Source of the DNA: Methylophaga thalassica MP
Lineage (GTDB): Bacteria; Pseudomonadota; Gammaproteobacteria; Nitrosococcales; Methylophagaceae
Direction: 5' to 3'
DNA length: 64,000 nucleotides
Assembly (NCBI RefSeq): GCF_000214595.1
Contig: NZ_AFIG01000003.1
Span: forward strand, 1-64,000
Shown: one piece after another, positions 1 to 64,000 of the stretch
Layout of the letters: each line of letters opens with the position of its first letter
How positions within the stretch are numbered: the stretch's first letter is position 1
Notes under the pieces: generated by a model
What the model was told of the DNA's origin: nothing
Databases searched by the model: none
What the model saw: the letters and a program-made list of their open reading frames with translations, nothing else
Program-made: the position numbers and the translations under genes

Positions 1-38
1 CCCAACGTAAGTACCCACACAAATTACTTGATACTATT

Positions 39-50
39 TTGTTAAAGAGC
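39..50 (-). promoter_or_regulatory. boxA antitermination element of an rRNA operon leader
   Basis: Read on the minus strand this is GCTCTTTAACAA, the classical boxA of gammaproteobacterial rrn leaders. The minus-strand sequence that follows, down to base 1 (AAGTAATTTGTGTGGG), resembles the conserved stretch that precedes 16S rRNA in Pseudomonas and E. coli. In the known system boxA binds NusB/NusE to make RNA polymerase resistant to Rho termination. The 16S gene itself must lie beyond the left edge, transcribed leftward. Confidence 0.85.
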
Positions 51-87
51 GTTTGTTGCTGGTGTTTCCTGCAACAAAGAAGCGAGA

Positions 88-115
88 ATTATACAGCTCT
101 CTGCCTGACTGTCAA
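88..115 (-). promoter_or_regulatory. rrn promoter (proximal, P2-like)
   Basis: On the minus strand a consensus -35 TTGACA (110-115) is separated by 16 bp from a consensus -10 TATAAT (88-93). It points toward the boxA element at 39-50, so it is the promoter nearest to the off-window rRNA operon. Both hexamers are perfect sigma-70 matches. Confidence 0.85.
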
Positions 116-207
116 CTTAATTTTTTACATTTTTTGAAACTGTAAACCTTAAGCCAAATGCCAATTCAACTAGCCTTTTCAGGCTCCCTCATCAGCAAGA
201 GGGGCGC

Positions 208-235
208 ATTCTACAGCGTATTGACGCTGGGTCAA
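208..235 (-). promoter_or_regulatory. rrn promoter (distal, P1-like) with GC-rich discriminator
   Basis: On the minus strand TTGACC (230-235), a 16-bp spacer and TAGAAT (208-213) are followed at once by GCGCCCC. A GC-rich discriminator next to the -10 is typical of stringently controlled rrn P1 promoters (ppGpp/DksA sensitive, from known biology). A/T tracts at about 240-320, just upstream, could act as an UP element or Fis region (inference). The rest of 240-459, between here and the tyrS stop, shows no gene. Confidence 0.75.
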
Positions 236-459
236 CAGGAAGATTTTCCCTTTTAGACTTTTTATTACCTAGCTGTTTGAATCTATATGTTTTTTTATTT
301 TCTTAAATTCAAATAGCTGTGAAAACATTCATTTTCTAGCTGCTTGAATGCTGCTTGTTCCGGTCAGAAAATCTTGTTATAGCCGTATTTGATTGTATTG
401 AACAAATCAAAACTGACTTTCTGTGTGAACTCGATACTGGAGTTCGGCTCATTCCAAAC

Positions 460-1656
460 TTACTTTAGAATGACCCAAGCAATTTTTTTCTTACCGGCTT
501 GTATTAGATATTTGCCTGCGCAGAGCTGTAAACTAGGCTCAACTATATCCCACTCCACTTTCACACGCCCATTATTAAGCATATCTTTCGCTTGGGCTGA
601 ATTGGCAACCAGGTTGGCTTTATTTATAACAGCACCGATGGCTAGCTCAGTTTGTCCTTCCAATGAAATTTCGATTTCAGGTGTCCCCTCTGGCACTTCA
701 CCGTCAGTGATAACATTGCCAGCCCCCTTATGAGCAGTGGCTGCGGCTTCTTCACCATGAAAGCGAGCGACTATTTCTCTTGCCAGCTCAATCTTGACAT
801 CACGGGGGTTAGCTCCGTTGTCTACGCTAGCCTTCAGTTTTTCAATTTCTTTTATAGATTTAAATGACAGTAGCTCATACCAGCGCCACATCAGTGAGTC
901 AGGGATAGAGACTATCTTTTGAAACATAGTACCTGGTGCTTCGGTAATACCCACATAGTTTCCTAGAGACTTAGACATTTTCTTAATGCCATCCAAGCCT
1001 TCTAATAATGGTGTCATGATAACGACTTGTGAGTCTTGTCCTTCGGCCTTTTGTAATTCGCGCCCCATTAATAGGTTAAATTTCTGATCTGTCCCGCCAA
1101 GTTCAACATCAGCTTTTAACGCAACAGAGTCATAACCCTGTACTAAAGGATAAAGAAATTCGTGAATTGAAATTGATTGATTCGCTTTAAAGCGTTTTTT
1201 GAAATCATCTCGTTCTAACATCCGAGCCACACTTAACTTTCCTGCTAACTTAATCATGAAGTCAGCACCTTTTTCTTTAAACCACTCGGAATTAAAACGT
1301 ATTTCTGTTTTGGTCGGGTCTAGAATTTTAAAGACTTGTTCTTTATAAGTTTTAGCGTTCTCTTCAATTTCTTCGGCAGTGAGTGGCGGACGAGTAGCAC
1401 TTTTCCCCGTTGGGTCGCCAATAAGCCCGGTAAAGTCACCAATCAAAAAGATGACGGTGTGTCCCATCTGTTGAAATTGACGCATTTTATTGAGAAGAAC
1501 CGTATGTCCAAGATGCAAATCAGGTGCAGTGGGATCAAAACCTGCCTTTATCCTTAAGGGTTTTCCTGTGGAGAGTTTTTCAATAAGCTCGCTTTCAACT
1601 AAAATTTCTTCCGCACCACGACGAATCTCAAGCATCGCCTCATCTACAGGGATCAT
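460..1656 (-). CDS. tyrS: tyrosine--tRNA ligase
   Basis: Charges tRNA-Tyr with tyrosine in the cytoplasm. The 398-residue protein has the class I signature HLGH at residues 48-51 and a KMSKS loop near residue 228. The KMSKS form places it in the TyrZ/Pseudomonas-like branch rather than the E. coli TyrS branch, which has KFGKT. The last 60 or so residues look like an S4 RNA-binding domain ending in [10 protein letters not shown]. The ATG at 1656 gives the expected family N-terminus. It lies directly upstream of an rRNA operon leader on the same strand and divergent from the M23 peptidase gene. The same order (rRNA, tyrZ, peptidase, anmK) is known in Pseudomonas aeruginosa. Confidence 0.97.
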
Positions 1657-1788
1657 TTACAGCACTCCAAGTTCTTGTGTTTTAAGTGGTCGGCAATATT
1701 ATCACAACAGACATAAAATAAGGGGTTCCAATTCTGATCATTTATTGAGAGAATTGGGAGAATTTATAATTTTACCAAGAGTTTGCAT

Positions 1789-3375
1789 ATGAAACGTAAT
1801 AGACTTTTGAACTCCCCAGCAAAGTCAAAACTGTTCTCAAGTGAAAAAAAGTTCTATGGCAAACGTCATCATTACATAGCCTTATCAATTGCAAGCGTGA
1901 TCGGTGTATTTGTCACCAGCATGGTTCTGGCGACCAGCACCCCAGTCAGCACTGATACTAAATCGCAAACAATTAACCTTCCAGGCCAGATTGGTGCTGA
2001 ACATACGGCAAACTCTGATGATTCATCAAAACAGTCTGTTCAATTAAGTCTGGCAACACCTGAACAACCAACTGTCAATAATCCACAAACTGAATTAGTT
2101 GATATTCCTGACTCTAGCGATCTTGGTGTTGCAGAAACTGCACAGCTTGAACGCATTAATTTAGAAGAATCTCAACAGGAAGAACAGTCTGTATCAGCTA
2201 CTACAGATGAGAGAGTTAATATGGCAGCCTCGACTGAAGAAGCGGTTGATCCTTCCATAGCAGAATGGAAGCAAGTGACCGTTAAGTCTGGTGACAATCT
2301 ATCACTCATTTTTCCTAAAGTGGGTTTATCAGCACGCGATGTCTATAACGTTGCACAAACTGGAAAATCTATTAAACCTTTACTCAATCTTAAACCAGGT
2401 CAGGAATTACACTTCGGCCTAACTAAAGATGAAGAAGGACAAACCCAACTTAAGCAACTTGATCTGATTTTTAGTCCTATCAAAAAATTAGAATTAGTGG
2501 CCACTGAAGATGGCTATAAGGCTGAAATACTTACAAAAGAAACCGATAAACGCCAAAAACAAGTATTTGGTGAAATTGAATCGTCATTATTCGGTTCAGG
2601 TTTACAGGCGGGTCTATCAGATAAACTCGTGATGGAATTAGCCCATATTTTTGGTTGGGATATCGACTTTGCTCTTGACTTGCGTCAGGGAGATAGTTTC
2701 AAAGTGATTTTCGAAGAAGATTATCTTGATGGGAAAAAATTTGATGACGGTGATATCTTAGCCGCTGAATTTACAAACCGAGGCAAAACATTCCGAGCTG
2801 TTCGTTACACAGACAGCGAAGGCAATACACATTACTTTACTCCTCAGGGTGAAAGTATGAGAAAAACCTTCACCAGAACACCCGTGCACTTTAGCCGTAT
2901 CAGTTCTGTCTTTAATCCTAATAGAAAACATCCTGTATTAAAAACGAACAGACCACATCGTGGTGTTGATTATGCTGCACCGACAGGCACCCCTATCTTG
3001 GCAACAGGTGATGGCAAGGTCGATTTTATTGGAAATAAAGGTGGTTATGGTCGTGTAATTATCTTATCTCACGGCGGTAAATACACAACACTCTACGGCC
3101 ACATGTCAAAATTCAAATCAGGTTTAAAACGAGGCCAACGTGTTAAACAAGGACAAGTCATTGGTTATGTCGGTATGAGTGGTCTGGCTACAGGTCCACA
3201 TTTACATTATGAATTCCGTATCAATGGTGTGCATCATAATCCATTAACCGTGGCGCTGCCAAAAGCTGAACCGCTGAACGCAAAATACATGGCAGATTTC
3301 AAACAAAAGTCTCAACCACTGCTTGTGCAACTGGATTCATTAAAAGTCCCAACATTGGCACTTAACAAAAACTAA
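1789..3375 (+). CDS. M23 family cell-wall metallopeptidase with OapA/LysM-like domain
   Basis: Predicted periplasmic, membrane-anchored murein endopeptidase of the MepM/YebA type. From the ATG at 1789 it has 528 residues. A basic N-terminus precedes one membrane segment (about 27-48), followed by an acidic Q/E/S-rich linker. A LysM/OapA-like peptidoglycan-binding stretch follows (about 160-215, VKSGDNLSLIF), and then a C-terminal LytM domain with the zinc motifs HRGVD (about 389) and HLHYE (about 470), so it should be active. A TTG two codons upstream could extend the frame; ATG is preferred. It is 5 bp from anmK, and the two form a peptidoglycan turnover pair: the enzyme cuts cross-links and anmK recycles the resulting anhydro-sugar. 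Confidence 0.92.
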   Translation: MKRNRLLNSPAKSKLFSSEKKFYGKRHHYIALSIASVIGVFVTSMVLATSTPVSTDTKSQTINLPGQIGAEHTANSDDSSKQSVQLSLATPEQPTVNNPQTELVDIPDSSDLGVAETAQLERINLEESQQEEQSVSATTDERVNMAASTEEAVDPSIAEWKQVTVKSGDNLSLIFPKVGLSARDVYNVAQTGKSIKPLLNLKPGQELHFGLTKDEEGQTQLKQLDLIFSPIKKLELVATEDGYKAEILTKETDKRQKQVFGEIESSLFGSGLQAGLSDKLVMELAHIFGWDIDFALDLRQGDSFKVIFEEDYLDGKKFDDGDILAAEFTNRGKTFRAVRYTDSEGNTHYFTPQGESMRKTFTRTPVHFSRISSVFNPNRKHPVLKTNRPHRGVDYAAPTGTPILATGDGKVDFIGNKGGYGRVIILSHGGKYTTLYGHMSKFKSGLKRGQRVKQGQVIGYVGMSGLATGPHLHYEFRINGVHHNPLTVALPKAEPLNAKYMADFKQKSQPLLVQLDSLKVPTLALNKN

Positions 3376-3380
3376 AATAT

Positions 3381-4502
3381 ATGAGTCTATATATTGGTGT
3401 GATGTCTGGCACCAGTCTTGATGGTATTGATGTATCTATCACTGACTTCAATGATCAGCAGATACGTTTGATTGCTGCTGAGACTTACCCATTCAGTAAT
3501 CAGTTAAGAAGAGATCTGCATCAACTAATTAGTTCAGCCAGAACTCACTTACAACAATTGGGGCAAATTGATATTGCCTTAGGCCATGAATATAGCCAGG
3601 CAATCAATCAGCTTCTGAATGAAACACAAATAGCTGCAAACAGTATTACAGCGATAGGCTGTCATGGACAGACTATTTTCCATGCACCAGAAGCTCAATA
3701 TCCATTTAGTATGCAAATAGGCAATGCAAATGTTATTGCTGAGAAAACAGGGATAACGACTGTCGCAGACTTCCGTCAACGGGACATGGTTCTTGGTGGT
3801 CAGGGAGCACCATTAGTTCCAGCATTTCACCAAGCACTTTTTCACTCTGATGATGAAAACAGAGTCATTGCAAACATCGGGGGTATTGGTAATATCACCA
3901 TTTTGCCAAAAGATAAAAATAAAGCCGTTTCTGGCTTTGATACAGGCCCCGGAAACGTACTGCTGGATGAATGGTATCAGCAACACCACTTGGCATTATA
4001 TGATGCTAATGGCGACTGGGCTCGAGACGGTATCATTGATGAACAACTGTTGGAAACGCTCATGGCAGATGGTTTTTTTCAACAGCCTATACCCAAAAGT
4101 ACAGGTCGAGAATACTTCAATTTAAAATGGCTGAGTAATATTCTGGCAAATATTGATAAACCTATTCCAGCGAAAGATATTCAAAAGACCTTATTGGAAA
4201 TGACAGCTCGTTCAATAAGTGATGCCATCATTAATTATGCTGATAATACGGATGCCGTCTTTGTCTGTGGCGGTGGCTCACATAATCAAGTTTTGATGGA
4301 TGCCTTACGCAAGAACCTATCAGGTGTCAGAGTCGATACGACATCCAGTCTAGGACTTGCACCCGACTGGGTTGAAGCATGTGCCTTTGCTTGGTTAGCC
4401 ATGCGAACGCTGTCTCATGCTTCAGGTAACTTGCCTGCCGTCACTGGTGCAGAAAAGTTAAGTCTTCTTGGCGCAATCTACCCATCTAACATCGCTTCAT
4501 AA
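3381..4502 (+). CDS. anmK: anhydro-N-acetylmuramic acid kinase
   Basis: Phosphorylates and opens 1,6-anhydro-MurNAc released by lytic transglycosylases, yielding MurNAc-6-phosphate for cell-wall recycling. The 373-residue protein has the N-terminal signature GVMSGTSLDGIDVS (residues 6-19), a DTGPGN nucleotide-binding motif in the middle and CGGGSHN near the C-terminus. All are typical of the ASKHA-fold AnmK family, and the length is normal. It starts 5 bp after the M23 peptidase gene, so the two are probably co-transcribed. Its last 25 bp overlap the 3' end of the convergent GcvH-like gene. Confidence 0.97.
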   Translation: MSLYIGVMSGTSLDGIDVSITDFNDQQIRLIAAETYPFSNQLRRDLHQLISSARTHLQQLGQIDIALGHEYSQAINQLLNETQIAANSITAIGCHGQTIFHAPEAQYPFSMQIGNANVIAEKTGITTVADFRQRDMVLGGQGAPLVPAFHQALFHSDDENRVIANIGGIGNITILPKDKNKAVSGFDTGPGNVLLDEWYQQHHLALYDANGDWARDGIIDEQLLETLMADGFFQQPIPKSTGREYFNLKWLSNILANIDKPIPAKDIQKTLLEMTARSISDAIINYADNTDAVFVCGGGSHNQVLMDALRKNLSGVRVDTTSSLGLAPDWVEACAFAWLAMRTLSHASGNLPAVTGAEKLSLLGAIYPSNIAS

Positions 4503-4867
4503 GCTGCCAGAGACATTAGTGTTTCAGGCAAATGAGTTATATCACTCACATTCATCTGGCATAACCAGCCAGTATCAAATGGATCTTGGTTAATTAATTG
4601 TGGTGTATCTGTTAATGGCAGATTGACTGCAGTTACTACGCCAGTCAGCAGAGAATAAAACTCTGTCGCTGACTTCATTGATTCAATAACAAATAAGCTA
4701 TCGCCTATATAGTAATTTTGCCCAATTACCGGTAAATGTACATGAGTAATATCGCCAAGTTGATCCTGCAAAAACTCACTGATCCCCAGTCTTAGTTCAT
4801 TTCCGCCATCGAGTGGAGTCAACCATATATGCTGTGATGAGAAAAAGCGTTGATTAACATCGACCAT
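4478..4867 (-). CDS. GcvH-like lipoyl-carrier protein, stand-alone
   Basis: A 129-residue homologue of the glycine cleavage H-protein. The diagnostic stretch IESMKSATEFYS contains a lysine (K65) in the position normally lipoylated (canonical ESVKA), and the family's C-terminal pattern QDPFDTGWL is present. No gcvT or gcvP is nearby. Instead it is the last gene of the glgC-GH57-malQ unit and overlaps the malQ end by 14 bp. Possible roles are an H-protein supplied from a separate locus, or a lipoyl-relay or moonlighting H-like protein as described in other bacteria. The family call is solid; the role is open. It also overlaps anmK by 25 bp tail to tail. Confidence 0.85.
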   Translation of the reverse strand: MVDVNQRFFSSQHIWLTPLDGGNELRLGISEFLQDQLGDITHVHLPVIGQNYYIGDSLFVIESMKSATEFYSLLTGVVTAVNLPLTDTPQLINQDPFDTGWLCQMNVSDITHLPETLMSLAAYEAMLDG

Positions 4868-6302
4868 ACAAACTGTTCAGCGATTTTAACCTTTGTGAAA
4901 TTTCGGGACTAAACATATCCCAATTAAACTGCCAAAGCCAGTTACCCATCATTGTTCCTGGTACATTCATTCTATGTTTACCATCTAGGGACAGGATATC
5001 TTGCAATGGTAAGATCGCTAACTCTGATACCGAACGTAAGGCAGAGCGAATCAGTAGCCATGGCATAGACTCTGTTGTTTCCCCGAAGTAGGCCTGAATA
5101 TGAGCTTTAGTGTGCTCATCAAGCTGCTGATACCAGCCCAGAGTGGTATTGTTATCATGTGTGCCAGTATAAGTCACACTGTCTTCACATTGCTGGTGTG
5201 GCAGATAGGGATTTGAAGCATCACCACCAAAGGCAAATTGAAGAATTTTCATGCCTGGCATTCCATATTTTTCCCGAAGCTTAGTTACTTCTTCGGTAAT
5301 AATGCCTAAATCTTCCGCGACTAAAGGTAGCTCACCAAAATAGTCTAATAATTCATCAAATAACTGCTCACCGGGTGCAGGCTTCCATTCACCATCTACT
5401 GCCGTTTCACATGTTGCAGGAATTTCCCAACAAGCCTCAAACCCTCGGAAATGATCAATTCTGATTAAGTCAAAAAGTGCGAGCTGTGTTTTTAACCGAC
5501 GTTTCCACCAATCAAAATCCTGTTGAATGTGATGTTGCCATTCATACAATGGATTACCCCAGCGCTGGCCTGTTTCAGAAAAATAATCAGGGGGAACCCC
5601 TGCAACCCGGGTAGAAGCCCCTTGCTCATCCAAGGTAAATAATAATGGCTCTGCCCAAACATCAGCACTATCATGGGCTACAAAGATAGGCATATCGCCA
5701 AATAACTTGACACCTTTCTTATTCGCATATTCTCGTAGTTGCTGCCACTGAGTGAAAAACACATATTGCTCGAAGCGACGAATCATCAATGCTTCATCGC
5801 GTTCCTGTCTAACTTTATTTAACGCGTCAGGATGCCGTTCACGGAGTTCCTGTGGCCAGTCAAACCAGGCGCGAGCCTGATTGAGATGACGAATTTCACG
5901 AAACAGCACATAATCATCAAGCCAATACTGCTGTTCACTACAAAACGAAATAAACTGCTGCTTATCTTCCTCAGAAGCATTTTTCAGAAACTGACGATAT
6001 GCCGTAGCCATTAAGCGCGACATTTTGGCGTCATTTAGTTTTGTCGGTTCCGCCCAGCTTTGCGATTTTAATGTCTCACGGCAAATAAACCGGTTATTAC
6101 CCGCATGAGCAGACAAACACTGATATGGTGAGCCATCTTCGTGCGTTGGGCCAAGTGGTAACATCTGCCAGACAGTGCCGCCAGAAGCACAGAGAAAATC
6201 AATGAATTTAAAGGCATCTGCTCCGAGATTACCCGAAGGTAAGCTCGTTATATGTAAAAGGATGCCGCTTCGCCGCTTATTGAATACTTTTGCTTGATTC
6301 AC
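4854..6302 (-). CDS. malQ: 4-alpha-glucanotransferase (amylomaltase, GH77)
   Basis: Transfers alpha-1,4-glucan segments between maltodextrins in the cytoplasm. The 482-residue protein has the GH77 markers GVPPDYFSETGQRWGNP, the nucleophile region IRIDHFRGF, the acid/base region VAEDLG and THDNNTTLGWY. The start is GTG at 6302, with GGAAG about 8 nt upstream and the GH57 stop just before it. The shorter length than E. coli MalQ (about 690) is normal for plant- and cyanobacteria-type amylomaltases. It sits in a unit with glgC and GH57, so it likely remodels glucans during storage-glycogen synthesis or breakdown. Confidence 0.95.
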   Translation of the reverse strand: MNQAKVFNKRRSGILLHITSLPSGNLGADAFKFIDFLCASGGTVWQMLPLGPTHEDGSPYQCLSAHAGNNRFICRETLKSQSWAEPTKLNDAKMSRLMATAYRQFLKNASEEDKQQFISFCSEQQYWLDDYVLFREIRHLNQARAWFDWPQELRERHPDALNKVRQERDEALMIRRFEQYVFFTQWQQLREYANKKGVKLFGDMPIFVAHDSADVWAEPLLFTLDEQGASTRVAGVPPDYFSETGQRWGNPLYEWQHHIQQDFDWWKRRLKTQLALFDLIRIDHFRGFEACWEIPATCETAVDGEWKPAPGEQLFDELLDYFGELPLVAEDLGIITEEVTKLREKYGMPGMKILQFAFGGDASNPYLPHQQCEDSVTYTGTHDNNTTLGWYQQLDEHTKAHIQAYFGETTESMPWLLIRSALRSVSELAILPLQDILSLDGKHRMNVPGTMMGNWLWQFNWDMFSPEISQRLKSLNSLYGRC

Positions 6303-6305
6303 TAG

Positions 6306-7988
6306 TTAACTTCCACGCCTCATTGTTCCCGACTGTTCCACACCAGCGCCACCATGAGAAACTACTTCAGATAATTTTTGCGGGACAACCTCACCTAACA
6401 TTTGATACAGGTTAGACAAATGCAGACGATACAAACGCTCAAAATCACTCACACTATCAGCTGAGTTATAGTCGCCAAACCACCAGAACCAGTCTGAGCC
6501 TTCACAAATGGCTAGTTGCCTTTCAAGTGCCAGTTGCATTTCTGGCTCAAACTCTTTGCTTGCCATCACCTTATCAAAGGTTTTTTTCGCATCACTCAAT
6601 AAGTCCCAGGCTCGGTTCTTGTCTTTATCGCCTATCCAGGTGGAGTAAGAACCATAAACCCAGCTCCCACCGACCATTTTAGGCAACTCGGCAGCTTGAA
6701 CCCCATTCTCAAGACATTCAGTGAATGTGGTAAGTTCGATATCAGGATGCTCAGACAAGGTTCGATACAAACTCTGTAGAAAATAATAGCCATTGTATGA
6801 GTAATATTCCCAGGCATTTTCTCCATCCAAAATCACAGAAATGACCCGGTCATCATCCCCCTCGGTATTGGCTTTAATATTGAGGATATGATGGACGAAA
6901 TCATTGACAGCATCATCAGCCCCCCATTTTGTATAGGTAAAACCAATCATATCCGAGAGACCGTCGTCTCTGTAAAAGCAGACCGGTGACGTGCCAGGTA
7001 ATTTATATGGTTTATGAATGCTTGCGTCAGTCATGTCAGAAAGTTTTAAACTATTTCTGAGCACATTTTCACCTGTGGCAGCCCATGTGAAGCCATGTTT
7101 AGCAATCAGTTTTAATGCCGCTTCTGAAACAGCACCTTCTGAAGGCCAACAGCCTTTAGGTGTAAAACCAAAAAAGGATTTAAAGACTTTTATCCCCTCT
7201 TCCATATGCCAGTGGGCACGCTGCTCTCCTCCCGGGTAATGGGTTTCAAGCGGTAGTTCAGCATCAGGCATCGCCTCATGAGCTGAATTGATATCAAGTA
7301 ATAACGGGATGATGGGATGTGCATATGGCGTCACTGATAACTCAACACGTCCTGTTTCAGCAAGGCGGCGATAACGCGGTATCAAATCTTTTAACAGCTC
7401 ACCAATAACAATCATCAACTGACGCCTGTCATGAAATGTGTAATGTCTGCCTTTTTTCATTAAAGCCTGAATGCGGACATCGCTGCGTCTGACTGACTCA
7501 GCCATCCAGACTAAGTGATACCAGACCAGCATATCGATCATAAACTGATCATTCACATAATTGAGACGCTCAGGGTCGTTGAGAAGCCAACGCGCCATTT
7601 TGACAAGTTTGGCGAAATGCGGAAATGGCTGGATTAATTTTTCATCATTTGCGCGTAAACAGGCATTAATTAATGTTTTACGCTCTTCGGCGTGAACTGG
7701 CTGCACAGGAGAATCGAGGGCAATCAGTAGTGGATCTTTTAACCTACCAGTACCTTTAAATCGCCCTTGCAACTGCTCATTATAGTCAGCAAGTTGCTCC
7801 AATAATGTCGGCGCAAAATTGACGACAGCTTTAGCACCAGCCACATTCTCCAAGTGCCACGCCATATCGACGTAATCCTTAATGGCATGAAGATATGTCC
7901 ATGGCAACTGATACAGTCCGCCCATAGGCTCACTGTATTGAGGCTGGTGCATATGCCAGCAAAGTACCACTTTTATTTTATCTGACAT
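6306..7988 (-). CDS. glycoside hydrolase family 57 (alpha-amylase / branching-type)
   Basis: A 560-residue cytoplasmic GH57 protein. It opens with [15 protein letters not shown], the typical conserved region 1 (HxHQP). The nucleophile glutamate is in [10 protein letters not shown] and the acid/base region is [11 protein letters not shown]. No signal peptide is seen, so it acts on intracellular alpha-glucan. GH57 members include alpha-amylases, amylopullulanases, 4-alpha-glucanotransferases and branching enzymes, and motifs alone do not separate these here. Because glgB is a separate gene next door, a hydrolase or amylopullulanase role is more likely. Its start overlaps the glgC end by 11 bp, and malQ follows 3 bp after its stop, which indicates one operon. 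Confidence 0.9.
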
Positions 7989-9246
7989 AACGATAATTTT
8001 GTCCTAACATTTCAGGTGTGACTAAAACCACGCCGTTTGGAGAGACGTAATAACGTTTTGCATCTTGTTCCGGATCTTCACCAATCACCGTACCTTCTGG
8101 AATAACGCAGCCTTTATCAATAACCACACGTTTAAGTACTGAGTGACGACCAATTGTCACATCTGGTAAAACGACGCTGTCTTCAACCAATGAGTAACTG
8201 TGTACCTCAACATTCGAAAATAAAACAGAGTGGCGCACAGTCGAGCCAGAAATGATACAACCTCCAGATACCATTGAATCGACAGCCATCCCTCTTCGGT
8301 CATCGTCATCAAACACAAATTTAGCCGGTGGCTGTTGCGCCTGATGTGTCCAGATAGGCCAATCATCGTCATACAGGTTCAACTCAGGTGTCACACCAAT
8401 CAGTTCCAGGTTGGCAGACCAAAAAGCATCAATAGTCCCTACATCACGCCAATAGCCAGGGTCATTGCCCTGCACATCTTTATATGGAAAAGCAACGACT
8501 TTATAGTTTTTAATCAGATTGGGAATAATATCGTGCCCAAAATCATGAGTCGAAGTGCGTGTATCGGCATCCTTGATTAACTGTTCATATAAAAATGCGG
8601 CATTAAAAACATAAATGCCCATCGAAGCCAGCGCCACATCTTCGCGGCCCAAAATAGGGGTTGGTTCATCAGGTTTTTCATTAAACGCCACGATGCGTCT
8701 GTTTGCATCTACCGACATCACTCCCAGTGACTTGGCTTCTTCAATCGGTACTTCAATGCAGCCAATTGTCATATCCGCGTTTTGAGCAACATGCTCAGCT
8801 AGCATATCACCATAATCCATTTTATAAATATGATCACCGGCCAGTATCAGAACATATTCCGGACCATGGTTTCTCAGGATATCGATATTTTGATAGACCG
8901 CATCAGCCGTGCCGGCATACCAGCCTCTCTCATTACGCTGTGATGCTGGTAGTAATTCGACAAATTCACCCAGTGCGCCTCGCATAAAGCCCCACCCCTG
9001 CTGAACATGCCTGATTAAAGAGTGAGCCTTGTACTGAGTGAGAATTCCCACACGCCGAATACCTGAGTTAACACAATTAGACAGAGGAAAATCAATAATT
9101 CTGAATTTACCACCAAATGGTACGGCGGGTTTAGCACGCCAATCCGTCAGTTGTTTAAGCCGAGAACCACGACCGCCGGCTAAAATTAAAGCCAAGGTAT
9201 CACGGGTAAGACGACTGACAAAACGGGTACTATTGTTTTCACTCAT
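7978..9246 (-). CDS. glgC: glucose-1-phosphate adenylyltransferase
   Basis: Makes ADP-glucose from ATP and glucose-1-phosphate, the committed step of bacterial glycogen synthesis. With the start at the ATG at 9246 (SD-like GGAG about 10 nt upstream) it has 422 residues, matching E. coli GlgC. The frame stays open upstream to 9324 but that part lacks family sequence. Visible are the pyrophosphorylase loop AGGRGSRL (about residues 23-30), GTADAVYQN, the [11 protein letters not shown] substrate loop and a C-terminal left-handed beta-helix region. It is the first gene of glgC-GH57-malQ-gcvH-like and is divergent from glgB across about 97 bp. Confidence 0.97.
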
Positions 9247-9343
9247 AGATGAATTCTCCGGCAAAAAACCTATTATTTGTGCTGTAATATTGTTAGCCTG
9301 CCATAAGCAAGCATTGAACAGCAATTAAAATTTACAGGACAGT

Positions 9344-11524
9344 ATGACGATGATTTTTGACAACAATTTGAATGAAGACATCATTAAAATTATAGAAGCT
9401 CGTCATCATGACCCATTTAGCGTGCTGGGCCTTCATCAGAATGCCGGTCAAGCTGAAATCCGCGCTTTTTTACCAGATACAGAAACCGCCACTATTGACG
9501 GCAAACTCCCAATGCAACGCGTTGAAGGTAGTGATTTTTTTGTTTGGAAAGGTCCTCAGGAAAAAATTACTTGGCCTTATAAAATACATCGTCACTGCCA
9601 TAACGGTGAGCAAGTGGCTTACCATGATCCCTACAGTATCATGCCGCAAATATCAGACTATGACCTTCACCTTTTTTCTGAAGGTAAGCATTGGCATGCC
9701 TATAAAATTCTGGGTGCGCACTACTACGAAGTTGAAGGGATTAAAGGCACCTTATTCGCCACATGGGCCCCAAGTGCGGAACGTGTAAGTGTTGTCGGTA
9801 ATTTCAACCAATGGGATGGTCGACGCCATCCTATGAGAGTAAGAGGAGCAACCGGTGTATGGGAAATTTTTATTCCTGAACTCATGCCGGGTGAACTCTA
9901 TAAGTTTGAAATTAGGAGTCGCCAAGGTGGCTCACTGCACCTGAAAATGGATCCTTATGGACAACAATGTGAATTAAGACCCGGCACCGCCTCCATCATT
10001 ACCCACCCAAGCAAACACCAATGGAGTGATGAGGAATGGCTTACAACCCGAGAACGAAGTAACTGGCTCCACACCCCCCATTCCATCTACGAAGTCCATC
10101 TCGGTTCATGGAAACGCCATCAGGATGGAGGTTTTTACAACTATCGTGAGTTAGCCGACGAGCTTGTGCCGTATGTCAACGAGATGGGGTTTACTCATAT
10201 TGAATTGTTACCGATTACCGAACATCCTTTGGATATCTCATGGGGTTATCAAACTACCGGCTACTTTGCGCCAACCAGTCGCTTCGGCAGCCCCGATGAC
10301 TTCCGCTATTTTGTCGATCAATGTCACCAACACGATATTGGCGTGATCTTAGACTGGGTTCCGGGCCACTTTCCTAAAGACTCGCATGGACTTGCTAAAT
10401 TTGATGGGACAGCATTGTATGAACATGCAGATCCCCGACGCGGCGAACACCAGGATTGGGGCACACTTATCTTTAACTATGGCAGAAAAGAAGTATTTAA
10501 CTTCTTATTATCGAGTGCTTTTTACTGGTTGGAAGAATTCCATATCGATGGGCTTCGTGTCGATGCAGTAGCCTCTATGTTGTATCTGGATTATTCAAGA
10601 AAAGAAGGAGAGTGGCTTCCAAACCAATATGGTGGCCGTGAAAACCTCGAAGTTATCGAGTTTTTCAAACACGTTAACAGCGTATTACACAGTGAGCACC
10701 CTGGTTGTATTATCACGGCTGAAGAGTCTACCTCCTACCCAATGATTTCTCGGCCAACAGATATCGGTGGTCTCGGTTTTTCTATGAAATGGAATATGGG
10801 CTGGATGCACGATATTTTAGAATATATGCAACAAGATCCCATTCATCGTCGCTATCATCACGATGATCTGACCTTTGGCCTGCTCTACGCATTCACAGAA
10901 AACTTTGTTTTACCTTTCTCTCATGATGAAGTTGTGCATGGCAAACGTCCGATGATCTACAAAATGCCGGGTGATGAATGGCAACGCTTTGCTAACTTAC
11001 GCATGCTCTATACCTTCATGTTCAGCTATCCAGGCAAAAAACTGCTGTTTATGGGATGTGAATTTGGTCAGGGCAGCGAATGGAACTGTGAAAAAGATTT
11101 GGATTGGTATGTACTTGATTATCCAGTACATCAGGGACTGAAAAAACTGGTGGCGGATCTCAACAATACTTATAAAAGTCTGCCAGCATTGTATAAACAC
11201 GAATTTGAATCACAAGGCTTTGAATGGATTGATTGTAATGACAGGGAACATTCCATTCTGAGTTATTTACGCAAAAATAATGAAGAATTTATTATTGCTG
11301 TATTCAACTTTACACCCGTTCCACGAGATAACTACCGTCTCGGCGTACCTGAACTGGGGGATTACGAAATCATTATCAATTCAGACTCTGAGTATTACGC
11401 GGGTAGCAATTACCATAATCTGCCTGTTATCAGTGCTGAACAAACAGCGTGGTCAGACAGACCATATTCAATACAACTCAATCTACCGCCATTATCCGGG
11501 CTGATTTTGCAAAAGAAACATTGA
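9344..11524 (+). CDS. glgB: 1,4-alpha-glucan branching enzyme (GH13)
   Basis: Introduces alpha-1,6 branches into glycogen. Its 726 residues are close to E. coli GlgB (728). It has an N-terminal N1 region, a CBM48 domain (about 120-220, [19 protein letters not shown]) and a GH13 barrel. The nucleophile Asp is in LRVDAVASM (about 407), the acid/base Glu in ITAEEST (about 460) and the transition-state Asp in [10 protein letters not shown]. The ATG at 9344 has AGGA 5 nt upstream. It is divergent from glgC, so both directions share the 9247-9343 control region. A strong inverted repeat follows the stop. Confidence 0.98.
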
Positions 11525-11535
11525 ACGAAAAGATA

Positions 11536-11571
11536 GGCTTATTCCTCCTGCTCTATCAGGAGGAATAAGCT
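11536..11571. terminator. bidirectional terminator-like hairpin between glgB and pgi
   Basis: A long inverted repeat (about 15-16 bp per arm, GGCTTATTCCTCCTG and its complement, short loop) sits between the ends of the convergent genes glgB and pgi. Neither side carries a long T run, so it may stop transcription weakly or protect the 3' ends of both mRNAs. Confidence 0.6.
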
Positions 11572-11583
11572 ATTGAGATTTAC

Positions 11584-13221
11584 TTACTGTCTTAACTCGC
11601 GAATGAGTTTAATCAGATGTGTTGTTGAGCTGTCGTGAGCTGAAATCTCTGCATCATCTTTCAGTTCAGGAACAATCGCTTTAGCTAACTGTTTACCAAG
11701 TTCAACACCCCATTGGTCAAAAGAATTAATATTCCAGACCACACCTTGTACAAACACTTTATGTTCATACAATGCCACTAATTGTCCCAACATTTCTGGG
11801 GTAAGTTTAGGAAATAACAAGACGTTACTTGGTCGGTTTCCAGGGAAAACTTTATGAGGTAACAGCGCTTCAAGCTCTTTGCCTTCATAACCTTCTTTAA
11901 CCAGCTCAGCACGCACTTCTTCAGCTGTTTTACCTTTCATTAGCGCTTCGGCTTGCGCCAGGCCATTTGCTAATAGAATAGACTGATGATCACATTCTGG
12001 ATAATGACTATTCACCGGCAAGACAAAATCTACTGGGATTAACTGTGTACCTTGATGAATCAACTGAAAATAGGCATGTTGGCCATTAGTACCCGGTGTA
12101 CCCCAAATAACAGGACCGGTTTTATAGTTGATACGTGCGCCAGAACGGTTAATAAATTTACCGTTACTTTCCATATCCAGCTGTTGCATATGGCTAGGGA
12201 AACGAGCGAGTGAGTGATCATAAGGTACAATCGCCTGGGTATGTGAATTAAAGAAATTCACATACCAAATACCCAACATACCCATGATCACTGGGATATT
12301 TTCTTTCAATGGTTGCTGACGGAAATGGTTATCCATCTGATGACCACCATCAAGCAAACGCTCAAAATTATCCATACCAGTATATAGAGCTATCGGCAGA
12401 CCAATGGCACTCCACAAGGAATAGCGGCCACCGACCCAGTCCCAGATTTCAAACATATTGGCAGTATCAATACCAAATTTAGCGACTTCATCAGCATTGG
12501 TTGAGACAGCAACAAAATGTTTTGCTACATCTTCTTGTTTACCTTGTTTCAAAAACCAATTACGTGCTGAGTGAGCATTTGTAATCGTTTCCTGAGTGGT
12601 GAAGGTTTTTGAGGCAACAACAAATAAGGTCGTTTCAGGGTTTAATTTTTCTAAGGTTGTGCTTAAATCTGTGCCATCAACATTAGACACAAAATGCACA
12701 CCCATGCCATCAATACCATAAGGCTCAAGTGCATCACAAATCATGGCAGGCCCTAAATCGGAGCCGCCGATGCCGATATTAACAATGTCTGTAATCTTTT
12801 TACCTGAGAACCCTAACCACGTGCCACTATGTACCTGCTCACAAAAATTACGCATTTTATCAAGCACAGCGTTGACCATTGGCATGACATCTTTGCCGTC
12901 GACCATCACCGGTGTATTACTTCGATTTCGAAGTGCGGTGTGTAAGACAGCCCGACCTTCCGTATGGTTAATGGCTTCACCTTTGAACATACGCTCAATC
13001 CAGTCCTGAATTTCAACGGCTTCAGCTAACTGGATTAACTTATCTACTGTTTCTTGAGTAATACGGTTTTTGGAGTAGTCCAGTAACAAATCACCACTTT
13101 TGATAGAAAATCGTTCAAACCGGTTTGAGTCAAGCGCAAACTGCTCACGCATGGATACGAATTTCAGGTCAGAATAGTGTCTGACCAAAGACTGCCATTC
13201 AGGTATATTCAAAGGTGTCAT
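11584..13221 (-). CDS. pgi: glucose-6-phosphate isomerase
   Basis: Interconverts glucose-6-phosphate and fructose-6-phosphate. The 545-residue protein (E. coli 549) shows [11 protein letters not shown], the first PGI signature context [13 protein letters not shown] (about 260-272) and the C-terminal region [19 protein letters not shown], which is the second PGI signature. It is 29 bp downstream of hisS on the same strand and convergent with glgB. It links the glycogen locus with central sugar metabolism, which would be useful for a RuMP-cycle or gluconeogenic organism feeding hexose phosphate into storage (inference). Confidence 0.97.
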
Positions 13222-13250
13222 AGTTCTTAGATTTCTTGTATTAGTTATAA

Positions 13251-14507
13251 TTATTGACTGAGGAATGAAGGCAGTTCAGCCCATTTTATGGTCTGCTGCT
13301 CCCCTGTCGCCATGGTTTTAATACCGATTGTTTGGTTAGACACTTCTTCATCCCCCAGAATAAGTGTCCAACGAGCTCCACTTCGATCAGCGCGTTTGAA
13401 TTGGCTTTTAAAACTACCACCACCGCAATGGCTTATCAACCTTATACCAGGAAGCTCATCGCGTAAGCGTTCGGTTAATAACGCGGCCTGTGCCATGGCT
13501 TGTTCACCTACGGCGACTAAATACGCATCAGTTTGCTTTATTTCAGGTAGAGCCTCAGTTGCTTCAAGCAGAGCCACAAGGCGCTCTAAACCAATAGCAA
13601 AGCCAATTGCAGTAGCCTCTTTGCCTCCCAGCTGAGCTACTAAGCCATCATAACGACCGCCCGCACAGACTGTACCTTGTGAGCCAAGCTGATCAGTAAC
13701 CCATTCGAATACAGTTTTACCGTAATAATCCAAACCTCTGACCAGTCTTGGATTAATTTCATAGGCGATATTGACACTGTCGAGTATCTGACATAACTGT
13801 TCAAAATGTTGCTTAGATTCTTCATCCAGATAATCGATTAATTTGGGTGCAGCGTCATTGAGCGCTTGCATCTCTGGATTTTTACTATCCAGAATCCGCA
13901 GAGGATTCGAATGTAAACGGCGCTGACTATCCTCATCCAGTTCTGACTGATGTTGTTCAAAGTAGGCAATTAATACTTCACGGTAGGCTAAGCGAGCTTC
14001 TGTGCTGCCTAATGAGTTTATCTGTAACGTTACACCTTTCAAGCCTAATGCTTTCCATAGCCTCGCCGTCAGCATAATCATCTCAGCATCGATATCAGGG
14101 CCATTAAACCCATAGGCTTCAACACCTATTTGATGGAACTGGCGATAACGGCCTTTTTGCGGACGTTCATGACGGAACATGGGCCCCATATACCAGAGAC
14201 GCTGTGTTTGGTTGAGTAAACCGTTTTGCATGGCTGCACGAACACAGCCAGCCGTACCTTCCGGACGTAGCGTCAAACTGTCGCCATTGCGATCCTCAAA
14301 GGTATACATTTCTTTTTCGACGATATCAGTGACTTCACCGATAGAACGTTTAAAAAGCTCTGTTTTTTCAACGATTGGGAAACGAATTTCTTGATATCCA
14401 TAACCAGCAAGAACATCTTTTAAGATAGTTTCTATCACTTGCCAGTATGGGGTTGCTTCAGGGAGAATATCGTTCATCCCCCTGATAGAGCGGATAATCT
14501 CTGCCAC
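13251..14507 (-). CDS. hisS: histidine--tRNA ligase
   Basis: Class II synthetase charging tRNA-His. The 418-residue protein starts with [13 protein letters not shown], as in the family, and has motif 2 residues around [17 protein letters not shown] and the histidine-specific loop [13 protein letters not shown]. The start is GTG at 14507, two bases after the ispG stop, without a clear Shine-Dalgarno, which suggests translational coupling. The ispG-hisS order is the usual gammaproteobacterial one. The genes that normally follow (yfgM, bamB, der) are replaced here by pgi. Confidence 0.97.
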
Positions 14508-14509
14508 GT

Positions 14510-15640
14510 CTAACTAATATCCTTTATCGGTATTGTTTTAATATTACTTTGTTGTTGTTTTTGTATTTCAATACGCTTGCGTATTTGCTGCTCCAGCTCG
14601 TCCACCAAAGCCTCATTTTCTACTTTATGGTTTGGCTTTCCATCGACATAGAGCAAATTGGGTGTACCGCCTGTCAAACCAATGGCCGCTTCTTTCGCTT
14701 CACCTGGACCATTTACAACACAGCCAATAACAGCCACATCCATCGGCTCTGTAATATCTTCAAGTCTGGCTTCAAGAGCATTAACTGTAGAAATGACATC
14801 GAATTGCTGACGAGAGCATGAAGGACAGGCAATTAAGTTGATACCTTTACTACGAATTCGCAAGCTTTTTAAAATATCAAAGCCGACTTTGATTTCTTCT
14901 ACAGGATCTGCAGCAAGTGAAACACGAATGGTATCGCCAATGCCTTCAGATAGTAGCATTCCCAGGCCTATCGCTGACTTGACTGAACCAGAACGCAAAC
15001 CACCGGCTTCCGTGATCCCTAAATGCAATGGTTGTTCAATCTGCTGAGCAAGTTTTCTGTATGCATGCACTGTCATAAACACATCAGATGCTTTTAGACT
15101 GACTTTAAAATCGGGATAGTTCAACCTGTCCAGAATATCAATATGTCTCAACGCCGATTCAACTAAAGCATCTGGAGTAGGCTCGCCATATTTTTTCTGT
15201 AATTCTTTTTCTAAAGACCCCGCATTCACACCAATACGAATAGGAATGCCGTGATCACGTGCACTATCGACAACAGCACGGACACGTTCTTCCCGTCCGA
15301 TATTACCCGGGTTAATTCGCAGACAGTCGACACCAAGTTCCGCAACACGTAGCGCAATTTTGTAATCAAAATGGATATCAGCTACCAGCGGAATAGAGAC
15401 TTGTTGTTTAATTTTACCGAAGGCTTCTGCAGCATCCATGGTAGGCACAGAAACACGCACAATATCAGCGCCTACATTTTGTAATGCCTTAATTTGAGCT
15501 ACAGTGGCGGCGACATCAGTCGTCTCAGTATTTGTCATACTTTGAACTGCAACAGGTGCATCACCACCAACAGCAACATTACCGACCATTATCTGCCTGG
15601 ATTTTCTCCGCTGAATATTGACTGTCGTATTTTCCATCAT
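14510..15640 (-). CDS. ispG: 4-hydroxy-3-methylbut-2-enyl diphosphate synthase (flavodoxin)
   Basis: Penultimate enzyme of the MEP isoprenoid pathway, an iron-sulfur TIM-barrel protein. The 376-residue sequence has the N-terminal [19 protein letters not shown] region and the cluster-ligand cysteines in CPSC (about 276) and [10 protein letters not shown] (about 308). The start overlaps the rodZ stop by 4 nt (ATGA), so translation is coupled. A short Gln-rich C-terminal tail ([10 protein letters not shown]) looks species-specific. Confidence 0.97.
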
Positions 15641-16536
15641 GACTGAGCTCCTAACGTCAGTTTTGCGACATTGCCCTGTGTGTATGGCGCCAGATCAACA
15701 GGTTTACTGTTGTAAGTAACATCAGCAAAATCTGCTTTACCTAATAAAATTTTTACTGGCAGTTCACTTTTCAACTCAACAGATTGTTTGGCTTTCATGA
15801 CTTGGCTTAATAAGACATTCATCGCCGTATCAGTTACTTCAACCCAGCAGTCGCCACTAAAAGACATTTTGAGGATATTTTGTTGAGGTTCTGATGCTGA
15901 TTCTGACGCCGTATTGGCCACATCAGCAATATCCGTATCCTCAGCAGAATCAACCGCACTGTTATCGGGTTCGACTGCACCAGCAGTATCATCTTCTGGC
16001 ATTAAGTCAGGCGAATCCGCTACCGGTTCATGACTAGTAACAGTCTCTTGATCAGCCGGTTTATCAAGTTCAGTTTTATCCGGCACTACTGAACCAACCT
16101 CATCCGCTTCGCTAGAGGTTGACGTTTGATTGGTTTGCCACTGTTGATAAGCTGACCAGATAATAAAGGTGCCCACAAGTAGAAAAATAATCATCAACCA
16201 GGGGAATGGTTTTTGTTCTACAGCGCCGAGAGTCTTAACCAGTCTTGGCTCATCATCAACCAGTAAATACTCGTCATTGAAGACAGCTAGCATTTCTTCC
16301 TGAGGTAAACCCAAAAATTTCACATAGCTGGCAAAATAGCCACGAGCATATGTCCGTCCATGCAGTTTATCCCACTGCTGATTTTCGAGATAAATAATAA
16401 TATCTCTGGTTAAACGGAGCTGCGTTGCCACTTCTGCTACGGATAATTTTTTATTTTCACGTGCCTGCTGAAGACGTGCTCCAAGACTCGGGGTATTCGA
16501 AGTCACTACAAAATCGTCATTCAAATCACTCATCAC
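15637..16536 (-). CDS. rodZ: cytoskeletal protein RodZ
   Basis: Bitopic membrane protein that links MreB filaments to cell-wall synthesis. The 299-residue protein has an N-terminal Xre/HTH_25 domain (about 18-85, [20 protein letters not shown]), one membrane segment (about 112-130, [15 protein letters not shown]), a low-complexity acidic/Ser-rich periplasmic linker (about 138-220) and a C-terminal DUF4115 beta domain (about 225-299). It lies between pilW and ispG with 4-nt overlaps at both ends, the normal gammaproteobacterial order. Confidence 0.93.
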
Positions 16537-17300
16537 TCAACAAGCCCTTGGTTAACAATACGCATCTCATCCGAATCAGGAAAACGAGAACGCAAAATAA
16601 GTTTATAGCTGGATACAGCGTTTTTATCAGCTAATTTAGTTTCAATTTTGATCCCTAATAAAAGGGCTTGTGGCGTCCAACTAGCCGCTTGCTGAAAGCG
16701 TTGAATATAGCCTCTGGCCTGTAAATAATTTTGTTGCTGATAGCTGATAGAAGCCATCTTTAATAAGGACTTAGGTAATCTCGGCGCCATCTGTAATGCT
16801 TTACGGAAATAACCTTCCGCTCGATCTGTAGCCCCTGCTTTTTCCGTACAAAGCCCGGCATTTTCATAAGCCAGAGCAGCACTGGAGTACAGTGGATTTT
16901 CTAATGCCTTAAGAAAGCGTTTCTCAGCTTCATCATATCTAGACTGCTGACATAAAAAAACACCGTAGTTATTTTGCGCTTCTGAATAATCGGGTTCTAG
17001 TTGAACAGCCCTTTCGAAATGTTCTTCTGCTTTATCGTTCTCACCTAAGTACTGATAGAGAAGTGCAATCGTGTTATGCGCACTGGATAAATTAGGATTT
17101 TGCTTTAACGCTTTTTCTAATTTTTCCAAGGCAATTTTGTAATCACCACGCTGCATGTAATTCAAGCCAAGACGCATGTTAATGTCAGCAGCTTTTGCAT
17201 CCTTTGCAACATATTCGCTTCTCGTACCACCGGTACTATTACACGCAGTGAGAACAAAAAACGCTATCAAAATTAAAGCAAAACTGACGCGATTACTCAT
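16533..17300 (-). CDS. pilW: type IV pilus assembly lipoprotein PilW/PilF
   Basis: Outer-membrane TPR lipoprotein (pilotin) needed for PilQ secretin assembly. The 255-residue protein has a lipoprotein signal with lipobox LTAC (Cys20) and about five TPR units from residue 38 (for example [21 protein letters not shown] and [20 protein letters not shown]). It overlaps rlmN and rodZ by 4 nt each. The name PilF is used in Pseudomonas and PilW in Neisseria for the same family. Its presence predicts type IV pili encoded elsewhere. Confidence 0.92.
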
Positions 17301-18397
17301 CGATGAAACACAACCTCCTGAGCTCGCATACGTTCACTTCGACGTGACTTGTCCTGTACTTCGCCAGCGAGCTGACCACAGGCAGCGACAATATCATCAC
17401 CTCGAGTTTTTCTAACCGTAGCAACGAGACCTTGATCGATCAAATATTGCTGAAACCTGACAATCTGATTACGCGAAGAACATTTGTAATGGGTTCCAGG
17501 AAACGGATTAAAAGGGATCAAATTAATTTTGTTTGGTAAACCTTTTAAAAGTCGAACCAAGTCTTTTGCATCCTGGATGGAATCATTAATACCATCCAAC
17601 ATCACATATTCAACGGTAATATGACGTCGCTGCTGACCGACGACATAACGCTTGCAAGCCGCTAATAACTCTGCAATCGGGTACTTCTGGTTAATCGGAA
17701 CAATTTGATCTCTTAACTCATCATTAGCCGCGTGTAATGAAATGGCCAGACTCACATGACAATCTTCGCGAAGTTTATCAATCATCGGTACTATTCCAGA
17801 GGTACTCAATGTCAATCGTCGCCATGAAATGCCATAACCAAAATCATCACGCATCAAGTTCATAGCGGTGACAACATTACTATAGTTAGCCAACGGCTCC
17901 CCCATTCCCATCATCACCACATTGGTGACAACTCGGTTACCTTTGGGATCTTTACCTAAAGCTTCATTGGCAATCCATAACTGCGCAATAATTTCTGCAG
18001 CATCCAGATTGCGATTAAAACCTTGTTGGGCTGTTGAGCAAAATGTACAGGTCAGCGCGCAACCGACTTGAGAAGACACACATAAGGTTCCTCTCCCACT
18101 TTCTGGAATAAAAACCGTCTCGATAGCATTGCCACAGGAGAGTTTAATAATCCATTTACGCGTACCATCCTGAGAGATATGTTCGTGCATCACTTCAGGC
18201 AATTTAATTTCAGCAACCGCCTGCAATTTTTCTCTTAGTGATTTGCTCAGATTACTCATCTCAGCAAAGTCAATGATCCGATATTTATGGATCCACTGTA
18301 AAAGCTGACGAGCACGGAAAGGTTTTTCGTCTAATTCGACGAAAAACGCTTCCAGACCATGCAGGTCTAATCCCAGAAGATTCGTGCGTTCAGTCAT
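17297..18397 (-). CDS. rlmN: dual-specificity RNA methyltransferase RlmN
   Basis: Radical SAM enzyme that methylates C2 of A2503 in 23S rRNA and A37 in some tRNAs. The 366-residue protein carries the CxxxCxxC cluster motif as CALTCTFC (about 112-119), the GMGEPLANY motif, and a C-terminal catalytic cysteine region [13 protein letters not shown]. Length and order of motifs are normal. It lies 9 bp downstream of ndk and overlaps the pilW start by 4 nt. Confidence 0.97.
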
Positions 18398-18406
18398 AAA
18401 TTACTC

Positions 18407-18838
18407 TTAGCGTGTACGGGCGCAAACTTCATCATCAGCGAAGAAGTAAGACACTTCACGTGCAGCACTTTCAACTGAGTCAGAACCATGTACCGCATTT
18501 TCATCAATGCTTTGAGCGAAATCAGCACGAATTGTACCTGCAGCGGCTTCAGCTGGGTTTGTTGCACCCATCAGATCACGGTGAGTTAAAACCGCATTTT
18601 CACCTTCCAGTACTTGAACGATAACGGGTCCAGAAGTCATAAAGCTGACGAGGTCTTTGAAAAAAGGACGTTCTTTGTGTTCCGCGTAAAAGCCTTCCGC
18701 TTTTTCTTGTGACAGGTGCATCATTTTTGCAGCCACGATTTTTAAGCCTACTTTTTCAAAGCGCGTGTAAATTTCACCAATGACATTTTTTGCAACAGCA
18801 TCAGGTTTGATGATAGAAAGAGTGCGTTCAATCGCCAT
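18407..18838 (-). CDS. ndk: nucleoside diphosphate kinase
   Basis: Balances NTP pools by transferring the gamma phosphate through a phospho-histidine. The 143-residue protein starts [14 protein letters not shown] and has the active-site signature NAVHGSDS with the catalytic His near residue 117. The start is preceded by AGAGGAA, a good ribosome binding site. It is the first gene of the ndk-rlmN-pilW-rodZ-ispG-hisS group and is divergent from nadK. Confidence 0.98.
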
Positions 18839-18913
18839 GTTATTCCTCTATATTTAATTTGAGTCAAGAAAATCCTGATATTCTAGCATTTCTCAGCCAT
18901 CTAATATCAATGT

Positions 18914-18929
18914 TGTGAAACAAATCACG
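18914..18929. promoter_or_regulatory. CRP/Vfr-like dyad upstream of nadK and ndk
   Basis: TGTGA-N6-TCACG is one base away from the CRP consensus TGTGA-N6-TCACA. It lies in the 169-bp region between divergent ndk and nadK, about 80 bp before the nadK start. No other site of this quality was noted nearby, so a chance match is possible. Confidence 0.35.
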
Positions 18930-19007
18930 TTAAATCTGTTTTTACTTTGGATTTTATGGCAAAAGCATTACTATCAGATGACTATTTAGTAACCATAGGA
19001 AGCCATT

Positions 19008-19883
19008 TTGACTACCCAATCTGCATTTAAGCGCATCGGACTTTTTATTCGTAAAGACGACCCTGTTATGGAAAATGCGGTTGAGCAGGTAAACGAATTT
19101 CTGGCAACACGGGATTTAACCGTGGTGTGTAATGAGCCACTGTCATTTTTACCGTCACTGGATGTTATTTCAATTAAAGAATTCAAAACCCATTGTGACC
19201 TGACAATTGCGATTGGTGGTGATGGTACCCTGCTTTCTGCATCACGGGCACTGGCTGGCACAAATATGCCAGTGGTAGGTATCAATGTGGGTAGACTCGG
19301 TTTTCTGGCTGATGTCACATTAACGAATTTAGCACACCAACTTGATGCTATTCTTTGTGGCCACTACCGTGATGATAGACGTTTTTTACTCAACGCAACC
19401 ATAAAAAATTCGACAAAAACACCCAGCATTGCCATGAATGATGTCGTCATTCATTCTCATCAGAATTTACATATGATTGAGTTTGAAACTCATATCAACG
19501 GCCGTTTTCTGAATAGTCAGCGTGCCGATGGGATTGTTGTCTCTACCCCAACAGGCTCAACAGCCTACGCCATGTCAGCAGGTGGGCCTATTCTTGATGT
19601 TGATCTGGATGTTGTCGTTTTAGCTTCAGTCTGTCCCCACACATTAAGTAACCGTCCTTTAGTCATTTCTGCCAATAATGTGATTGAAATTACATTAAGT
19701 GAAAACAACATCACTACAGCCATGGTGACGTGTGACGGACGTCCTGGGCTGGTTTTACAACCAGGCCAGACTGTTCGCATAGAAAAACACGAAAGTCGAA
19801 TCAGACTATTGCATCTTGAAGATCACGACCATTATTCTATTCTCCGCGCCAAACTGGAATGGGGAAGAAAGTTAACATGCTAA
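19008..19883 (+). CDS. nadK: NAD kinase
   Basis: Phosphorylates NAD to NADP. The 291-residue protein has the GGDG motif within AIGGDGTLLSASRAL (about residues 68-82), GRLGFLAD, and the NE/D plus STPTGSTAYAMSAGGP substrate-binding region typical of the family. The start is TTG at 19008 with TAGGA 7-8 nt upstream. No in-frame ATG occurs before residue 21, which would remove the first beta strand (RIGLFIRKDD). It overlaps the recN start by 7 bp. Confidence 0.96.
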   Translation: MTTQSAFKRIGLFIRKDDPVMENAVEQVNEFLATRDLTVVCNEPLSFLPSLDVISIKEFKTHCDLTIAIGGDGTLLSASRALAGTNMPVVGINVGRLGFLADVTLTNLAHQLDAILCGHYRDDRRFLLNATIKNSTKTPSIAMNDVVIHSHQNLHMIEFETHINGRFLNSQRADGIVVSTPTGSTAYAMSAGGPILDVDLDVVVLASVCPHTLSNRPLVISANNVIEITLSENNITTAMVTCDGRPGLVLQPGQTVRIEKHESRIRLLHLEDHDHYSILRAKLEWGRKLTC

Positions 19884-21550
19884 TCAGTCTGACTGTTAGG
19901 AATTTAGCCGTTGTAGAAGATCTCGCTCTGACATTTGAACCTGGTATGACATCGCTAACCGGTGAGACTGGTGCGGGTAAATCAATGCTGGTTGATGCAC
20001 TTAGTCTGGTACTTGGTGACCGCGCAGATTCAAACATGATTCGCCATGGTGCCGAACGTGCTGAAATTGAAGCTGATTTTAATTTAGACAACAACACGAC
20101 CCTGGCTAAATGGTTACAAGAAAATGAGCTAGACGAAGATGAACAATGTCATTTACGCCGTACGATAAGCCGTGACGGCCGCTCTAAGGGGTATATTAAC
20201 GGTCGTGCGGTCCCGCTAGCCTTGTTGAAAGAAGTCAGTGAACGCAGTATTGATATTCATGGTCAACATGCACATCAATCATTAATTCGGCCACAAACAC
20301 AACGAGAAATTTTAGACATTGTCGCAGACAATAAAGCCTTACTGAATAACTTAAAAACAGCCTATCGCGACTGGTCAGCATCTCAGCAAGAACTTGAGCT
20401 ACTGCAAAGCCAGGCTGAAGAGCAAAAGGCAAAACAAGAATTACTGCAGTATCAGGTATCAGAGCTGGAAAGCTTTCAGTTAACACAAACGCATATTCAA
20501 GACCTTCTTCAGCAACAGAGTCAACTTGCCAATGCCTCCCAGCTCATTAGTGTGGCCGAAGCCGGTTTACATCGCATTTTTGATGAAGAACAAGCAGCGG
20601 CCTACGATATTATCAATCACACATTAAGTGAGCTCGAGAAACTACAAGATCTTGAACCACGCTTTGCCAGCGCCGTTGAAACGCTTAACGCCGCCATTAT
20701 CAACCTCGATGAAACAGCAAATGACTTGCGGCATTATCTGGATCATATCGATCTTGATCCGGCTCGTTTGAACGCGATCGAAGATGAATTGTCACAACTT
20801 CACGATATTGCGCGTAAGCATCATGTCGAGGTTGAACAACTCCCCGCACTATATGAAGAATTAAGTACAGAGCTGGAAAGGCTTTCCAATAGTGAAGTCC
20901 ATCTTGCCGAACTGCAGAAAGTCTTATCAAACAAAGAGGCAAATTGCCTTGCATTAAGCCGTGAAATACACGAAAAAAGAGTCAAAACAGCCAAACCACT
21001 AGCTAAACAGATTTCAGCATCAATCAAACAGCTGGCAATTCCTTCCGGCGAAATAGACATCGAAGTCGTTGCTAATAGTGATGAAAAATTCTCAGAACAT
21101 GGTATGGACAGCGTTCGTATCCTAGTTAGAACGAACCCAGGACAACCATCAGGTGAGCTGGCAAAAGTAGCTTCCGGTGGTGAGCTGGCACGGATTAGTC
21201 TGGCAATTCAAGTTGTCACAGCAGGAAAACGCACTGTTCCAACCTTAATTTTTGATGAAGTTGATGTAGGCATAGGTGGAAGCGTTGCGGAAGTCGTTGG
21301 GCAACACCTAAGAAAACTGGCAACTACGCAGCAAGTCATCTGTATTACTCATTTACCTCAAGTCGCTGCGCAAGCGCATCATCAGCTACAAGTGAACAAG
21401 AAACATTTAGATGACAGCACGCACATTGTTGTTGATAAGCTCGACAGACAACAACGAATTGAAGAAATTGCCAGAATGTTAGGTGGCGTGAACCTGACCC
21501 AAAAAACACGCTCTCACGCAGAAGAAATGTTGGATCAGGCTCAACAATAA
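19877..21550 (+). CDS. recN: DNA repair protein RecN
   Basis: SMC-like ATPase for recombinational double-strand break repair. From the ATG at 19877 it has 557 residues (E. coli 553) and begins MLISLTVRNLAVVEDLAL; the upstream in-frame ATG at 19859 adds six unlikely residues. Walker A is GETGAGKS (about 29-36). A long central coiled coil rich in Gln/Glu/Leu (about 150-370) is followed by the ABC signature ASGGELARISLA and Walker B LIFDEVDVGIGG. The start overlaps the nadK stop. An SOS (LexA) box was not recognised. Confidence 0.97.
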   Translation: MLISLTVRNLAVVEDLALTFEPGMTSLTGETGAGKSMLVDALSLVLGDRADSNMIRHGAERAEIEADFNLDNNTTLAKWLQENELDEDEQCHLRRTISRDGRSKGYINGRAVPLALLKEVSERSIDIHGQHAHQSLIRPQTQREILDIVADNKALLNNLKTAYRDWSASQQELELLQSQAEEQKAKQELLQYQVSELESFQLTQTHIQDLLQQQSQLANASQLISVAEAGLHRIFDEEQAAAYDIINHTLSELEKLQDLEPRFASAVETLNAAIINLDETANDLRHYLDHIDLDPARLNAIEDELSQLHDIARKHHVEVEQLPALYEELSTELERLSNSEVHLAELQKVLSNKEANCLALSREIHEKRVKTAKPLAKQISASIKQLAIPSGEIDIEVVANSDEKFSEHGMDSVRILVRTNPGQPSGELAKVASGGELARISLAIQVVTAGKRTVPTLIFDEVDVGIGGSVAEVVGQHLRKLATTQQVICITHLPQVAAQAHHQLQVNKKHLDDSTHIVVDKLDRQQRIEEIARMLGGVNLTQKTRSHAEEMLDQAQQ

Positions 21551-21563
21551 AAATAACCCAAAG

Positions 21564-21980
21564 CTATTGTTCTTTTTGACACAGACGACAAATGCCATAG
21601 ATATACAAGCTATGGTCAGTCATCTCAAACCCTTTTTCTTTAGCAATAGCACGTTGACGTTGTTCAATCACTTCATCAACAAACTCTTCAATGCGATTAC
21701 AGCGAACGCATAAAAGATGGTCATGATGACTGCCATCTTGTAATTCAAATACAGCATGTCCGCCTTCAATGCTGAGTCTTGAAACTAAGCCTGCACCTTC
21801 AAATTGTGTCAGCACACGATAAACCGTTGCTAAACCAATTTCTTCTCCCATATCCAGTAATGCCTTATAGACATCTTCCGCACTCATGTGACGTAATTCA
21901 GAGGTTTCTAGAATCTCCAAAACTTTTAGTCTTGGCAGCGTCACTTTTAATCCAGCTTTTCGTAAATCTTGTCTTTCCAT
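21564..21980 (-). CDS. fur: ferric uptake regulator
   Basis: Fe2+-dependent DNA-binding repressor. With the start at 21980 (MERQDLRKAGLKVTLPR) it has 138 residues, a normal Fur length. The longer frame to 22022 adds a non-conserved N-terminus. It has a winged-helix N-terminal half and a C-terminal metal-binding half with HHDHLLCVRC and CRLCQ, so both cysteine pairs of a structural zinc site appear present. It is divergent from bamE and convergent with recN, the classical recN-fur-bamE (omlA) arrangement of Pseudomonas. Confidence 0.96.
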   Translation of the reverse strand: MERQDLRKAGLKVTLPRLKVLEILETSELRHMSAEDVYKALLDMGEEIGLATVYRVLTQFEGAGLVSRLSIEGGHAVFELQDGSHHDHLLCVRCNRIEEFVDEVIEQRQRAIAKEKGFEMTDHSLYIYGICRLCQKEQ

Positions 21981-22058
21981 TATTATTGTTGCCTCGTAGA
22001 AATGCTGCGAATAGAGTATCATCGCAGATTGGTAATTAACTACAGAAATTAATACTAA

Positions 22059-22598
22059 ATGAAAAGCTCCGTTGTTTACAGCCTTTCCTTGGCAGTTGTT
22101 TTATCGTTGTCAGCTTGTAGCACTGATAAAATCCCCGGTGTTTACCGCATCGACATTCAGCAAGGTAATGATGTTACTCAAGAAATGCTCAATCAACTTG
22201 AACCTGGTATGACCAAAAATCAAGTTGCTTATGTCATGGGAACACCACTACTAATTGACACTTTTCATCCTAATCGTTGGGACTACCTCTACAGCTACCA
22301 ACCTGGCGGTGAAGATCGTGAGCAGCGCAGAATTACACTTCACTTTGATGAGGCAGATAAGCTGATACGTATTGATGGTGATACTCGGACTGTGGCGAAA
22401 GCCGATTTACCTCAAGTAGAACGTCAGGATAAAAATGTTATTGTTCCTCTGACTGAGAAAAAATCAGGACTTTTCTCTAAAATGAAAAGCTTGGTAGGTC
22501 TGGGCGACGATGATGAAGATGTAGAAGTTATCGAAGGTACAAATCCTGCGAAGCCAGAAATTGATCAACAACAGGTTCCCGATACAGATATTCAATAA
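22059..22598 (+). CDS. bamE: outer membrane assembly lipoprotein BamE
   Basis: Small lipoprotein of the BAM beta-barrel assembly complex (SmpA/OmlA family). It has a signal peptide with lipobox LSAC (Cys20), then the conserved core [12 protein letters not shown]...[17 protein letters not shown]...RWDYLY (about residues 25-90). A variable acidic C-terminal extension to 179 residues is longer than E. coli BamE (113) but usual for this group. It is followed by a clear terminator hairpin. Confidence 0.95.
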
Positions 22599-22600
22599 AA

Positions 22601-22623
22601 AAAGGCGCCTTTGGCGCCTTTGT
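22601..22623. terminator. bidirectional intrinsic terminator (bamE / carbonic anhydrase)
   Basis: AAAGGCGCC and GGCGCCTTT form a GC-rich hairpin with a three-base loop, flanked by A and T runs, between the convergent genes bamE and can. It can serve both strands. Confidence 0.85.
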
Positions 22624-23253
22624 TTATACTGGTTTTTCAAACTCATCAGTCGTGGGGTTGTAGCACATTAGCTCACCTTTATCGAGATCGAAATACCACC
22701 CGTGTAATCTGAGCGTACCTGCTTCAACCCGTTCTTTGATGCACTCAAATGTCATCAGGTTTTGCAAAGAAACAAGTACAGCTCGCTGTTCACACAATTT
22801 TAGCTGAACACTCTCATGTTCTTGTTTATGATTCACTTTTACCCAATCTTTCGCATTTTGTGCAATCGATACCCAACGGTGAATAAATTTTGAATCTTCC
22901 ACACCTTCACTTTGCCACAAAGCGCGGATCCCGCCACAATTCCCATGCCCCATCACCACAATGCTTTCGACTTTCAGCGCATTAACGGCAAACTCCAAAG
23001 CCGAACTGGTACCATGATGATTATTGTCTGTTTCACATGGTGGTACTAAGTTTGCAACGTTTCTCACTGTAAAAATATCGCCGGGATCACAGTCAGTCAA
23101 AATAGCCGGATCTACACGTGAATCACAACATGCAATCATAAGTATTTTAGTTGGCTGCCCTGTTTTCATGCTGTCATAGAGCGCTTTATCATCACCAAAA
23201 TACGTTTTCTTGAATCGAGAAAAACCCTCTAATAATTTATACGTAGTAGGCAT
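22624..23253 (-). CDS. can: beta-carbonic anhydrase
   Basis: Interconverts CO2 and bicarbonate in the cytoplasm. The 209-residue protein has zinc ligands in CCDSRVDP (Cys and Asp-Arg dyad, about 42-46) and HGNCGG (His and Cys, about 98-101). Length and motifs fit the E. coli Can type. It is followed on the upstream side by the metallo-hydrolase gene on the same strand (15-bp gap), so the two may be co-transcribed. Bicarbonate supply would suit carboxylating or urea/nitrogen metabolism, but no specific partner is visible. Confidence 0.95.
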   Translation of the reverse strand: MPTTYKLLEGFSRFKKTYFGDDKALYDSMKTGQPTKILMIACCDSRVDPAILTDCDPGDIFTVRNVANLVPPCETDNNHHGTSSALEFAVNALKVESIVVMGHGNCGGIRALWQSEGVEDSKFIHRWVSIAQNAKDWVKVNHKQEHESVQLKLCEQRAVLVSLQNLMTFECIKERVEAGTLRLHGWYFDLDKGELMCYNPTTDEFEKPV

Positions 23254-23268
23254 CTTATTTTTGTTATC

Positions 23269-23901
23269 TCAAAATTGTAAAAATGGGTTGTGGCGTTTTT
23301 CATCAGCTAAGGTGGTGGTTGGTCCGTGGCCTGAATGCACAACTAAGTCATCTGGTAAAGCAAGCAGTTTTCTCAAGCTCTGTTGCATCAATGCTGCATT
23401 GCCCATTGGTAGATCTGTTCTCCCAACACTCCCAGCAAACAAGGTATCACCCACAAAAATATCACTGCTCGTATAGTAACAACCTTGTCCTGGTGTATGC
23501 CCTGGAGTAGATATAAATCTTAACTGTGTTTCACCTAAGTTTATAACATCACCATCATCAACTAAATGGTCTATTCTACCGCATGGACGATTCATATGAG
23601 GGGCGCCAAACCAGTCACCTTGTTGCGGTAAGGTATCAAACAGGATTTTTTCTAGTCTGGGGAGATATGTTTCAGCATCAAAACGATTCTGAATTTGGAC
23701 TAAAGAACCGGCGTGGTCGAGATGCCCATGAGTGAGTAAAATTTTTGTTAGCTTAAACTGCCCACGCTTTTCCTCAAGATACTCGGCAAGCTCATTTGTC
23801 TCACCGGTATCAATGATCGCAGCTTCATTTGTTGCTTCATCAATGATCAAATAGGTATTCACAAAAAAGGCGCCAACGGTGATACATTCGATTTTTAACA
23901 T
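23269..23901 (-). CDS. MBL-fold metallo-hydrolase (YcbL/GloB-like)
   Basis: A 210-residue metallo-beta-lactamase-fold hydrolase resembling the glyoxalase II-like protein YcbL. The metal motif THGHLDHAG (HxHxDH) is near residue 58. Other ligands are in TPGHTPG and the terminal SGHGP segment, so the binuclear site looks complete. The GloB C-terminal glutathione domain is missing, so a thioesterase of unknown substrate is the safe call. It lies between can and the KWYEAN repeat gene on the same strand. Confidence 0.88.
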   Translation of the reverse strand: MLKIECITVGAFFVNTYLIIDEATNEAAIIDTGETNELAEYLEEKRGQFKLTKILLTHGHLDHAGSLVQIQNRFDAETYLPRLEKILFDTLPQQGDWFGAPHMNRPCGRIDHLVDDGDVINLGETQLRFISTPGHTPGQGCYYTSSDIFVGDTLFAGSVGRTDLPMGNAALMQQSLRKLLALPDDLVVHSGHGPTTTLADEKRHNPFLQF

Positions 23902-23949
23902 CTAAAATCCATCACCGTTGACGCCTTACGTTAGAGTTGTCTCTACGTA

Positions 23950-25188
23950 TTATTTGTCCCACTTTTTGCTTGATTCACGAGCAGTAATCATATTCTGCTT
24001 GAACCAATCACTTTTCACTTTCTGAGTTCTCGCCAAGTCGAGGTTAGCCTCGTACCATTTTTTCTTAATATCCGCATGTGGATCCGGATGCATATTCGCT
24101 TCATACCACTTGTTATGGCTGATCCGCGCTTTCTCCAGATTAGCCTCATACCATTTCTTGTGTGTTTCAGTCGTTAAGTCATCACTGATTTCATACCAAT
24201 GTTTTTCAGTTGGTGTGTTATCAAGATTTGCTTCGTACCATTTGATACGTTTCTCGCGAGCTTGTTTTAGGTTTGCTTCACGGAATGCTAACTTCCACTC
24301 AGTATCGTTGGCTTCTTTAAAGTCATACCAATGAGCCTGTGTGGGTTGATTATCATTAGCTTCATACCATTTACTGCGCTCAGCACGGACAGCAGCCACT
24401 GCTGATTTCAGATTAGCTTCATACCATTTATTTTTAGTATGAATGTGGGCGGCGATATTCGCTTCATACCAGGGAGTATCAGTTACTTTTGCTGGTCGCT
24501 GATTTGCTTCATACCACTTCTGGTTTTCTCTTGCGATAGCTGCATTGTCTGCAAACCATTTTGATTTAATTTGACGAGTACGAATTAAACTCAGATTTGA
24601 CTCATACCAGCGTTGTTTAATTTCAGCATGTGGATCAGGATGAATATTCGCCTCATACCACTTACTATGATTAACACGAGCTGTTTGTAGATTGGCTTCA
24701 TACCATTTCTTTTTAGTGTCTGAATATTTTTCATCACTAAACTCATACCAATGTTTTTCAGTTGGTGTGTTATCGAGATTGGCTTCGTACCACTTGATAC
24801 GTTTTTGACGAGCCTGATCCAAGTTTACGCGCATCCAAGCTTTTTTTACATCACTGTACATTTCTTCACTGAAATGTTGCCAACGTTTTTCAACCTCAGA
24901 TTGGCTTTTGTTTGCTTCGTACCATTTACGTGTGGCACGTACAGATTGAACCGCCTGTTGGAGATTAGCGGCATACCATTTATTTTTTGTTTCAATATGC
25001 TCAACCAGATTCGCTTTATACCAAGGAATCTCAACATCCTTTGCTGGACGTTTATTGGCGTTATACCAAGGTTTTGCAATATTGATAGAAGGTTTCAGGT
25101 TAGCCTCATACCATTTGCTTCTGGACTCTCTCGCTGTCTTAAGATTAGCTTCGTACCACTTTGCTTTGATTTCAAACGTGCTAGTCAT
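23950..25188 (-). CDS. KWYEAN-repeat protein of unknown function
   Basis: I do not recognise this family. The 412-residue protein is almost wholly made of short units with a conserved [KR]-W-Y-E-A-N-L core. Tryptophans stand at 11, 26, 41, 56, 71, 89, 103, 118, 133, 147, 162, 177, 194, 211, 225, 240, 255, 274, 287, 298, 317, 331, 346, 361, 378, 395 and 410, so most units are 14-15 residues and some 17-19. A higher-order duplication is clear: residues 41-224 match 225-408 with a constant offset of 184 residues (552 bp at DNA level). No signal peptide, membrane segment or cysteine is present, and the protein is very rich in Lys, Trp and Tyr. AGAGG precedes the ATG. Units could be short amphipathic helices in a solenoid or right-handed coiled coil, with proline-containing turns (HPDPHA, DNTPTEKH). 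No modifying enzyme or transporter is adjacent. Confidence 0.9.
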   Translation of the reverse strand: MTSTFEIKAKWYEANLKTARESRSKWYEANLKPSINIAKPWYNANKRPAKDVEIPWYKANLVEHIETKNKWYAANLQQAVQSVRATRKWYEANKSQSEVEKRWQHFSEEMYSDVKKAWMRVNLDQARQKRIKWYEANLDNTPTEKHWYEFSDEKYSDTKKKWYEANLQTARVNHSKWYEANIHPDPHAEIKQRWYESNLSLIRTRQIKSKWFADNAAIARENQKWYEANQRPAKVTDTPWYEANIAAHIHTKNKWYEANLKSAVAAVRAERSKWYEANDNQPTQAHWYDFKEANDTEWKLAFREANLKQAREKRIKWYEANLDNTPTEKHWYEISDDLTTETHKKWYEANLEKARISHNKWYEANMHPDPHADIKKKWYEANLDLARTQKVKSDWFKQNMITARESSKKWDK

Positions 25189-25285
25189 ATTTCTTACCTC
25201 TGCTGGGCATTTAAGTAATTTGATAGTACATGACTTTTACTCAAGTTCACAACAAAATCAGTATGATATTTGATTAAGATCAGTT

Positions 25286-25693
25286 TTATTCATAACAATG
25301 TTTTTCAGCTTTTATGCGTTGCAAAGCTGAAATCTGTTGCTCTACTTGTAACTGTCGTCTATCTTCTTTCTCTTCTACAAGCGCAGAATACCCTAAATAC
25401 CCCAATCCCAACCAGCCTTGTACAATCGGTATGGTATCAATCATCACCAAAGCGGTCGCCGCTTTATTGGCATCATCCTTATAAAAAGTCGGTTTATACG
25501 TATATCGGTATGGATGCAACTGATTGATGGCTTTATCTACCTGATAACAACTCATGTCCTGCATTTTCTGATCGGCCGTTACAACTGGCGGCTCGAAATA
25601 AATCGGTTCTGAGGGTACAGGAGGTAGTGTCAAGGCATTAGTTTTCGATGAAAATATTAAGACAAGACATAAAAAAATACTCAACCTTTGCAT
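25286..25693 (-). CDS. small exported protein of unknown function
   Basis: Unrecognised 135-residue protein. Residues 1-20 (MQRLSIFLCLVLIFSSKTNA) are a plausible Sec signal peptide with cleavage after TNA. A proline-rich stretch follows (LPPVPSEP), then a CYQVDKAINQLHPYRY segment. A hydrophobic, glycine-containing stretch (VQGWLGLGYLGYSAL, about 90-105) may be membrane-associated, before a charged, probably helical tail with a second cysteine (KHCYE). The two cysteines could pair in the periplasm. It is upstream of the KWYEAN-repeat gene on the same strand, 97 bp apart. No function can be given. Confidence 0.6.
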   Translation of the reverse strand: MQRLSIFLCLVLIFSSKTNALTLPPVPSEPIYFEPPVVTADQKMQDMSCYQVDKAINQLHPYRYTYKPTFYKDDANKAATALVMIDTIPIVQGWLGLGYLGYSALVEEKEDRRQLQVEQQISALQRIKAEKHCYE

Positions 25694-25763
25694 GTACCTA
25701 CTCCGTAAAAATCTAGTTCATGTTCGGGTTATCGTCATCGATGACAAAGTCTTCAATAACAAT

Positions 25764-28154
25764 TTATTCTGCAGATGCGTCTTTGTCATTACGGTTATGA
25801 TCCCCCCACTTCTGGATTTGAGCCATCACCTGAGCATTGAATGTTTTTTCAGGAAATCCAGATTCTTCATCATATTCCCCTGCGTCTATTCCTGATAATA
25901 AGGCTAATGCTTGATTGACATGGCTTATACCATAAATATGAAACTTGCCATCCTCAACTGCTTGGATAACATCATCACGCAGCATTAAATGCTGCACATT
26001 TGTAGCCGGAATAATAACGCCCTGTTCTCCTGTTAATTCAGTCAGACGACAAATATCATAGAAACCTTCAATTTTTTCGTTCACACCACCAATGGCTTGC
26101 ACTTGCCCCATCTGATTCATGGAGCCGGTGATAGCAATAGACTGCTTCATAGGAATATTGGCTATAGAGGATAACAAAGCACAGAGCTCTGCCACAGTAG
26201 CACTGTCACCATCTACTTCACCATAATTTTGTTCAAACACAATACTCGCTGACATGGACAATGGATTATCAGAAGCATAGGTCCGTCCGAGGTAACCACT
26301 CAGAATCAATACACCTTTAGAGTGAATATCTCCGCCTAAATCGACTTCTCGTTCAATATCAATGATATTGTCATCACCATAACGTGCTGAAACAGTCACT
26401 CGAGAAGGTTGGCCAAAGCTGAACCCACCGATCCCCAACACAGATAATGCGTTTATCTGCCCAATTACTGCTCCGGATGTTGAGATATCGATAATATTTC
26501 GTTCTATTTGCTGATAAATCTGGCTCCGTAAGCGATCCAGCCTTTGCTCTCTTAACTTGATGGAACTTTGGACATTATCTCTGCTAACGAGTTGGCTCTT
26601 TTCCTGCTTCGCCATAAAAGAAGCTTCCCGTAATAAATCAGCCATACTCCCCATGTGTAAAGATATTTTCTGGCTATCCTCAATAGTTCTGGCACTATGC
26701 TCTATCACCCTGGCAACAGCATGTTTATCAAAATCAATTAATTTGTACTTTTCAATTGTGCTTGCCATCATTTGGGCAAATAAGACGTCATTCTCAATAC
26801 TGCGTGGCATTTCATCTTCAAAATCGGCCACGACTTTAAACAAGCCAGCAAATTCCGGGTCCATATCGTATAAGAGGTAATACAGTTCTCTATCCCCCAG
26901 TAAAACGACTTTCAGTTCTAAAGGGATAGGCTCTGGATCCAATGACACTGTCGCCACAAGACTATAAATTTGCTCTAAGGCATCAAATCTGACCTCACGC
27001 GATTTTAATGCTCGTTTCAGCCCTTCCCAGCCATAAGGCTGCATAAGGAGTTGTTCTGCATCTATGATCAAAAAACCACCATTGGCCTTGTGAAGGGCGC
27101 CAGCCTTAATCAGAGTAAAGTCGGTTACCAGTGCTCCCATCATTGCCATGTTTTCAATACATCCAAGCAAACTTTGATGGTTAGGCAAATTTTCATAAAC
27201 AATAGGGGCACCATGATTCTGGCTATTATCAACGACTAAGTTGATTTGGTAGCGTTTATGGATATTGATGTCTGTGGTGCCTTCTTCTGCTGATTGTTCA
27301 TCTTTCAAAAACGCATCCAGATTACTGCAGATGTCTTTTAGCATGTCATCAAAATAATGCTGTAATTTGCTTGAGTTGGGGTAAGCGTGCTTCAGTTTAT
27401 TGACTTGCTTACTGATAACTTCAAGAGCGACCTCATCATTCAGCGCCTGAAGCTGTTTAGCATTGTTTCTTTCCCACTCTCTCAGCTCTAATAGAGTGTG
27501 TTGCAATTCTTCGTGCAAGTCTGCAATCGCATTCTCTGTCTCTTCCTGTTGAGCTGCAGGTAACTGCTCAAACTCTTCTGAGGTCATGGCCTCGCCATTA
27601 TGTTGAGCGGCAAAGGCATAATGACCATCTTGTAACCTCAGTAAAACAACACCTTTACGATCAGCCTCTTTTTGTAGCACACCAAACAATCTAACTCGGT
27701 GCTTTCGAGTTGCCTCATCGAGGCTTCTTAATCGCCCCCGGTAATATTCATCATCAAACGCTTGCGGCAGCTCATCTTTCAAATCATCAATCACATCTTC
27801 AATATCCTGACGTAATTGTTTGCCTTGTCCTGCTGGTAAACTCACTGCATAAGGTCTTTGTGAATCACTAAAATTATTAAGATAAGCCCAATCTTTCGCG
27901 GTTGGAAGATGTTCAACATGCTGTTCCAGATAGCGCCGAGTTAACGTATATTTCCCTACTCCTGCCGGCCCCATAACAAACAAATTATAACCATCAGCAT
28001 CAATGTGACTGCCAAACTCAATAGCGTTTAATGCGCGCTGCTGACCAATGACTTCATTTGTCGCCTTGAGGTCTGCAGTTGAAGAAAAAGTCCATTGCTC
28101 TGGCGTACAATGATGATATAAATCACTGACTTGTAATTTTGTGCTCTCAGGCAT
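25764..28154 (-). CDS. Lon-like AAA+ serine protease (LonB/AsrA type)
   Basis: A 796-residue ATP-dependent protease of the AAA_32/Lon-like family (Pseudomonas AsrA relatives). An N-terminal segment has a P-loop-like GPAGVGKYTL (about residue 62). The middle contains a long charged helical insertion (about 180-260) and a second ATPase part (KANGGFLIIDAEQLL). The C-terminal Lon S16 domain has the catalytic Ser in DGDSATVAEL and Lys in GGVNEKIEGFYD. The usual Ser/Thr after the Walker lysine is Tyr, a departure from the canonical P-loop. AsrA-type proteins are linked to heat-shock and aminoglycoside responses in Pseudomonas. It is divergent from the PilZ gene. Confidence 0.9.
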   Translation of the reverse strand: MPESTKLQVSDLYHHCTPEQWTFSSTADLKATNEVIGQQRALNAIEFGSHIDADGYNLFVMGPAGVGKYTLTRRYLEQHVEHLPTAKDWAYLNNFSDSQRPYAVSLPAGQGKQLRQDIEDVIDDLKDELPQAFDDEYYRGRLRSLDEATRKHRVRLFGVLQKEADRKGVVLLRLQDGHYAFAAQHNGEAMTSEEFEQLPAAQQEETENAIADLHEELQHTLLELREWERNNAKQLQALNDEVALEVISKQVNKLKHAYPNSSKLQHYFDDMLKDICSNLDAFLKDEQSAEEGTTDINIHKRYQINLVVDNSQNHGAPIVYENLPNHQSLLGCIENMAMMGALVTDFTLIKAGALHKANGGFLIIDAEQLLMQPYGWEGLKRALKSREVRFDALEQIYSLVATVSLDPEPIPLELKVVLLGDRELYYLLYDMDPEFAGLFKVVADFEDEMPRSIENDVLFAQMMASTIEKYKLIDFDKHAVARVIEHSARTIEDSQKISLHMGSMADLLREASFMAKQEKSQLVSRDNVQSSIKLREQRLDRLRSQIYQQIERNIIDISTSGAVIGQINALSVLGIGGFSFGQPSRVTVSARYGDDNIIDIEREVDLGGDIHSKGVLILSGYLGRTYASDNPLSMSASIVFEQNYGEVDGDSATVAELCALLSSIANIPMKQSIAITGSMNQMGQVQAIGGVNEKIEGFYDICRLTELTGEQGVIIPATNVQHLMLRDDVIQAVEDGKFHIYGISHVNQALALLSGIDAGEYDEESGFPEKTFNAQVMAQIQKWGDHNRNDKDASAE

Positions 28155-28231
28155 AGTTTTCTCAATTTGAATAAGTTACTTTAAGCTTAGGTCGACAGAA
28201 TAATACAGACAATATAGGAAGGGAGAATCAG

Positions 28232-28540
28232 ATGTCACCAAATGATTATGATGAAAAACGTGCATATCATCGAATGAAAGTGGATACGCCAATTACATTT
28301 TCCCTTAATGGCCAAGCACAAGTAACACATCAAGCCATCAGTAAAAATCTTAGTGCGAGCGGTTTACTTATCCAGTCAGAGTTTGCACCTACTCAAAATG
28401 ATAAAATAGAGATTGTAATGGATACAGGTAATGACCGATTTTCGCCATTTATTATTCAGGGGCGTGTGCTGAGAGTAGAAGCAGATATTGAGGCCGCAGA
28501 GCAATATTTGATATCAATTTCAATAGAACAGAGTCAATAA
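28232..28540 (+). CDS. PilZ-domain c-di-GMP binding protein
   Basis: A 102-residue protein consisting of a single PilZ domain. The two c-di-GMP motifs are visible: RxxxR as RAYHRMKV near residue 9, and NLSASGLLI (D/N-x-S-x-x-G) near residue 48. This predicts a soluble c-di-GMP receptor that modulates a partner protein. The start has GGAGAA upstream. It stands alone between the Lon-like protease and coq7 and ends 2 bp from the convergent coq7 end. Confidence 0.9.
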   Translation: MSPNDYDEKRAYHRMKVDTPITFSLNGQAQVTHQAISKNLSASGLLIQSEFAPTQNDKIEIVMDTGNDRFSPFIIQGRVLRVEADIEAAEQYLISISIEQSQ

Positions 28541-28542
28541 AC

Positions 28543-29193
28543 TCATATCCAATAGCTTGTTTTGGTCATCACTTTTGAGGTAATTGACATGAGAATTTTC
28601 ACTGGAATCGGCAATTCGGCACCGCCGGCATCCAATGCCATGCTTCTGTGATGGCCTTCATCCTCTCGCATTTGTTCCAAAACAGCGCGACTTTTAATAT
28701 CACTTGGGCTGAGTTGTTGTAGATGTTCATCAAGATGCTTAACCACTTGTTTTTCAGTTTCAGCAACAAAACCCAAGCTCCATTTATCGCCAATCTTTCC
28801 TGCAACAGCTCCAATAGCGAAAGAGCCTGCGTACCATATCGGGTTTAGAACACTACGATGTGAAGAAAGAGTGATTAAGCGTTGTTCACACCAAACCAGA
28901 TGGTCATTCTCTTCTAATGCAGCCTGTTCCATTGCCTGGCGTATTTCTGGTAACTTAGCTGTTAAAGCTTGGCCTTGATATAGAGCTTGTGCAGATACTT
29001 CACCAGAATGATTTACTCTCATCAATCCCGCTGAATGTTTTTTTTCTGAAGACGTTAGCGAGGTAGTTTCATTGAGATGGCTGCCAGGCACTTCACGCTG
29101 AGTGGTCTCTGGTTGACCGAATACTGTTGTGATGGCTTTATCTACTTCGATAATGACTCGGTCAACAATACTCAACTGTCTCAAATTCAACAT
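28543..29193 (-). CDS. coq7: 3-demethoxyubiquinol 3-hydroxylase (Coq7/UbiF-type)
   Basis: Di-iron hydroxylase of ubiquinone biosynthesis, the oxygen-dependent C6 hydroxylation that E. coli does with the flavoenzyme UbiF. The 216-residue protein has the carboxylate/histidine ligands in NHSGEVSAQ, LEENDHLVW, AETEKQVV and REDEGHHRS. All are at Coq7 positions, so the di-iron site is complete. The ATG at 29193 has AGGTAGAG upstream. Length is typical of proteobacterial Coq7. Confidence 0.95.
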   Translation of the reverse strand: MLNLRQLSIVDRVIIEVDKAITTVFGQPETTQREVPGSHLNETTSLTSSEKKHSAGLMRVNHSGEVSAQALYQGQALTAKLPEIRQAMEQAALEENDHLVWCEQRLITLSSHRSVLNPIWYAGSFAIGAVAGKIGDKWSLGFVAETEKQVVKHLDEHLQQLSPSDIKSRAVLEQMREDEGHHRSMALDAGGAELPIPVKILMSITSKVMTKTSYWI

Positions 29194-29207
29194 AACTCTA
29201 CCTGATA

Positions 29208-30266
29208 TTAAAATAGCTCGATATCACCGTGCACGACTTGTGACACTGGTTTGACTTTACCTTCTCTCAGTAAGCGGCTGTAGCTGTGAACCTGGTTTCT
29301 GCCATTGCCTTTAGCATAGTAGAGAGCTTCATCAGCTTCACCAATGACGTCTGAAGGTGAAGGTTGAGCAAAAACCTCAACAAAACCAATACTAATGGTC
29401 ACTTGATTTATTTGAGGAAAGTCATGGGCTGCTACCATTTCCCTGATACGCTCAAATGTTCGCATAGCATCTTCTTCATCTGGCGCTTTTAGAACGACTA
29501 CAAACTCTTCACCACCATAGCGATACACAAGGTCATCGTCTCTGATAACACCAGATTTCATCAACCGCGCTACCAGAATAATGACTTCATCGCCATATAG
29601 ATGACCGAAATTATCATTGATGGTTTTAAAATTATCGATATCAATAACACCCAGCCAATACTTCACAGCAAAAGTTCGACGACGTGAATCGTTTGGAGAT
29701 GTCAGCTGCTCACTGAAGTGTGAGCCTTGTCGCACCAGTATTTTGGTAATTTCATTATCAAGAGTTTCACGGTTGAACAAACCAGTAAGTTTGTCTTTCT
29801 GTGTTTTTTCAATCAATGCTAGATAATTGGAATAGACTCTGAGTATTCCGTAAATTAATCTCTGATCACCATTTGAAGGGACGAGATCAGTTGAGATGAG
29901 TAGTACAGCGAAAATAACACCATTTGCATCGAAAGCAGGATAGACCACATTCCACTTACCATTTTCTGTGGAAGTCAGTTCCACATCCGCATTTTTGATG
30001 GCTTTGAAAATAGTCTCACTGAGGTCAGATTGCTCAGTCATTAATCGCGGGTTTTCATCGCTTGAAACAATAACACCATTCACACAGAAAGCTAACAAGC
30101 TTAACTCATGAGCACCGCTATTTTCTCTAACACGAAATAATCTCAGGTCCTGAGATGGGAAAAGTTCATTGAGCGTTTTTAGGAGGCTTTTTTCAAGTAC
30201 ATGCCGGTCATGATAGCTGGTAATTTCTGCAAGATTATCTATGATCCTTATACTGTTATGATTCAT
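29208..30266 (-). CDS. diguanylate cyclase with N-terminal GAF-like sensor domain
   Basis: Makes c-di-GMP from two GTP. The C-terminal GGDEF domain has the active loop YGGEEF (about residue 247) and an intact inhibitory site RDDD five residues before it, so product feedback is expected. The N-terminal 160 residues look like a GAF/PAS-type soluble sensor domain. No membrane segment is seen. I chose the ATG at 30266 (MNHNSIRIIDNLAE), which gives 352 residues. The frame remains open to 30317, so the start is uncertain. It lies between coq7 and cheV on the same strand. Confidence 0.9.
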   Translation of the reverse strand: MNHNSIRIIDNLAEITSYHDRHVLEKSLLKTLNELFPSQDLRLFRVRENSGAHELSLLAFCVNGVIVSSDENPRLMTEQSDLSETIFKAIKNADVELTSTENGKWNVVYPAFDANGVIFAVLLISTDLVPSNGDQRLIYGILRVYSNYLALIEKTQKDKLTGLFNRETLDNEITKILVRQGSHFSEQLTSPNDSRRRTFAVKYWLGVIDIDNFKTINDNFGHLYGDEVIILVARLMKSGVIRDDDLVYRYGGEEFVVVLKAPDEEDAMRTFERIREMVAAHDFPQINQVTISIGFVEVFAQPSPSDVIGEADEALYYAKGNGRNQVHSYSRLLREGKVKPVSQVVHGDIELF

Positions 30267-30419
30267 TGCCACATGCCTTGTATGCTCACAGATTAAGGTA
30301 ACGTTGAGCACGCTCACTTAATGTCCAGTATGAAATATCCATACTCAATCGGACAAAATATACTTTTTCCGTATTTAAATCAATGCTTAGAGCTTGATTT
30401 TGGCGACTTGGGCCTTGGT

Positions 30420-31367
30420 TTATCTCTCTAGATACCTAAAGAGTGTATCCGCTAAGTCACGTGGCTGGAATTTCGAGACATAGTCATCAGCACCAGCACC
30501 AACCCCCATTGCTTTGTTTGCTTTTGCCGTCAGGGAAGAGTGCATTATTACAGGTAAATTTGACATTCTAGGGTCTGACTTTATTTTTTGTGTTAGCACA
30601 TAACCATCCATTTCAGGCATTTCAACATCTGTCAGGACCATTTGGATTTCAGATGTAATATCCCGCCCTTCCTGTTCACATTGTGCAGCAATCTTATTCA
30701 GCATTTTCCATGCTTCAGCACCATTTACTGTACCAATATGTTCTACACCCATAACATCTAGAGTTTTAGTAATCTGCTTGCGTGCAATATTTGAATCATC
30801 AGCAAAAAGCAATCGATAATGACCTTTTTTGTCGACTTGTCTAATACCATCAAACACAGTTTCGTCGTAAAAGTCACCAGCATCAGCCAGCACTTTTTCG
30901 ACGTCCATAATCATGACCAGTCGCTTATCGTTCAATTCTGCAACAGCTGTGACTAAACCACCCATGCGTTGAGAAATAAGTTGTGGTGGTTCTTTAACTT
31001 GTTCCCAATTAAGGCGTTGAATCGTATCTACAGAGCTGACCAAGAATCCCTGAACATGCGTGTTATATTCAGTGATCATTAAAATCCGTGGCTTATCTTT
31101 AGATCTTAGTTTGCAAAACTTTTGCAGGTTGATGATAGGTACCATATCACCACGAAGACTGACAAAGCCCTCAACTCCATCGGGCATTTCCGGCGCTGTT
31201 GTTATCTCAGGAATATTCAATACTTCCCTGACTTTAAAAACATTGATTCCAAACAGTTCATTTCTTCCTGTTTCATCACTTGTACCTAAACTGAACAACA
31301 AAACCTCAAGGTGATTTGTACCAGCTAGTTTGGTGCGCTCGTCGATGGAGTCAATAAATGTGGCCAT
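30420..31367 (-). CDS. cheV: chemotaxis protein CheV (CheW-REC)
   Basis: Coupling protein that connects chemoreceptors to CheA and can be phosphorylated. The 315-residue protein has an N-terminal CheW-like domain (about 15-170, FGINVFKVREVLNIPEI) and a C-terminal receiver domain (about 185-312). The phospho-Asp is in MVLTDVEMPEMDG near residue 248 and the conserved Lys is in DDYVSKFQP. It is a solo gene with no other che genes nearby, as is common for cheV. It implies flagellar or pilus chemotaxis encoded elsewhere. Confidence 0.95.
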   Translation of the reverse strand: MATFIDSIDERTKLAGTNHLEVLLFSLGTSDETGRNELFGINVFKVREVLNIPEITTAPEMPDGVEGFVSLRGDMVPIINLQKFCKLRSKDKPRILMITEYNTHVQGFLVSSVDTIQRLNWEQVKEPPQLISQRMGGLVTAVAELNDKRLVMIMDVEKVLADAGDFYDETVFDGIRQVDKKGHYRLLFADDSNIARKQITKTLDVMGVEHIGTVNGAEAWKMLNKIAAQCEQEGRDITSEIQMVLTDVEMPEMDGYVLTQKIKSDPRMSNLPVIMHSSLTAKANKAMGVGAGADDYVSKFQPRDLADTLFRYLER

Positions 31368-31665
31368 ATGAATTCTCGCAAAACTTCAGATAAATTAACG
31401 TGAATATGTCTAAAAATAATAGCGGACATTAGCACGAAAGCTTGAGCAGAGTTAGCCACATTATCTGAAAATTTATCGGGTGTGCTAACAAGCAGCAATT
31501 AAATCATGAAGTTATGTTAGCTACCAGAGAAAAATTATTCATCTATCAAGAAGACGTTTTTGCTGGAAGCAATACACGGAGCTGCAGATATAGGATGCAC
31601 GAACAGAATTGACTGGCAGTAAAATTAGATGATTGTTAGAGTAGGACACTAAAGTCGTTTAAAGA

Positions 31666-31694
31666 TTGTTCAATAATGACTTTAGAAATAGAAT
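31666..31694 (+). promoter_or_regulatory. possible rnr promoter upstream of the antisense tRNA-Leu
   Basis: TTGTTC, a 17-bp spacer and TAGAAT form a weak sigma-70 candidate on the plus strand. If real, the rnr mRNA would begin near 31701 and its leader would be antisense to the whole tRNA-Leu gene. Confidence 0.3.
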
Positions 31695-31716
31695 ACAATT
31701 GAAAATCGAGATATAT

Positions 31717-31734
31717 ACAGCAAAAGAATGCTGT
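31717..31734 (-). terminator. weak hairpin after tRNA-Leu
   Basis: On the minus strand ACAGCA and TGCTGT form a 6-bp stem 5 nt after the CCA end of tRNA-Leu, followed by ATATATCT. The U tract is poor, so this may be a processing hairpin or a weak terminator. Confidence 0.4.
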
Positions 31735-31739
31735 CGGAA

Positions 31740-31826
31740 TGGTGCCCAGGGGGAGACTCGAACTCCCACGTACATAAGTACACTAGCACCTGAAGCTAGC
31801 GCGTCTACCAATTCCGCCACCTGGGC
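31740..31826 (-). tRNA. tRNA-Leu (anticodon CAG)
   Basis: An 87-nt class II tRNA read on the minus strand. The acceptor GCCCAGG pairs with CCTGGGC and is followed by encoded ACCA. The D-loop is AATTGGTAGACGC, the anticodon CAG is within CTTCAGGTG, a long variable arm characteristic of leucine tRNA follows, and the T-loop is GTTCGAGTC. It decodes CUG. It lies between cheV and the start of rnr, in opposite orientation to rnr. Confidence 0.96.
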
Positions 31827-31838
31827 AACAGACGCGCA

Positions 31839-31867
31839 AAGATACAGAGTGAAACAAAAACTGTCAA
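31839..31867 (-). promoter_or_regulatory. tRNA-Leu promoter overlapping the rnr start codon
   Basis: On the minus strand TTGACA (31862-31867), a 17-bp spacer and TATCTT (31839-31844) stand 13-18 bp before the tRNA-Leu 5' end. The -35 box includes the first base of the rnr ATG (31867-31869). GCGCG just after the -10 is a GC-rich discriminator, as usual for stable RNA promoters. Confidence 0.75.
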
Positions 31868-34044
31868 TGACCAATAATAACGAAAACGATCCCTTTTTCG
31901 ATAGAGAAGCCGAAAAATACGACAACCCCATCCCCAGTCGTGAATTTATCTTAGACATTCTCAAACAAAACAACACCCCATTATCGCGCAAAAACATCGC
32001 TAAACTGATTGATGTTAAAGGTGAAGATGCAAACGAAGCCCTGCGTCGTCGTCTGCGCGCAATGGAACGTGACGGCCAACTTCTTCGCAACAGAAAAGGC
32101 GCCTATGGCGTCGTGTCCAAGATGAACCTTATCAGTGGTCGCGTTATGGGCCATCCTGAAGGCTATGGCTTTCTTATTCCTGATGAAGGCGGCGATGACC
32201 TCTTCCTGACCGAACGTGAAATGCGAATGGTGCTTCATGGTGACCGAGCTTTGGCCCGTATCACCGGAACCGATAGAAAAGGCCGTAAAGAAGGCGCTAT
32301 TGTTGAGGTAGTAAAACGCAGTAACGAGCGCATTGTCGGCCGCCTGGTGCAGGATGCCGGCATTTTTTATCTTATCCCCAATAATCGCAGAATCAGCCAA
32401 GACATTCTAATTCCACCCAGCGATTTAATGAATGCACAAGTCAATCAAATTGTTGAGGCTGAAATTACTGAACAGCCCAACAAGCACCGTTCTCCATTAG
32501 GAAAGATAGTTAATGTACTGGGTGACCATATGGCACCGGGCATGGAAATTGATATTGCTCTCCGTGCTTTTGAATTACCACATGAATGGTCACCTCAGGC
32601 TGAGGAACAAGCGAACAATCTAGGCGAAACAATTCCTGAAGCTGCCATCGATGGCAGACTTGACCTTCGTGATATGCCACTTGTCACTATTGATGGCGCG
32701 GATGCCAGAGATTTTGACGATGCTGTGTACGCTGAAAAACTCGAGTCAGGCAACTGGCGTTTATGGGTGGCTATCGCCGATGTCTCACATTACGTTCTGC
32801 CGAACAGCCCGCTGGATCAGGACGCACAGGAAAGAGGCACTTCCGTCTATTTCCCAAGTCAAGTTATCCCCATGCTGCCTGAAGCACTATCTAATGGTTT
32901 GTGCTCACTGAATCCAGAAGTCGATAGACTCTGTATGGTCTGTGAAATGGAAATTGATCAGGCAGGGAAAACTGTCTCTTACCATTTCCATGAAGCCGTG
33001 ATGCACTCCAAAGCCCGGTTAACGTATGACAAAGTGGCGGCGATGCTGGTTGATAATGACACAGCATTACGCGAACAATACCAACATGTATTACCTGCCA
33101 TCGAAACGATGTATGACTTATATAAAGTCATGCTAGAAGCCCGTCATGAACGTGGTGCTATTGACTTTGAGATGACAGAAACCCAATTCATTTTTGATGA
33201 AAACAGAAAGATCAAGTCAATAGAACCACGCGAGCGTAATGATGCTCACCGTCTTATTGAAGAGTTTATGATTGCAGCCAATGTCAGTGCGGCATTATTC
33301 CTGCTGGAAAGTAAACTGCCTGTTTTATATCGCATTCACGAAACACCTTCAGAAGAAAAACTCTCTGGTCTGAGAGACTTTTTAGGTGAACTCGGTTTAT
33401 TTTTAGGGGGTGGTGAAGAACCAGAACCGCGTCACTATGCCTCCTTATTAGCGACCGCGAGTAAACGCCCTGACGGTCACTTGTTACAGACCGTGATGCT
33501 GCGAAGCATGAAGCAAGCCGTTTATAGCCCGGATAATGTGGGACACTTTGGCTTAGCGCTTGAGGCATACGCCCACTTCACTTCACCTATTCGTCGTTAT
33601 CCTGATCTCTTAGTGCATCGGGCAATTCGCCACGTTCTCAGCCAGAGAAAAGATAAAAAATGGCGTTATTCCTATGAGGAAATGGCTCAACTCGGTGAAC
33701 ATTGCTCAATGACCAGTCGTCGTGCTGATGAAGCCACCAGAGATGTCAGTGACTGGCTTAAATGCGAATACATGCGTGATCGTGTTGGTGAAGTTCATGA
33801 CGGCGTAATAAGTGGCGTCACCGGCTTTGGCTTATTTGTCGAGCTGAGTGATATTTATATAGAAGGTTTGGTCCATGTCACCTCGCTGAAAAATGATTAT
33901 TACCAGTTTGACCCGACAGGTCACCGCCTTACCGGTGAGCGAACGCGCAAAGTGTATCGATTAGGAGATACATTAAAAGTTAAAGTGGTTCGCGTCGATC
34001 TTGATGAGAAAAAAATTGATTTGGAATTAGTTGAGACGAAATAA
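31867..34044 (+). CDS. rnr: ribonuclease R
   Basis: Processive 3'-5' exoribonuclease for structured RNA and RNA quality control. From the ATG at 31867 it has 725 residues and starts with DPFFDREAEKYDNPIPSREF as in the family. The open frame continues upstream through the antisense tRNA-Leu to 31666, and that part is not coding. Order of domains: winged-helix (about 25-80), two cold-shock domains (about 85-230), RNB domain with DGADARDFDDAV (about 274-285), and S1 domain (about 640-722). It is shorter than E. coli RNase R (813) because the Lys-rich C-terminal tail is missing. No strong Shine-Dalgarno is visible. Confidence 0.96.
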   Translation: MTNNNENDPFFDREAEKYDNPIPSREFILDILKQNNTPLSRKNIAKLIDVKGEDANEALRRRLRAMERDGQLLRNRKGAYGVVSKMNLISGRVMGHPEGYGFLIPDEGGDDLFLTEREMRMVLHGDRALARITGTDRKGRKEGAIVEVVKRSNERIVGRLVQDAGIFYLIPNNRRISQDILIPPSDLMNAQVNQIVEAEITEQPNKHRSPLGKIVNVLGDHMAPGMEIDIALRAFELPHEWSPQAEEQANNLGETIPEAAIDGRLDLRDMPLVTIDGADARDFDDAVYAEKLESGNWRLWVAIADVSHYVLPNSPLDQDAQERGTSVYFPSQVIPMLPEALSNGLCSLNPEVDRLCMVCEMEIDQAGKTVSYHFHEAVMHSKARLTYDKVAAMLVDNDTALREQYQHVLPAIETMYDLYKVMLEARHERGAIDFEMTETQFIFDENRKIKSIEPRERNDAHRLIEEFMIAANVSAALFLLESKLPVLYRIHETPSEEKLSGLRDFLGELGLFLGGGEEPEPRHYASLLATASKRPDGHLLQTVMLRSMKQAVYSPDNVGHFGLALEAYAHFTSPIRRYPDLLVHRAIRHVLSQRKDKKWRYSYEEMAQLGEHCSMTSRRADEATRDVSDWLKCEYMRDRVGEVHDGVISGVTGFGLFVELSDIYIEGLVHVTSLKNDYYQFDPTGHRLTGERTRKVYRLGDTLKVKVVRVDLDEKKIDLELVETK

Positions 34045-34047
34045 TAT

Positions 34048-34081
34048 AAATGGCTGTTATGAGAAACAATAACAGCCATTT
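34048..34081 (+). terminator. rnr terminator
   Basis: AAATGGCTGTTAT and its complement form a 13-bp stem directly after the rnr stop codon. It ends in TTTGTTT, which gives a moderate U tract. Confidence 0.75.
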
Positions 34082-34139
34082 GTTTCGATATCAGACGAGT
34101 AAGACATCGTGTTATTTTGCATCTAAACAGAGATTTTCC

Positions 34140-34167
34140 TTGACCAGAAAAATAATCACAGTAGAAT
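34140..34167 (+). promoter_or_regulatory. promoter of tRNA-His
   Basis: TTGACC, a 16-bp spacer and TAGAAT form a strong sigma-70 promoter about 57 bp before the tRNA-His 5' end. It resembles the distal rrn promoter at the left edge of the window (same hexamers and spacing). Confidence 0.7.
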
Positions 34168-34224
34168 TATCGTCTTTCTTGAGGTCGGCATCCTAAGTCA
34201 TCCACACCTCAAACAAGAATAATG

Positions 34225-34300
34225 GTGAGTGTAGCTCAGTTGGTAGAGTCCCGGATTGTGATTCCGGTTGTCGTGGGTTCGAGCCCCATCACTCACCCCA
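34225..34300 (+). tRNA. tRNA-His (anticodon GTG)
   Basis: The acceptor arm GTGAGTG pairs with CACTCAC, followed by discriminator C and encoded CCA. The anticodon loop is GGATTGTGATTCC with GTG, and the T-loop is GTTCGAGCC. The genomic base before position 1 (34224) is G, which supplies the G-1 opposite C73 that HisRS requires. Confidence 0.97.
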
Positions 34301-34452
34301 CCTTCCCCCCCAAACTCCAAATAAATAGCCGATAAATAACGTAACGTTTATCTATGTCGCGTTTGTCACAGTATCCAACTTTTTATTAAAAAATTTTCAT
34401 CATTTTGAAACAATGACTTGCATGAAAACTCAAAATTAATCTCGATTTTGGC

Positions 34453-34481
34453 TTGCAAGCTCGAAAATGCCTCCGTATAAT
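34453..34481 (+). promoter_or_regulatory. promoter of tRNA-Thr
   Basis: TTGCAA, a 17-bp spacer and TATAAT end 13 bp before the tRNA-Thr 5' end and are followed by GCGC. It is a strong candidate and shows that tRNA-Thr has its own promoter, separate from tRNA-His. Confidence 0.8.
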
Positions 34482-34494
34482 GCGCTTCTTCATT

Positions 34495-34570
34495 GCCGGT
34501 GTAGCTCAGTTGGTAGAGCAGCTGATTTGTAATCAGCGGGTCGTAGGTTCAAGTCCTATCTCCGGCTCCA
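34495..34570 (+). tRNA. tRNA-Thr (anticodon TGT)
   Basis: 76 nt including encoded CCA. The D arm is AGCTCAGTTGGTAGAGC, the anticodon stem-loop CTGATTTGTAATCAG carries TGT, and the T-loop is GTTCAAGTC. The acceptor stem GCCGGTG/CTCCGGC has one T-T mismatch at position 6. A strong terminator follows. Confidence 0.95.
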
Positions 34571-34582
34571 GAATAAAAAAAA

Positions 34583-34610
34583 GCCTCGCTATCTTAGCGA
34601 GGCTTTTTTT
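34583..34610 (+). terminator. intrinsic terminator of tRNA-Thr
   Basis: GCCTCGCTA and TAGCGAGGC form a GC-rich hairpin with a short loop, followed by seven T residues and preceded by an A run. It is a textbook Rho-independent terminator. Confidence 0.92.
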
Positions 34611-34798
34611 GCCTAGAATAACTATAAAGCGCTCCCGTCGTATTTTAAGCCCCCCGATATCCCCCACTATTTTTCATATGGTGAACTCGATCTCAAAGTT
34701 TTTCTAAATTAACCATTTCAAGTACCGCTAAATAAATGTGTTATCTGGAAGCAGCTAACTTAAATATTTATAAAAAAACTGACTTGAATAGGTTCTTA

Positions 34799-37700
34799 AT
34801 GTACAGCCTTGATAATTTCTTTGTTACATCAGCGCCACAGCAATCACTCATTGTTGGTTCATATGACTTATTTCTCGTCATACTTTCAATCATTTTGGCA
34901 ACAACAGCGTCTTTCGTAGCCTTACATTTTGCTTCAATGACAAAAGTGATACAAAACAATCACCACCGTCATATTGCCATTATCGCTGGTGCCAGCATTT
35001 TCGCTGGGGGCGTCTGGAGTATGCACTTTGTTGGTATGTTAGCTTATGAGATGTCTGAACAAGCGACATACAATATTCCTCTCACACTTATCTCAATTCT
35101 ACCAAGTTTGATTGCCTCATATATCACTCTGAGAATGCTAGTCAATCCTGCAATGACTTTGTGGCAACTGATTATCAGTAGTTTGTCAGTAGGTGCAGGT
35201 ATCGGAATGATGCATTACGTCGGAATGGAAGCAATGGAAATGGATGCTGATCTACGTTATGTGCCAAGTTGGTTCTTTGCATCAATTATTGTTGCTGTTG
35301 TCTTAGCTTTTATCGCGCTATCTGCTCGTCATTATCTTACAAAATTTTGGAAACAGCACTCTGTTCATCTTATCAACATAATAAGTGCCCTGGTTATGGG
35401 CCTTGCCATTTCAGGAATGCACTACACAGGCATGGCAGCAGCACGATTTATTATGAGCGATGATACTCTGATGCCGCATCGTATCACCGAAGATCATGTT
35501 CAACTGTCTTATGTGATTACCTCTATCACATTATTGCTTATCGCTTTAGCAATCACTATTGCCTCTCAGCTCAGATACCGTCAGTTACTTACAGAAAAAA
35601 CCATCAGTGAGCTACGCCTGAAAACAACACTTGAAACAGCAGTTGACGGCATCATCACTATAGATGAAAAAGGTACCATCCAAGACTTTAATCCCTCAGC
35701 GTCAGTTATCTTTGGCTGGAAAAATACAGAAATTATCGGCAGACCTTTCTTTGTTCTAGTACCTGATGATGCTAAACATGAATACCAGGAGTATTTATTC
35801 AATTTTCATAACACGGGGAAAACTCAACTTACTGGCCAAGCGAGAGAAGTCTTTGCTAAACATAAGGATGGTCATACATTTCCAATCCGACTAGGCGTTG
35901 GTCGTGTTGAAGTTAAAGATGTTGGCTCTATGTTTGTTGGTTTTGCTACCGATATTTCTCAACGATGGGAAATTGAAGAAAAGCTACGTAAGAGCGAAGA
36001 GCAATATAGCTCATTAATTAGAAATATTCCTGGCGCCAGTTTTCGTTGTTTGCTGGATGAATACTGGTCAGTCATTTTTGTTAGCGATGCTATTTTTGAT
36101 ATCAGTGGATGGACAGCTAAAGACTTTTATGAAAAGCGAATTCACCTCTCAGAACTCATTCACCATGATGATGTCGCTTTGACCAATGATGTTGTTCAGT
36201 CTGCACTTGAAAGTAAAACCAGCTACTCAGTTGAGTTTCGCTGGAAACACAAAGATGGTCACTATATCTGGGTATTTGAAAAAGGCTCTATCATTTATGA
36301 GAACAACAATCCTGTATGGATAGATGGGCTAATACTTGACATTACCCAGCGCGTAGCGATGGAAGATGACCTTCGTCAGGCTAAAGAGAGAGCTGAACTT
36401 TCAGCAGAGAGTAAAGCCAGATTCATGGCTAATATGAGTCATGAAATAAGAACGCCAATGAACGCCATCATCGGTTTTTCAGATCTGCTTCTTGATGCCA
36501 AAGATATCAATGACAACAATAAAAAGCATCTGCAGACAATCAGCCAGTCAGCGCGCTCATTGCTTCACTTATTAAATGATATTCTAGACAGTGCCAAACT
36601 AGAAAAGAATAAACTCGAACTCGAAGAATCCACATTCGATTTAACCAGGCTGATTGATTCGGTCATTTCAACATTATGGCTTCAAGCAAAAAATAAGAAC
36701 CTATACCTTAACTGCAGCATACCTGACGATATTCATACCACGTATTTGGGAGATGAAAACAGAATTAGGCAAGTGCTATACAACATTATCGGTAATGCCG
36801 TTAAGTTTACTGAAAATGGTGGTGTCACTGTCTCGGTATTCCCTATTGCTGAGTCCACTCTTCGTTTTACCGTTGAAGACACTGGTATTGGGATGGATGA
36901 AGCCATACTGAATACGATTTTCGAACCCTTCGCTCAGGCCGATGCTTCAATGAGCCGTCGCTTTGGTGGAACCGGACTCGGTACGACAATTTCCAAACAG
37001 TTAGTAGATTTAATGGGAGGAGAATTAAATGCCAGCAGCGAGGCGGGTATTGGTAGTACATTTTTCTTTGATCTACCGCTGCAAAAGACTGATGACATCA
37101 TTGATACGACATTAGAGAATCAATCGCTCTCGATTCCACCCAAAACAGTCTTAATTGCTGATGATATCTCTCAAAATTTGACTTTACTATCACTTTTACT
37201 TGAGCGACAAAATCATACTGTTATTACTGCTGTAAATGGTGAAGATGCATTTCATCAATACATCACAAATAAACCTGACATTATTCTGATGGATTTACAA
37301 ATGCCAGTGATGGATGGATTTACAGCTACCAGAAAAATTCGCGAATATGAGTCAGCTCAGCGACTTCAACCGATACCTGTAGTGGCTTTAACCGCAAGTG
37401 TATTATCTGAAGATCGTCTTCAAGCGGCTAATGCCGGCATGAATGGCTTTTCCCATAAACCTATTGATATTCAGCTGCTCACTGCTGAAATGGCACGAGT
37501 TCTCGGTATTGAGCCAGACTTCATCTCAATAGCTCCTGAAAAACATCATATCGATGAAAATAAGTTCACACAGATTAGTACTGATAAAGCATTAACCTTA
37601 TGGGGCAGCTACTCTGTTTATTTAGCTGAATTAGCACGTTTTATAAAAGAATATAGCGATGTCAGCAAACAGTTAGCAGAGTTGAATGAAACATCGAATT

Positions 37701-38164
37701 ACAGTGAACTGAAAAAGCTGGCACATAAGCTCAAAGGTGTGTCAGGAAACCTGGGCCTTATGAAAATCCATCAATCAACTTCTTTGATAGAAAATAAGTC
37801 AAATAATGAAAATAAAGTCGAAATAGCGGCGGAGATTGCTAAGCTCGACAAGGCGTTTTCCACGTTATCAAAAGAGGAAAAACGGATAAAAGCCTCACTG
37901 GCTGACTCAGACAGTGATAGAACATTAGCATCACCAGTCCACCTTGGTCATGACAGTATATTGGCTCTTGTCGACGAACTTATCGAGCTTAGCGAGCATG
38001 GAGAGCTTAACGAAGATAAAGTAGATGAGCTGGTAAATGGGGTTGAAGCTGACTTACATGGACTTGCTCTAGACATTAAAAAGTCTGTGCTCGACTTTGA
38101 CTTTTTGGTCGCCCAAAAACACTTATCCGCTATCAAGCAACATATAACGAAGATGAATGCATGA
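34799..38164 (+). CDS. hybrid sensor histidine kinase: MHYT-PAS-PAS-HisKA-HATPase-REC-HPt
   Basis: Large membrane sensor kinase of 1121 residues from the ATG at 34799 (MYSLDNFFVTSAP); the frame stays open to 34736. The N-terminal 7-TM MHYT domain has repeated metal-type motifs SMHFVGM, MMHYVGM and GMHYTGM, proposed in the family to sense a diatomic gas through copper. Two PAS domains follow (about 260-385 and 400-520). HisKA has the phospho-His in NMSHEIRTPMN (about 545), HATPase has GTGLGTTISKQL, REC has Asp in LMDLQMPVMDG (about 831), and a C-terminal HPt has LAHKLKGVSGNLG (about 975). It overlaps the next response regulator by 4 nt, which is the likely output. Confidence 0.93.
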   Translation: MYSLDNFFVTSAPQQSLIVGSYDLFLVILSIILATTASFVALHFASMTKVIQNNHHRHIAIIAGASIFAGGVWSMHFVGMLAYEMSEQATYNIPLTLISILPSLIASYITLRMLVNPAMTLWQLIISSLSVGAGIGMMHYVGMEAMEMDADLRYVPSWFFASIIVAVVLAFIALSARHYLTKFWKQHSVHLINIISALVMGLAISGMHYTGMAAARFIMSDDTLMPHRITEDHVQLSYVITSITLLLIALAITIASQLRYRQLLTEKTISELRLKTTLETAVDGIITIDEKGTIQDFNPSASVIFGWKNTEIIGRPFFVLVPDDAKHEYQEYLFNFHNTGKTQLTGQAREVFAKHKDGHTFPIRLGVGRVEVKDVGSMFVGFATDISQRWEIEEKLRKSEEQYSSLIRNIPGASFRCLLDEYWSVIFVSDAIFDISGWTAKDFYEKRIHLSELIHHDDVALTNDVVQSALESKTSYSVEFRWKHKDGHYIWVFEKGSIIYENNNPVWIDGLILDITQRVAMEDDLRQAKERAELSAESKARFMANMSHEIRTPMNAIIGFSDLLLDAKDINDNNKKHLQTISQSARSLLHLLNDILDSAKLEKNKLELEESTFDLTRLIDSVISTLWLQAKNKNLYLNCSIPDDIHTTYLGDENRIRQVLYNIIGNAVKFTENGGVTVSVFPIAESTLRFTVEDTGIGMDEAILNTIFEPFAQADASMSRRFGGTGLGTTISKQLVDLMGGELNASSEAGIGSTFFFDLPLQKTDDIIDTTLENQSLSIPPKTVLIADDISQNLTLLSLLLERQNHTVITAVNGEDAFHQYITNKPDIILMDLQMPVMDGFTATRKIREYESAQRLQPIPVVALTASVLSEDRLQAANAGMNGFSHKPIDIQLLTAEMARVLGIEPDFISIAPEKHHIDENKFTQISTDKALTLWGSYSVYLAELARFIKEYSDVSKQLAELNETSNYSELKKLAHKLKGVSGNLGLMKIHQSTSLIENKSNNENKVEIAAEIAKLDKAFSTLSKEEKRIKASLADSDSDRTLASPVHLGHDSILALVDELIELSEHGELNEDKVDELVNGVEADLHGLALDIKKSVLDFDFLVAQKHLSAIKQHITKMNA

Positions 38165-39153
38165 CTACCATAAAGAAATATCAGCCTCGAATTCTTATTG
38201 TCGATGATGAGCCAACGAACTTGAGAGTGCTACGTCAGGTTCTGCAACACGACTATGCCCTATCGTTCGCCCGCTCAGGAAAAGATGCACTGGCATTGAT
38301 TGCCAAGGAAAAGCCAGATTTGATCTTGCTCGATATCATGATGCCAGAAATAACAGGCTTAGAAGTTTGCCAGCAATTAAAAGCTAGACCAGACACCTCA
38401 CACATACCGATTATCTTTGTAACAGCTTTACAAGATCCGGACGATGAAGCGCGAGGCTTTGACATTGGTGCTGTAGACTACATTATCAAACCCATCGTGC
38501 CCTCCACGGTCTTAGCCAGAGTGAAAACACATATTTCTCTCGTCAAAGCAGATGAGCTTCGTGCCACCCATATCGATCTGATTGAACGTCTGGGTAGAGC
38601 TGCAGAATACAAAGATAATGAGACTGGCCTGCATGTTCAGCGAATGAGTCGCTATGCAAAAATTATTGCGCTGGGTTACGGGTTTGATGAAAGCACGGCA
38701 AACGAACTCATGATGGCTGCTCCCATGCATGACATTGGAAAAATTGGTATTGCTGACAAAATCTTATTAAAACCAGGTAAGTTAACGTCAGAAGAATTTT
38801 CAGAAATGAAAACACATACTTTAATCGGGGCCGAGATCTTAGCAAACTCAAAATCGCGATTGATTCAATTAGCTCATACTGTTGCCCTTACCCATCACGA
38901 GAAATGGGATGGTACGGGTTATCCAAATGGATTAAAAGGTGACGAAATTCCCCTCGCAGGTCGAATTGTTGCCATAGCAGATATTTTTGATGCTCTAACC
39001 AGCGCCAGACCATATAAGGAAGCCTGGCCAGTTGAGGAGGCCATAGAATTCATTAATGAACAGAGTGGCAAACACATTGATCCGGCTTTGCCCCCCATCT
39101 TAATTGAACACCTCCCTGAAATTCTGAGAGTGAAACTAGCATTTTCTGATTAG
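38161..39153 (+). CDS. response regulator with HD-GYP c-di-GMP phosphodiesterase domain
   Basis: RpfG-like regulator that should hydrolyse c-di-GMP when phosphorylated. The 330-residue protein has an N-terminal receiver with the phospho-Asp in LLDIMMPEITG (about residue 55) and Lys in DYIIKPI, then an HD-GYP domain with MHDIGKIGI (about 187-195) and the GTGYP motif in KWDGTGYPNG (about 246). Its ATG overlaps the hybrid kinase stop by 4 nt, so the pair is translationally coupled and is very likely a phosphorelay from HPt to REC. It abuts the convergent diguanylate cyclase gene with no spacer. Confidence 0.94.
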   Translation: MTTIKKYQPRILIVDDEPTNLRVLRQVLQHDYALSFARSGKDALALIAKEKPDLILLDIMMPEITGLEVCQQLKARPDTSHIPIIFVTALQDPDDEARGFDIGAVDYIIKPIVPSTVLARVKTHISLVKADELRATHIDLIERLGRAAEYKDNETGLHVQRMSRYAKIIALGYGFDESTANELMMAAPMHDIGKIGIADKILLKPGKLTSEEFSEMKTHTLIGAEILANSKSRLIQLAHTVALTHHEKWDGTGYPNGLKGDEIPLAGRIVAIADIFDALTSARPYKEAWPVEEAIEFINEQSGKHIDPALPPILIEHLPEILRVKLAFSD

Positions 39154-40065
39154 TTAGGACATAGATTCATAGCTCATAAACTGATCTCTTCCAGCATTTT
39201 TAGCGGCATAGAGCATCAGGTCGGCATGTTTTAAAGCAGAATCGAAATTCGTGTGTGATAGCTCCTCAGATGAGACGGCACGGATACCCGCACTGGCCGA
39301 AACAGAAAGTGTCTCGTCACGTAACTCAATACGGATATGACGAATCGCGTCTAATAATGTTTTTGTAAACTTGGCAGCGTGTTCTGATTGGGCTCCTGAC
39401 AAGATCATAAGAAATTCTTCACCGCCCCAGCGCACAAGAATATCCGAAGCACGAATACTTTCGGCCATGACTTCAGCAGTACGTCTTAAAACGATATCTC
39501 CGACGTGGTGACCATGTTGGTCATTAATCTTCTTGAAATAGTCCAAATCCAGCATGATGACGCTATAGGGAGTTCCCAAACGCTGCATCAAGGCGACTAA
39601 ACGACGTGCCCCCTGCTCACCTTCCGCCCGATTTGTCAGCCCGGTCACCCCATCGAGTGAGGTTACATCATCTAGCGGAATATGCATTTCCATTGCTCCG
39701 CCATTATCCATTGGCATAGCCATCACTTTAAATTTCTGTGGTCCGCTGTTCGTTTGATGAATGTGTAAATGACTGATCGTTGTTTTCAGGGTCTGAGCAT
39801 CAAGTTTTGGACAAGTTTCACCATTTTCATTGCAAGGACTGTCATAACCATGGCTCATTTTGTAGCAAGGCTGATCAATATGACTGTACTCATGAACAGC
39901 TTCTTGATTCGCACGCACCACCATGTAGTTAATATCAATAACGGTAACAGGGAAAGGTAAAACATCCAGCAGGGGCCACGCAGAATCAATTTGCTCCAGA
40001 CTGAGTAAATCCGTTGGATTCTTTTCTTTTAACTGCGAGTTAAGTTCCATTTTTGTCTCAATCAT
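39154..40065 (-). CDS. diguanylate cyclase with cysteine-rich PAS-like sensor
   Basis: A 303-residue soluble protein. The C-terminal GGDEF domain has WGGEEF as active loop and RASD five residues upstream as inhibitory site, so it should be an active, feedback-controlled cyclase. The N-terminal PAS-like part (about 20-130) contains Cys in PCYKMSHG, SPCNENGE and TCPKLD, a pattern seen in a class of PAS sensors and suggestive of metal, heme or redox sensing (inference). It directly opposes the HD-GYP phosphodiesterase gene tail to tail. Confidence 0.9.
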   Translation of the reverse strand: MIETKMELNSQLKEKNPTDLLSLEQIDSAWPLLDVLPFPVTVIDINYMVVRANQEAVHEYSHIDQPCYKMSHGYDSPCNENGETCPKLDAQTLKTTISHLHIHQTNSGPQKFKVMAMPMDNGGAMEMHIPLDDVTSLDGVTGLTNRAEGEQGARRLVALMQRLGTPYSVIMLDLDYFKKINDQHGHHVGDIVLRRTAEVMAESIRASDILVRWGGEEFLMILSGAQSEHAAKFTKTLLDAIRHIRIELRDETLSVSASAGIRAVSSEELSHTNFDSALKHADLMLYAAKNAGRDQFMSYESMS

Positions 40066-40196
40066 GATTTAAAGTCACTATCATCATAAACAACCATACT
40101 CTTTGTACGGCTATACTGTAAATATATGAACGATCATGATTTGGATGAGCGAATTATTATATTGATTGGCTCATAGTGAAAAGCAGCTGTGCCAGA

Positions 40197-41924
40197 TTAT
40201 TTCAGCAAGAAATATAAACACAGGCAGTTGAGCAGAAGTAAAATCAAAGAACATATTTGCCAGAATTTAACCGGATAACGGTACATCAGCGGTAATTTTT
40301 CATCACGCAAATACGCCGGATTCGGCTTGATCAAATCAGTCTCAAATTCAGATAATGCCTGGTATCGTCGCTCAGGATAAAGCTGTAATGCTTTCTGAAG
40401 AGTTTTATCTACCCAGCTAGGAATATCGTGAATTAATGTGTTGATGGATTGATATTCAATACGATGAAGATCTTGTTTGGCACGCACCTTCGCCAGTTTT
40501 TCCGCATAGGGAAGTTGGCCCGTTAACATTTCATAAACAATACAAGCGAGAGAAAACTGATCAGACGCCGCCTGTCCAGCACGACCTAATAAATACTCTG
40601 GTGCAGTGTAATGTTTTGTACCCAATAACTCGCTACGCTCCACCGGTGTTGAGATATCAGCGATACCGGCAATCTTAGTCGAACCGAAATCGATAAGTTT
40701 AACTACGCCATCTCTGGAAATCATAATATTGCCGGGCTTTAAGTCCTGATGAAGCATATCCAGCCGATGAAAGGCTCTGACCGCAGACACAAGTTGAGGC
40801 ACAATTTCCCGTACTGTTTTTAAATCCAGACGACCGACATCATTCAGCCACTGTTCAAGCGTTTTGCCATCCACATACTCCATGATGTAATAGAGAAACC
40901 GCCGTGGCCGCTTTTGTTCAATGGTTCTTACCACATGAGCGTTGTTGATTCTTCGCCCCACCCACTCTTCCAATAAGAATCTTTCCAGATAGGCGGGATC
41001 ATCTTCAAAATTTACCGATGGTGTCTTGATCACCACCTTATCACCGCTTTCAGTATCAACGGCTAAATACAGTTGGCTGGTCGAACTTGCATGTAATTCA
41101 CGACTAATTCGGTAACCATCAATAATCACGCCTTCATACAAGTCCGGCGGAAATGGCAAAGCGGTTAATTGAGCAAAGACTTCATCAGGATCTTGTGTTG
41201 GTAATTGCTCAATAGTGATAATCTGACAGCTTATATTGTCCTTACTACCCGCCGATAATGCTTCATCACATATTTGTTGTGCATATTGCTCTGGCTCAGC
41301 TCCAGCACCTGCCAACAAAAATTGTTTCAGTACTTTGTCTGGCAAAACATCATGCACGCCATCAGTGGTTAATAAAAAAACATCGTTTTCCTGAACAGCG
41401 AAAGACTTGTAATCAATGTCCAAACAGTAATCAACGCCAAAAGCCCGCCCTAAATATTCTTTATTAACATCGATACGTATACGGTGATCGGTGGTGATGG
41501 GTTCAAGTTCGCCATCACGAAACAAATAGATTCTCGAATCGCCCACATGGAAAATATGTGCGGTCGTTGATTTCACAACAACCGCACTAAAAGTAGATGC
41601 CATACCACGGTCAGCCTGCTTAAACTGATGGCTTTGACCGTGTAACCAAGTGTTGATCGCTGTCAGCACCTTACTGCCAGACTGTTTAACAGACCAGGAA
41701 TCAGGCGTACTGAAATAATCACTCATAAACCCGGTCACACAGGCCTGGCTGGCTTGTTTACCTTCGTTACTTGAACTCAAGCCATCGGCAATGGCACACG
41801 CGATACCTTTTGTTTCTAACAGAGCGAGATTGGCAGGGATATAAAACCCCACTGCATCCTGATTATCTGCTTTGATGCCTCGGCTGGAATACTGCCCAAC
41901 CGAGACTTTCAATCTCGCGACCAT
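40197..41924 (-). CDS. fused PP2C phosphatase / Ser-Thr protein kinase of the nitrate locus
   Basis: A 575-residue fusion. The N-terminal PP2C-type phosphatase (about 5-235) has DNQDAVGFY, IADGLSSSNEG and LTTDGVHD metal-binding motifs. The C-terminal eukaryotic-type kinase (about 265-525) has the ATP Lys in VVIKTP, catalytic HQDLKPGN (near 390), DFGSTK and the APEY motif. A final hydrophobic helix (about 553-575) anchors it in the inner membrane. It is 13 bp downstream of the nitrate transporter and certainly co-transcribed. The same transporter-kinase pairing occurs in Pseudomonas aeruginosa (PA1783-PA1782), so regulation of nitrate uptake or reduction by reversible phosphorylation is a reasonable inference. 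Confidence 0.93.
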   Translation of the reverse strand: MVARLKVSVGQYSSRGIKADNQDAVGFYIPANLALLETKGIACAIADGLSSSNEGKQASQACVTGFMSDYFSTPDSWSVKQSGSKVLTAINTWLHGQSHQFKQADRGMASTFSAVVVKSTTAHIFHVGDSRIYLFRDGELEPITTDHRIRIDVNKEYLGRAFGVDYCLDIDYKSFAVQENDVFLLTTDGVHDVLPDKVLKQFLLAGAGAEPEQYAQQICDEALSAGSKDNISCQIITIEQLPTQDPDEVFAQLTALPFPPDLYEGVIIDGYRISRELHASSTSQLYLAVDTESGDKVVIKTPSVNFEDDPAYLERFLLEEWVGRRINNAHVVRTIEQKRPRRFLYYIMEYVDGKTLEQWLNDVGRLDLKTVREIVPQLVSAVRAFHRLDMLHQDLKPGNIMISRDGVVKLIDFGSTKIAGIADISTPVERSELLGTKHYTAPEYLLGRAGQAASDQFSLACIVYEMLTGQLPYAEKLAKVRAKQDLHRIEYQSINTLIHDIPSWVDKTLQKALQLYPERRYQALSEFETDLIKPNPAYLRDEKLPLMYRYPVKFWQICSLILLLLNCLCLYFLLK

Positions 41925-41937
41925 AACGATCCTTAAA

Positions 41938-43404
41938 TTAATGAACGTCTATCATTTGTACTGAGCCATCAGGCAGCACTTCTGCCATTTGTCCTCGCGG
42001 CTCATCCATAAACTGTACCGCAATCAGGGTAACAATGGCCGTCCCACAGATAACAAAGAAGAAGGTTTGTGCAGAAACTAAAGATAAGATAGTTAAGAAA
42101 GTCACAGCACCGACATTACCATAGGCACCGGCCATACCTGCCACCTGCCCAGTTAAACGACGTTGCACCAGTGGTACAACTGCAAACACCGCGCCCTCAC
42201 CTGCTTGCACAAAGAATGAGCAAGCCATCGTCGCCAACACGGCCAACACAATGAACCATTCAGGTGTGATCATGCCCATCACAAAATACCCTACTGCCAG
42301 TCCACTGATGCAAATCGTCAGTGTTCTCTTTCTACCTAAACGATCGCTGAATAAACCACCAATAGGTCTCGAGACCAGATTCATAAAAGCAAATCCTGAT
42401 GCCAGTAACCCGGCTTGTACAGCACTGATATCAAACGTTTCACTGAAAAATAACGGCAACATCGATACCACCGCTAATTCAGATCCAAATGTAGCTAAGT
42501 AAGCTAAATCCAACACGGCGACTTGTTTAAATTTGTAACGGTGAATTTCAGGGGTTTCTTTTACGAAGACCTCTTTGTTTACTTGATAAATGTGGTAAAC
42601 CTGATAGAAAAATAAAACAACCAGACCGACATAAATCGCATAGCTGACATTCATTGACAGCAAGCTGACACCACTGGGTGATAACTTCCATGCTAATAAA
42701 GCTAGTGCTGCATACATAGGAATATTCATTACGATATAAAGAAAGAAATCTCCCTTACTGGTCACTTCCATTGCACCTGATTTTTTTGGTTTAAAGTAAG
42801 TAGAGCCTTGTGGCGTATCAGAAACACTATTGTAGTAAATGAAGGCATACACAAGTGCAATAGCACCAGTCAGACCAATGGCATAACGCCAGCTATCCTC
42901 ACCCCCAAACATCAAGGCAATCGTAGGTAATGACATCGCTGCTGCTGCTGAACCAAAATTACCCCAGCCACCATAAATACCCTCAGCCAAACCGACTTGC
43001 TTTGCTGGAAACCACTCGGAAATCATACGAATGCCGATAACAAAGCCAGCACCAACAAAACCCAACATAAAGCGAGCAAGTGCTAATTGCTCAAAACTAT
43101 CGGCCACTGCGAAGAAAAAACAGATAATGCTGGAAATACCGAGCAGCAGTGAATACATGATCTTAGGACCATATTTATCCACCAGCATACCGATAACAAT
43201 TCGTGCAGGAATGGTTAACGCCACATTCAGTATCAGTAACGTTTTTATTTGCTGGCTGTCGAGACCTAAGGTATCGCGAATAGCCATTAATAAAGGGGCG
43301 TGATTAAACCACACCACAAAACTGATAAAAAAGGCTATCCAGGTTAAATGAAGGGTACGGATATTATCTTTAAAAGATAATAAATTGAGTTTGTTATTAG
43401 ACAT
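41938..43404 (-). CDS. MFS nitrate/nitrite transporter (NarK/NasA family)
   Basis: Inner-membrane nitrate uptake protein. The 488-residue protein has about 12 membrane segments and the nitrate signature-like glycine-rich stretches [13 protein letters not shown]...[12 protein letters not shown] and [16 protein letters not shown], typical of the NNP family. A central loop (about 190-230) is longer than in E. coli NarK, as in Pseudomonas and cyanobacterial assimilatory types. It heads a two-gene unit with the phosphatase/kinase. A sigma-54 promoter-like element and an NtrC-like dyad precede it, so nitrogen-limited expression is expected. Confidence 0.95.
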
Positions 43405-43422
43405 TAATTCAGCTCTCTTTTA

Positions 43423-43444
43423 AACATACCAGAATGGTTATGTT
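43423..43444. repeat. inverted repeat at the narK transcription start region
   Basis: AACATACC and GGTTATGTT form an imperfect 8-bp inverted repeat (one bulged base) around the predicted start point of the sigma-54 transcript. It could be an operator or a 5'-UTR hairpin. I cannot name a binding protein. Confidence 0.35.
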
Positions 43445-43450
43445 CGAATA

Positions 43451-43466
43451 GCGGGAATCATGCCAA
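43451..43466 (-). promoter_or_regulatory. sigma-54 promoter of the nitrate transporter unit
   Basis: Minus-strand TTGGCATGATTCCCGC has GG and GC separated by exactly 10 bases and resembles E. coli glnAp2 (TTGGCACAGATTTCGC). The predicted start lies about 36 nt before the ATG at 43404, leaving room for an AGAGAG-type ribosome binding site. Confidence 0.65.
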
Positions 43467-43547
43467 TCCATAACAATTTGATTTATATATTATTTTAATA
43501 TTTAAATAAGCATACTAAATACATATTAAAGCTAAAATGGTGCATCT

Positions 43548-43564
43548 TGCACGCTACTAGTGCA
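43548..43564. promoter_or_regulatory. NtrC-binding-site-like dyad upstream of the nitrate transporter
   Basis: TGCAC-N7-GTGCA has the exact half-sites and spacing of the NtrC consensus (as in the glnA enhancer). It lies 82-98 bp upstream of the sigma-54 -24 element at 43466. A further TGCAC-type half-site (43540-43545 region, minus-strand TGCACC) is adjacent. It overlaps the 3'-flank of the EAL gene only in the intergenic part. Confidence 0.65.
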
Positions 43565-43570
43565 CTAAAG

Positions 43571-44854
43571 TCAGTCTATGGCCAGATCTTCATCAGGCCA
43601 GTCGAGGTCACAACAGAACACAAACATCTTTCCATTCACTTCTACAGCTTGTGACACAGTAATACACATATGAGAGCCGGCAACAGACAGATATGGGCGA
43701 CTAATTTGTGTTGTATCCGGATTTTGTATTGCCCTGAAGTGATAGTGTCTATGTGACCAATTCGCATTATCTCCGGAAAGTAATGGCGAAAAGCGGATAT
43801 CCAGTTTTGCCGTGTATTTGTTTGAATACAGGCTTCGACCTATCTGATAGCCCGATTCGTCAAGTAAATAACAACGTACAGCCCGCTCATCGTCAAACAG
43901 TTCGCTCCCACATGCTTCGAAAGCACGCCCATGCTTAAACGCACTAACCTCTTTCTCAAAAACCAACTGGAAAGCGCGGAAATGTTGTTGAAGCTTACGA
44001 TTATATTGACTACGGACATTCTGATGTTGCTGTAAAAGCTGATCCATCGCTTCACCAAAATCTACGTCCTGCTGCAGATCGGATTCAGGCGTAGCAAAAT
44101 AAAACCCCTGGATCATATCGGCATTACTGGAAATAGCGACTAGCGCTTCTTTTTCGGATTCAACACCTTCAATAACAACTAAACTACCTGCCTCGTGTAT
44201 GAGTGACACGATACCGGTGAGGATTCTTTCCACCTTCATCGACTGGCCAGCTTTCTTAACCAAGCTACGATCAATCTTCACAATATCAGGCTGTAGATTC
44301 CAGATGCGATCAAAATTAGAATGGCCAGCCCCAAAATCATCAATCGCAATCAAACATCCCAAACGGCGAAAATGTTGAATGAGTTCCAAAAGGTACTCAC
44401 GGTCATCAATTTCACTCTCTAAAATTTCAATCACAATACGTCTGGCAGGCAGTTTGGTTTGCTGCATCAATTCATGCATAAACCCGGCATCAGGACGCTC
44501 AGCCACCAGACACTGAGAATTGAGGTTGAGAAATAACCAGGCATTATTATCAGGCTGATGAGAAAAGTTAGAGGCATGCAGAAAACGACAGGTTCGGTCT
44601 AACTCCAGATGTTCACGCTGACTGGTTGGCTGGGACATAATCTCAACCGGCGATACCGCTCTGCCATCAATATCATTAGCACGTAATAAACCTTCATACC
44701 CAACCGCTTTTCGGTGAGCGATACTGAAAATGGGTTGAAAAACCGATGTCAGGCAGAACGACTTATATGTGGTTTCATAATGATGTTCATTCAGTGACAG
44801 TTCAGTCATCCCTACTCGTACCTTTGATATCTGTGGGCAATGTTGTTTTAACAT
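43571..44854 (-). CDS. EAL-domain protein with YkuI-like C-terminal domain
   Basis: Predicted c-di-GMP phosphodiesterase of 427 residues. The EAL domain (about 30-265) shows the active-site series YEGLLRAN (EAL written as EGL), ILESEIDD, IDDFGAGHSNFD, KIDRSLVK, EGVES and GFYFATP. The EGL variant and the retained metal and Lys residues are compatible with activity. The C-terminal 140 residues (YLLDESGYQIGRSLYSN...) resemble the PAS/Cache-like C-domain of Bacillus YkuI. The ATG at 44854 has AAGG 7 nt upstream; a second ATG at 44809 is possible. It sits inside the nitrate block but has its own spacing on both sides. Confidence 0.88.
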   Translation of the reverse strand: MLKQHCPQISKVRVGMTELSLNEHHYETTYKSFCLTSVFQPIFSIAHRKAVGYEGLLRANDIDGRAVSPVEIMSQPTSQREHLELDRTCRFLHASNFSHQPDNNAWLFLNLNSQCLVAERPDAGFMHELMQQTKLPARRIVIEILESEIDDREYLLELIQHFRRLGCLIAIDDFGAGHSNFDRIWNLQPDIVKIDRSLVKKAGQSMKVERILTGIVSLIHEAGSLVVIEGVESEKEALVAISSNADMIQGFYFATPESDLQQDVDFGEAMDQLLQQHQNVRSQYNRKLQQHFRAFQLVFEKEVSAFKHGRAFEACGSELFDDERAVRCYLLDESGYQIGRSLYSNKYTAKLDIRFSPLLSGDNANWSHRHYHFRAIQNPDTTQISRPYLSVAGSHMCITVSQAVEVNGKMFVFCCDLDWPDEDLAID

Positions 44855-45076
44855 TATTTACCTTAAATCTTAATGCGTCCGTTTATTAATTACCACAATA
44901 GTTAAAATTAAACATCTCAAAGACACCTTCAGCTACTACAGGGCAAATAGTACAAGCAGGATTTAAGCCAATAATATTGGGATTGAGCTGGATGATGTTC
45001 AGGACACTATCTTCCATAGAAGATAAGAAGCCACTTATATAAAAGTGGCTCCATGCTTTGTTTATATTGTTAATTA
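44855..45076. other. intergenic region between EAL and ANTAR genes
   Basis: About 220 bp with no gene. It contains the hairpin listed at 45029-45050 and presumably the promoter of the EAL gene. No other structure was recognised. Confidence 0.5.
45029..45050 (-). terminator. hairpin after the NIT-ANTAR unit
   Basis: AGCCACTT and AAGTGGCT form an 8-bp stem with a 6-base loop, 27 bp after the ANTAR gene stop. On the minus strand it is followed by TCTTATC, a weak U tract. Confidence 0.55.
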
Positions 45077-45700
45077 TTAAATATTTTTTTGCGGTTCAAG
45101 TAAATTAGCCGCAGCCAGAATATTTTGAGCAAGTTGGCCGAGTCGCATATTCTGATTCATGGCCGATGTTCGCATCAGGCTGTATGCTTCATTTTCTGTG
45201 CACTTCCGTTGTTCCATAATAAGTCCTTTAGCTCTATCAATAATTTTTCTGTCAGCCAAAGACGTTTTTAAATCTTTCAGCTGTTTTTGCATACTCTGTA
45301 CTTGTTTAAACCGGGCTATGGCAGTACGGAGAATCGCGTGAATCCGGTTCTCATGAAAACCATCAACAATATAGGCACTAACACCGGCCTCAATGGCCTC
45401 TTCAATGGCTTCATCTCGGTCATCATGTGTGAAAATCACAATCGGTAATGGAAAGCGTTCGTTAATTATCTTAAATTTACTTAACAGTTGACTATCGCTG
45501 GTATTCATAATGGCAATAATCAAGTCGGGCTCAATGGTCCATTTCAGATTAAGTAATTGCTGTAAATTAGTGGCTTCGAAAATGACGTTATAGTCGGTAT
45601 TTTCAAACACCTTTTGCAGCGTATTCATAAACTCCGTAAATTCACTGATAACAACCGTGTTAATCGTTTTAGTGACTGTTTTCATAGCAGCATTGCTCAT
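45077..45700 (-). CDS. ANTAR-domain response regulator (NasT-like antiterminator)
   Basis: A 207-residue protein with a receiver-like N-terminal domain (about 10-130) and a C-terminal ANTAR RNA-binding domain (about 148-203, LADRKIIDRAKGLIMEQRKCTENEAYSLMRTSAM). ANTAR proteins bind paired hexaloop hairpins in leader RNA and prevent terminator formation. NasT and NasR do this for nitrate assimilation operons. Its receiver lacks the usual acidic pocket plus LLDxxMP pattern (it reads DLIIAIMNTSD), so it is likely regulated by protein contact rather than by phosphorylation. Its start overlaps the NIT protein stop by 4 nt (ATGA). Confidence 0.9.
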   Translation of the reverse strand: MSNAAMKTVTKTINTVVISEFTEFMNTLQKVFENTDYNVIFEATNLQQLLNLKWTIEPDLIIAIMNTSDSQLLSKFKIINERFPLPIVIFTHDDRDEAIEEAIEAGVSAYIVDGFHENRIHAILRTAIARFKQVQSMQKQLKDLKTSLADRKIIDRAKGLIMEQRKCTENEAYSLMRTSAMNQNMRLGQLAQNILAAANLLEPQKNI

Positions 45701-46560
45701 ATCATTCGTGTATGTTTTTGGGAGGCATATTGAATAACGATACTGAAAATATTCAGCACTTCATCAATAGCCCGTGTGGAAAGATTAAAATATTCATGGC
45801 TATCAAGCTTCAACTGACCCCGTTGAAGCACACGTTTATCAACCATATTCAATAAGGCATCAATTTGCTGACGAACCGCTTTAGAGGAAGTTTCCAACGA
45901 AGAATTCAAATCGTTGTTATTAATTAATTTGACTTCAGACAGCAACCTCTCTGAGGTGGTTTTTACTGAGATACGTAAAAACTCAAGCAGAATTCTATCA
46001 GCGGCCAAACACGCTCCTCTGGCACAAACGCCCGAACCTATAGCTCGTGTATATCCGAGCGTTTCTGCAACACGAAGCGTATCAATACAAATTTCTGAAA
46101 CGCGTGTGCAGGAATCAAGCATCAAGCGATGTAAGTCATATGCTCTCATCACATCATCTAACAGCATTAGTTGGCCATCTATCATCAAGCTATGTTGTCT
46201 GACGATATTTTGTGGAGAAAGATCTTTGGCCAGAGCATGTTGTTTTAGCCGAGGCCAGTGCTCTATAAAAGATTGCCATTGAGGAAAATCTGATAGTGTT
46301 TGACTCATCTCACTGTCAATCAGATTGTCGATATCATTCTGTAGCTGAATCATTTGTGGAAATAACTTCTCATTCCCACTTACGACTGCATTGCTTGTGC
46401 CACGATGTTTTTGGCAATGGTCAACCACCGACCGTAAATGGCTGGTCAGTAATATGCCTTGTTTTATTCTCAGATTGAGCTGACGACGCTCAGATATCAG
46501 ATTGTAAATAATCAAAAGCATGCAAGTGGCAACTACACCACCAATGATCAATGGATACAT
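45697..46560 (-). CDS. membrane-anchored NIT-domain nitrate/nitrite sensor protein
   Basis: A 287-residue protein. Residues 1-21 form one membrane helix or uncleaved signal anchor (YPLIIGGVVATCMLLIIYNLI). The rest is all-helical and matches the NIT sensor domain: HRGTSNAVVSGNEKLFPQM (about 53-71) near the N-terminus and RGACLAADRILLEFLR...SERLLSEV in the second half. In Klebsiella NasR, NIT and ANTAR are one polypeptide; here they are two overlapping genes. Few residues precede the helix, so the bulk faces either the periplasm (as in NIT-containing receptors) or the cytoplasm. GGAGAACAAAG is immediately before the ATG. Confidence 0.82.
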   Translation of the reverse strand: MYPLIIGGVVATCMLLIIYNLISERRQLNLRIKQGILLTSHLRSVVDHCQKHRGTSNAVVSGNEKLFPQMIQLQNDIDNLIDSEMSQTLSDFPQWQSFIEHWPRLKQHALAKDLSPQNIVRQHSLMIDGQLMLLDDVMRAYDLHRLMLDSCTRVSEICIDTLRVAETLGYTRAIGSGVCARGACLAADRILLEFLRISVKTTSERLLSEVKLINNNDLNSSLETSSKAVRQQIDALLNMVDKRVLQRGQLKLDSHEYFNLSTRAIDEVLNIFSIVIQYASQKHTRMI

Positions 46561-46594
46561 CTTTGTTCTCCAGTGAAATTAGCTCAGAACTGAG

Positions 46595-46708
46595 TCATTC
46601 CCAGGTCGCTAAATAACCAGCCATAATCCCTAGAGGCGAAATCATTACCATAAAAATTAATTTCACTAATTCTTTTACTACCATCATTAAGTCAACGAAA
46701 TATCCCAT
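46595..46708 (-). CDS. 37-residue single-span membrane peptide heading the NIT-ANTAR unit
   Basis: A short ORF with a strong Shine-Dalgarno (AAGGAG, 6 nt before ATG at 46708). The peptide begins MGYFVDLMMVVKELVK, continues with a hydrophobic helix (about 15-34, LVKLIFMVMISPLGIMAGYL) and ends TWE. It begins about 28 nt after the predicted sigma-54 start and stops 34 nt before the NIT gene, so it should be the first cistron of that mRNA. I recognise no family. It could help anchor or sense with the NIT protein, or be a leader ORF that couples translation to expression of the sensor. Coding is inferred from the ribosome site, hydrophobic profile and position. Confidence 0.6.
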   Translation of the reverse strand: MGYFVDLMMVVKELVKLIFMVMISPLGIMAGYLATWE

Positions 46709-46746
46709 GACATGCTCCTTGCAGTAGTGGATGACAATCTCAATTT

Positions 46747-46762
46747 TGCATAAGCTATGCCA
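46747..46762 (-). promoter_or_regulatory. sigma-54 promoter of the sORF-NIT-ANTAR unit
   Basis: Minus-strand TGGCAT-AGCTT-ATGCA fits the -24/-12 consensus TGGCAC-N5-TTGCA with GG and GC 10 bases apart. The predicted start is near 46736, with the small ORF's ribosome site just downstream. Confidence 0.65.
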
Positions 46763-46845
46763 AAAAAATATTTATTTAAATACAGCAACTTAAACTATTA
46801 AGATACTTTCCGTCTGCTTCAAAATGGTGTTATGGGGATGGCTAT

Positions 46846-46862
46846 TGAACAATTGTGGTGCA
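46846..46862. promoter_or_regulatory. NtrC-like dyad upstream of the NIT-ANTAR unit
   Basis: TGAAC-N7-GTGCA differs from the NtrC consensus TGCAC-N7-GTGCA by one base. It lies about 85-100 bp upstream of the -24 element, a normal enhancer distance. Confidence 0.5.
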
Positions 46863-46881
46863 GATTTAACAGATAAAAAAA

Positions 46882-46900
46882 AGCCGGGCAGTGCCCGGCT
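46882..46900 (-). terminator. intrinsic terminator of the porin gene
   Basis: AGCCGGGCA-G-TGCCCGGCT is a GC-rich hairpin followed on the minus strand by eight T residues, 17 bp after the porin stop codon. It separates the porin from the downstream sensor unit. Confidence 0.9.
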
Positions 46901-46916
46901 AGATGAGGAGTATGAT

Positions 46917-48170
46917 TTAGAAGTTAAGCTGTCCATATAACCAGAACTTATCGGTATCAGCACCGCCGAATTCTTTATCTGCATTGTAGTCAGCATAGGA
47001 AATACCCAGCGTGTAATGTTGCATAAAGGTTTTTTGTAGCATCACATCGAATTCATTTCCGGCATCAAGGCTGTCTTTATCCGTTTCAAAGTCGTGATAG
47101 ACCGCGATCAGCTTGGCGCCAGCCACATTGCCAACTACTGTGAAATAGGTATCTTTCAACCCTTGATTGGGTGTGGTCAGAAACACATCAGCCCAGCCCT
47201 GGAAAGCATGGTTGGTGCCCAGCGGTGTTTTAAAACTGTAGGTGCCGTCACCTTCTTGTACTTCATATGATAACTTTGCCAACCAACCTTCATATTTACC
47301 ACCCAACTCCAGCAAGTAATAATCCTGTGGATCCATTTTGCCATCAGCATATTCATCTTGTGTCGCATACTCGGCGGTATAGACTGCCGATAAATTTTCA
47401 TTAACCGGCTTCGCACCAGATAATCTCAAACCATAAGTCGCTGTTGAGTTAGCGTTGTTATCAGCAGCATCCTCATAATCGAGTAAATAGCTATACGCTT
47501 CTAATTTGCCCACAGACCAGCCGCTGTATTGAACATTAAATAAGTGACTGTCCATATCAATCACGCCATCGTCAATCAGGCCTGCGGTGAGGTCATTACC
47601 AAAAATCGTGTTCACTTTATTGATATAGGCATAGCTCAATTTAAGATCTTTAATTGAGCTATTACTCAGACTAACAGCATCAAATGATTGATGATTTTGA
47701 CGCCAGAGTACATTACCGATAAACCGGTGAAACGGTGCATCACGGTAGGTCAATTCCTGACGGCCCAGTTTGACTTCAGTGCCATAGCCGTTATAACTCA
47801 AGTAAGCCTGATTCACTTCCGTGCCATTCGGATCAGCAATAACGGAGTACTTCTTGACTGCTGTTTGTGGGTACTCTTCATAATCGCCCCCCAAATCCGA
47901 CACATCTTCCAGTTCCAAAAAGGCACCAAAACCATGAAAGTCACCGGTTTTATAGCCTAAGGTGGTCCGCAAAGTTACGGCATCGGCATCTTTTAGGGCA
48001 TTATCCTGCTCTACTGACTCATAGCGCAGTCTGGCAGAAAAACTCACCTTTCCACCAGTCAACGCATCATAAAAGCTGTCATCAGCCATTACCGTACCAG
48101 GTAACAGGGCAACACTTCCAAGCCCTGTGCTAAGTAATGACATAAGGGTTAGCTTTTTTAATCTTGGCAT
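46917..48170 (-). CDS. outer-membrane porin (alginate-export/OprD-like) of the nitrate cluster
   Basis: A 417-residue outer-membrane beta-barrel. The signal peptide (about 1-29) has a basic start MPRLKKL and cleavage near VMA-DD. It is followed by alternating amphipathic strands, aromatic girdle residues and a C-terminal strand ending WLYGQLNF with the terminal Phe recognised by the BAM complex. The opening SFSARLRYESVEQDN and the overall pattern resemble the alginate-export (AlgE/OprD-related) porin group. The position between nasA and the nitrate sensor suggests it admits nitrate or nitrite; substrate is inferred only from context. Confidence 0.85.
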   Translation of the reverse strand: MPRLKKLTLMSLLSTGLGSVALLPGTVMADDSFYDALTGGKVSFSARLRYESVEQDNALKDADAVTLRTTLGYKTGDFHGFGAFLELEDVSDLGGDYEEYPQTAVKKYSVIADPNGTEVNQAYLSYNGYGTEVKLGRQELTYRDAPFHRFIGNVLWRQNHQSFDAVSLSNSSIKDLKLSYAYINKVNTIFGNDLTAGLIDDGVIDMDSHLFNVQYSGWSVGKLEAYSYLLDYEDAADNNANSTATYGLRLSGAKPVNENLSAVYTAEYATQDEYADGKMDPQDYYLLELGGKYEGWLAKLSYEVQEGDGTYSFKTPLGTNHAFQGWADVFLTTPNQGLKDTYFTVVGNVAGAKLIAVYHDFETDKDSLDAGNEFDVMLQKTFMQHYTLGISYADYNADKEFGGADTDKFWLYGQLNF

Positions 48171-48239
48171 TCTTTTTTCCTCTGCAAATAAGCCGCTCTT
48201 CGTGAATAATGGGCTTTAACATCAAATACTCAAATCAAA

Positions 48240-48253
48240 CTGCTTCGTTGCAG
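48240..48253 (-). promoter_or_regulatory. candidate ANTAR-type hexaloop hairpin between nasA and porin
   Basis: On the minus strand CTGC-AACGAA-GCAG is a short stem with a six-base loop whose first base is A and fourth is G, the signature of ANTAR-bound hairpins. Only one such hairpin is clear. The second hairpin and a strong terminator of the classical leader were not found, so this may be coincidence. Confidence 0.25.
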
Positions 48254-48289
48254 ATAGACCTCTATTAGTAGTAACGACGCTGCTCACCA

Positions 48290-50944
48290 TTAATGAGCAA
48301 GTAATTTTTTCAGCTCGGGCACACAGGAACCACAATTGGTCCCAGCTTTTAATTTCTGACCAATCTCATCAACAGAATTGACATGTCCGGATTGAATCGC
48401 CTCATTCAGCGTGTTTTGCCCCACCCCGAAGCAAGAGCAGACAATTTGACCAGCATCTTTTTGCCCCTGACTGGGCTGACCGACCAATAAGCTGTATCGT
48501 TCAGCATCCGAAAGACTGTTTAAACTAAATAATTGTGATAACCACGAACGTGCTGGCAAATCATGACTAGGGGCAATAAATACAACACCCTCTAATCGAT
48601 TACGTTTTATTTGACCAGCGCGATAACGACCCGCTTTAGCATCAGTAAAATCCAGCCATTCCCCCTCTTCACCTAAGTGTTGTTGGGCCCATTTGGCTGG
48701 GTCATCTAATGATTGCTGCCCGGCAATTTCATAGCGCCAGAATTGAGCGCCACGGACCTTCACCCAGTAGTTGGCATCTTTCACCGTAATGGGATGACGC
48801 GACAGAATAAAACCATGCCAGACAGGTTGGTATGCCCGAATCGTCACTGGCGTATGTTTAGACTCTGGCTGACCAGAAACGGGATCATATACAGAGGCCA
48901 CCAAGGCATCGACACGCGCCATTGAGGCATATTGGCTGCTCCAGTGAATCGGCACAAAAATACTGCCTGGTCGTTGTTCATCTGTTACCACCACCCGAAC
49001 AATCATCTCACCCCACTGACTGCTGACTTCAGCCAAGGCACCATCTACCAGCTCAAAAGTCGCTGCATCCAATGGATGAATCTGAACCATTGGTTCAGGA
49101 ATATGGGCATTCAATCTGACGGCTCTGCCTGTTCGTGTCATGGTGTGCCACTGATCACGAATACGGCCAGTATTTAATACCAGTGGATATGCCTCTGTTG
49201 TTGGGTTAAAGGGTAATTTGGGTTCAACACTGATCATTCTGGCTTTACCAGACGGCGTAAAAAATCGCTTGTCGGTAAACAGACGTGCAGTGCCCATCTC
49301 GGTATTCGCCATGACAGGCCATTGCACTGGCACCAGATTGTCATAGTCTTCATCACTGATATCGGCCAGACCACCAATATTAAAGTCGCGCTCACCGTCA
49401 TTTTCAAACGCGGACAGTTGGGCATGCTCTCTAAAGACATCGGCTGGTTTCTCAAAGGGAAATGCGGCCTCAAATCCCATTTTTCTGGCAACCTGAGTAA
49501 TAATCCACCAGTCAGGTCTGGCTTCTCCAGGCAAAGGTAAAAATGCCCGTTGATGACTGATACGACGCTCAGAGTTGGTCACCATACCGTCTTTTTCACC
49601 CCAGGCTGCAGCCGGCAGTAAAATATCAGCAAGTTCGGTGGTATCAGTAAATTTTTCACATTCAGACACCACCACCAGTTCACATTTTTCCAGGGCAGCT
49701 TTCACCTTATCAGCGTCAGGCAAGCTGACCACGGGGTTGGTCGCCATGATCCAGATGGCTTTGATTTTGCCACTAGCGACCTCATTAAACATATCAATGG
49801 CTTTGGCCCCATTTTCTGTGGCTAAATTATCGGCCTTCCAGAAGCGTGATACCCGGTCATGATGCTCAGGATTAGTGATTTCCATGTGTGCAGCAAGCTG
49901 GTTACTTAAACCGCCCACTTCCCGACCGCCCATGGCATTAGGCTGGCCGGTAAACGAAAAAGGCCCCATGCCTGGTTTACCAATCCGGCCGGTAGCGAGA
50001 TGGCAGTTAATAATGCTGTTACATTTATCTGTTCCGGAAGTAGATTGGTTAATACCCTGAGAATAAACCGTAACGACTTTTTCCGTTGAAGCAAATAGCT
50101 GATAGAACTTCACTATGTCCTGCTCTTGCAACTCGGTCACAGCCGCTACTTGAGGAATCGACCCCGCAGAGGTTTTGGCTGCAGTCATTGCAGCAGCAAA
50201 GCCTTCCGTGTGTGCTTCCAGAAATTCAAGATCCAGATAATCTTCTTTTTTCAGATAATGTAATAGGCCGTTAAATAAAGTAGCATCCGTGCCGGGTTTC
50301 ACCGACAAATGTAAATCGGCGATATCACAGGTCGAGGTTTTGCGTGGATCAATCACCACAATTTTCATCTCAGGCCGATCTTCTTTAGCCTGTCTCAGCC
50401 GCTGAAAAATGACTGGATGGCACCAGGCCAGATTCGAGCCTGCCAGGATCACCAGATCGGCAAGTTCAATATCTTCATAACTACACGGCACCGTATCACT
50501 ACCAAATGCCCGTTTATACGCCGCCACAGCGGATGACATACACAAACGCGAGTTGGTATCGATATTGGCACCGCCAATAAAGCCTTTCATTAATTTATTG
50601 GCGGTGTAGTAATCTTCCGTCAATACTTGGCCTGACACATAAAACGCCACCGACTCAGGACCATGTTTAGCAATGATGTCACTAAATCCACGAGCCACTG
50701 ACATGATTGCCTCATCCCACGACACCCGTTTTCCATGCACTTTGGGATGGAGCAAACGATTCCCCAAATCCACGGTTTCTCCCAGCGCCGAACCTTTTGA
50801 GCACAGGCGTCCCAGATTGGCAGGATGCGTTTCATCACCTTCAATTTGTACAGTGCCATTCTGAAGTGGGGTTGCTAACACGCCGCAGCCAACACCGCAG
50901 TATGGACAAGTCGTTTTTGTAGTCGTCGTATGTTGTTCAGCCAA
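48290..50944 (-). CDS. nasA: assimilatory nitrate reductase catalytic subunit
   Basis: Reduces nitrate to nitrite in the cytoplasm. The 884-residue molybdopterin oxidoreductase has an N-terminal [4Fe-4S] motif CPYCGVGC (13-20) with the fourth Cys in GRLCSKGS, bis-MGD binding domains, a molydopterin dinucleotide-binding C-domain (about 590-700, LVLNTGRIRDQWHTMTRTG), and a BFD-like [2Fe-2S] tail (about 835-884) with CSCFGVG and NCGSC. The extra tail is typical of the Klebsiella/Pseudomonas NasA type and receives electrons. The start is TTG at 50944; no ATG is available before the cluster motif. It is 21 bp after nirD, forming nirB-nirD-nasA. Confidence 0.96.
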   Translation of the reverse strand: MAEQHTTTTKTTCPYCGVGCGVLATPLQNGTVQIEGDETHPANLGRLCSKGSALGETVDLGNRLLHPKVHGKRVSWDEAIMSVARGFSDIIAKHGPESVAFYVSGQVLTEDYYTANKLMKGFIGGANIDTNSRLCMSSAVAAYKRAFGSDTVPCSYEDIELADLVILAGSNLAWCHPVIFQRLRQAKEDRPEMKIVVIDPRKTSTCDIADLHLSVKPGTDATLFNGLLHYLKKEDYLDLEFLEAHTEGFAAAMTAAKTSAGSIPQVAAVTELQEQDIVKFYQLFASTEKVVTVYSQGINQSTSGTDKCNSIINCHLATGRIGKPGMGPFSFTGQPNAMGGREVGGLSNQLAAHMEITNPEHHDRVSRFWKADNLATENGAKAIDMFNEVASGKIKAIWIMATNPVVSLPDADKVKAALEKCELVVVSECEKFTDTTELADILLPAAAWGEKDGMVTNSERRISHQRAFLPLPGEARPDWWIITQVARKMGFEAAFPFEKPADVFREHAQLSAFENDGERDFNIGGLADISDEDYDNLVPVQWPVMANTEMGTARLFTDKRFFTPSGKARMISVEPKLPFNPTTEAYPLVLNTGRIRDQWHTMTRTGRAVRLNAHIPEPMVQIHPLDAATFELVDGALAEVSSQWGEMIVRVVVTDEQRPGSIFVPIHWSSQYASMARVDALVASVYDPVSGQPESKHTPVTIRAYQPVWHGFILSRHPITVKDANYWVKVRGAQFWRYEIAGQQSLDDPAKWAQQHLGEEGEWLDFTDAKAGRYRAGQIKRNRLEGVVFIAPSHDLPARSWLSQLFSLNSLSDAERYSLLVGQPSQGQKDAGQIVCSCFGVGQNTLNEAIQSGHVNSVDEIGQKLKAGTNCGSCVPELKKLLAH

Positions 50945-50965
50945 AATTAGAGACTCTTTATCAGG

Positions 50966-51271
50966 TTACAGAGAAATAAAAACGGTACCGTTGTCTATTT
51001 TTGTCTCAAATGTACGGGTACAGCCTTCATCGGGTCCAGTGGCTTCGCCACTGTTCATATCAATAACCCAGTTATGCAAAGGGCAAGCCACACGATTATC
51101 GTAAACAAGTCCTTGAGATAACGGTCCTTTTTTATGAGGACATTGATCAAATAAGGCAAAGACCTGATCACTTGAGGTGCGAAACACCGCAACATCACCT
51201 TCTGCTGTCACGAGTACACGTGATCCTTTTTTTGGAATATCGACCAGAGGGCCAACTTCAGTCCAACTCAT
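50966..51271 (-). CDS. nirD: nitrite reductase (NADH) small subunit
   Basis: A 101-residue Rieske-like subunit of the cytoplasmic NADH-dependent nitrite reductase. CPHKKGPLSQG and CPLHNW provide the CxH and CxxH patterns of a [2Fe-2S] Rieske centre at about residues 43 and 62. AGAGGT precedes the ATG. It is 8 bp after nirB and 21 bp before nasA, so one operon. Confidence 0.95.
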   Translation of the reverse strand: MSWTEVGPLVDIPKKGSRVLVTAEGDVAVFRTSSDQVFALFDQCPHKKGPLSQGLVYDNRVACPLHNWVIDMNSGEATGPDEGCTRTFETKIDNGTVFISL

Positions 51272-51279
51272 ATCTACCT

Positions 51280-53712
51280 CTACACCACTTGTTTAATAGG
51301 AATATAGTTTTCTTTATATTTGGCCGCTTGTTCAGCCCAAGGATCTACCTGTGCATTTTTTTGTGAATCATGGAAACGCTCAGCCAACCGTTTACGATTC
51401 ATTTCATCGTCGACCACAGCTGAGGTCACATGTTTTAAACCGACGCGTTCAATCCATGGTGCAGTACGTTCCAGATAATGAGCTTCTTCGCGATACAGCT
51501 GCATAAAGGCGGCACAATATTCCAGCGCCTCTTCCTCAGTCGCGACTTTGGTAAGAAAGTCAGTTGCCCTGACTTTGATACCGCCATTACCACCGACATG
51601 AAGTTCGTAGCCTGAATCCACACACACAATGCCAAAATCTTTGATGGTCGCTTCGGCACAGTTTCTTGGACAACCAGAAACAGCAATCTTGAATTTATGG
51701 GGTGTCCAGCTTCCCCAGGTCATTTTTTCCGCTTTGATACCTAAGCCAGTAGAGTCTTGAGTGCCGAACCGACACCATTCAGAACCGACGCAGGTTTTGA
51801 CTGTTCTTAACGATTTGCCATAAGCATGACCCGAAACAAAGCCTGCCTCGCTCAGATCTGCCCACATTTTAGGCAAGTCTTCTTTTTTGATTCCGAGTAA
51901 ATCTATCCGCTGACCACCAGTTATTTTAACGGTGGGCACATTGTATTTTTCGGAGATATCCGCAATGGCGCGCAACTCTCTAGGATTGGTGACCCCGCCC
52001 CAAATTCTGGGTACAACTGAATAAGTGCCGTCTTTCTGAATATTGGCATGGACACGTTCGTTAATAAAACGTGACTGAGGATCATCCTGATACTCATTTG
52101 GCCAACTGCTTAACATGTAATAGTTCAGAGCCGGACGACAGGAGTGGCAGCCATCTGCTGTTTTCCACTCAAGTGCTGACATCAAATCAGGAATCGTTTT
52201 CAGGGATTTATCAATAATGGCAGCCTTAACTTCAGCATGCGATAAATCGGTACAGGCACAAAGCGGTTTTTTACTCGGCGTATCATTAAAATCGCTGCCT
52301 AGCGTTGAAGCCAGTAACTGTTCAACTAAGCCTGTACATGAGCCACAGGATGCTGATGCCTTGGTATGTGCTTTGACTTCATCCAGAGTAAACAGGCCAT
52401 GCTTCGAAATAGCCTGAACAATATCGCCCTTACAAACACCATTACAGCCACAAATCTCGGCATCATCGGCTAAACCGTCAACAGAATTCGATGGACCATG
52501 TCCTGAATCCCCCAGGTGATGCTGTCCAAACAACATGTTTTCACGAATATCTGAGATATCGGTACCATCGCGCATCAATTGGAAGTACCAGGCACCGTCA
52601 ACGGTGTCCCCATAGAGAACGGCGCCAACCAATTGGTTTTCTTTAATCACCAGCTTTTTATAGACTTTTCTTGCGGCATCCTTAAATACCAGATCTTCAG
52701 TATCGTCATCACCGAGAAAGTCACCGGCAGAAAACAAATCGATGCCTGTTACCTTTAATTTGGTTGATGTGACTGAACTGATATAACGGGCAATCCCCAT
52801 TTGAGCCAGATGGTTTGAACACACTTTTGCTTGCTCAAATAATGGGGCGACCAGGCCAAAGGTTTGGCTCCGGTGCTGCACACACTCACCGACTGCATAA
52901 ATACGTGGGTCAAAGGTTTGCATGGTGTCATCCACCACAATGCCACGATCACAATGGATACCGGCTGAACTGGCTAATTCGATATTGGGGCGGATACCCA
53001 CAGCCATCACTACCAAATCCGCTTCTATTTCTGAGCCATCTTTAAAGCGAAGTTTTTCAACTCGGTCGCGACCGATAATGGCTTCCGTTTGATGTTCCAT
53101 CAAAAACTTCAGCCCTTTCCCCCGCAGTTCGTCCAGCATCAGATCGGACGCGGGTTTGTCTAACTGTTGATTCATCAACACATCACTGATGTGAACAACA
53201 CTGACATCCATCCCCTGAATCATCAGACCATTTGCGGCTTCCAGTCCTAACAATCCACCACCAATCACCACGGCTTTTTTATGTGTCTTTGCCGTTTCCA
53301 GCATGGTGTCAACATCAGCGATATCACGAAAACTAATGACACCGGGGAGATCTGCACCAGCTATTGGCAACATGAATGGACGCGAGCCAGTGGCCAGTAA
53401 AAGACGGTCATATTTTTCGGTGGTGCCATCATCCGCTATTACCACACGGTTTAGACGATCTATGGTGGTCACCTTTTTACCTGATAACAAGGTGATGTTG
53501 TTATCTTGATACCACTGCAAATCATTAATCATGATCTCATCAATGGTTTTCTCACCAGCCAATACAGGTGAGAGCATAATCCGGTTATAGTTACCGTAGG
53601 GTTCTTCACCAAAGACAGTAATGTCATATTTCTCTGGTGCGAGTTTAAGTAACTCTTCCAGCGTACGCACTCCTGCCATGCCATTACCGATTAAAACTAA
53701 CTTCTCTCTCAT
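51280..53712 (-). CDS. nirB: nitrite reductase (NADH) large subunit
   Basis: Reduces nitrite to ammonium with NADH. With the ATG at 53712 (GGAGAG 5 nt upstream) it has 810 residues; the TTG at 53727 is an alternative. Order of parts: FAD/NAD(P) disulfide-reductase domains (LVLIGNGMAGVRTLEEL; VVIGGGLLGLEAANG), two BFD-type [2Fe-2S] segments (CGCNGVCKGD...CGSC and CACTDLSHAE...CHSC), a ferredoxin-like half domain, and the siroheme/[4Fe-4S] domain with TCVGSEWCRFG and SGCPRNCAEA. All cofactor motifs are intact. It is the first gene of nirB-nirD-nasA, behind a consensus sigma-54 promoter. Confidence 0.97.
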   Translation of the reverse strand: MREKLVLIGNGMAGVRTLEELLKLAPEKYDITVFGEEPYGNYNRIMLSPVLAGEKTIDEIMINDLQWYQDNNITLLSGKKVTTIDRLNRVVIADDGTTEKYDRLLLATGSRPFMLPIAGADLPGVISFRDIADVDTMLETAKTHKKAVVIGGGLLGLEAANGLMIQGMDVSVVHISDVLMNQQLDKPASDLMLDELRGKGLKFLMEHQTEAIIGRDRVEKLRFKDGSEIEADLVVMAVGIRPNIELASSAGIHCDRGIVVDDTMQTFDPRIYAVGECVQHRSQTFGLVAPLFEQAKVCSNHLAQMGIARYISSVTSTKLKVTGIDLFSAGDFLGDDDTEDLVFKDAARKVYKKLVIKENQLVGAVLYGDTVDGAWYFQLMRDGTDISDIRENMLFGQHHLGDSGHGPSNSVDGLADDAEICGCNGVCKGDIVQAISKHGLFTLDEVKAHTKASASCGSCTGLVEQLLASTLGSDFNDTPSKKPLCACTDLSHAEVKAAIIDKSLKTIPDLMSALEWKTADGCHSCRPALNYYMLSSWPNEYQDDPQSRFINERVHANIQKDGTYSVVPRIWGGVTNPRELRAIADISEKYNVPTVKITGGQRIDLLGIKKEDLPKMWADLSEAGFVSGHAYGKSLRTVKTCVGSEWCRFGTQDSTGLGIKAEKMTWGSWTPHKFKIAVSGCPRNCAEATIKDFGIVCVDSGYELHVGGNGGIKVRATDFLTKVATEEEALEYCAAFMQLYREEAHYLERTAPWIERVGLKHVTSAVVDDEMNRKRLAERFHDSQKNAQVDPWAEQAAKYKENYIPIKQVV

Positions 53713-53745
53713 GGATCTCTCCGTCAATCATTGTCTGCTTACTTT

Positions 53746-53762
53746 GGCAAACACTGTGCCAA
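53746..53762 (-). promoter_or_regulatory. sigma-54 promoter of nirB-nirD-nasA
   Basis: Minus-strand TTGGCACAGTGTTTGCC matches the consensus TGGCAC-N5-TTGC perfectly, with 10 bases between GG and GC. The predicted start is near 53736, giving a leader of about 24 nt before the ATG at 53712. That leaves no room for an attenuator leader on this transcript. Confidence 0.85.
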
Positions 53763-53834
53763 AAAAGTAAACTATTGATTTAAAAGAAAGAGTTCATTAA
53801 AAGTTTTTTAATAAGTAGTTTAGATGCTTATTTA

Positions 53835-53861
53835 TGCACCATAATGATTAACCTTGCACCA
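53835..53861. promoter_or_regulatory. two NtrC-like half-sites upstream of nirB
   Basis: Two TGCACCA half-sites (53835-53841 and 53855-53861) are 20 bp apart, on the same face of the helix, about 75-100 bp upstream of the -24 element. Their partner halves are degenerate, so binding would be weaker than at the transporter promoter. Confidence 0.4.
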
Positions 53862-53876
53862 TTTAAATACGGCGCA

Positions 53877-53908
53877 AAAAAAAGCCCTTCACTGTGAAGG
53901 GCTTTTTT
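53877..53908 (-). terminator. intrinsic terminator of the NTF2-like gene
   Basis: AAGCCCTTCAC and GTGAAGGGCTT form a hairpin flanked by A and T runs. On the minus strand it ends in TTTTTTTT after the NTF2-like gene stop at 53927. Confidence 0.9.
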
Positions 53909-53926
53909 GTCGGTGAATATGCTTTT

Positions 53927-54373
53927 TTAAGGTTGCATATTCCAGATATGCGACTGAATTAACCATGAACCATCTTCAGTTTTTACCAGAACCAAAGATA
54001 AAACACCGCCGAAACTTATCTTCTCACCATCGGTGTTTTTTCCGTCTGCGTGCCAGTAACCAATTTGGGTTATCTGATCGTCAGTTGAATAAATAGCATC
54101 TGTTTCAATTTGATGATTGGTCACACCGTTATCAACAAAACTTTGAAATAACTGTGCGATAGCATCTTTACCTTTTAAGATAGCGCCATTACCCGGTGAT
54201 AAGGTCGCATCATTTTTATATAACTGTTTCAAACTATCGACATCGCCAGCATTAAACGCTTTGTTCCATTGGGCATTAGCAAAATCTATCTGATTTTTTA
54301 CCGATAGCTCTTCAGCCATCACAGAAAATTGCACAGAAAACATACTGAACATAAAAACTAAAAACTTTTTCAT
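53927..54373 (-). CDS. exported SnoaL/NTF2-like protein (SgcJ/EcaC family)
   Basis: A 148-residue protein with a cleavable signal peptide (about 1-20, MKKFLVFMFSMFSVQFSVMA). The NTF2-like fold shows the pattern AQWNKAFNAGDVDSLKQLYKNDATLSPGNG...LKGKDAIAQLFQSF and the closing DGSWLIQSHIWN. Members of the SgcJ/EcaC group have no common substrate. The ATG has CAGGAGTGAGTA before it. It is 53 bp downstream of the MarR gene on the same strand and probably co-transcribed with it. Confidence 0.82.
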   Translation of the reverse strand: MKKFLVFMFSMFSVQFSVMAEELSVKNQIDFANAQWNKAFNAGDVDSLKQLYKNDATLSPGNGAILKGKDAIAQLFQSFVDNGVTNHQIETDAIYSTDDQITQIGYWHADGKNTDGEKISFGGVLSLVLVKTEDGSWLIQSHIWNMQP

Positions 54374-54426
54374 TACTCACTCCTGGTTAAATTTAGTGTT
54401 ATCTATTGTTTGGCTTAATTTAACGT

Positions 54427-54930
54427 TCAATCAAAAATCGTTAAATTTCGCTTTAACTTTGCCAGCACATCCATTAATACCTGACCTTGCTCTTTATCAA
54501 TCACGGACATCAATTGTCCCAAACGCTGATAATAATCAGGCATGACTTCGTCTAATTTTTGCTGACCCTTCTTGGTAAGTTTAATTTGTGTTTGCCGTTT
54601 ATCTTTTTCATCGACAATACGTTTTATCAATCCTTCTCGTGCCAAGCCATCTAACAGGCCTGTCATCGTAGCTCGGCTGACCCCAGCTTGTTCTGCTAAC
54701 TTGGAGTGTGAAGACATGAAGGTATCTTCACGCATCAGTAAAATTAACACCCACCAGCGACCCTGGAGTAAATCATAGCGGCTCAAAAACTTATCTAAGC
54801 CGACAGAAAGCTCTGACGCCACCCCTAAAAGATGTAGAAACTGCATCACTGCATTGATATCTACTTCTGGGTAGCGCGAAGCAAATTTTTCTAATATTGC
54901 CTTATCTGGCAAGTCTTTAAGTTGAAGCAT
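54427..54930 (-). CDS. MarR family transcriptional regulator
   Basis: A 167-residue winged-helix regulator. The DNA-binding part (about 60-130) contains LAEQAGVSRATMTGLLDGLAREGLI followed by the wing KDKRQTQIKLTKKG, the standard MarR pattern. It likely controls its own unit and the following exported NTF2-like gene, and perhaps the divergent PepSY gene at 55046. The ligand is unknown. Confidence 0.92.
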   Translation of the reverse strand: MLQLKDLPDKAILEKFASRYPEVDINAVMQFLHLLGVASELSVGLDKFLSRYDLLQGRWWVLILLMREDTFMSSHSKLAEQAGVSRATMTGLLDGLAREGLIKRIVDEKDKRQTQIKLTKKGQQKLDEVMPDYYQRLGQLMSVIDKEQGQVLMDVLAKLKRNLTIFD

Positions 54931-55045
54931 ACCCCATTATAGTTAGCTTCCTAATTTTTAGTAAACCTTTATCTTAAATAAATTCAGCTTCGTTTAAGCT
55001 ACGCCACCTAGTATGTGACCCGTACCTCAACAAAAGGAGCACAAA

Positions 55046-55372
55046 ATGAAAAACGTAAAAACAATTGGCTTAATTGGTGCGGCAACAATGATGATGCAGA
55101 TGGGTGTTGCACATGCGGATTTAGATGCTGATGATATGCGTGAAATCAGAAAAATCTCTGAAGGTTTTGGCTTAATTTCATTAGAACAAGCACAAGCTAA
55201 AGCGCTTGAAGCCAAACCTGGTATTGTAGAAGATGCCGATTTGGAAGACCGTGCCTTTGATAAAGGCTGGGATTATGAGTTTGAAATTGTTGATGCTGAT
55301 GGTGGCGAATGGGAAGTACTAATCGACGCCAAAACCGGTGAAGTTCGTAAAACAACTAAAGACTGGTTCTAA
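55046..55372 (+). CDS. exported PepSY-domain protein
   Basis: A 108-residue periplasmic protein. It has a signal peptide (about 1-24, ending VAHA) and a single PepSY domain with ISLEQAQAKALEAKPGIVEDADLEDR and the closing GGEWEVLIDAKTGEV (about 50-103). PepSY domains are thought to inhibit peptidases or act as periplasmic sensor partners. The ATG has an excellent AAAGGAG. Its stop overlaps the convergent histidine kinase end by 4 bp. A second PepSY gene lies at the other end of the two-component pair. Confidence 0.9.
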   Translation: MKNVKTIGLIGAATMMMQMGVAHADLDADDMREIRKISEGFGLISLEQAQAKALEAKPGIVEDADLEDRAFDKGWDYEFEIVDADGGEWEVLIDAKTGEVRKTTKDWF

Positions 55373-56703
55373 TCAGCTACTGAGGCCTGCAGGTGGATAT
55401 CCACCTGCAGGCCTCCCCATTTCTGGGATTGAGCAAACTGCATAGTACCGTCATAGCTTTCAACAATATCAAATACAATTGCCAAACCTAAACCACTTCC
55501 CGGCGTTGATTCATCAGCCCGAAAACCCCGTTGAGTCAAAGCTGACAAGTCATCATCATGACATCCAGGTCCATCATCCATCACCCGAATAGCAATACCC
55601 TTTTCATTCTTGATCTCTAGTTCTACCCGGCTTTGGCACCATTTGCATGCGTTATCCATGATATTTCCCAGCAGTTCCAGCAAGTCTTCTCGATCACCAT
55701 GAAAACGCAGTTGTTTATCAACCTGACAGGTAATAATCAGTTGTTTATCCTGATAGATACGTTTTAATGTATCAGCCAGACTTACCACTAATTCATGAAT
55801 ATCAACACCTCTTCCAGGCAATGTTAAACCCGACACACGAGCACGTTTTAATTCACGATCAATAATTTGCTTGATTTCCTGAGTCTGCTGATAGATTGCT
55901 GCTTTAGTCACAGCATCGTTTTTCAATTCCTCACTGTCGGCGATCTGGTTTAACAGGGTCAATTGGGTTTTAAGACGATGCGCTAAATTACCAAGCGATT
56001 GCCTGGAGCGGCGTGTTTTTGTGACCATACTGGCCATTAAACGATTGAGTTCAACCAGTAAGGGCCGGATTTCATCAGGCGCCTGTTCATCAATTTTTTC
56101 AATATCGCCTTGCCCCAATAGTTTTAATTCATTCTTAGCTTTATTCAGTGGTCTCAATGCACGTCTGACAATCCAAAACTGTAGCCCCAACAAAGCTAAA
56201 ACGCCTAACAGTGATAAGGTAGTAAATGTCCACTGAAAATGGGTTTTATCCTCCAACATCCAGGCAATATCTTCTGCTACGGTAATCGTGACCTGCTGTC
56301 CCTGCTTCAGATAGCCCGCTGACACAGCCATCAACGGTTGCTGTCCTGGTCCTTCCAGATAAAGCGTGGCTTTTTCACCGAAATTTAAGGCCGGTGTAGA
56401 TAAATCAAAGTCCCATAAAGAGCGTGAGAAGAGTTGTTGTTGTGGTGTTTGAATAGAAAAGTACAGACCTGAGAAGGCCCGCTGATAGCTGCTGCTCAAA
56501 CGACGATCATCCAGTAGGATTTCTCCCTCAGCATTAATATGGATATGAGCAACTAAGGTTTGTGTTTCTTCTTGCAGGCGGGTGATAACTTGCTTTTCGA
56601 TTAAACGATCAATGGTGAAGGTTAGCCACAGCCATTGTCCAATCAACAAGACAGCTAAAAAAATTGCTAAGCCAATGGATAAACGGCTACGAACCGATCG
56701 CAT
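55369..56703 (-). CDS. sensor histidine kinase (PhoQ/QseC-like)
   Basis: Membrane sensor kinase of 444 residues starting with the ATG at 56703, which overlaps the regulator's stop (TAATG). It has two membrane segments (about 10-30 and 160-182, TLSLLGVLALLGLQFW) around a periplasmic sensor of about 125 residues, a HAMP-like linker, and a HisKA box where the phospho-His lies in LGNLAHRLKTQLTLL (about 265). HATPase motifs are NIMDNACKW, DDGPG and GSGLGLAI. It is paired with the upstream OmpR-type regulator and flanked by PepSY genes. Confidence 0.93.
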   Translation of the reverse strand: MRSVRSRLSIGLAIFLAVLLIGQWLWLTFTIDRLIEKQVITRLQEETQTLVAHIHINAEGEILLDDRRLSSSYQRAFSGLYFSIQTPQQQLFSRSLWDFDLSTPALNFGEKATLYLEGPGQQPLMAVSAGYLKQGQQVTITVAEDIAWMLEDKTHFQWTFTTLSLLGVLALLGLQFWIVRRALRPLNKAKNELKLLGQGDIEKIDEQAPDEIRPLLVELNRLMASMVTKTRRSRQSLGNLAHRLKTQLTLLNQIADSEELKNDAVTKAAIYQQTQEIKQIIDRELKRARVSGLTLPGRGVDIHELVVSLADTLKRIYQDKQLIITCQVDKQLRFHGDREDLLELLGNIMDNACKWCQSRVELEIKNEKGIAIRVMDDGPGCHDDDLSALTQRGFRADESTPGSGLGLAIVFDIVESYDGTMQFAQSQKWGGLQVDIHLQASVAD

Positions 56704-57368
56704 TAGTCTTGCTGACCAAAAATATAACCTTGGCCGCGCCTTGTTACTATCCAATCAGCCCCAATTTTCTGACGTAAGCGATTCACATAGACTTCCATCA
56801 CATTGCTGTCTTTGTCACTATCCAGTTGATAGACATGCTCAGTAAGTGTGGTTTTAGAAAGTAACTGCTGGGGGTGCAACATAAAGTATCTTAACAGCTT
56901 AAATTCTGTGCCTGTCAGGCTATGCTTCTCACCCGTCTTCAATATCACGGTCTGCTCTGCTTCATCCAGAGCTAAACCTTCATAACTCAACTCTCCAGGA
57001 TGCTGCCCAGAGCAACGGCGTAAAACAGCATTAATCCGAACGATGAGCTCTTCAGTTTGAAAAGGTTTAGCAAGATAATCATCTGCACCAGCTTTAAAGC
57101 CCAGTACTTTATCTTCCCAGGCATCACGTGCAGTCAGAATAATTACGGGCACGGCATTTTCATTGCGTCGCCAATTTTCTAAGACTTCTAGTCCCGGTTT
57201 CCCCGGTAACCCTAGATCCAATACAATCAGATCATAAGGCTCGATTTCGCCCATTGCTTCGCCATCAATACCATCAGCAGATAAATCTGTGGCAAATCCG
57301 GCTTTATTCAATGCTTGCTGAAGGTTAGGTCCTAATAAGGGATCATCTTCAACCAATAACAGCCGCAT
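56703..57368 (-). CDS. OmpR/PhoP-family response regulator
   Basis: A 221-residue transcription factor. The receiver domain has acidic residues VEDDP, the phospho-Asp in LIVLDLGLPGKPG (about 51) and Lys in YLAKPF. The C-terminal winged helix (about 125-220, LTGTEFKLLRYFMLHPQQLLSKTTL...VNRLRQKIG) is of the OmpR/PhoB type. It starts at the last base of the PepSY gene upstream and overlaps the kinase start by 1 nt, so pepSY-regulator-kinase are translated together. Confidence 0.95.
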   Translation of the reverse strand: MRLLLVEDDPLLGPNLQQALNKAGFATDLSADGIDGEAMGEIEPYDLIVLDLGLPGKPGLEVLENWRRNENAVPVIILTARDAWEDKVLGFKAGADDYLAKPFQTEELIVRINAVLRRCSGQHPGELSYEGLALDEAEQTVILKTGEKHSLTGTEFKLLRYFMLHPQQLLSKTTLTEHVYQLDSDKDSNVMEVYVNRLRQKIGADWIVTRRGQGYIFGQQD

Positions 57369-57679
57369 TAATTATCCTCATTTTCCAGCTCAACAAACTC
57401 ACCTGTTTGAGCATCTAACTCAAGCTCCCAGACCTGACCTTGTTCATCCAGAATCTCGAGTTCGTATATATAACGGCCATCGTCTTTTTCCAAATCTGTT
57501 TCAATGACCTGACCGGGTTTTATTACTTTTGCCTTCGTCAGAATTTCCTGAAGAGGCATAATCTTGCCCTCTTTCAGCAATTGTCTGGCCACACTGGCAC
57601 TTTCATCAGCTTGTGCTGGCGATACCGCAAGCACAGCGCTCACTGAAATAGATAAGCATGTGAATAGAGTGCGTTTCAT
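57368..57679 (-). CDS. exported PepSY-domain protein, first gene of the two-component operon
   Basis: A periplasmic protein of 103 residues from the ATG at 57679 (three more residues if the ATG at 57688 is used). The signal peptide ends near AQA. The PepSY domain has MPLQEILTKAKVIKPGQVIETDLEKDDG and GQVWELELDAQTGEFVELEN. The mature part is acidic. It shares one base with the regulator start, so it is co-expressed and may report periplasmic state to the kinase (inference). It resembles the other PepSY protein at 55046 in layout. Confidence 0.9.
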   Translation of the reverse strand: MKRTLFTCLSISVSAVLAVSPAQADESASVARQLLKEGKIMPLQEILTKAKVIKPGQVIETDLEKDDGRYIYELEILDEQGQVWELELDAQTGEFVELENEDN

Positions 57680-57698
57680 CGTATACATTATTTAGATG

Positions 57699-57714
57699 TC
57701 TAAGTGAGCTTAAG
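57699..57714 (-). promoter_or_regulatory. possible OmpR/PmrA-type direct repeat before the pepSY-regulator-kinase operon
   Basis: On the minus strand CTTAAG-CTCA-CTTAGA is a direct hexamer repeat with a 10-base period, 11-20 bp from the operon start. Similar repeats are targets of PmrA/QseB-type regulators. It suggests autoregulation but could be coincidence. Confidence 0.3.
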
Positions 57715-57754
57715 TGTAGAAATTCAAACTTAAACCAAACTGAATAACGATCTT

Positions 57755-58084
57755 TTATTGAGTGGTAAAAATTCGGATAACTTTACCGTTTTTAAGTAAA
57801 ACATGCGTGCTGCCTTTACTCATTGTTTTAAACATCCATTTTTCAAAATTATCCTGAAGGCGCTCACCATCTTTACCCACTTTCAAAGCCGGTCTGACAG
57901 ACTTCACCACGTTGCTGGGCTGCCAGTTCTCGCCACAAACATGCATGATTTGGTCAACATCCATACCTACCTCTATGGCACTTTTGCCACAGGAATAATG
58001 ATCTAAATACTGACTACTTCCCGCATGAGCTAAACCAGTAAAACTCAAACCTAAGGCTATCGAAGCCAAGTAAAAAAAACGCAT
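57755..58084 (-). CDS. small exported DUF2845-like protein
   Basis: A 109-residue protein with a signal peptide (about 1-21, ending LAHA). The mature part has paired cysteines in SCGKSAIEVGMDVDQIMHVCG, the DUF2845 pattern (a short repeat around Gly and Cys), then a basic and aromatic tail ending VIRIFTTQ. The cysteines may form a periplasmic disulfide. Function is unknown. It stands alone between the PepSY operon and the BCCT transporter, same strand. Confidence 0.75.
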   Translation of the reverse strand: MRFFYLASIALGLSFTGLAHAGSSQYLDHYSCGKSAIEVGMDVDQIMHVCGENWQPSNVVKSVRPALKVGKDGERLQDNFEKWMFKTMSKGSTHVLLKNGKVIRIFTTQ

Positions 58085-58159
58085 ATCTCTCTCCGTTCAT
58101 TTTTTCAGGACAATATCATGAACTGTGTTGAATAATCTTGCCAGATTTTGTTATCAAAT

Positions 58160-60148
58160 TTAACTGTCGCCAACAATATGCAGGAAGTGCATATGTTTTT
58201 CGTATTGAATCAGAATGTCATCAATGACTTGCTCTTGATTGTATCCGTACATATCGTAATGTTGACTACCTTCAGCAAGATACACTTCACCCCGATAATA
58301 ACGCTTTGTCTCATCATCATCGTCTAATGCATCGAGGGCAAAACTTGGCATTACGTGCCTGACGCTGTGAACCCCGTAAACAAAGTCTTTCTCACCACCA
58401 TAGCTGACGTTTAATTCAATCGAATCTTTTTTGCTAACAATCTCAGATTCAACACCAGTATTACGTAATTCCGCCGCCACTTTTTTCAACGCGGGTTTCA
58501 CCACATCGTTCAAAAATGTTTGCATTGTCGCTTTATCAGGATATTCACTCAAATTTTTCAGGCGTTGCTTCCAGCCAACTTGTCTGCCTGTACTCACAGG
58601 AGTCTGTGGCACACCAATGATCAGGCGTTTTATGCCTTCCATTCTTAAGCCTTTCATCAAGCCAAAACACATCAGTAACATGATGACAACAAATGGCAGA
58701 GCACCAGCAATAGAAGCCGTTTGTAAGGCTTTTAAACCACCCGCCAGCAATAACGCAGCAGCAACACAACCTTCCGTTAATGCCCAAAAAATGCGCTGCC
58801 AAACCGGCGGTTTAGGATGGCCATTGGAGGTAATCATATCAATGACCAAGGAACCTGAATCTGATGATGTTACAAAAAATGTGATGACCAGTATGGTGGC
58901 TAAGCCAGAAGAAATCATACTCAGCGGCATATGCTCAAACATCGAGAAAACGGCGATGGCACTATTTTCACTGACGGCTCCAGAAATAACCCCGGCAAGA
59001 TTACCCAGCTCCATATGAATGGCTGTTCCACCAAAAAACGTCATCCACATAAAGGTAAAACCAACAGGCACAAATAACACACCTAGAATAAACTGACGGA
59101 TAGTTCGACCCCTCGACACTCGGGCAATAAACATCCCGACAAAGGGCGACCAGGCAATCCACCAGCCCCAATAGAATAATGTCCAGCCACCTATCCAGCC
59201 ATTAGGATCATAAGCGTATAGATTGAATGTTTTATTAACCACTTCGCTTAAATAATTACCGGTGTTTTGTACCAATGTTTGCAATAAGAACAGCGTCGGA
59301 CCAGCAAATAAAACAAACAACAATAAAAGAATAGCCAGCCCCAGATTAATTTCAGACAGACGTTTGATGCCTGAGTCCAGCCCAGCGACAACAGAAATAG
59401 TTGCTAGCAGTGTAATCCCTGCAATCAAGCCGATTTGAAGACCCACTGATTCTGCTGGTAAGCCAAACATATAAGTAAGCCCGGCATTCACCTGTAAAAC
59501 CCCAAGACCCAGTGAAGTCGCCACACCAAACATGGTGCCTAGCACGGCGAAAATATCTACTGTATGGCCGATGGGGCCATATATTTTTTCACCAATTAAG
59601 GGATAAAGTGACGAGCGAATGCTTAACGGTAAATTGTGTCGAAAACCAAAATAGGCAAGCGATAAACCCACCACGGCATAAATTGCCCAAGCGTGTAAGC
59701 CCCAATGGAAAAACGTGATCGACATCGCTTCCCTGGCAGCTTCAATATCACCACCTTGGCCTACAGGTGGTGAAGAAAAGTGCATAATCGGCTCAGCAAC
59801 GCCGAAAAATAATAAACCTATCCCCATGCCAGCACTAAACAACATGGCAAACCACGATAAATAACCATAGTCAGGTTCAGAATGATCAGGGCCAAGTTTA
59901 ATAGCCCCATAGGAACTCATTGCCAGGCCAATACTGAAGATAAGGAAAAATCCGACGGCCAGTAAATAAAACCAGCCAAAACTATTTACTATCCAGGATT
60001 GAGTCGCGGTAAAAACTGAAGAGGCGGTATCAGAAAAAAACGCTGCAAAAATAACAAAAGCGATAATTAAAATAGCTGAACCAAAAAATACGGGTGGATT
60101 GATTTCTGCTTTACGTGTTGTTTTATTTTCTATCGTCGGACTCGTCAT
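58160..60148 (-). CDS. BCCT family betaine/choline/carnitine transporter
   Basis: Inner-membrane symporter for compatible solutes such as glycine betaine or choline. The 662-residue protein has 12 predicted membrane segments and the family's tryptophan-rich signature GWTLFYWGWWIAWSPFVGMFIARVSRG split across TM8 and the following loop, plus GMGIGLLFFGVAEP near TM3. A C-terminal cytoplasmic domain of about 150 residues (from about 510) is like that of BetT and may sense osmotic strength. Substrate cannot be told from sequence. The porin upstream on the same strand may be its outer-membrane partner. Confidence 0.94.
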   Translation of the reverse strand: MTSPTIENKTTRKAEINPPVFFGSAILIIAFVIFAAFFSDTASSVFTATQSWIVNSFGWFYLLAVGFFLIFSIGLAMSSYGAIKLGPDHSEPDYGYLSWFAMLFSAGMGIGLLFFGVAEPIMHFSSPPVGQGGDIEAAREAMSITFFHWGLHAWAIYAVVGLSLAYFGFRHNLPLSIRSSLYPLIGEKIYGPIGHTVDIFAVLGTMFGVATSLGLGVLQVNAGLTYMFGLPAESVGLQIGLIAGITLLATISVVAGLDSGIKRLSEINLGLAILLLLFVLFAGPTLFLLQTLVQNTGNYLSEVVNKTFNLYAYDPNGWIGGWTLFYWGWWIAWSPFVGMFIARVSRGRTIRQFILGVLFVPVGFTFMWMTFFGGTAIHMELGNLAGVISGAVSENSAIAVFSMFEHMPLSMISSGLATILVITFFVTSSDSGSLVIDMITSNGHPKPPVWQRIFWALTEGCVAAALLLAGGLKALQTASIAGALPFVVIMLLMCFGLMKGLRMEGIKRLIIGVPQTPVSTGRQVGWKQRLKNLSEYPDKATMQTFLNDVVKPALKKVAAELRNTGVESEIVSKKDSIELNVSYGGEKDFVYGVHSVRHVMPSFALDALDDDDETKRYYRGEVYLAEGSQHYDMYGYNQEQVIDDILIQYEKHMHFLHIVGDS

Positions 60149-60195
60149 ATATATATGAACTCTCTGATTATTATTTTGTTTAATGCGGGTAATAC

Positions 60196-61563
60196 TTAGA
60201 AGTAATAGCCAAAATTGATATTAAAACGCGTCTGCCAATCATCATTCTGGTTGGCGCCTAAGCGATCACCAAAAGGATCATCGCCACCAATGAATTCATT
60301 GCCATTTGAGGCGCTTAAATCGGTGTAGATGTACCAGTTGCCACTAGCCCAAGCCGCCCCCAAAGTAGCGAGTGCACTATCGTTAAAGTCACGCTCTTCT
60401 TTCAATAAAATACTGTATTCGACATAGGGCATAACGTAATCCAGCCACGGCAACTGATTTGTGTCATAGCGATAACTGAGAGAAACAGCCGGTAACCAGG
60501 CTTCTGCAGCGACTGTATTGGGAAAATCATAGGCCCCCATTTGCACCAGCTTACTTGTTCCCAAAGGCTGATCTTTGTCTACGTCAAAACGGTAGTACGT
60601 TAATTGTGTTGCCAGTGTAAATGCTCGCCATTTGTTCAGCATATGACCAGAGACAGCATAATGGTGCCCATCATCTTGTGAACCACGGCTTTTTAATTGC
60701 GAATACTGTAAGGAGAAACCAAGATCGGTTTTGATTTCACCGGAACCAAGGTGAGTAATACCCCGTAAATTAAACTGGTTACGTTCTTCATAACCATCAC
60801 CAGATTCATTGACCACATCGTAGGAATAGCGAGCACTTTGATGTGATGAACCCGTATATGAGCCTTCATCAGAGACATAATAGGCAATGTCCCAATCCCA
60901 TTGGTCTGTGGACTGATGATATTTAACCCCCAGATCCATATCATCAGATAGACCGAGATAATAATGCTGATCAAAAAACCAGCTCTGCGATACACCATAA
61001 GGCCCGGGACCAAAAGGCACTCTGTTTACACCGACTTGTATCTGACGCTGCTCGTCAAATTGATAACCTAACCAGCCCGTGTGCAGAAAGTTATAACCGT
61101 TATACCAGCGGTATTCTAATTTCCCCAGATAAGGGCCATTTTCATAGTCGAGATTCAGACGAAACGTATCCAGGGCAAAGTTACCATCATCATCAAATGA
61201 CCGTGAGGCACCACCTGTCTCAGGATAATCGCCAATCGCGTAATTCGCCCTAATCGCTCCCCCTACTTTGAGGTGACCAAACCGGATTTTATCGTCAGGT
61301 TTAGCTTCAGTATCGACTTGGGATTCTGCTAATGCTTCAAGTTTTGCCGTTGATTGCTGTTTTTCCTGTTCGGCTTTAGCAAGCGCAGCACGTGTTTTTT
61401 CCAACTCCAGTTGTAGAGCTTTAACACGGGTCTGTAATTGTTCAACCGTTTCTTGTTCAGCATCAGCAACTGCAATTGATGATGCGCCCAACGCTAATAG
61501 AGCAATAATTGATTGGCTTAAAAACAAGCTTCTTGTGGACAAGATAGCTCTTCGTCTTATCAT
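60196..61563 (-). CDS. outer-membrane porin with N-terminal coiled coil
   Basis: A 455-residue predicted outer-membrane protein. A signal peptide (about 1-34, ending VADA) is followed by a coiled coil of about 45 residues with heptads (VEQLQTRVKALQLELEKTRA...), then a beta-barrel of alternating strands ending in INFGYYF with terminal Phe. The coiled coil should reach into the periplasm and trimerise, as in some carbohydrate-type porins. It is 47 bp upstream of the BCCT transporter, so solute entry for that transporter is plausible. Confidence 0.82.
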   Translation of the reverse strand: MIRRRAILSTRSLFLSQSIIALLALGASSIAVADAEQETVEQLQTRVKALQLELEKTRAALAKAEQEKQQSTAKLEALAESQVDTEAKPDDKIRFGHLKVGGAIRANYAIGDYPETGGASRSFDDDGNFALDTFRLNLDYENGPYLGKLEYRWYNGYNFLHTGWLGYQFDEQRQIQVGVNRVPFGPGPYGVSQSWFFDQHYYLGLSDDMDLGVKYHQSTDQWDWDIAYYVSDEGSYTGSSHQSARYSYDVVNESGDGYEERNQFNLRGITHLGSGEIKTDLGFSLQYSQLKSRGSQDDGHHYAVSGHMLNKWRAFTLATQLTYYRFDVDKDQPLGTSKLVQMGAYDFPNTVAAEAWLPAVSLSYRYDTNQLPWLDYVMPYVEYSILLKEERDFNDSALATLGAAWASGNWYIYTDLSASNGNEFIGGDDPFGDRLGANQNDDWQTRFNINFGYYF

Positions 61564-61688
61564 GTAATTATCCGTTTAGATTACTGATGAACTTTTTGGA
61601 AAACGTTATTCACTAGGTGAAAAACGAAGAGGTGTGTTAAGAACACGTATTGTTTACCCTAACAATTTGAAGCCATGACTTCAAATCA

Positions 61689-62375
61689 TCAGAACAGAAT
61701 TCGGGCCACTACGGGGAGATGATCTGAGGCTTTTTTTGCCAGAGAAGATTTGTGTATATCCAAAGACAGTAGATGCTGACGAGGGTGAACCCAAATACGA
61801 TCCAAGGCAAATACAGGAAAAAAACTGGGGAAACTCTTTCTTGATGGCGTGGTATCAAAATAGGCTTTTAAGCGGCGTAATGTTCGTCCCCACAAAAACC
61901 ATTCATTCAAATCCCCCATCAACACCGCCGTATCAACTTCATGCTCGCCTAGACGGCTCAAGAGTTTTTCTACCTGATACTGGCGTTCCGTAGGTTTTAA
62001 ACCAAAATGAGTGGTCATTATCACCAGTTGATGCTGCTCTATTTCCAGCCTGAGTTGAATGGCACCTCTGGGCTCATGAGGTGCCAGACTCAAATCAATC
62101 AGTTCATGAGAGCTTAATGGATATTTACTTAAAACCGCATTGCCATAATGACGACTTTCACGAAACATTGTCGGTCCGGCAATACCGATCATCCCCGTTT
62201 GTTGGGCAATAAAATCCAGCAGGTCGATATCATTGACCATGTGATGCTCGACCTCTTGTAGCGCAATGATGTCAGCATCTATCTCACGGATGACATCCAC
62301 TATTCTAAACGGATCAAAATGTCCATCAGTGCCGATACAGGCATGGATGTTATAACTGGCTAACTTAAGGTCCAT
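61689..62375 (-). CDS. endonuclease/exonuclease/phosphatase family protein
   Basis: A 228-residue protein of the DNase I/sphingomyelinase-like fold. Motifs are LASYNIHACIG, ALQEVEHH (catalytic Glu), GDLNEWF and the terminal SDHLPVVARI (SDH motif). No signal peptide, so cytoplasmic. Substrate (nucleic acid, phospholipid or inositol phosphate) is not predictable. It is 8 bp after the phospholipase D-like gene, and this pairing with a phospholipase D/VTT fusion suggests a role in phospholipid turnover (inference). Confidence 0.88.
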   Translation of the reverse strand: MDLKLASYNIHACIGTDGHFDPFRIVDVIREIDADIIALQEVEHHMVNDIDLLDFIAQQTGMIGIAGPTMFRESRHYGNAVLSKYPLSSHELIDLSLAPHEPRGAIQLRLEIEQHQLVIMTTHFGLKPTERQYQVEKLLSRLGEHEVDTAVLMGDLNEWFLWGRTLRRLKAYFDTTPSRKSFPSFFPVFALDRIWVHPRQHLLSLDIHKSSLAKKASDHLPVVARILF

Positions 62376-62383
62376 TCAATCTC

Positions 62384-64000
62384 TTATTCGTCTTCTTTAC
62401 GATTAATCAGTCGCTTCAACCCAACCATAATGCCAACAATGACGATGACGACTCCCACAAATATCGCGATTTGTTCAGGGTCTGGATTTTGCACAGTTCG
62501 CATCAATGAATCAGCAAACACTGTAATACCCAATATCCCCGGTAACATACCGATCAGCGTACCAATGGTAAAATCACGCGTATTAATATGTGAGCCACCG
62601 GCGACAAGATTAATCACTGTAAACGGTGCTACAGGAATAATGCGTACAGTGATAATCGCCAAAACACCATGTTTAGCCAGACGCCTGCTTAATTTATTGA
62701 TACTGGAACCGGCTAATTTCTGAATGGTATTTCGCCCCATATAGTGTCCAACGGCATACCCCATCAAGCCACTCACCAGCGATCCAATAATGGAATAAAC
62801 AGTTCCCCATAAAGGGCCAAATGTCAGTGCCGTTGTGATAATCAACAGGGTCACCGGAAAGGCAATCAATCCGGCAATGGCAAAAATACCGATCACAATT
62901 AATGGTGTTAATGGATGTGACTTAATACCTTCAGCGGCATGTTGTAATGTTTCCGGATTTAACCATTCACTTAATGGTGTCCATCGCCAAATAGCTGTTA
63001 ACGCTAGTACCACAATCAAAACGGCAACAATTTTCCACCACTGTTTTTGGGCTGATTTTGGTTCATCAACCGGAATAAACATCTTAGTCAGTTTTTCCGT
63101 TTCAATCGGCCTTTCAGGATCGACAATGGCAGAATCCGGTAACATCTGATTCGCATAGTCAGAGACCGAACAATCAAGTTCACGTAATGTATGACTGTTT
63201 TCCTGTCGAGCATCTATCAAGCGAATAAGCGAACCTTCCTGAGATAAATTCTGGCGGAGTTCATCTGCTGTCATACCAAAATGTTCTGTCAGTAAACGCT
63301 CGCGAAACCGACTGACAGTAGCTTTGTGTTCATCTGTCTCCGCTTCAATCACCAGATCACATTCACTATCGAAGCCCATGGAACGGTTGCTTAAATTTGC
63401 TGAACCGACTCGCATTAAACAATCATCAATGACCGTGATTTTTGCATGCACGCTGATATAAGAATCACCAAGCTCATCACGATGCGGATAACAAAGACGT
63501 AACCGATTATGTTTGTCAGCCTCTTTCAATTTGCAGGCCACACGATAACGCAAAACATCCATGGTGGCCTGTTCCAACCAGCCACCAGTCATTAATGGCA
63601 AGACTAAAACAACATCGGGCCCGTCTCGTTCCTGCAAGCGTTCGGCTAATAAATCAGCTACTTTCCAGGAGGTAAAATATTGATTCTCCATATATATAAG
63701 ATTTTCAGCCGCTTTCAGGCTATCAATATAGAGTTGTTCAACTTCACGAATTTCTTTCTGATCACGGTACTGAGGCATTGTCCTGCTGATGCCTATCTCG
63801 ATGTCTTTAAACCAGGGCTCGATATATTCAGGCCATGCCGATCCTGATTTTTGTGACGGTTTATTGAGTTTTTCGCCGGTCGCTTTTAACCAGCGTTCTC
63901 GTGCCAGGTCACCTAAGGCGGCTGCCGCTTCACCTTGCACCATCATTTGTACATCATGAAATGGCGGGTAATGATGACCATCAGGATCAATACGTCTTGA
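62384..64000 (-). CDS. phospholipase D-like protein fused to a VTT/SNARE-associated membrane domain (5' end missing)
   Basis: The frame is open to the right edge, so the gene is cut by the window. The visible last 538 codons begin within the family sequence RIDPDGHHYPPFHDVQMMV, and the first HKD motif must lie outside. The second HKD motif is HAKITVIDDCLMRVGSANLSNRS (about nt 63380-63460). The C-terminal part, after nt about 63060, has a TM segment and then a DedA/VTT domain of four to five membrane helices with glycine-rich loops (GPLWGTVYSIIGSLVSGLMGY). Such fusions probably make or remodel phospholipids (cardiolipin synthase-like chemistry). The EEP gene follows closely. Confidence 0.9.
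   Translation of the reverse strand, partial: SRRIDPDGHHYPPFHDVQMMVQGEAAAALGDLARERWLKATGEKLNKPSQKSGSAWPEYIEPWFKDIEIGISRTMPQYRDQKEIREVEQLYIDSLKAAENLIYMENQYFTSWKVADLLAERLQERDGPDVVLVLPLMTGGWLEQATMDVLRYRVACKLKEADKHNRLRLCYPHRDELGDSYISVHAKITVIDDCLMRVGSANLSNRSMGFDSECDLVIEAETDEHKATVSRFRERLLTEHFGMTADELRQNLSQEGSLIRLIDARQENSHTLRELDCSVSDYANQMLPDSAIVDPERPIETEKLTKMFIPVDEPKSAQKQWWKIVAVLIVVLALTAIWRWTPLSEWLNPETLQHAAEGIKSHPLTPLIVIGIFAIAGLIAFPVTLLIITTALTFGPLWGTVYSIIGSLVSGLMGYAVGHYMGRNTIQKLAGSSINKLSRRLAKHGVLAIITVRIIPVAPFTVINLVAGGSHINTRDFTIGTLIGMLPGILGITVFADSLMRTVQNPDPEQIAIFVGVVIVIVGIMVGLKRLINRKEDE

Follow-up and report, generated by a model that had tools for sequence, protein, structure and literature searches.

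A tryptophan-rich repeat protein conserved in the family of Methylophaga and its likeness to a 15-residue phage repeat

What might a protein do that is assembled from serial copies of a short KWYEAN-containing unit? The question is raised by an ORF in a 64,000 nt stretch of the Methylophaga thalassica MP genome (contig NZ_AFIG01000003.1, positions 1 to 64,000), hereafter the window. The ORF spans 23950..25188 on the minus strand and encodes a KWYEAN-repeat protein of 412 aa with a pI of 9.4. KWYEAN appeared in none of the papers searched, and a literature search covering titles and the starts of abstracts found nothing on the repeat protein.

Composition and anatomy of the repeat protein

The protein contains 27 Trp (6.6%), 23 Tyr, 52 Lys and no Cys, which agrees with the ORF, the Trp count, the lack of Cys and the richness in Trp, Tyr and Lys described in an earlier sequence-only reading of this DNA. 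That reading had also put most Trp residues inside [K/R]WYEAN and their intervals at 14-19 residues. By count, KWYEAN holds 13 of the 27 and RWYEAN none, and the Trp-to-Trp spacing in the window protein runs from 11 to 19 residues, 15 being the commonest. No signal-peptide-like start was apparent on direct reading of the N-terminus.

Residues 41-224 (24517..25068, minus strand) and 225-408 (23965..24516, minus strand) align without gaps at a constant offset of 184 residues, with 106/184 identical residues (58%) and 346/552 identical nucleotides. The duplication, previously called exact, is therefore exact in register and offset and inexact in sequence. Each half carries 12 Trp and the orthologues have the same layout, in line with the proposed tandem duplication of a 12-unit array. 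Tandem Repeats Finder listed no array over the repeat gene; its sole array in the window is an 18 bp unit in 2.1 copies at 42952-42989. An antisense ORF of 155 aa (24751-25218, plus strand) overlaps the repeat gene, and similar antisense ORFs occur in L018; such frames are probably a by-product of repeat coding.

As the array, the uneven Trp spacing and the two-half layout are all present again in orthologues, the repeat architecture is not due to chance. The uneven spacing recurs position by position across Methylophaga, with small shifts. Complete relatives are 202-427 aa long and carry one or two super-repeats, so the unit number does differ between relatives, a point that the earlier reading had raised; L044 from genome G423, at 202 aa, has a single super-repeat. 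In the draft genome G020 (~130 contigs), the repeat gene (L020) is broken into two overlapping frames, by a draft error or a real disruption. A tree was built from the halves of 25 proteins. The first halves of L001, L002 and L004-L010 formed one group and are 73-95% identical to the first half of the window protein, while the two halves within each protein of this set are 55-62% identical, L010 standing apart at 69%. Contrary to the simple picture, the second half of L010 branches next to the first halves. The similarity between the halves of a protein is 85-92% in L011, L012 and L015 and ~80% in L022 and L040. These differences between lineages suggest that some of them have re-copied or homogenised their super-repeats.

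Physicochemical properties were measured for 22 of the 44 extracted repeat proteins. All 22 are basic and hydrophilic (pI 9.05-9.79, net charge +8 to +30, GRAVY -1.11 to -1.43) and lack Cys. AlphaFold2 gave a pLDDT of 53.7 and a pTM of 0.16 for the 412-aa protein (15 alignment rows), and 61.1 and 0.21 for the 202-aa L044 (29 rows). Both models show, at low confidence, helices of 4-61 residues (mostly 19-41) that are separated by loops and whose packing cannot be trusted. Of four helices, two have a significant helical period of conservation (3.84 with a permutation value of 0.016; 3.52 with 0.044); no such period emerged in the remaining two or overall. The repeat protein is thus predicted, with low confidence, to be mostly helical. 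The earlier suggestion to model one super-repeat, taken up with L044, yielded helices and no dependable arrangement of them, and the solenoid or regular right-handed coiled coil proposed at the time finds no backing in either pTM value or in a periodicity confined to two helices.

Distribution, constraint and upstream region

A profile search with the repeat protein found relatives in 53 of the 57 genomes of its own family, in three of four genera, some of these matches being pieces at contig ends (for example in G018). We take this family to be the Methylophagaceae in GTDB; NCBI files Methylophaga under Piscirickettsiaceae. The family genomes without the repeat gene are G003 (85% complete), G424 (84%), G023 (1.1 Mb, 100%) and G024 (97%). 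Farther afield, a class sample of 369 genomes gave four matches, all members of the same family, and a phylum sample of 398 genomes gave two, the source genome itself and G438, the latter rejected as a relative because its ORF is pentapeptide-like. Plasmids gave no match at E 1e-5, and the viral and phage collections one weak match apiece. Identity to the window protein is 95% in M. sulfidovorans and 77% in M. thiooxydans; PMC6548844 describes an expression study of the latter species.

The repeat gene is constrained roughly like its enzyme neighbours. Against L031, its dN/dS is 0.011 at a dS of 1.83, which is near saturation, compared with 0.024 for the carbonic anhydrase, 0.020 for the Lon-like protease, 0.042 for the MBL-fold hydrolase and 0.061 for p135, a small protein encoded upstream. 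Against L032, it is 0.038 at a dS of 0.63, compared with 0.015, 0.025, 0.107 and 0.059, respectively. The repeat gene thus ranks lowest of the five against L031 and third against L032; dS is saturated against L034, L037 and L038, hence the ratios rest on L031 and L032. A frame evolving neutrally, with dN/dS near 1, which the earlier reading had named as the outcome that would undo it, is not what we found. Codon adaptation of the repeat gene is 0.695, rank 4 among 52 mechanically called ORFs of the window and inside the range of the reference, 0.61-0.78 over 28 ORFs of the S10-operon stretch. High expression is predicted from this codon usage.

Alignment of upstream regions pointed to a putative promoter of the repeat gene itself (25189..25283, minus strand), comprising TTGT, ~18 bp and TACTATC, with an estimated 5′UTR of 27 nt. 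In 15 aligned regions, a TTGT element lies ~18 bp ahead of TAnTATC. The -10-like motif, picked after the alignment had been seen, occurs in all 35 upstream regions, which represent 31 distinct genomes, four being counted twice. By direct reading, all of the 35 except L033 have TTG at the -35 position. Leader lengths are estimated at 23-36 nt in 34 regions and at 54 nt in L033. A promoter-like element is thus conserved upstream of the gene, judging by these alignments. A generic promoter scan of 22500-25900 gave 10 sites against 8.7 expected, the repeat-gene promoter not among them, and Rfam gave no match at gathering score over 21000-29000.

The same alignment revealed an FNR-like box, CTGATCTTAATCAA, at 25270-25283 (minus strand), with 9/10 matches and its centre at about -61.5. 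Boxes resembling TTGAT-N4-ATCAA with 8-10 of 10 matches are centred at -60.5 or -61.5, counted from the estimated start, in 9 of the 31 genomes, the window's included. Two of the nine boxes, those of L036 (shuffle fraction 0.097) and L037 (0.063), reach 8 matches, and the other seven have fractions of at most 0.02. We take a centre in the -61 region to be the class-I FNR position. The nine box-bearing species are those whose first halves group together in the half-tree. According to PMC11526790, Methylophaga nitratireducenticrescens possesses an FNR-type regulator. Low oxygen probably boosts the repeat gene in this one Methylophaga clade.

Family searches and likeness to phage repeats

The sequence-only reading had assigned the protein to no named family. 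This holds for Pfam, where neither the window protein nor L044 matched any family at E up to 5; it needs qualifying in that L030 gave matches below the curated cut-offs (at best 21.9 bits where 34.2 are required) and in that the unit comes near a phage 15-residue repeat. The sole NCBIfam match below E 0.001 was HetL (E 2.4e-4), and membership of the pentapeptide-repeat proteins was rejected, as the score reached 20.6 of the 260-bit cut-off and the ANLxx units are not consecutive. PHROGs yielded nothing convincing (the window protein matched at E 0.0028 at best, and none of its stretches passed). No PADLOC family matched the repeat protein at E up to 0.1, which leaves it outside the anti-phage defence families of that collection. 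Queries with the protein and with its alignment matched solved structures at chance level (best E 0.51 and 0.1), and a phage relative used as query gave none at E up to 1.

Two phage-type proteins carry the most similar units. An ORF on the viral contig L060 has two nuclease matches, HNH in Pfam at E 4.8e-11 and endonuclease VII in PHROGs at 7.5e-33. Its 15-residue units, among them a literal KWYEAN, follow a Cys-rich part at the N-terminus and precede the HNH domain. The other is gene20 of Chlorobiaceae phage CV-1-33 (QOE32027.1; L062 2992-3603), an array of KWxAENPEKxREyQR-type units with no recognised nuclease domain, which is 26.9% identical to the window protein over 42% of the query (E 5e-3). 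In the same phage region, near L062 1890, lies an ORF of MALA/MAMA repeats. Profile comparison gave probabilities of 90.1 for L060 and 95.5 for L062. To control for the inflation of such scores by repeats, the order of positions within the 15-residue unit was permuted, identically in all units, 100 times per protein. The real hhalign scores were 45.9 for L060 and 54.1 for L062; the permuted units scored 23.5 and 39.5 at best, and in neither case did any of the 100 permutations reach the real score. This result indicates that a unit pattern is common to both sides, beyond period and composition. By this control, the unit with its W/Y, its N at +4 and its 15-residue period agrees position by position with those of L060 and L062.

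Counting its own record, the phage repeat occurs in 27 phage records, of which 9 are annotated as HNH endonuclease or endonuclease VII; some of the nine are two records of one phage. In a reverse search of a class sample of 274 genomes, the phage protein matched the window gene at 32.5 bits and a K/E-rich coiled-coil ORF of an unrelated genome at 27.1 bits, and missed the family member G025 in the same sample. Three matches lay outside the family; L082 and L085 were rejected as relatives, having K/E-rich coiled-coil-like repeats, and L084 showed no clear repeat upon re-alignment. The single super-repeat of L044 matched no phage at E up to 10. The likeness to the phage repeat may reflect descent or convergence on a helical 15-mer.

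Neighbouring genes and candidate functions

An enzyme neighbour had been denied in the sequence-only reading, but three adjoin on the same strand, in an order that is largely conserved. A beta-carbonic anhydrase (22624..23253, minus strand) comes next downstream at 27 of 30 loci (L001-L030), the exceptions being L017, L018 and L027, where it was not found; a glyoxalase-II-like MBL-fold hydrolase (23269..23901, minus strand) is present in 23 of the 30; and a LonB-type AAA, Lon-like protease (25764..28154, minus strand) is a neighbour in part of the relatives. The constant upstream partner is p135 (25286..25693, minus strand), a small protein whose N-terminus looks like a signal peptide on direct reading. 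It was found in 51 of the 57 family genomes, all of them carriers of the repeat gene. No p135 was found in the other two of the 53 carriers, G011 (68% complete) and G423, nor in the four genomes that lack the repeat gene. In all 51 genomes having both genes, p135 lies directly upstream on the same strand, the match edges being 83-133 bp apart in 50 genomes and 291 bp apart in one. Weak relatives of p135 occur outside the family in 7 genomes of the class sample of 274, and reading the flanking stretches revealed no repeat gene of this kind; those in L072 and L073, from other Gammaproteobacteria, adjoin genes that are presumably htpG and hsp15. G023 and G024 retain the carbonic anhydrase yet have neither p135 nor the repeat gene. 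In the small genome G023, a bamE-like ORF (L067 2338-2740) contains a run of SDK repeats.

Our best guess, a tentative one, is that this basic helical protein binds nucleic acid in a multivalent manner. The protein would be abundant, basic and cytoplasmic, with helical W/Y/N/K units joined by flexible linkers; each unit of 15-17 residues (K-W-Y-E-A-N-L-x-x-A-R) would be a weak binding element, and 12-27 units in series would let it coat or bridge DNA or RNA, much as a nucleoid-associated or RNA-condensing protein does. Its expression would start from its own conserved promoter, probably with a low-oxygen boost in one Methylophaga clade. Location, abundance, oxygen control and binding are all what we infer. 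Nucleic acid appears the most likely ligand because of the charge, the hydrophilicity and the company that the unit keeps in phage proteins; the high codon adaptation and low dN/dS also speak, still tentatively, for this reading. Against it, the phage repeat adjoins the nuclease domain rather than lying inside it, the conserved Glu of KWYEAN would in our judgement be unusual in a nucleic-acid coat, and nucleic-acid binding does not account for the gene's linkage with p135 and the carbonic anhydrase. It is improbable, though worth stating, that a phage nuclease-type repeat module was taken over as a stand-alone chromosomal protein and became an abundant, oxygen-responsive organiser of the nucleoid or of condensates in this methylotroph family; if true, this would be a new kind of bacterial architectural protein made of W/Y/N helix units.

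The neighbourhood suggests other functions. The repeats might act as a multivalent scaffold that clusters copies of the beta-carbonic anhydrase, perhaps with the MBL-fold hydrolase, and so raises local bicarbonate/CO2 exchange. The same-strand carbonic anhydrase in 27 of the 30 loci and an arrangement of helices and linkers in which aromatic and basic residues recur would suit such a scaffold, but the enzyme persists in G023 and G024 without the repeat protein and was not found at three loci, the repeat gene appears to have a separate promoter, and the closest constant partner is p135 rather than an enzyme; we consider a scaffold unlikely. The tie to p135 (51 of 53 genomes with the repeat gene, none of the four without, always directly upstream) might instead reflect an envelope or stress function in which the repeat protein lines the inner membrane, whose interface suits W/Y/K-rich helices. 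G423 has the repeat protein of L044 with no p135 found, the seven outside relatives of p135 had no repeat gene in the stretches read, and the 22 measured proteins are strongly hydrophilic by GRAVY, so that this role, too, is doubtful.

Serial units, mostly of 15-17 residues, and codon usage typical of a highly expressed gene would also fit the coat of a granule or storage body, for which phasins and apolipoproteins are the models. Pfam matched no such family, however, and no storage-polymer gene was among the six neighbourhood proteins run against Pfam, which makes a granule coat quite improbable. That the array is selfish or neutral and has no function is hardly credible: the repeat number is variable and the halves are 85-92% alike in three proteins, but dN/dS values of 0.011 and 0.038, well below 1, refute it, and relatives in 53 of the 57 family genomes and a conserved promoter-like element point the same way. 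The tentatively preferred binding of nucleic acid concerns a conserved, Pfam-less and probably highly expressed protein in a family of marine methylotrophs with cultured isolates, and its role can therefore be tested by deletion and tagging.

Several known systems share features with the repeat protein and differ from it in others. CsoS2 and EPYC1 are multivalent scaffolds that hold enzyme clients, and they resemble it in having serial binding elements on linkers and a carbonic anhydrase gene nearby; unlike them, the Methylophaga protein has no Pfam match at all and no Rubisco or shell gene among the named neighbours, and the likeness rests on gene neighbourhood. Pentapeptide-repeat proteins such as HetL share the recurring ANL motif, whereas the Methylophaga protein is predicted to form helix, not beta structure. 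The HNH and endonuclease-VII-type phage proteins, here the L060 ORF and PHROGs 14214 and 17714, share K/R-W/Y-x-x-x-N followed by a basic stretch with a period of 15, and in the L060 ORF KWYEAN itself. The Methylophaga protein differs from them in lacking the HNH or endonuclease VII domain and the Cys-rich part, in a spacing of mostly 14-19 residues with linkers, in its two-fold super-repeat and in its family-wide chromosomal locus. This likeness gives reason to ask what the 15-residue repeats do in the phage HNH and endonuclease-VII-type proteins as well. Phage CV-1-33 gene20 is likewise a stand-alone unit array without a recognised nuclease domain, and it is distinguished from the Methylophaga array by a near-perfect 15-residue period with no Pro/Thr linkers between helices.
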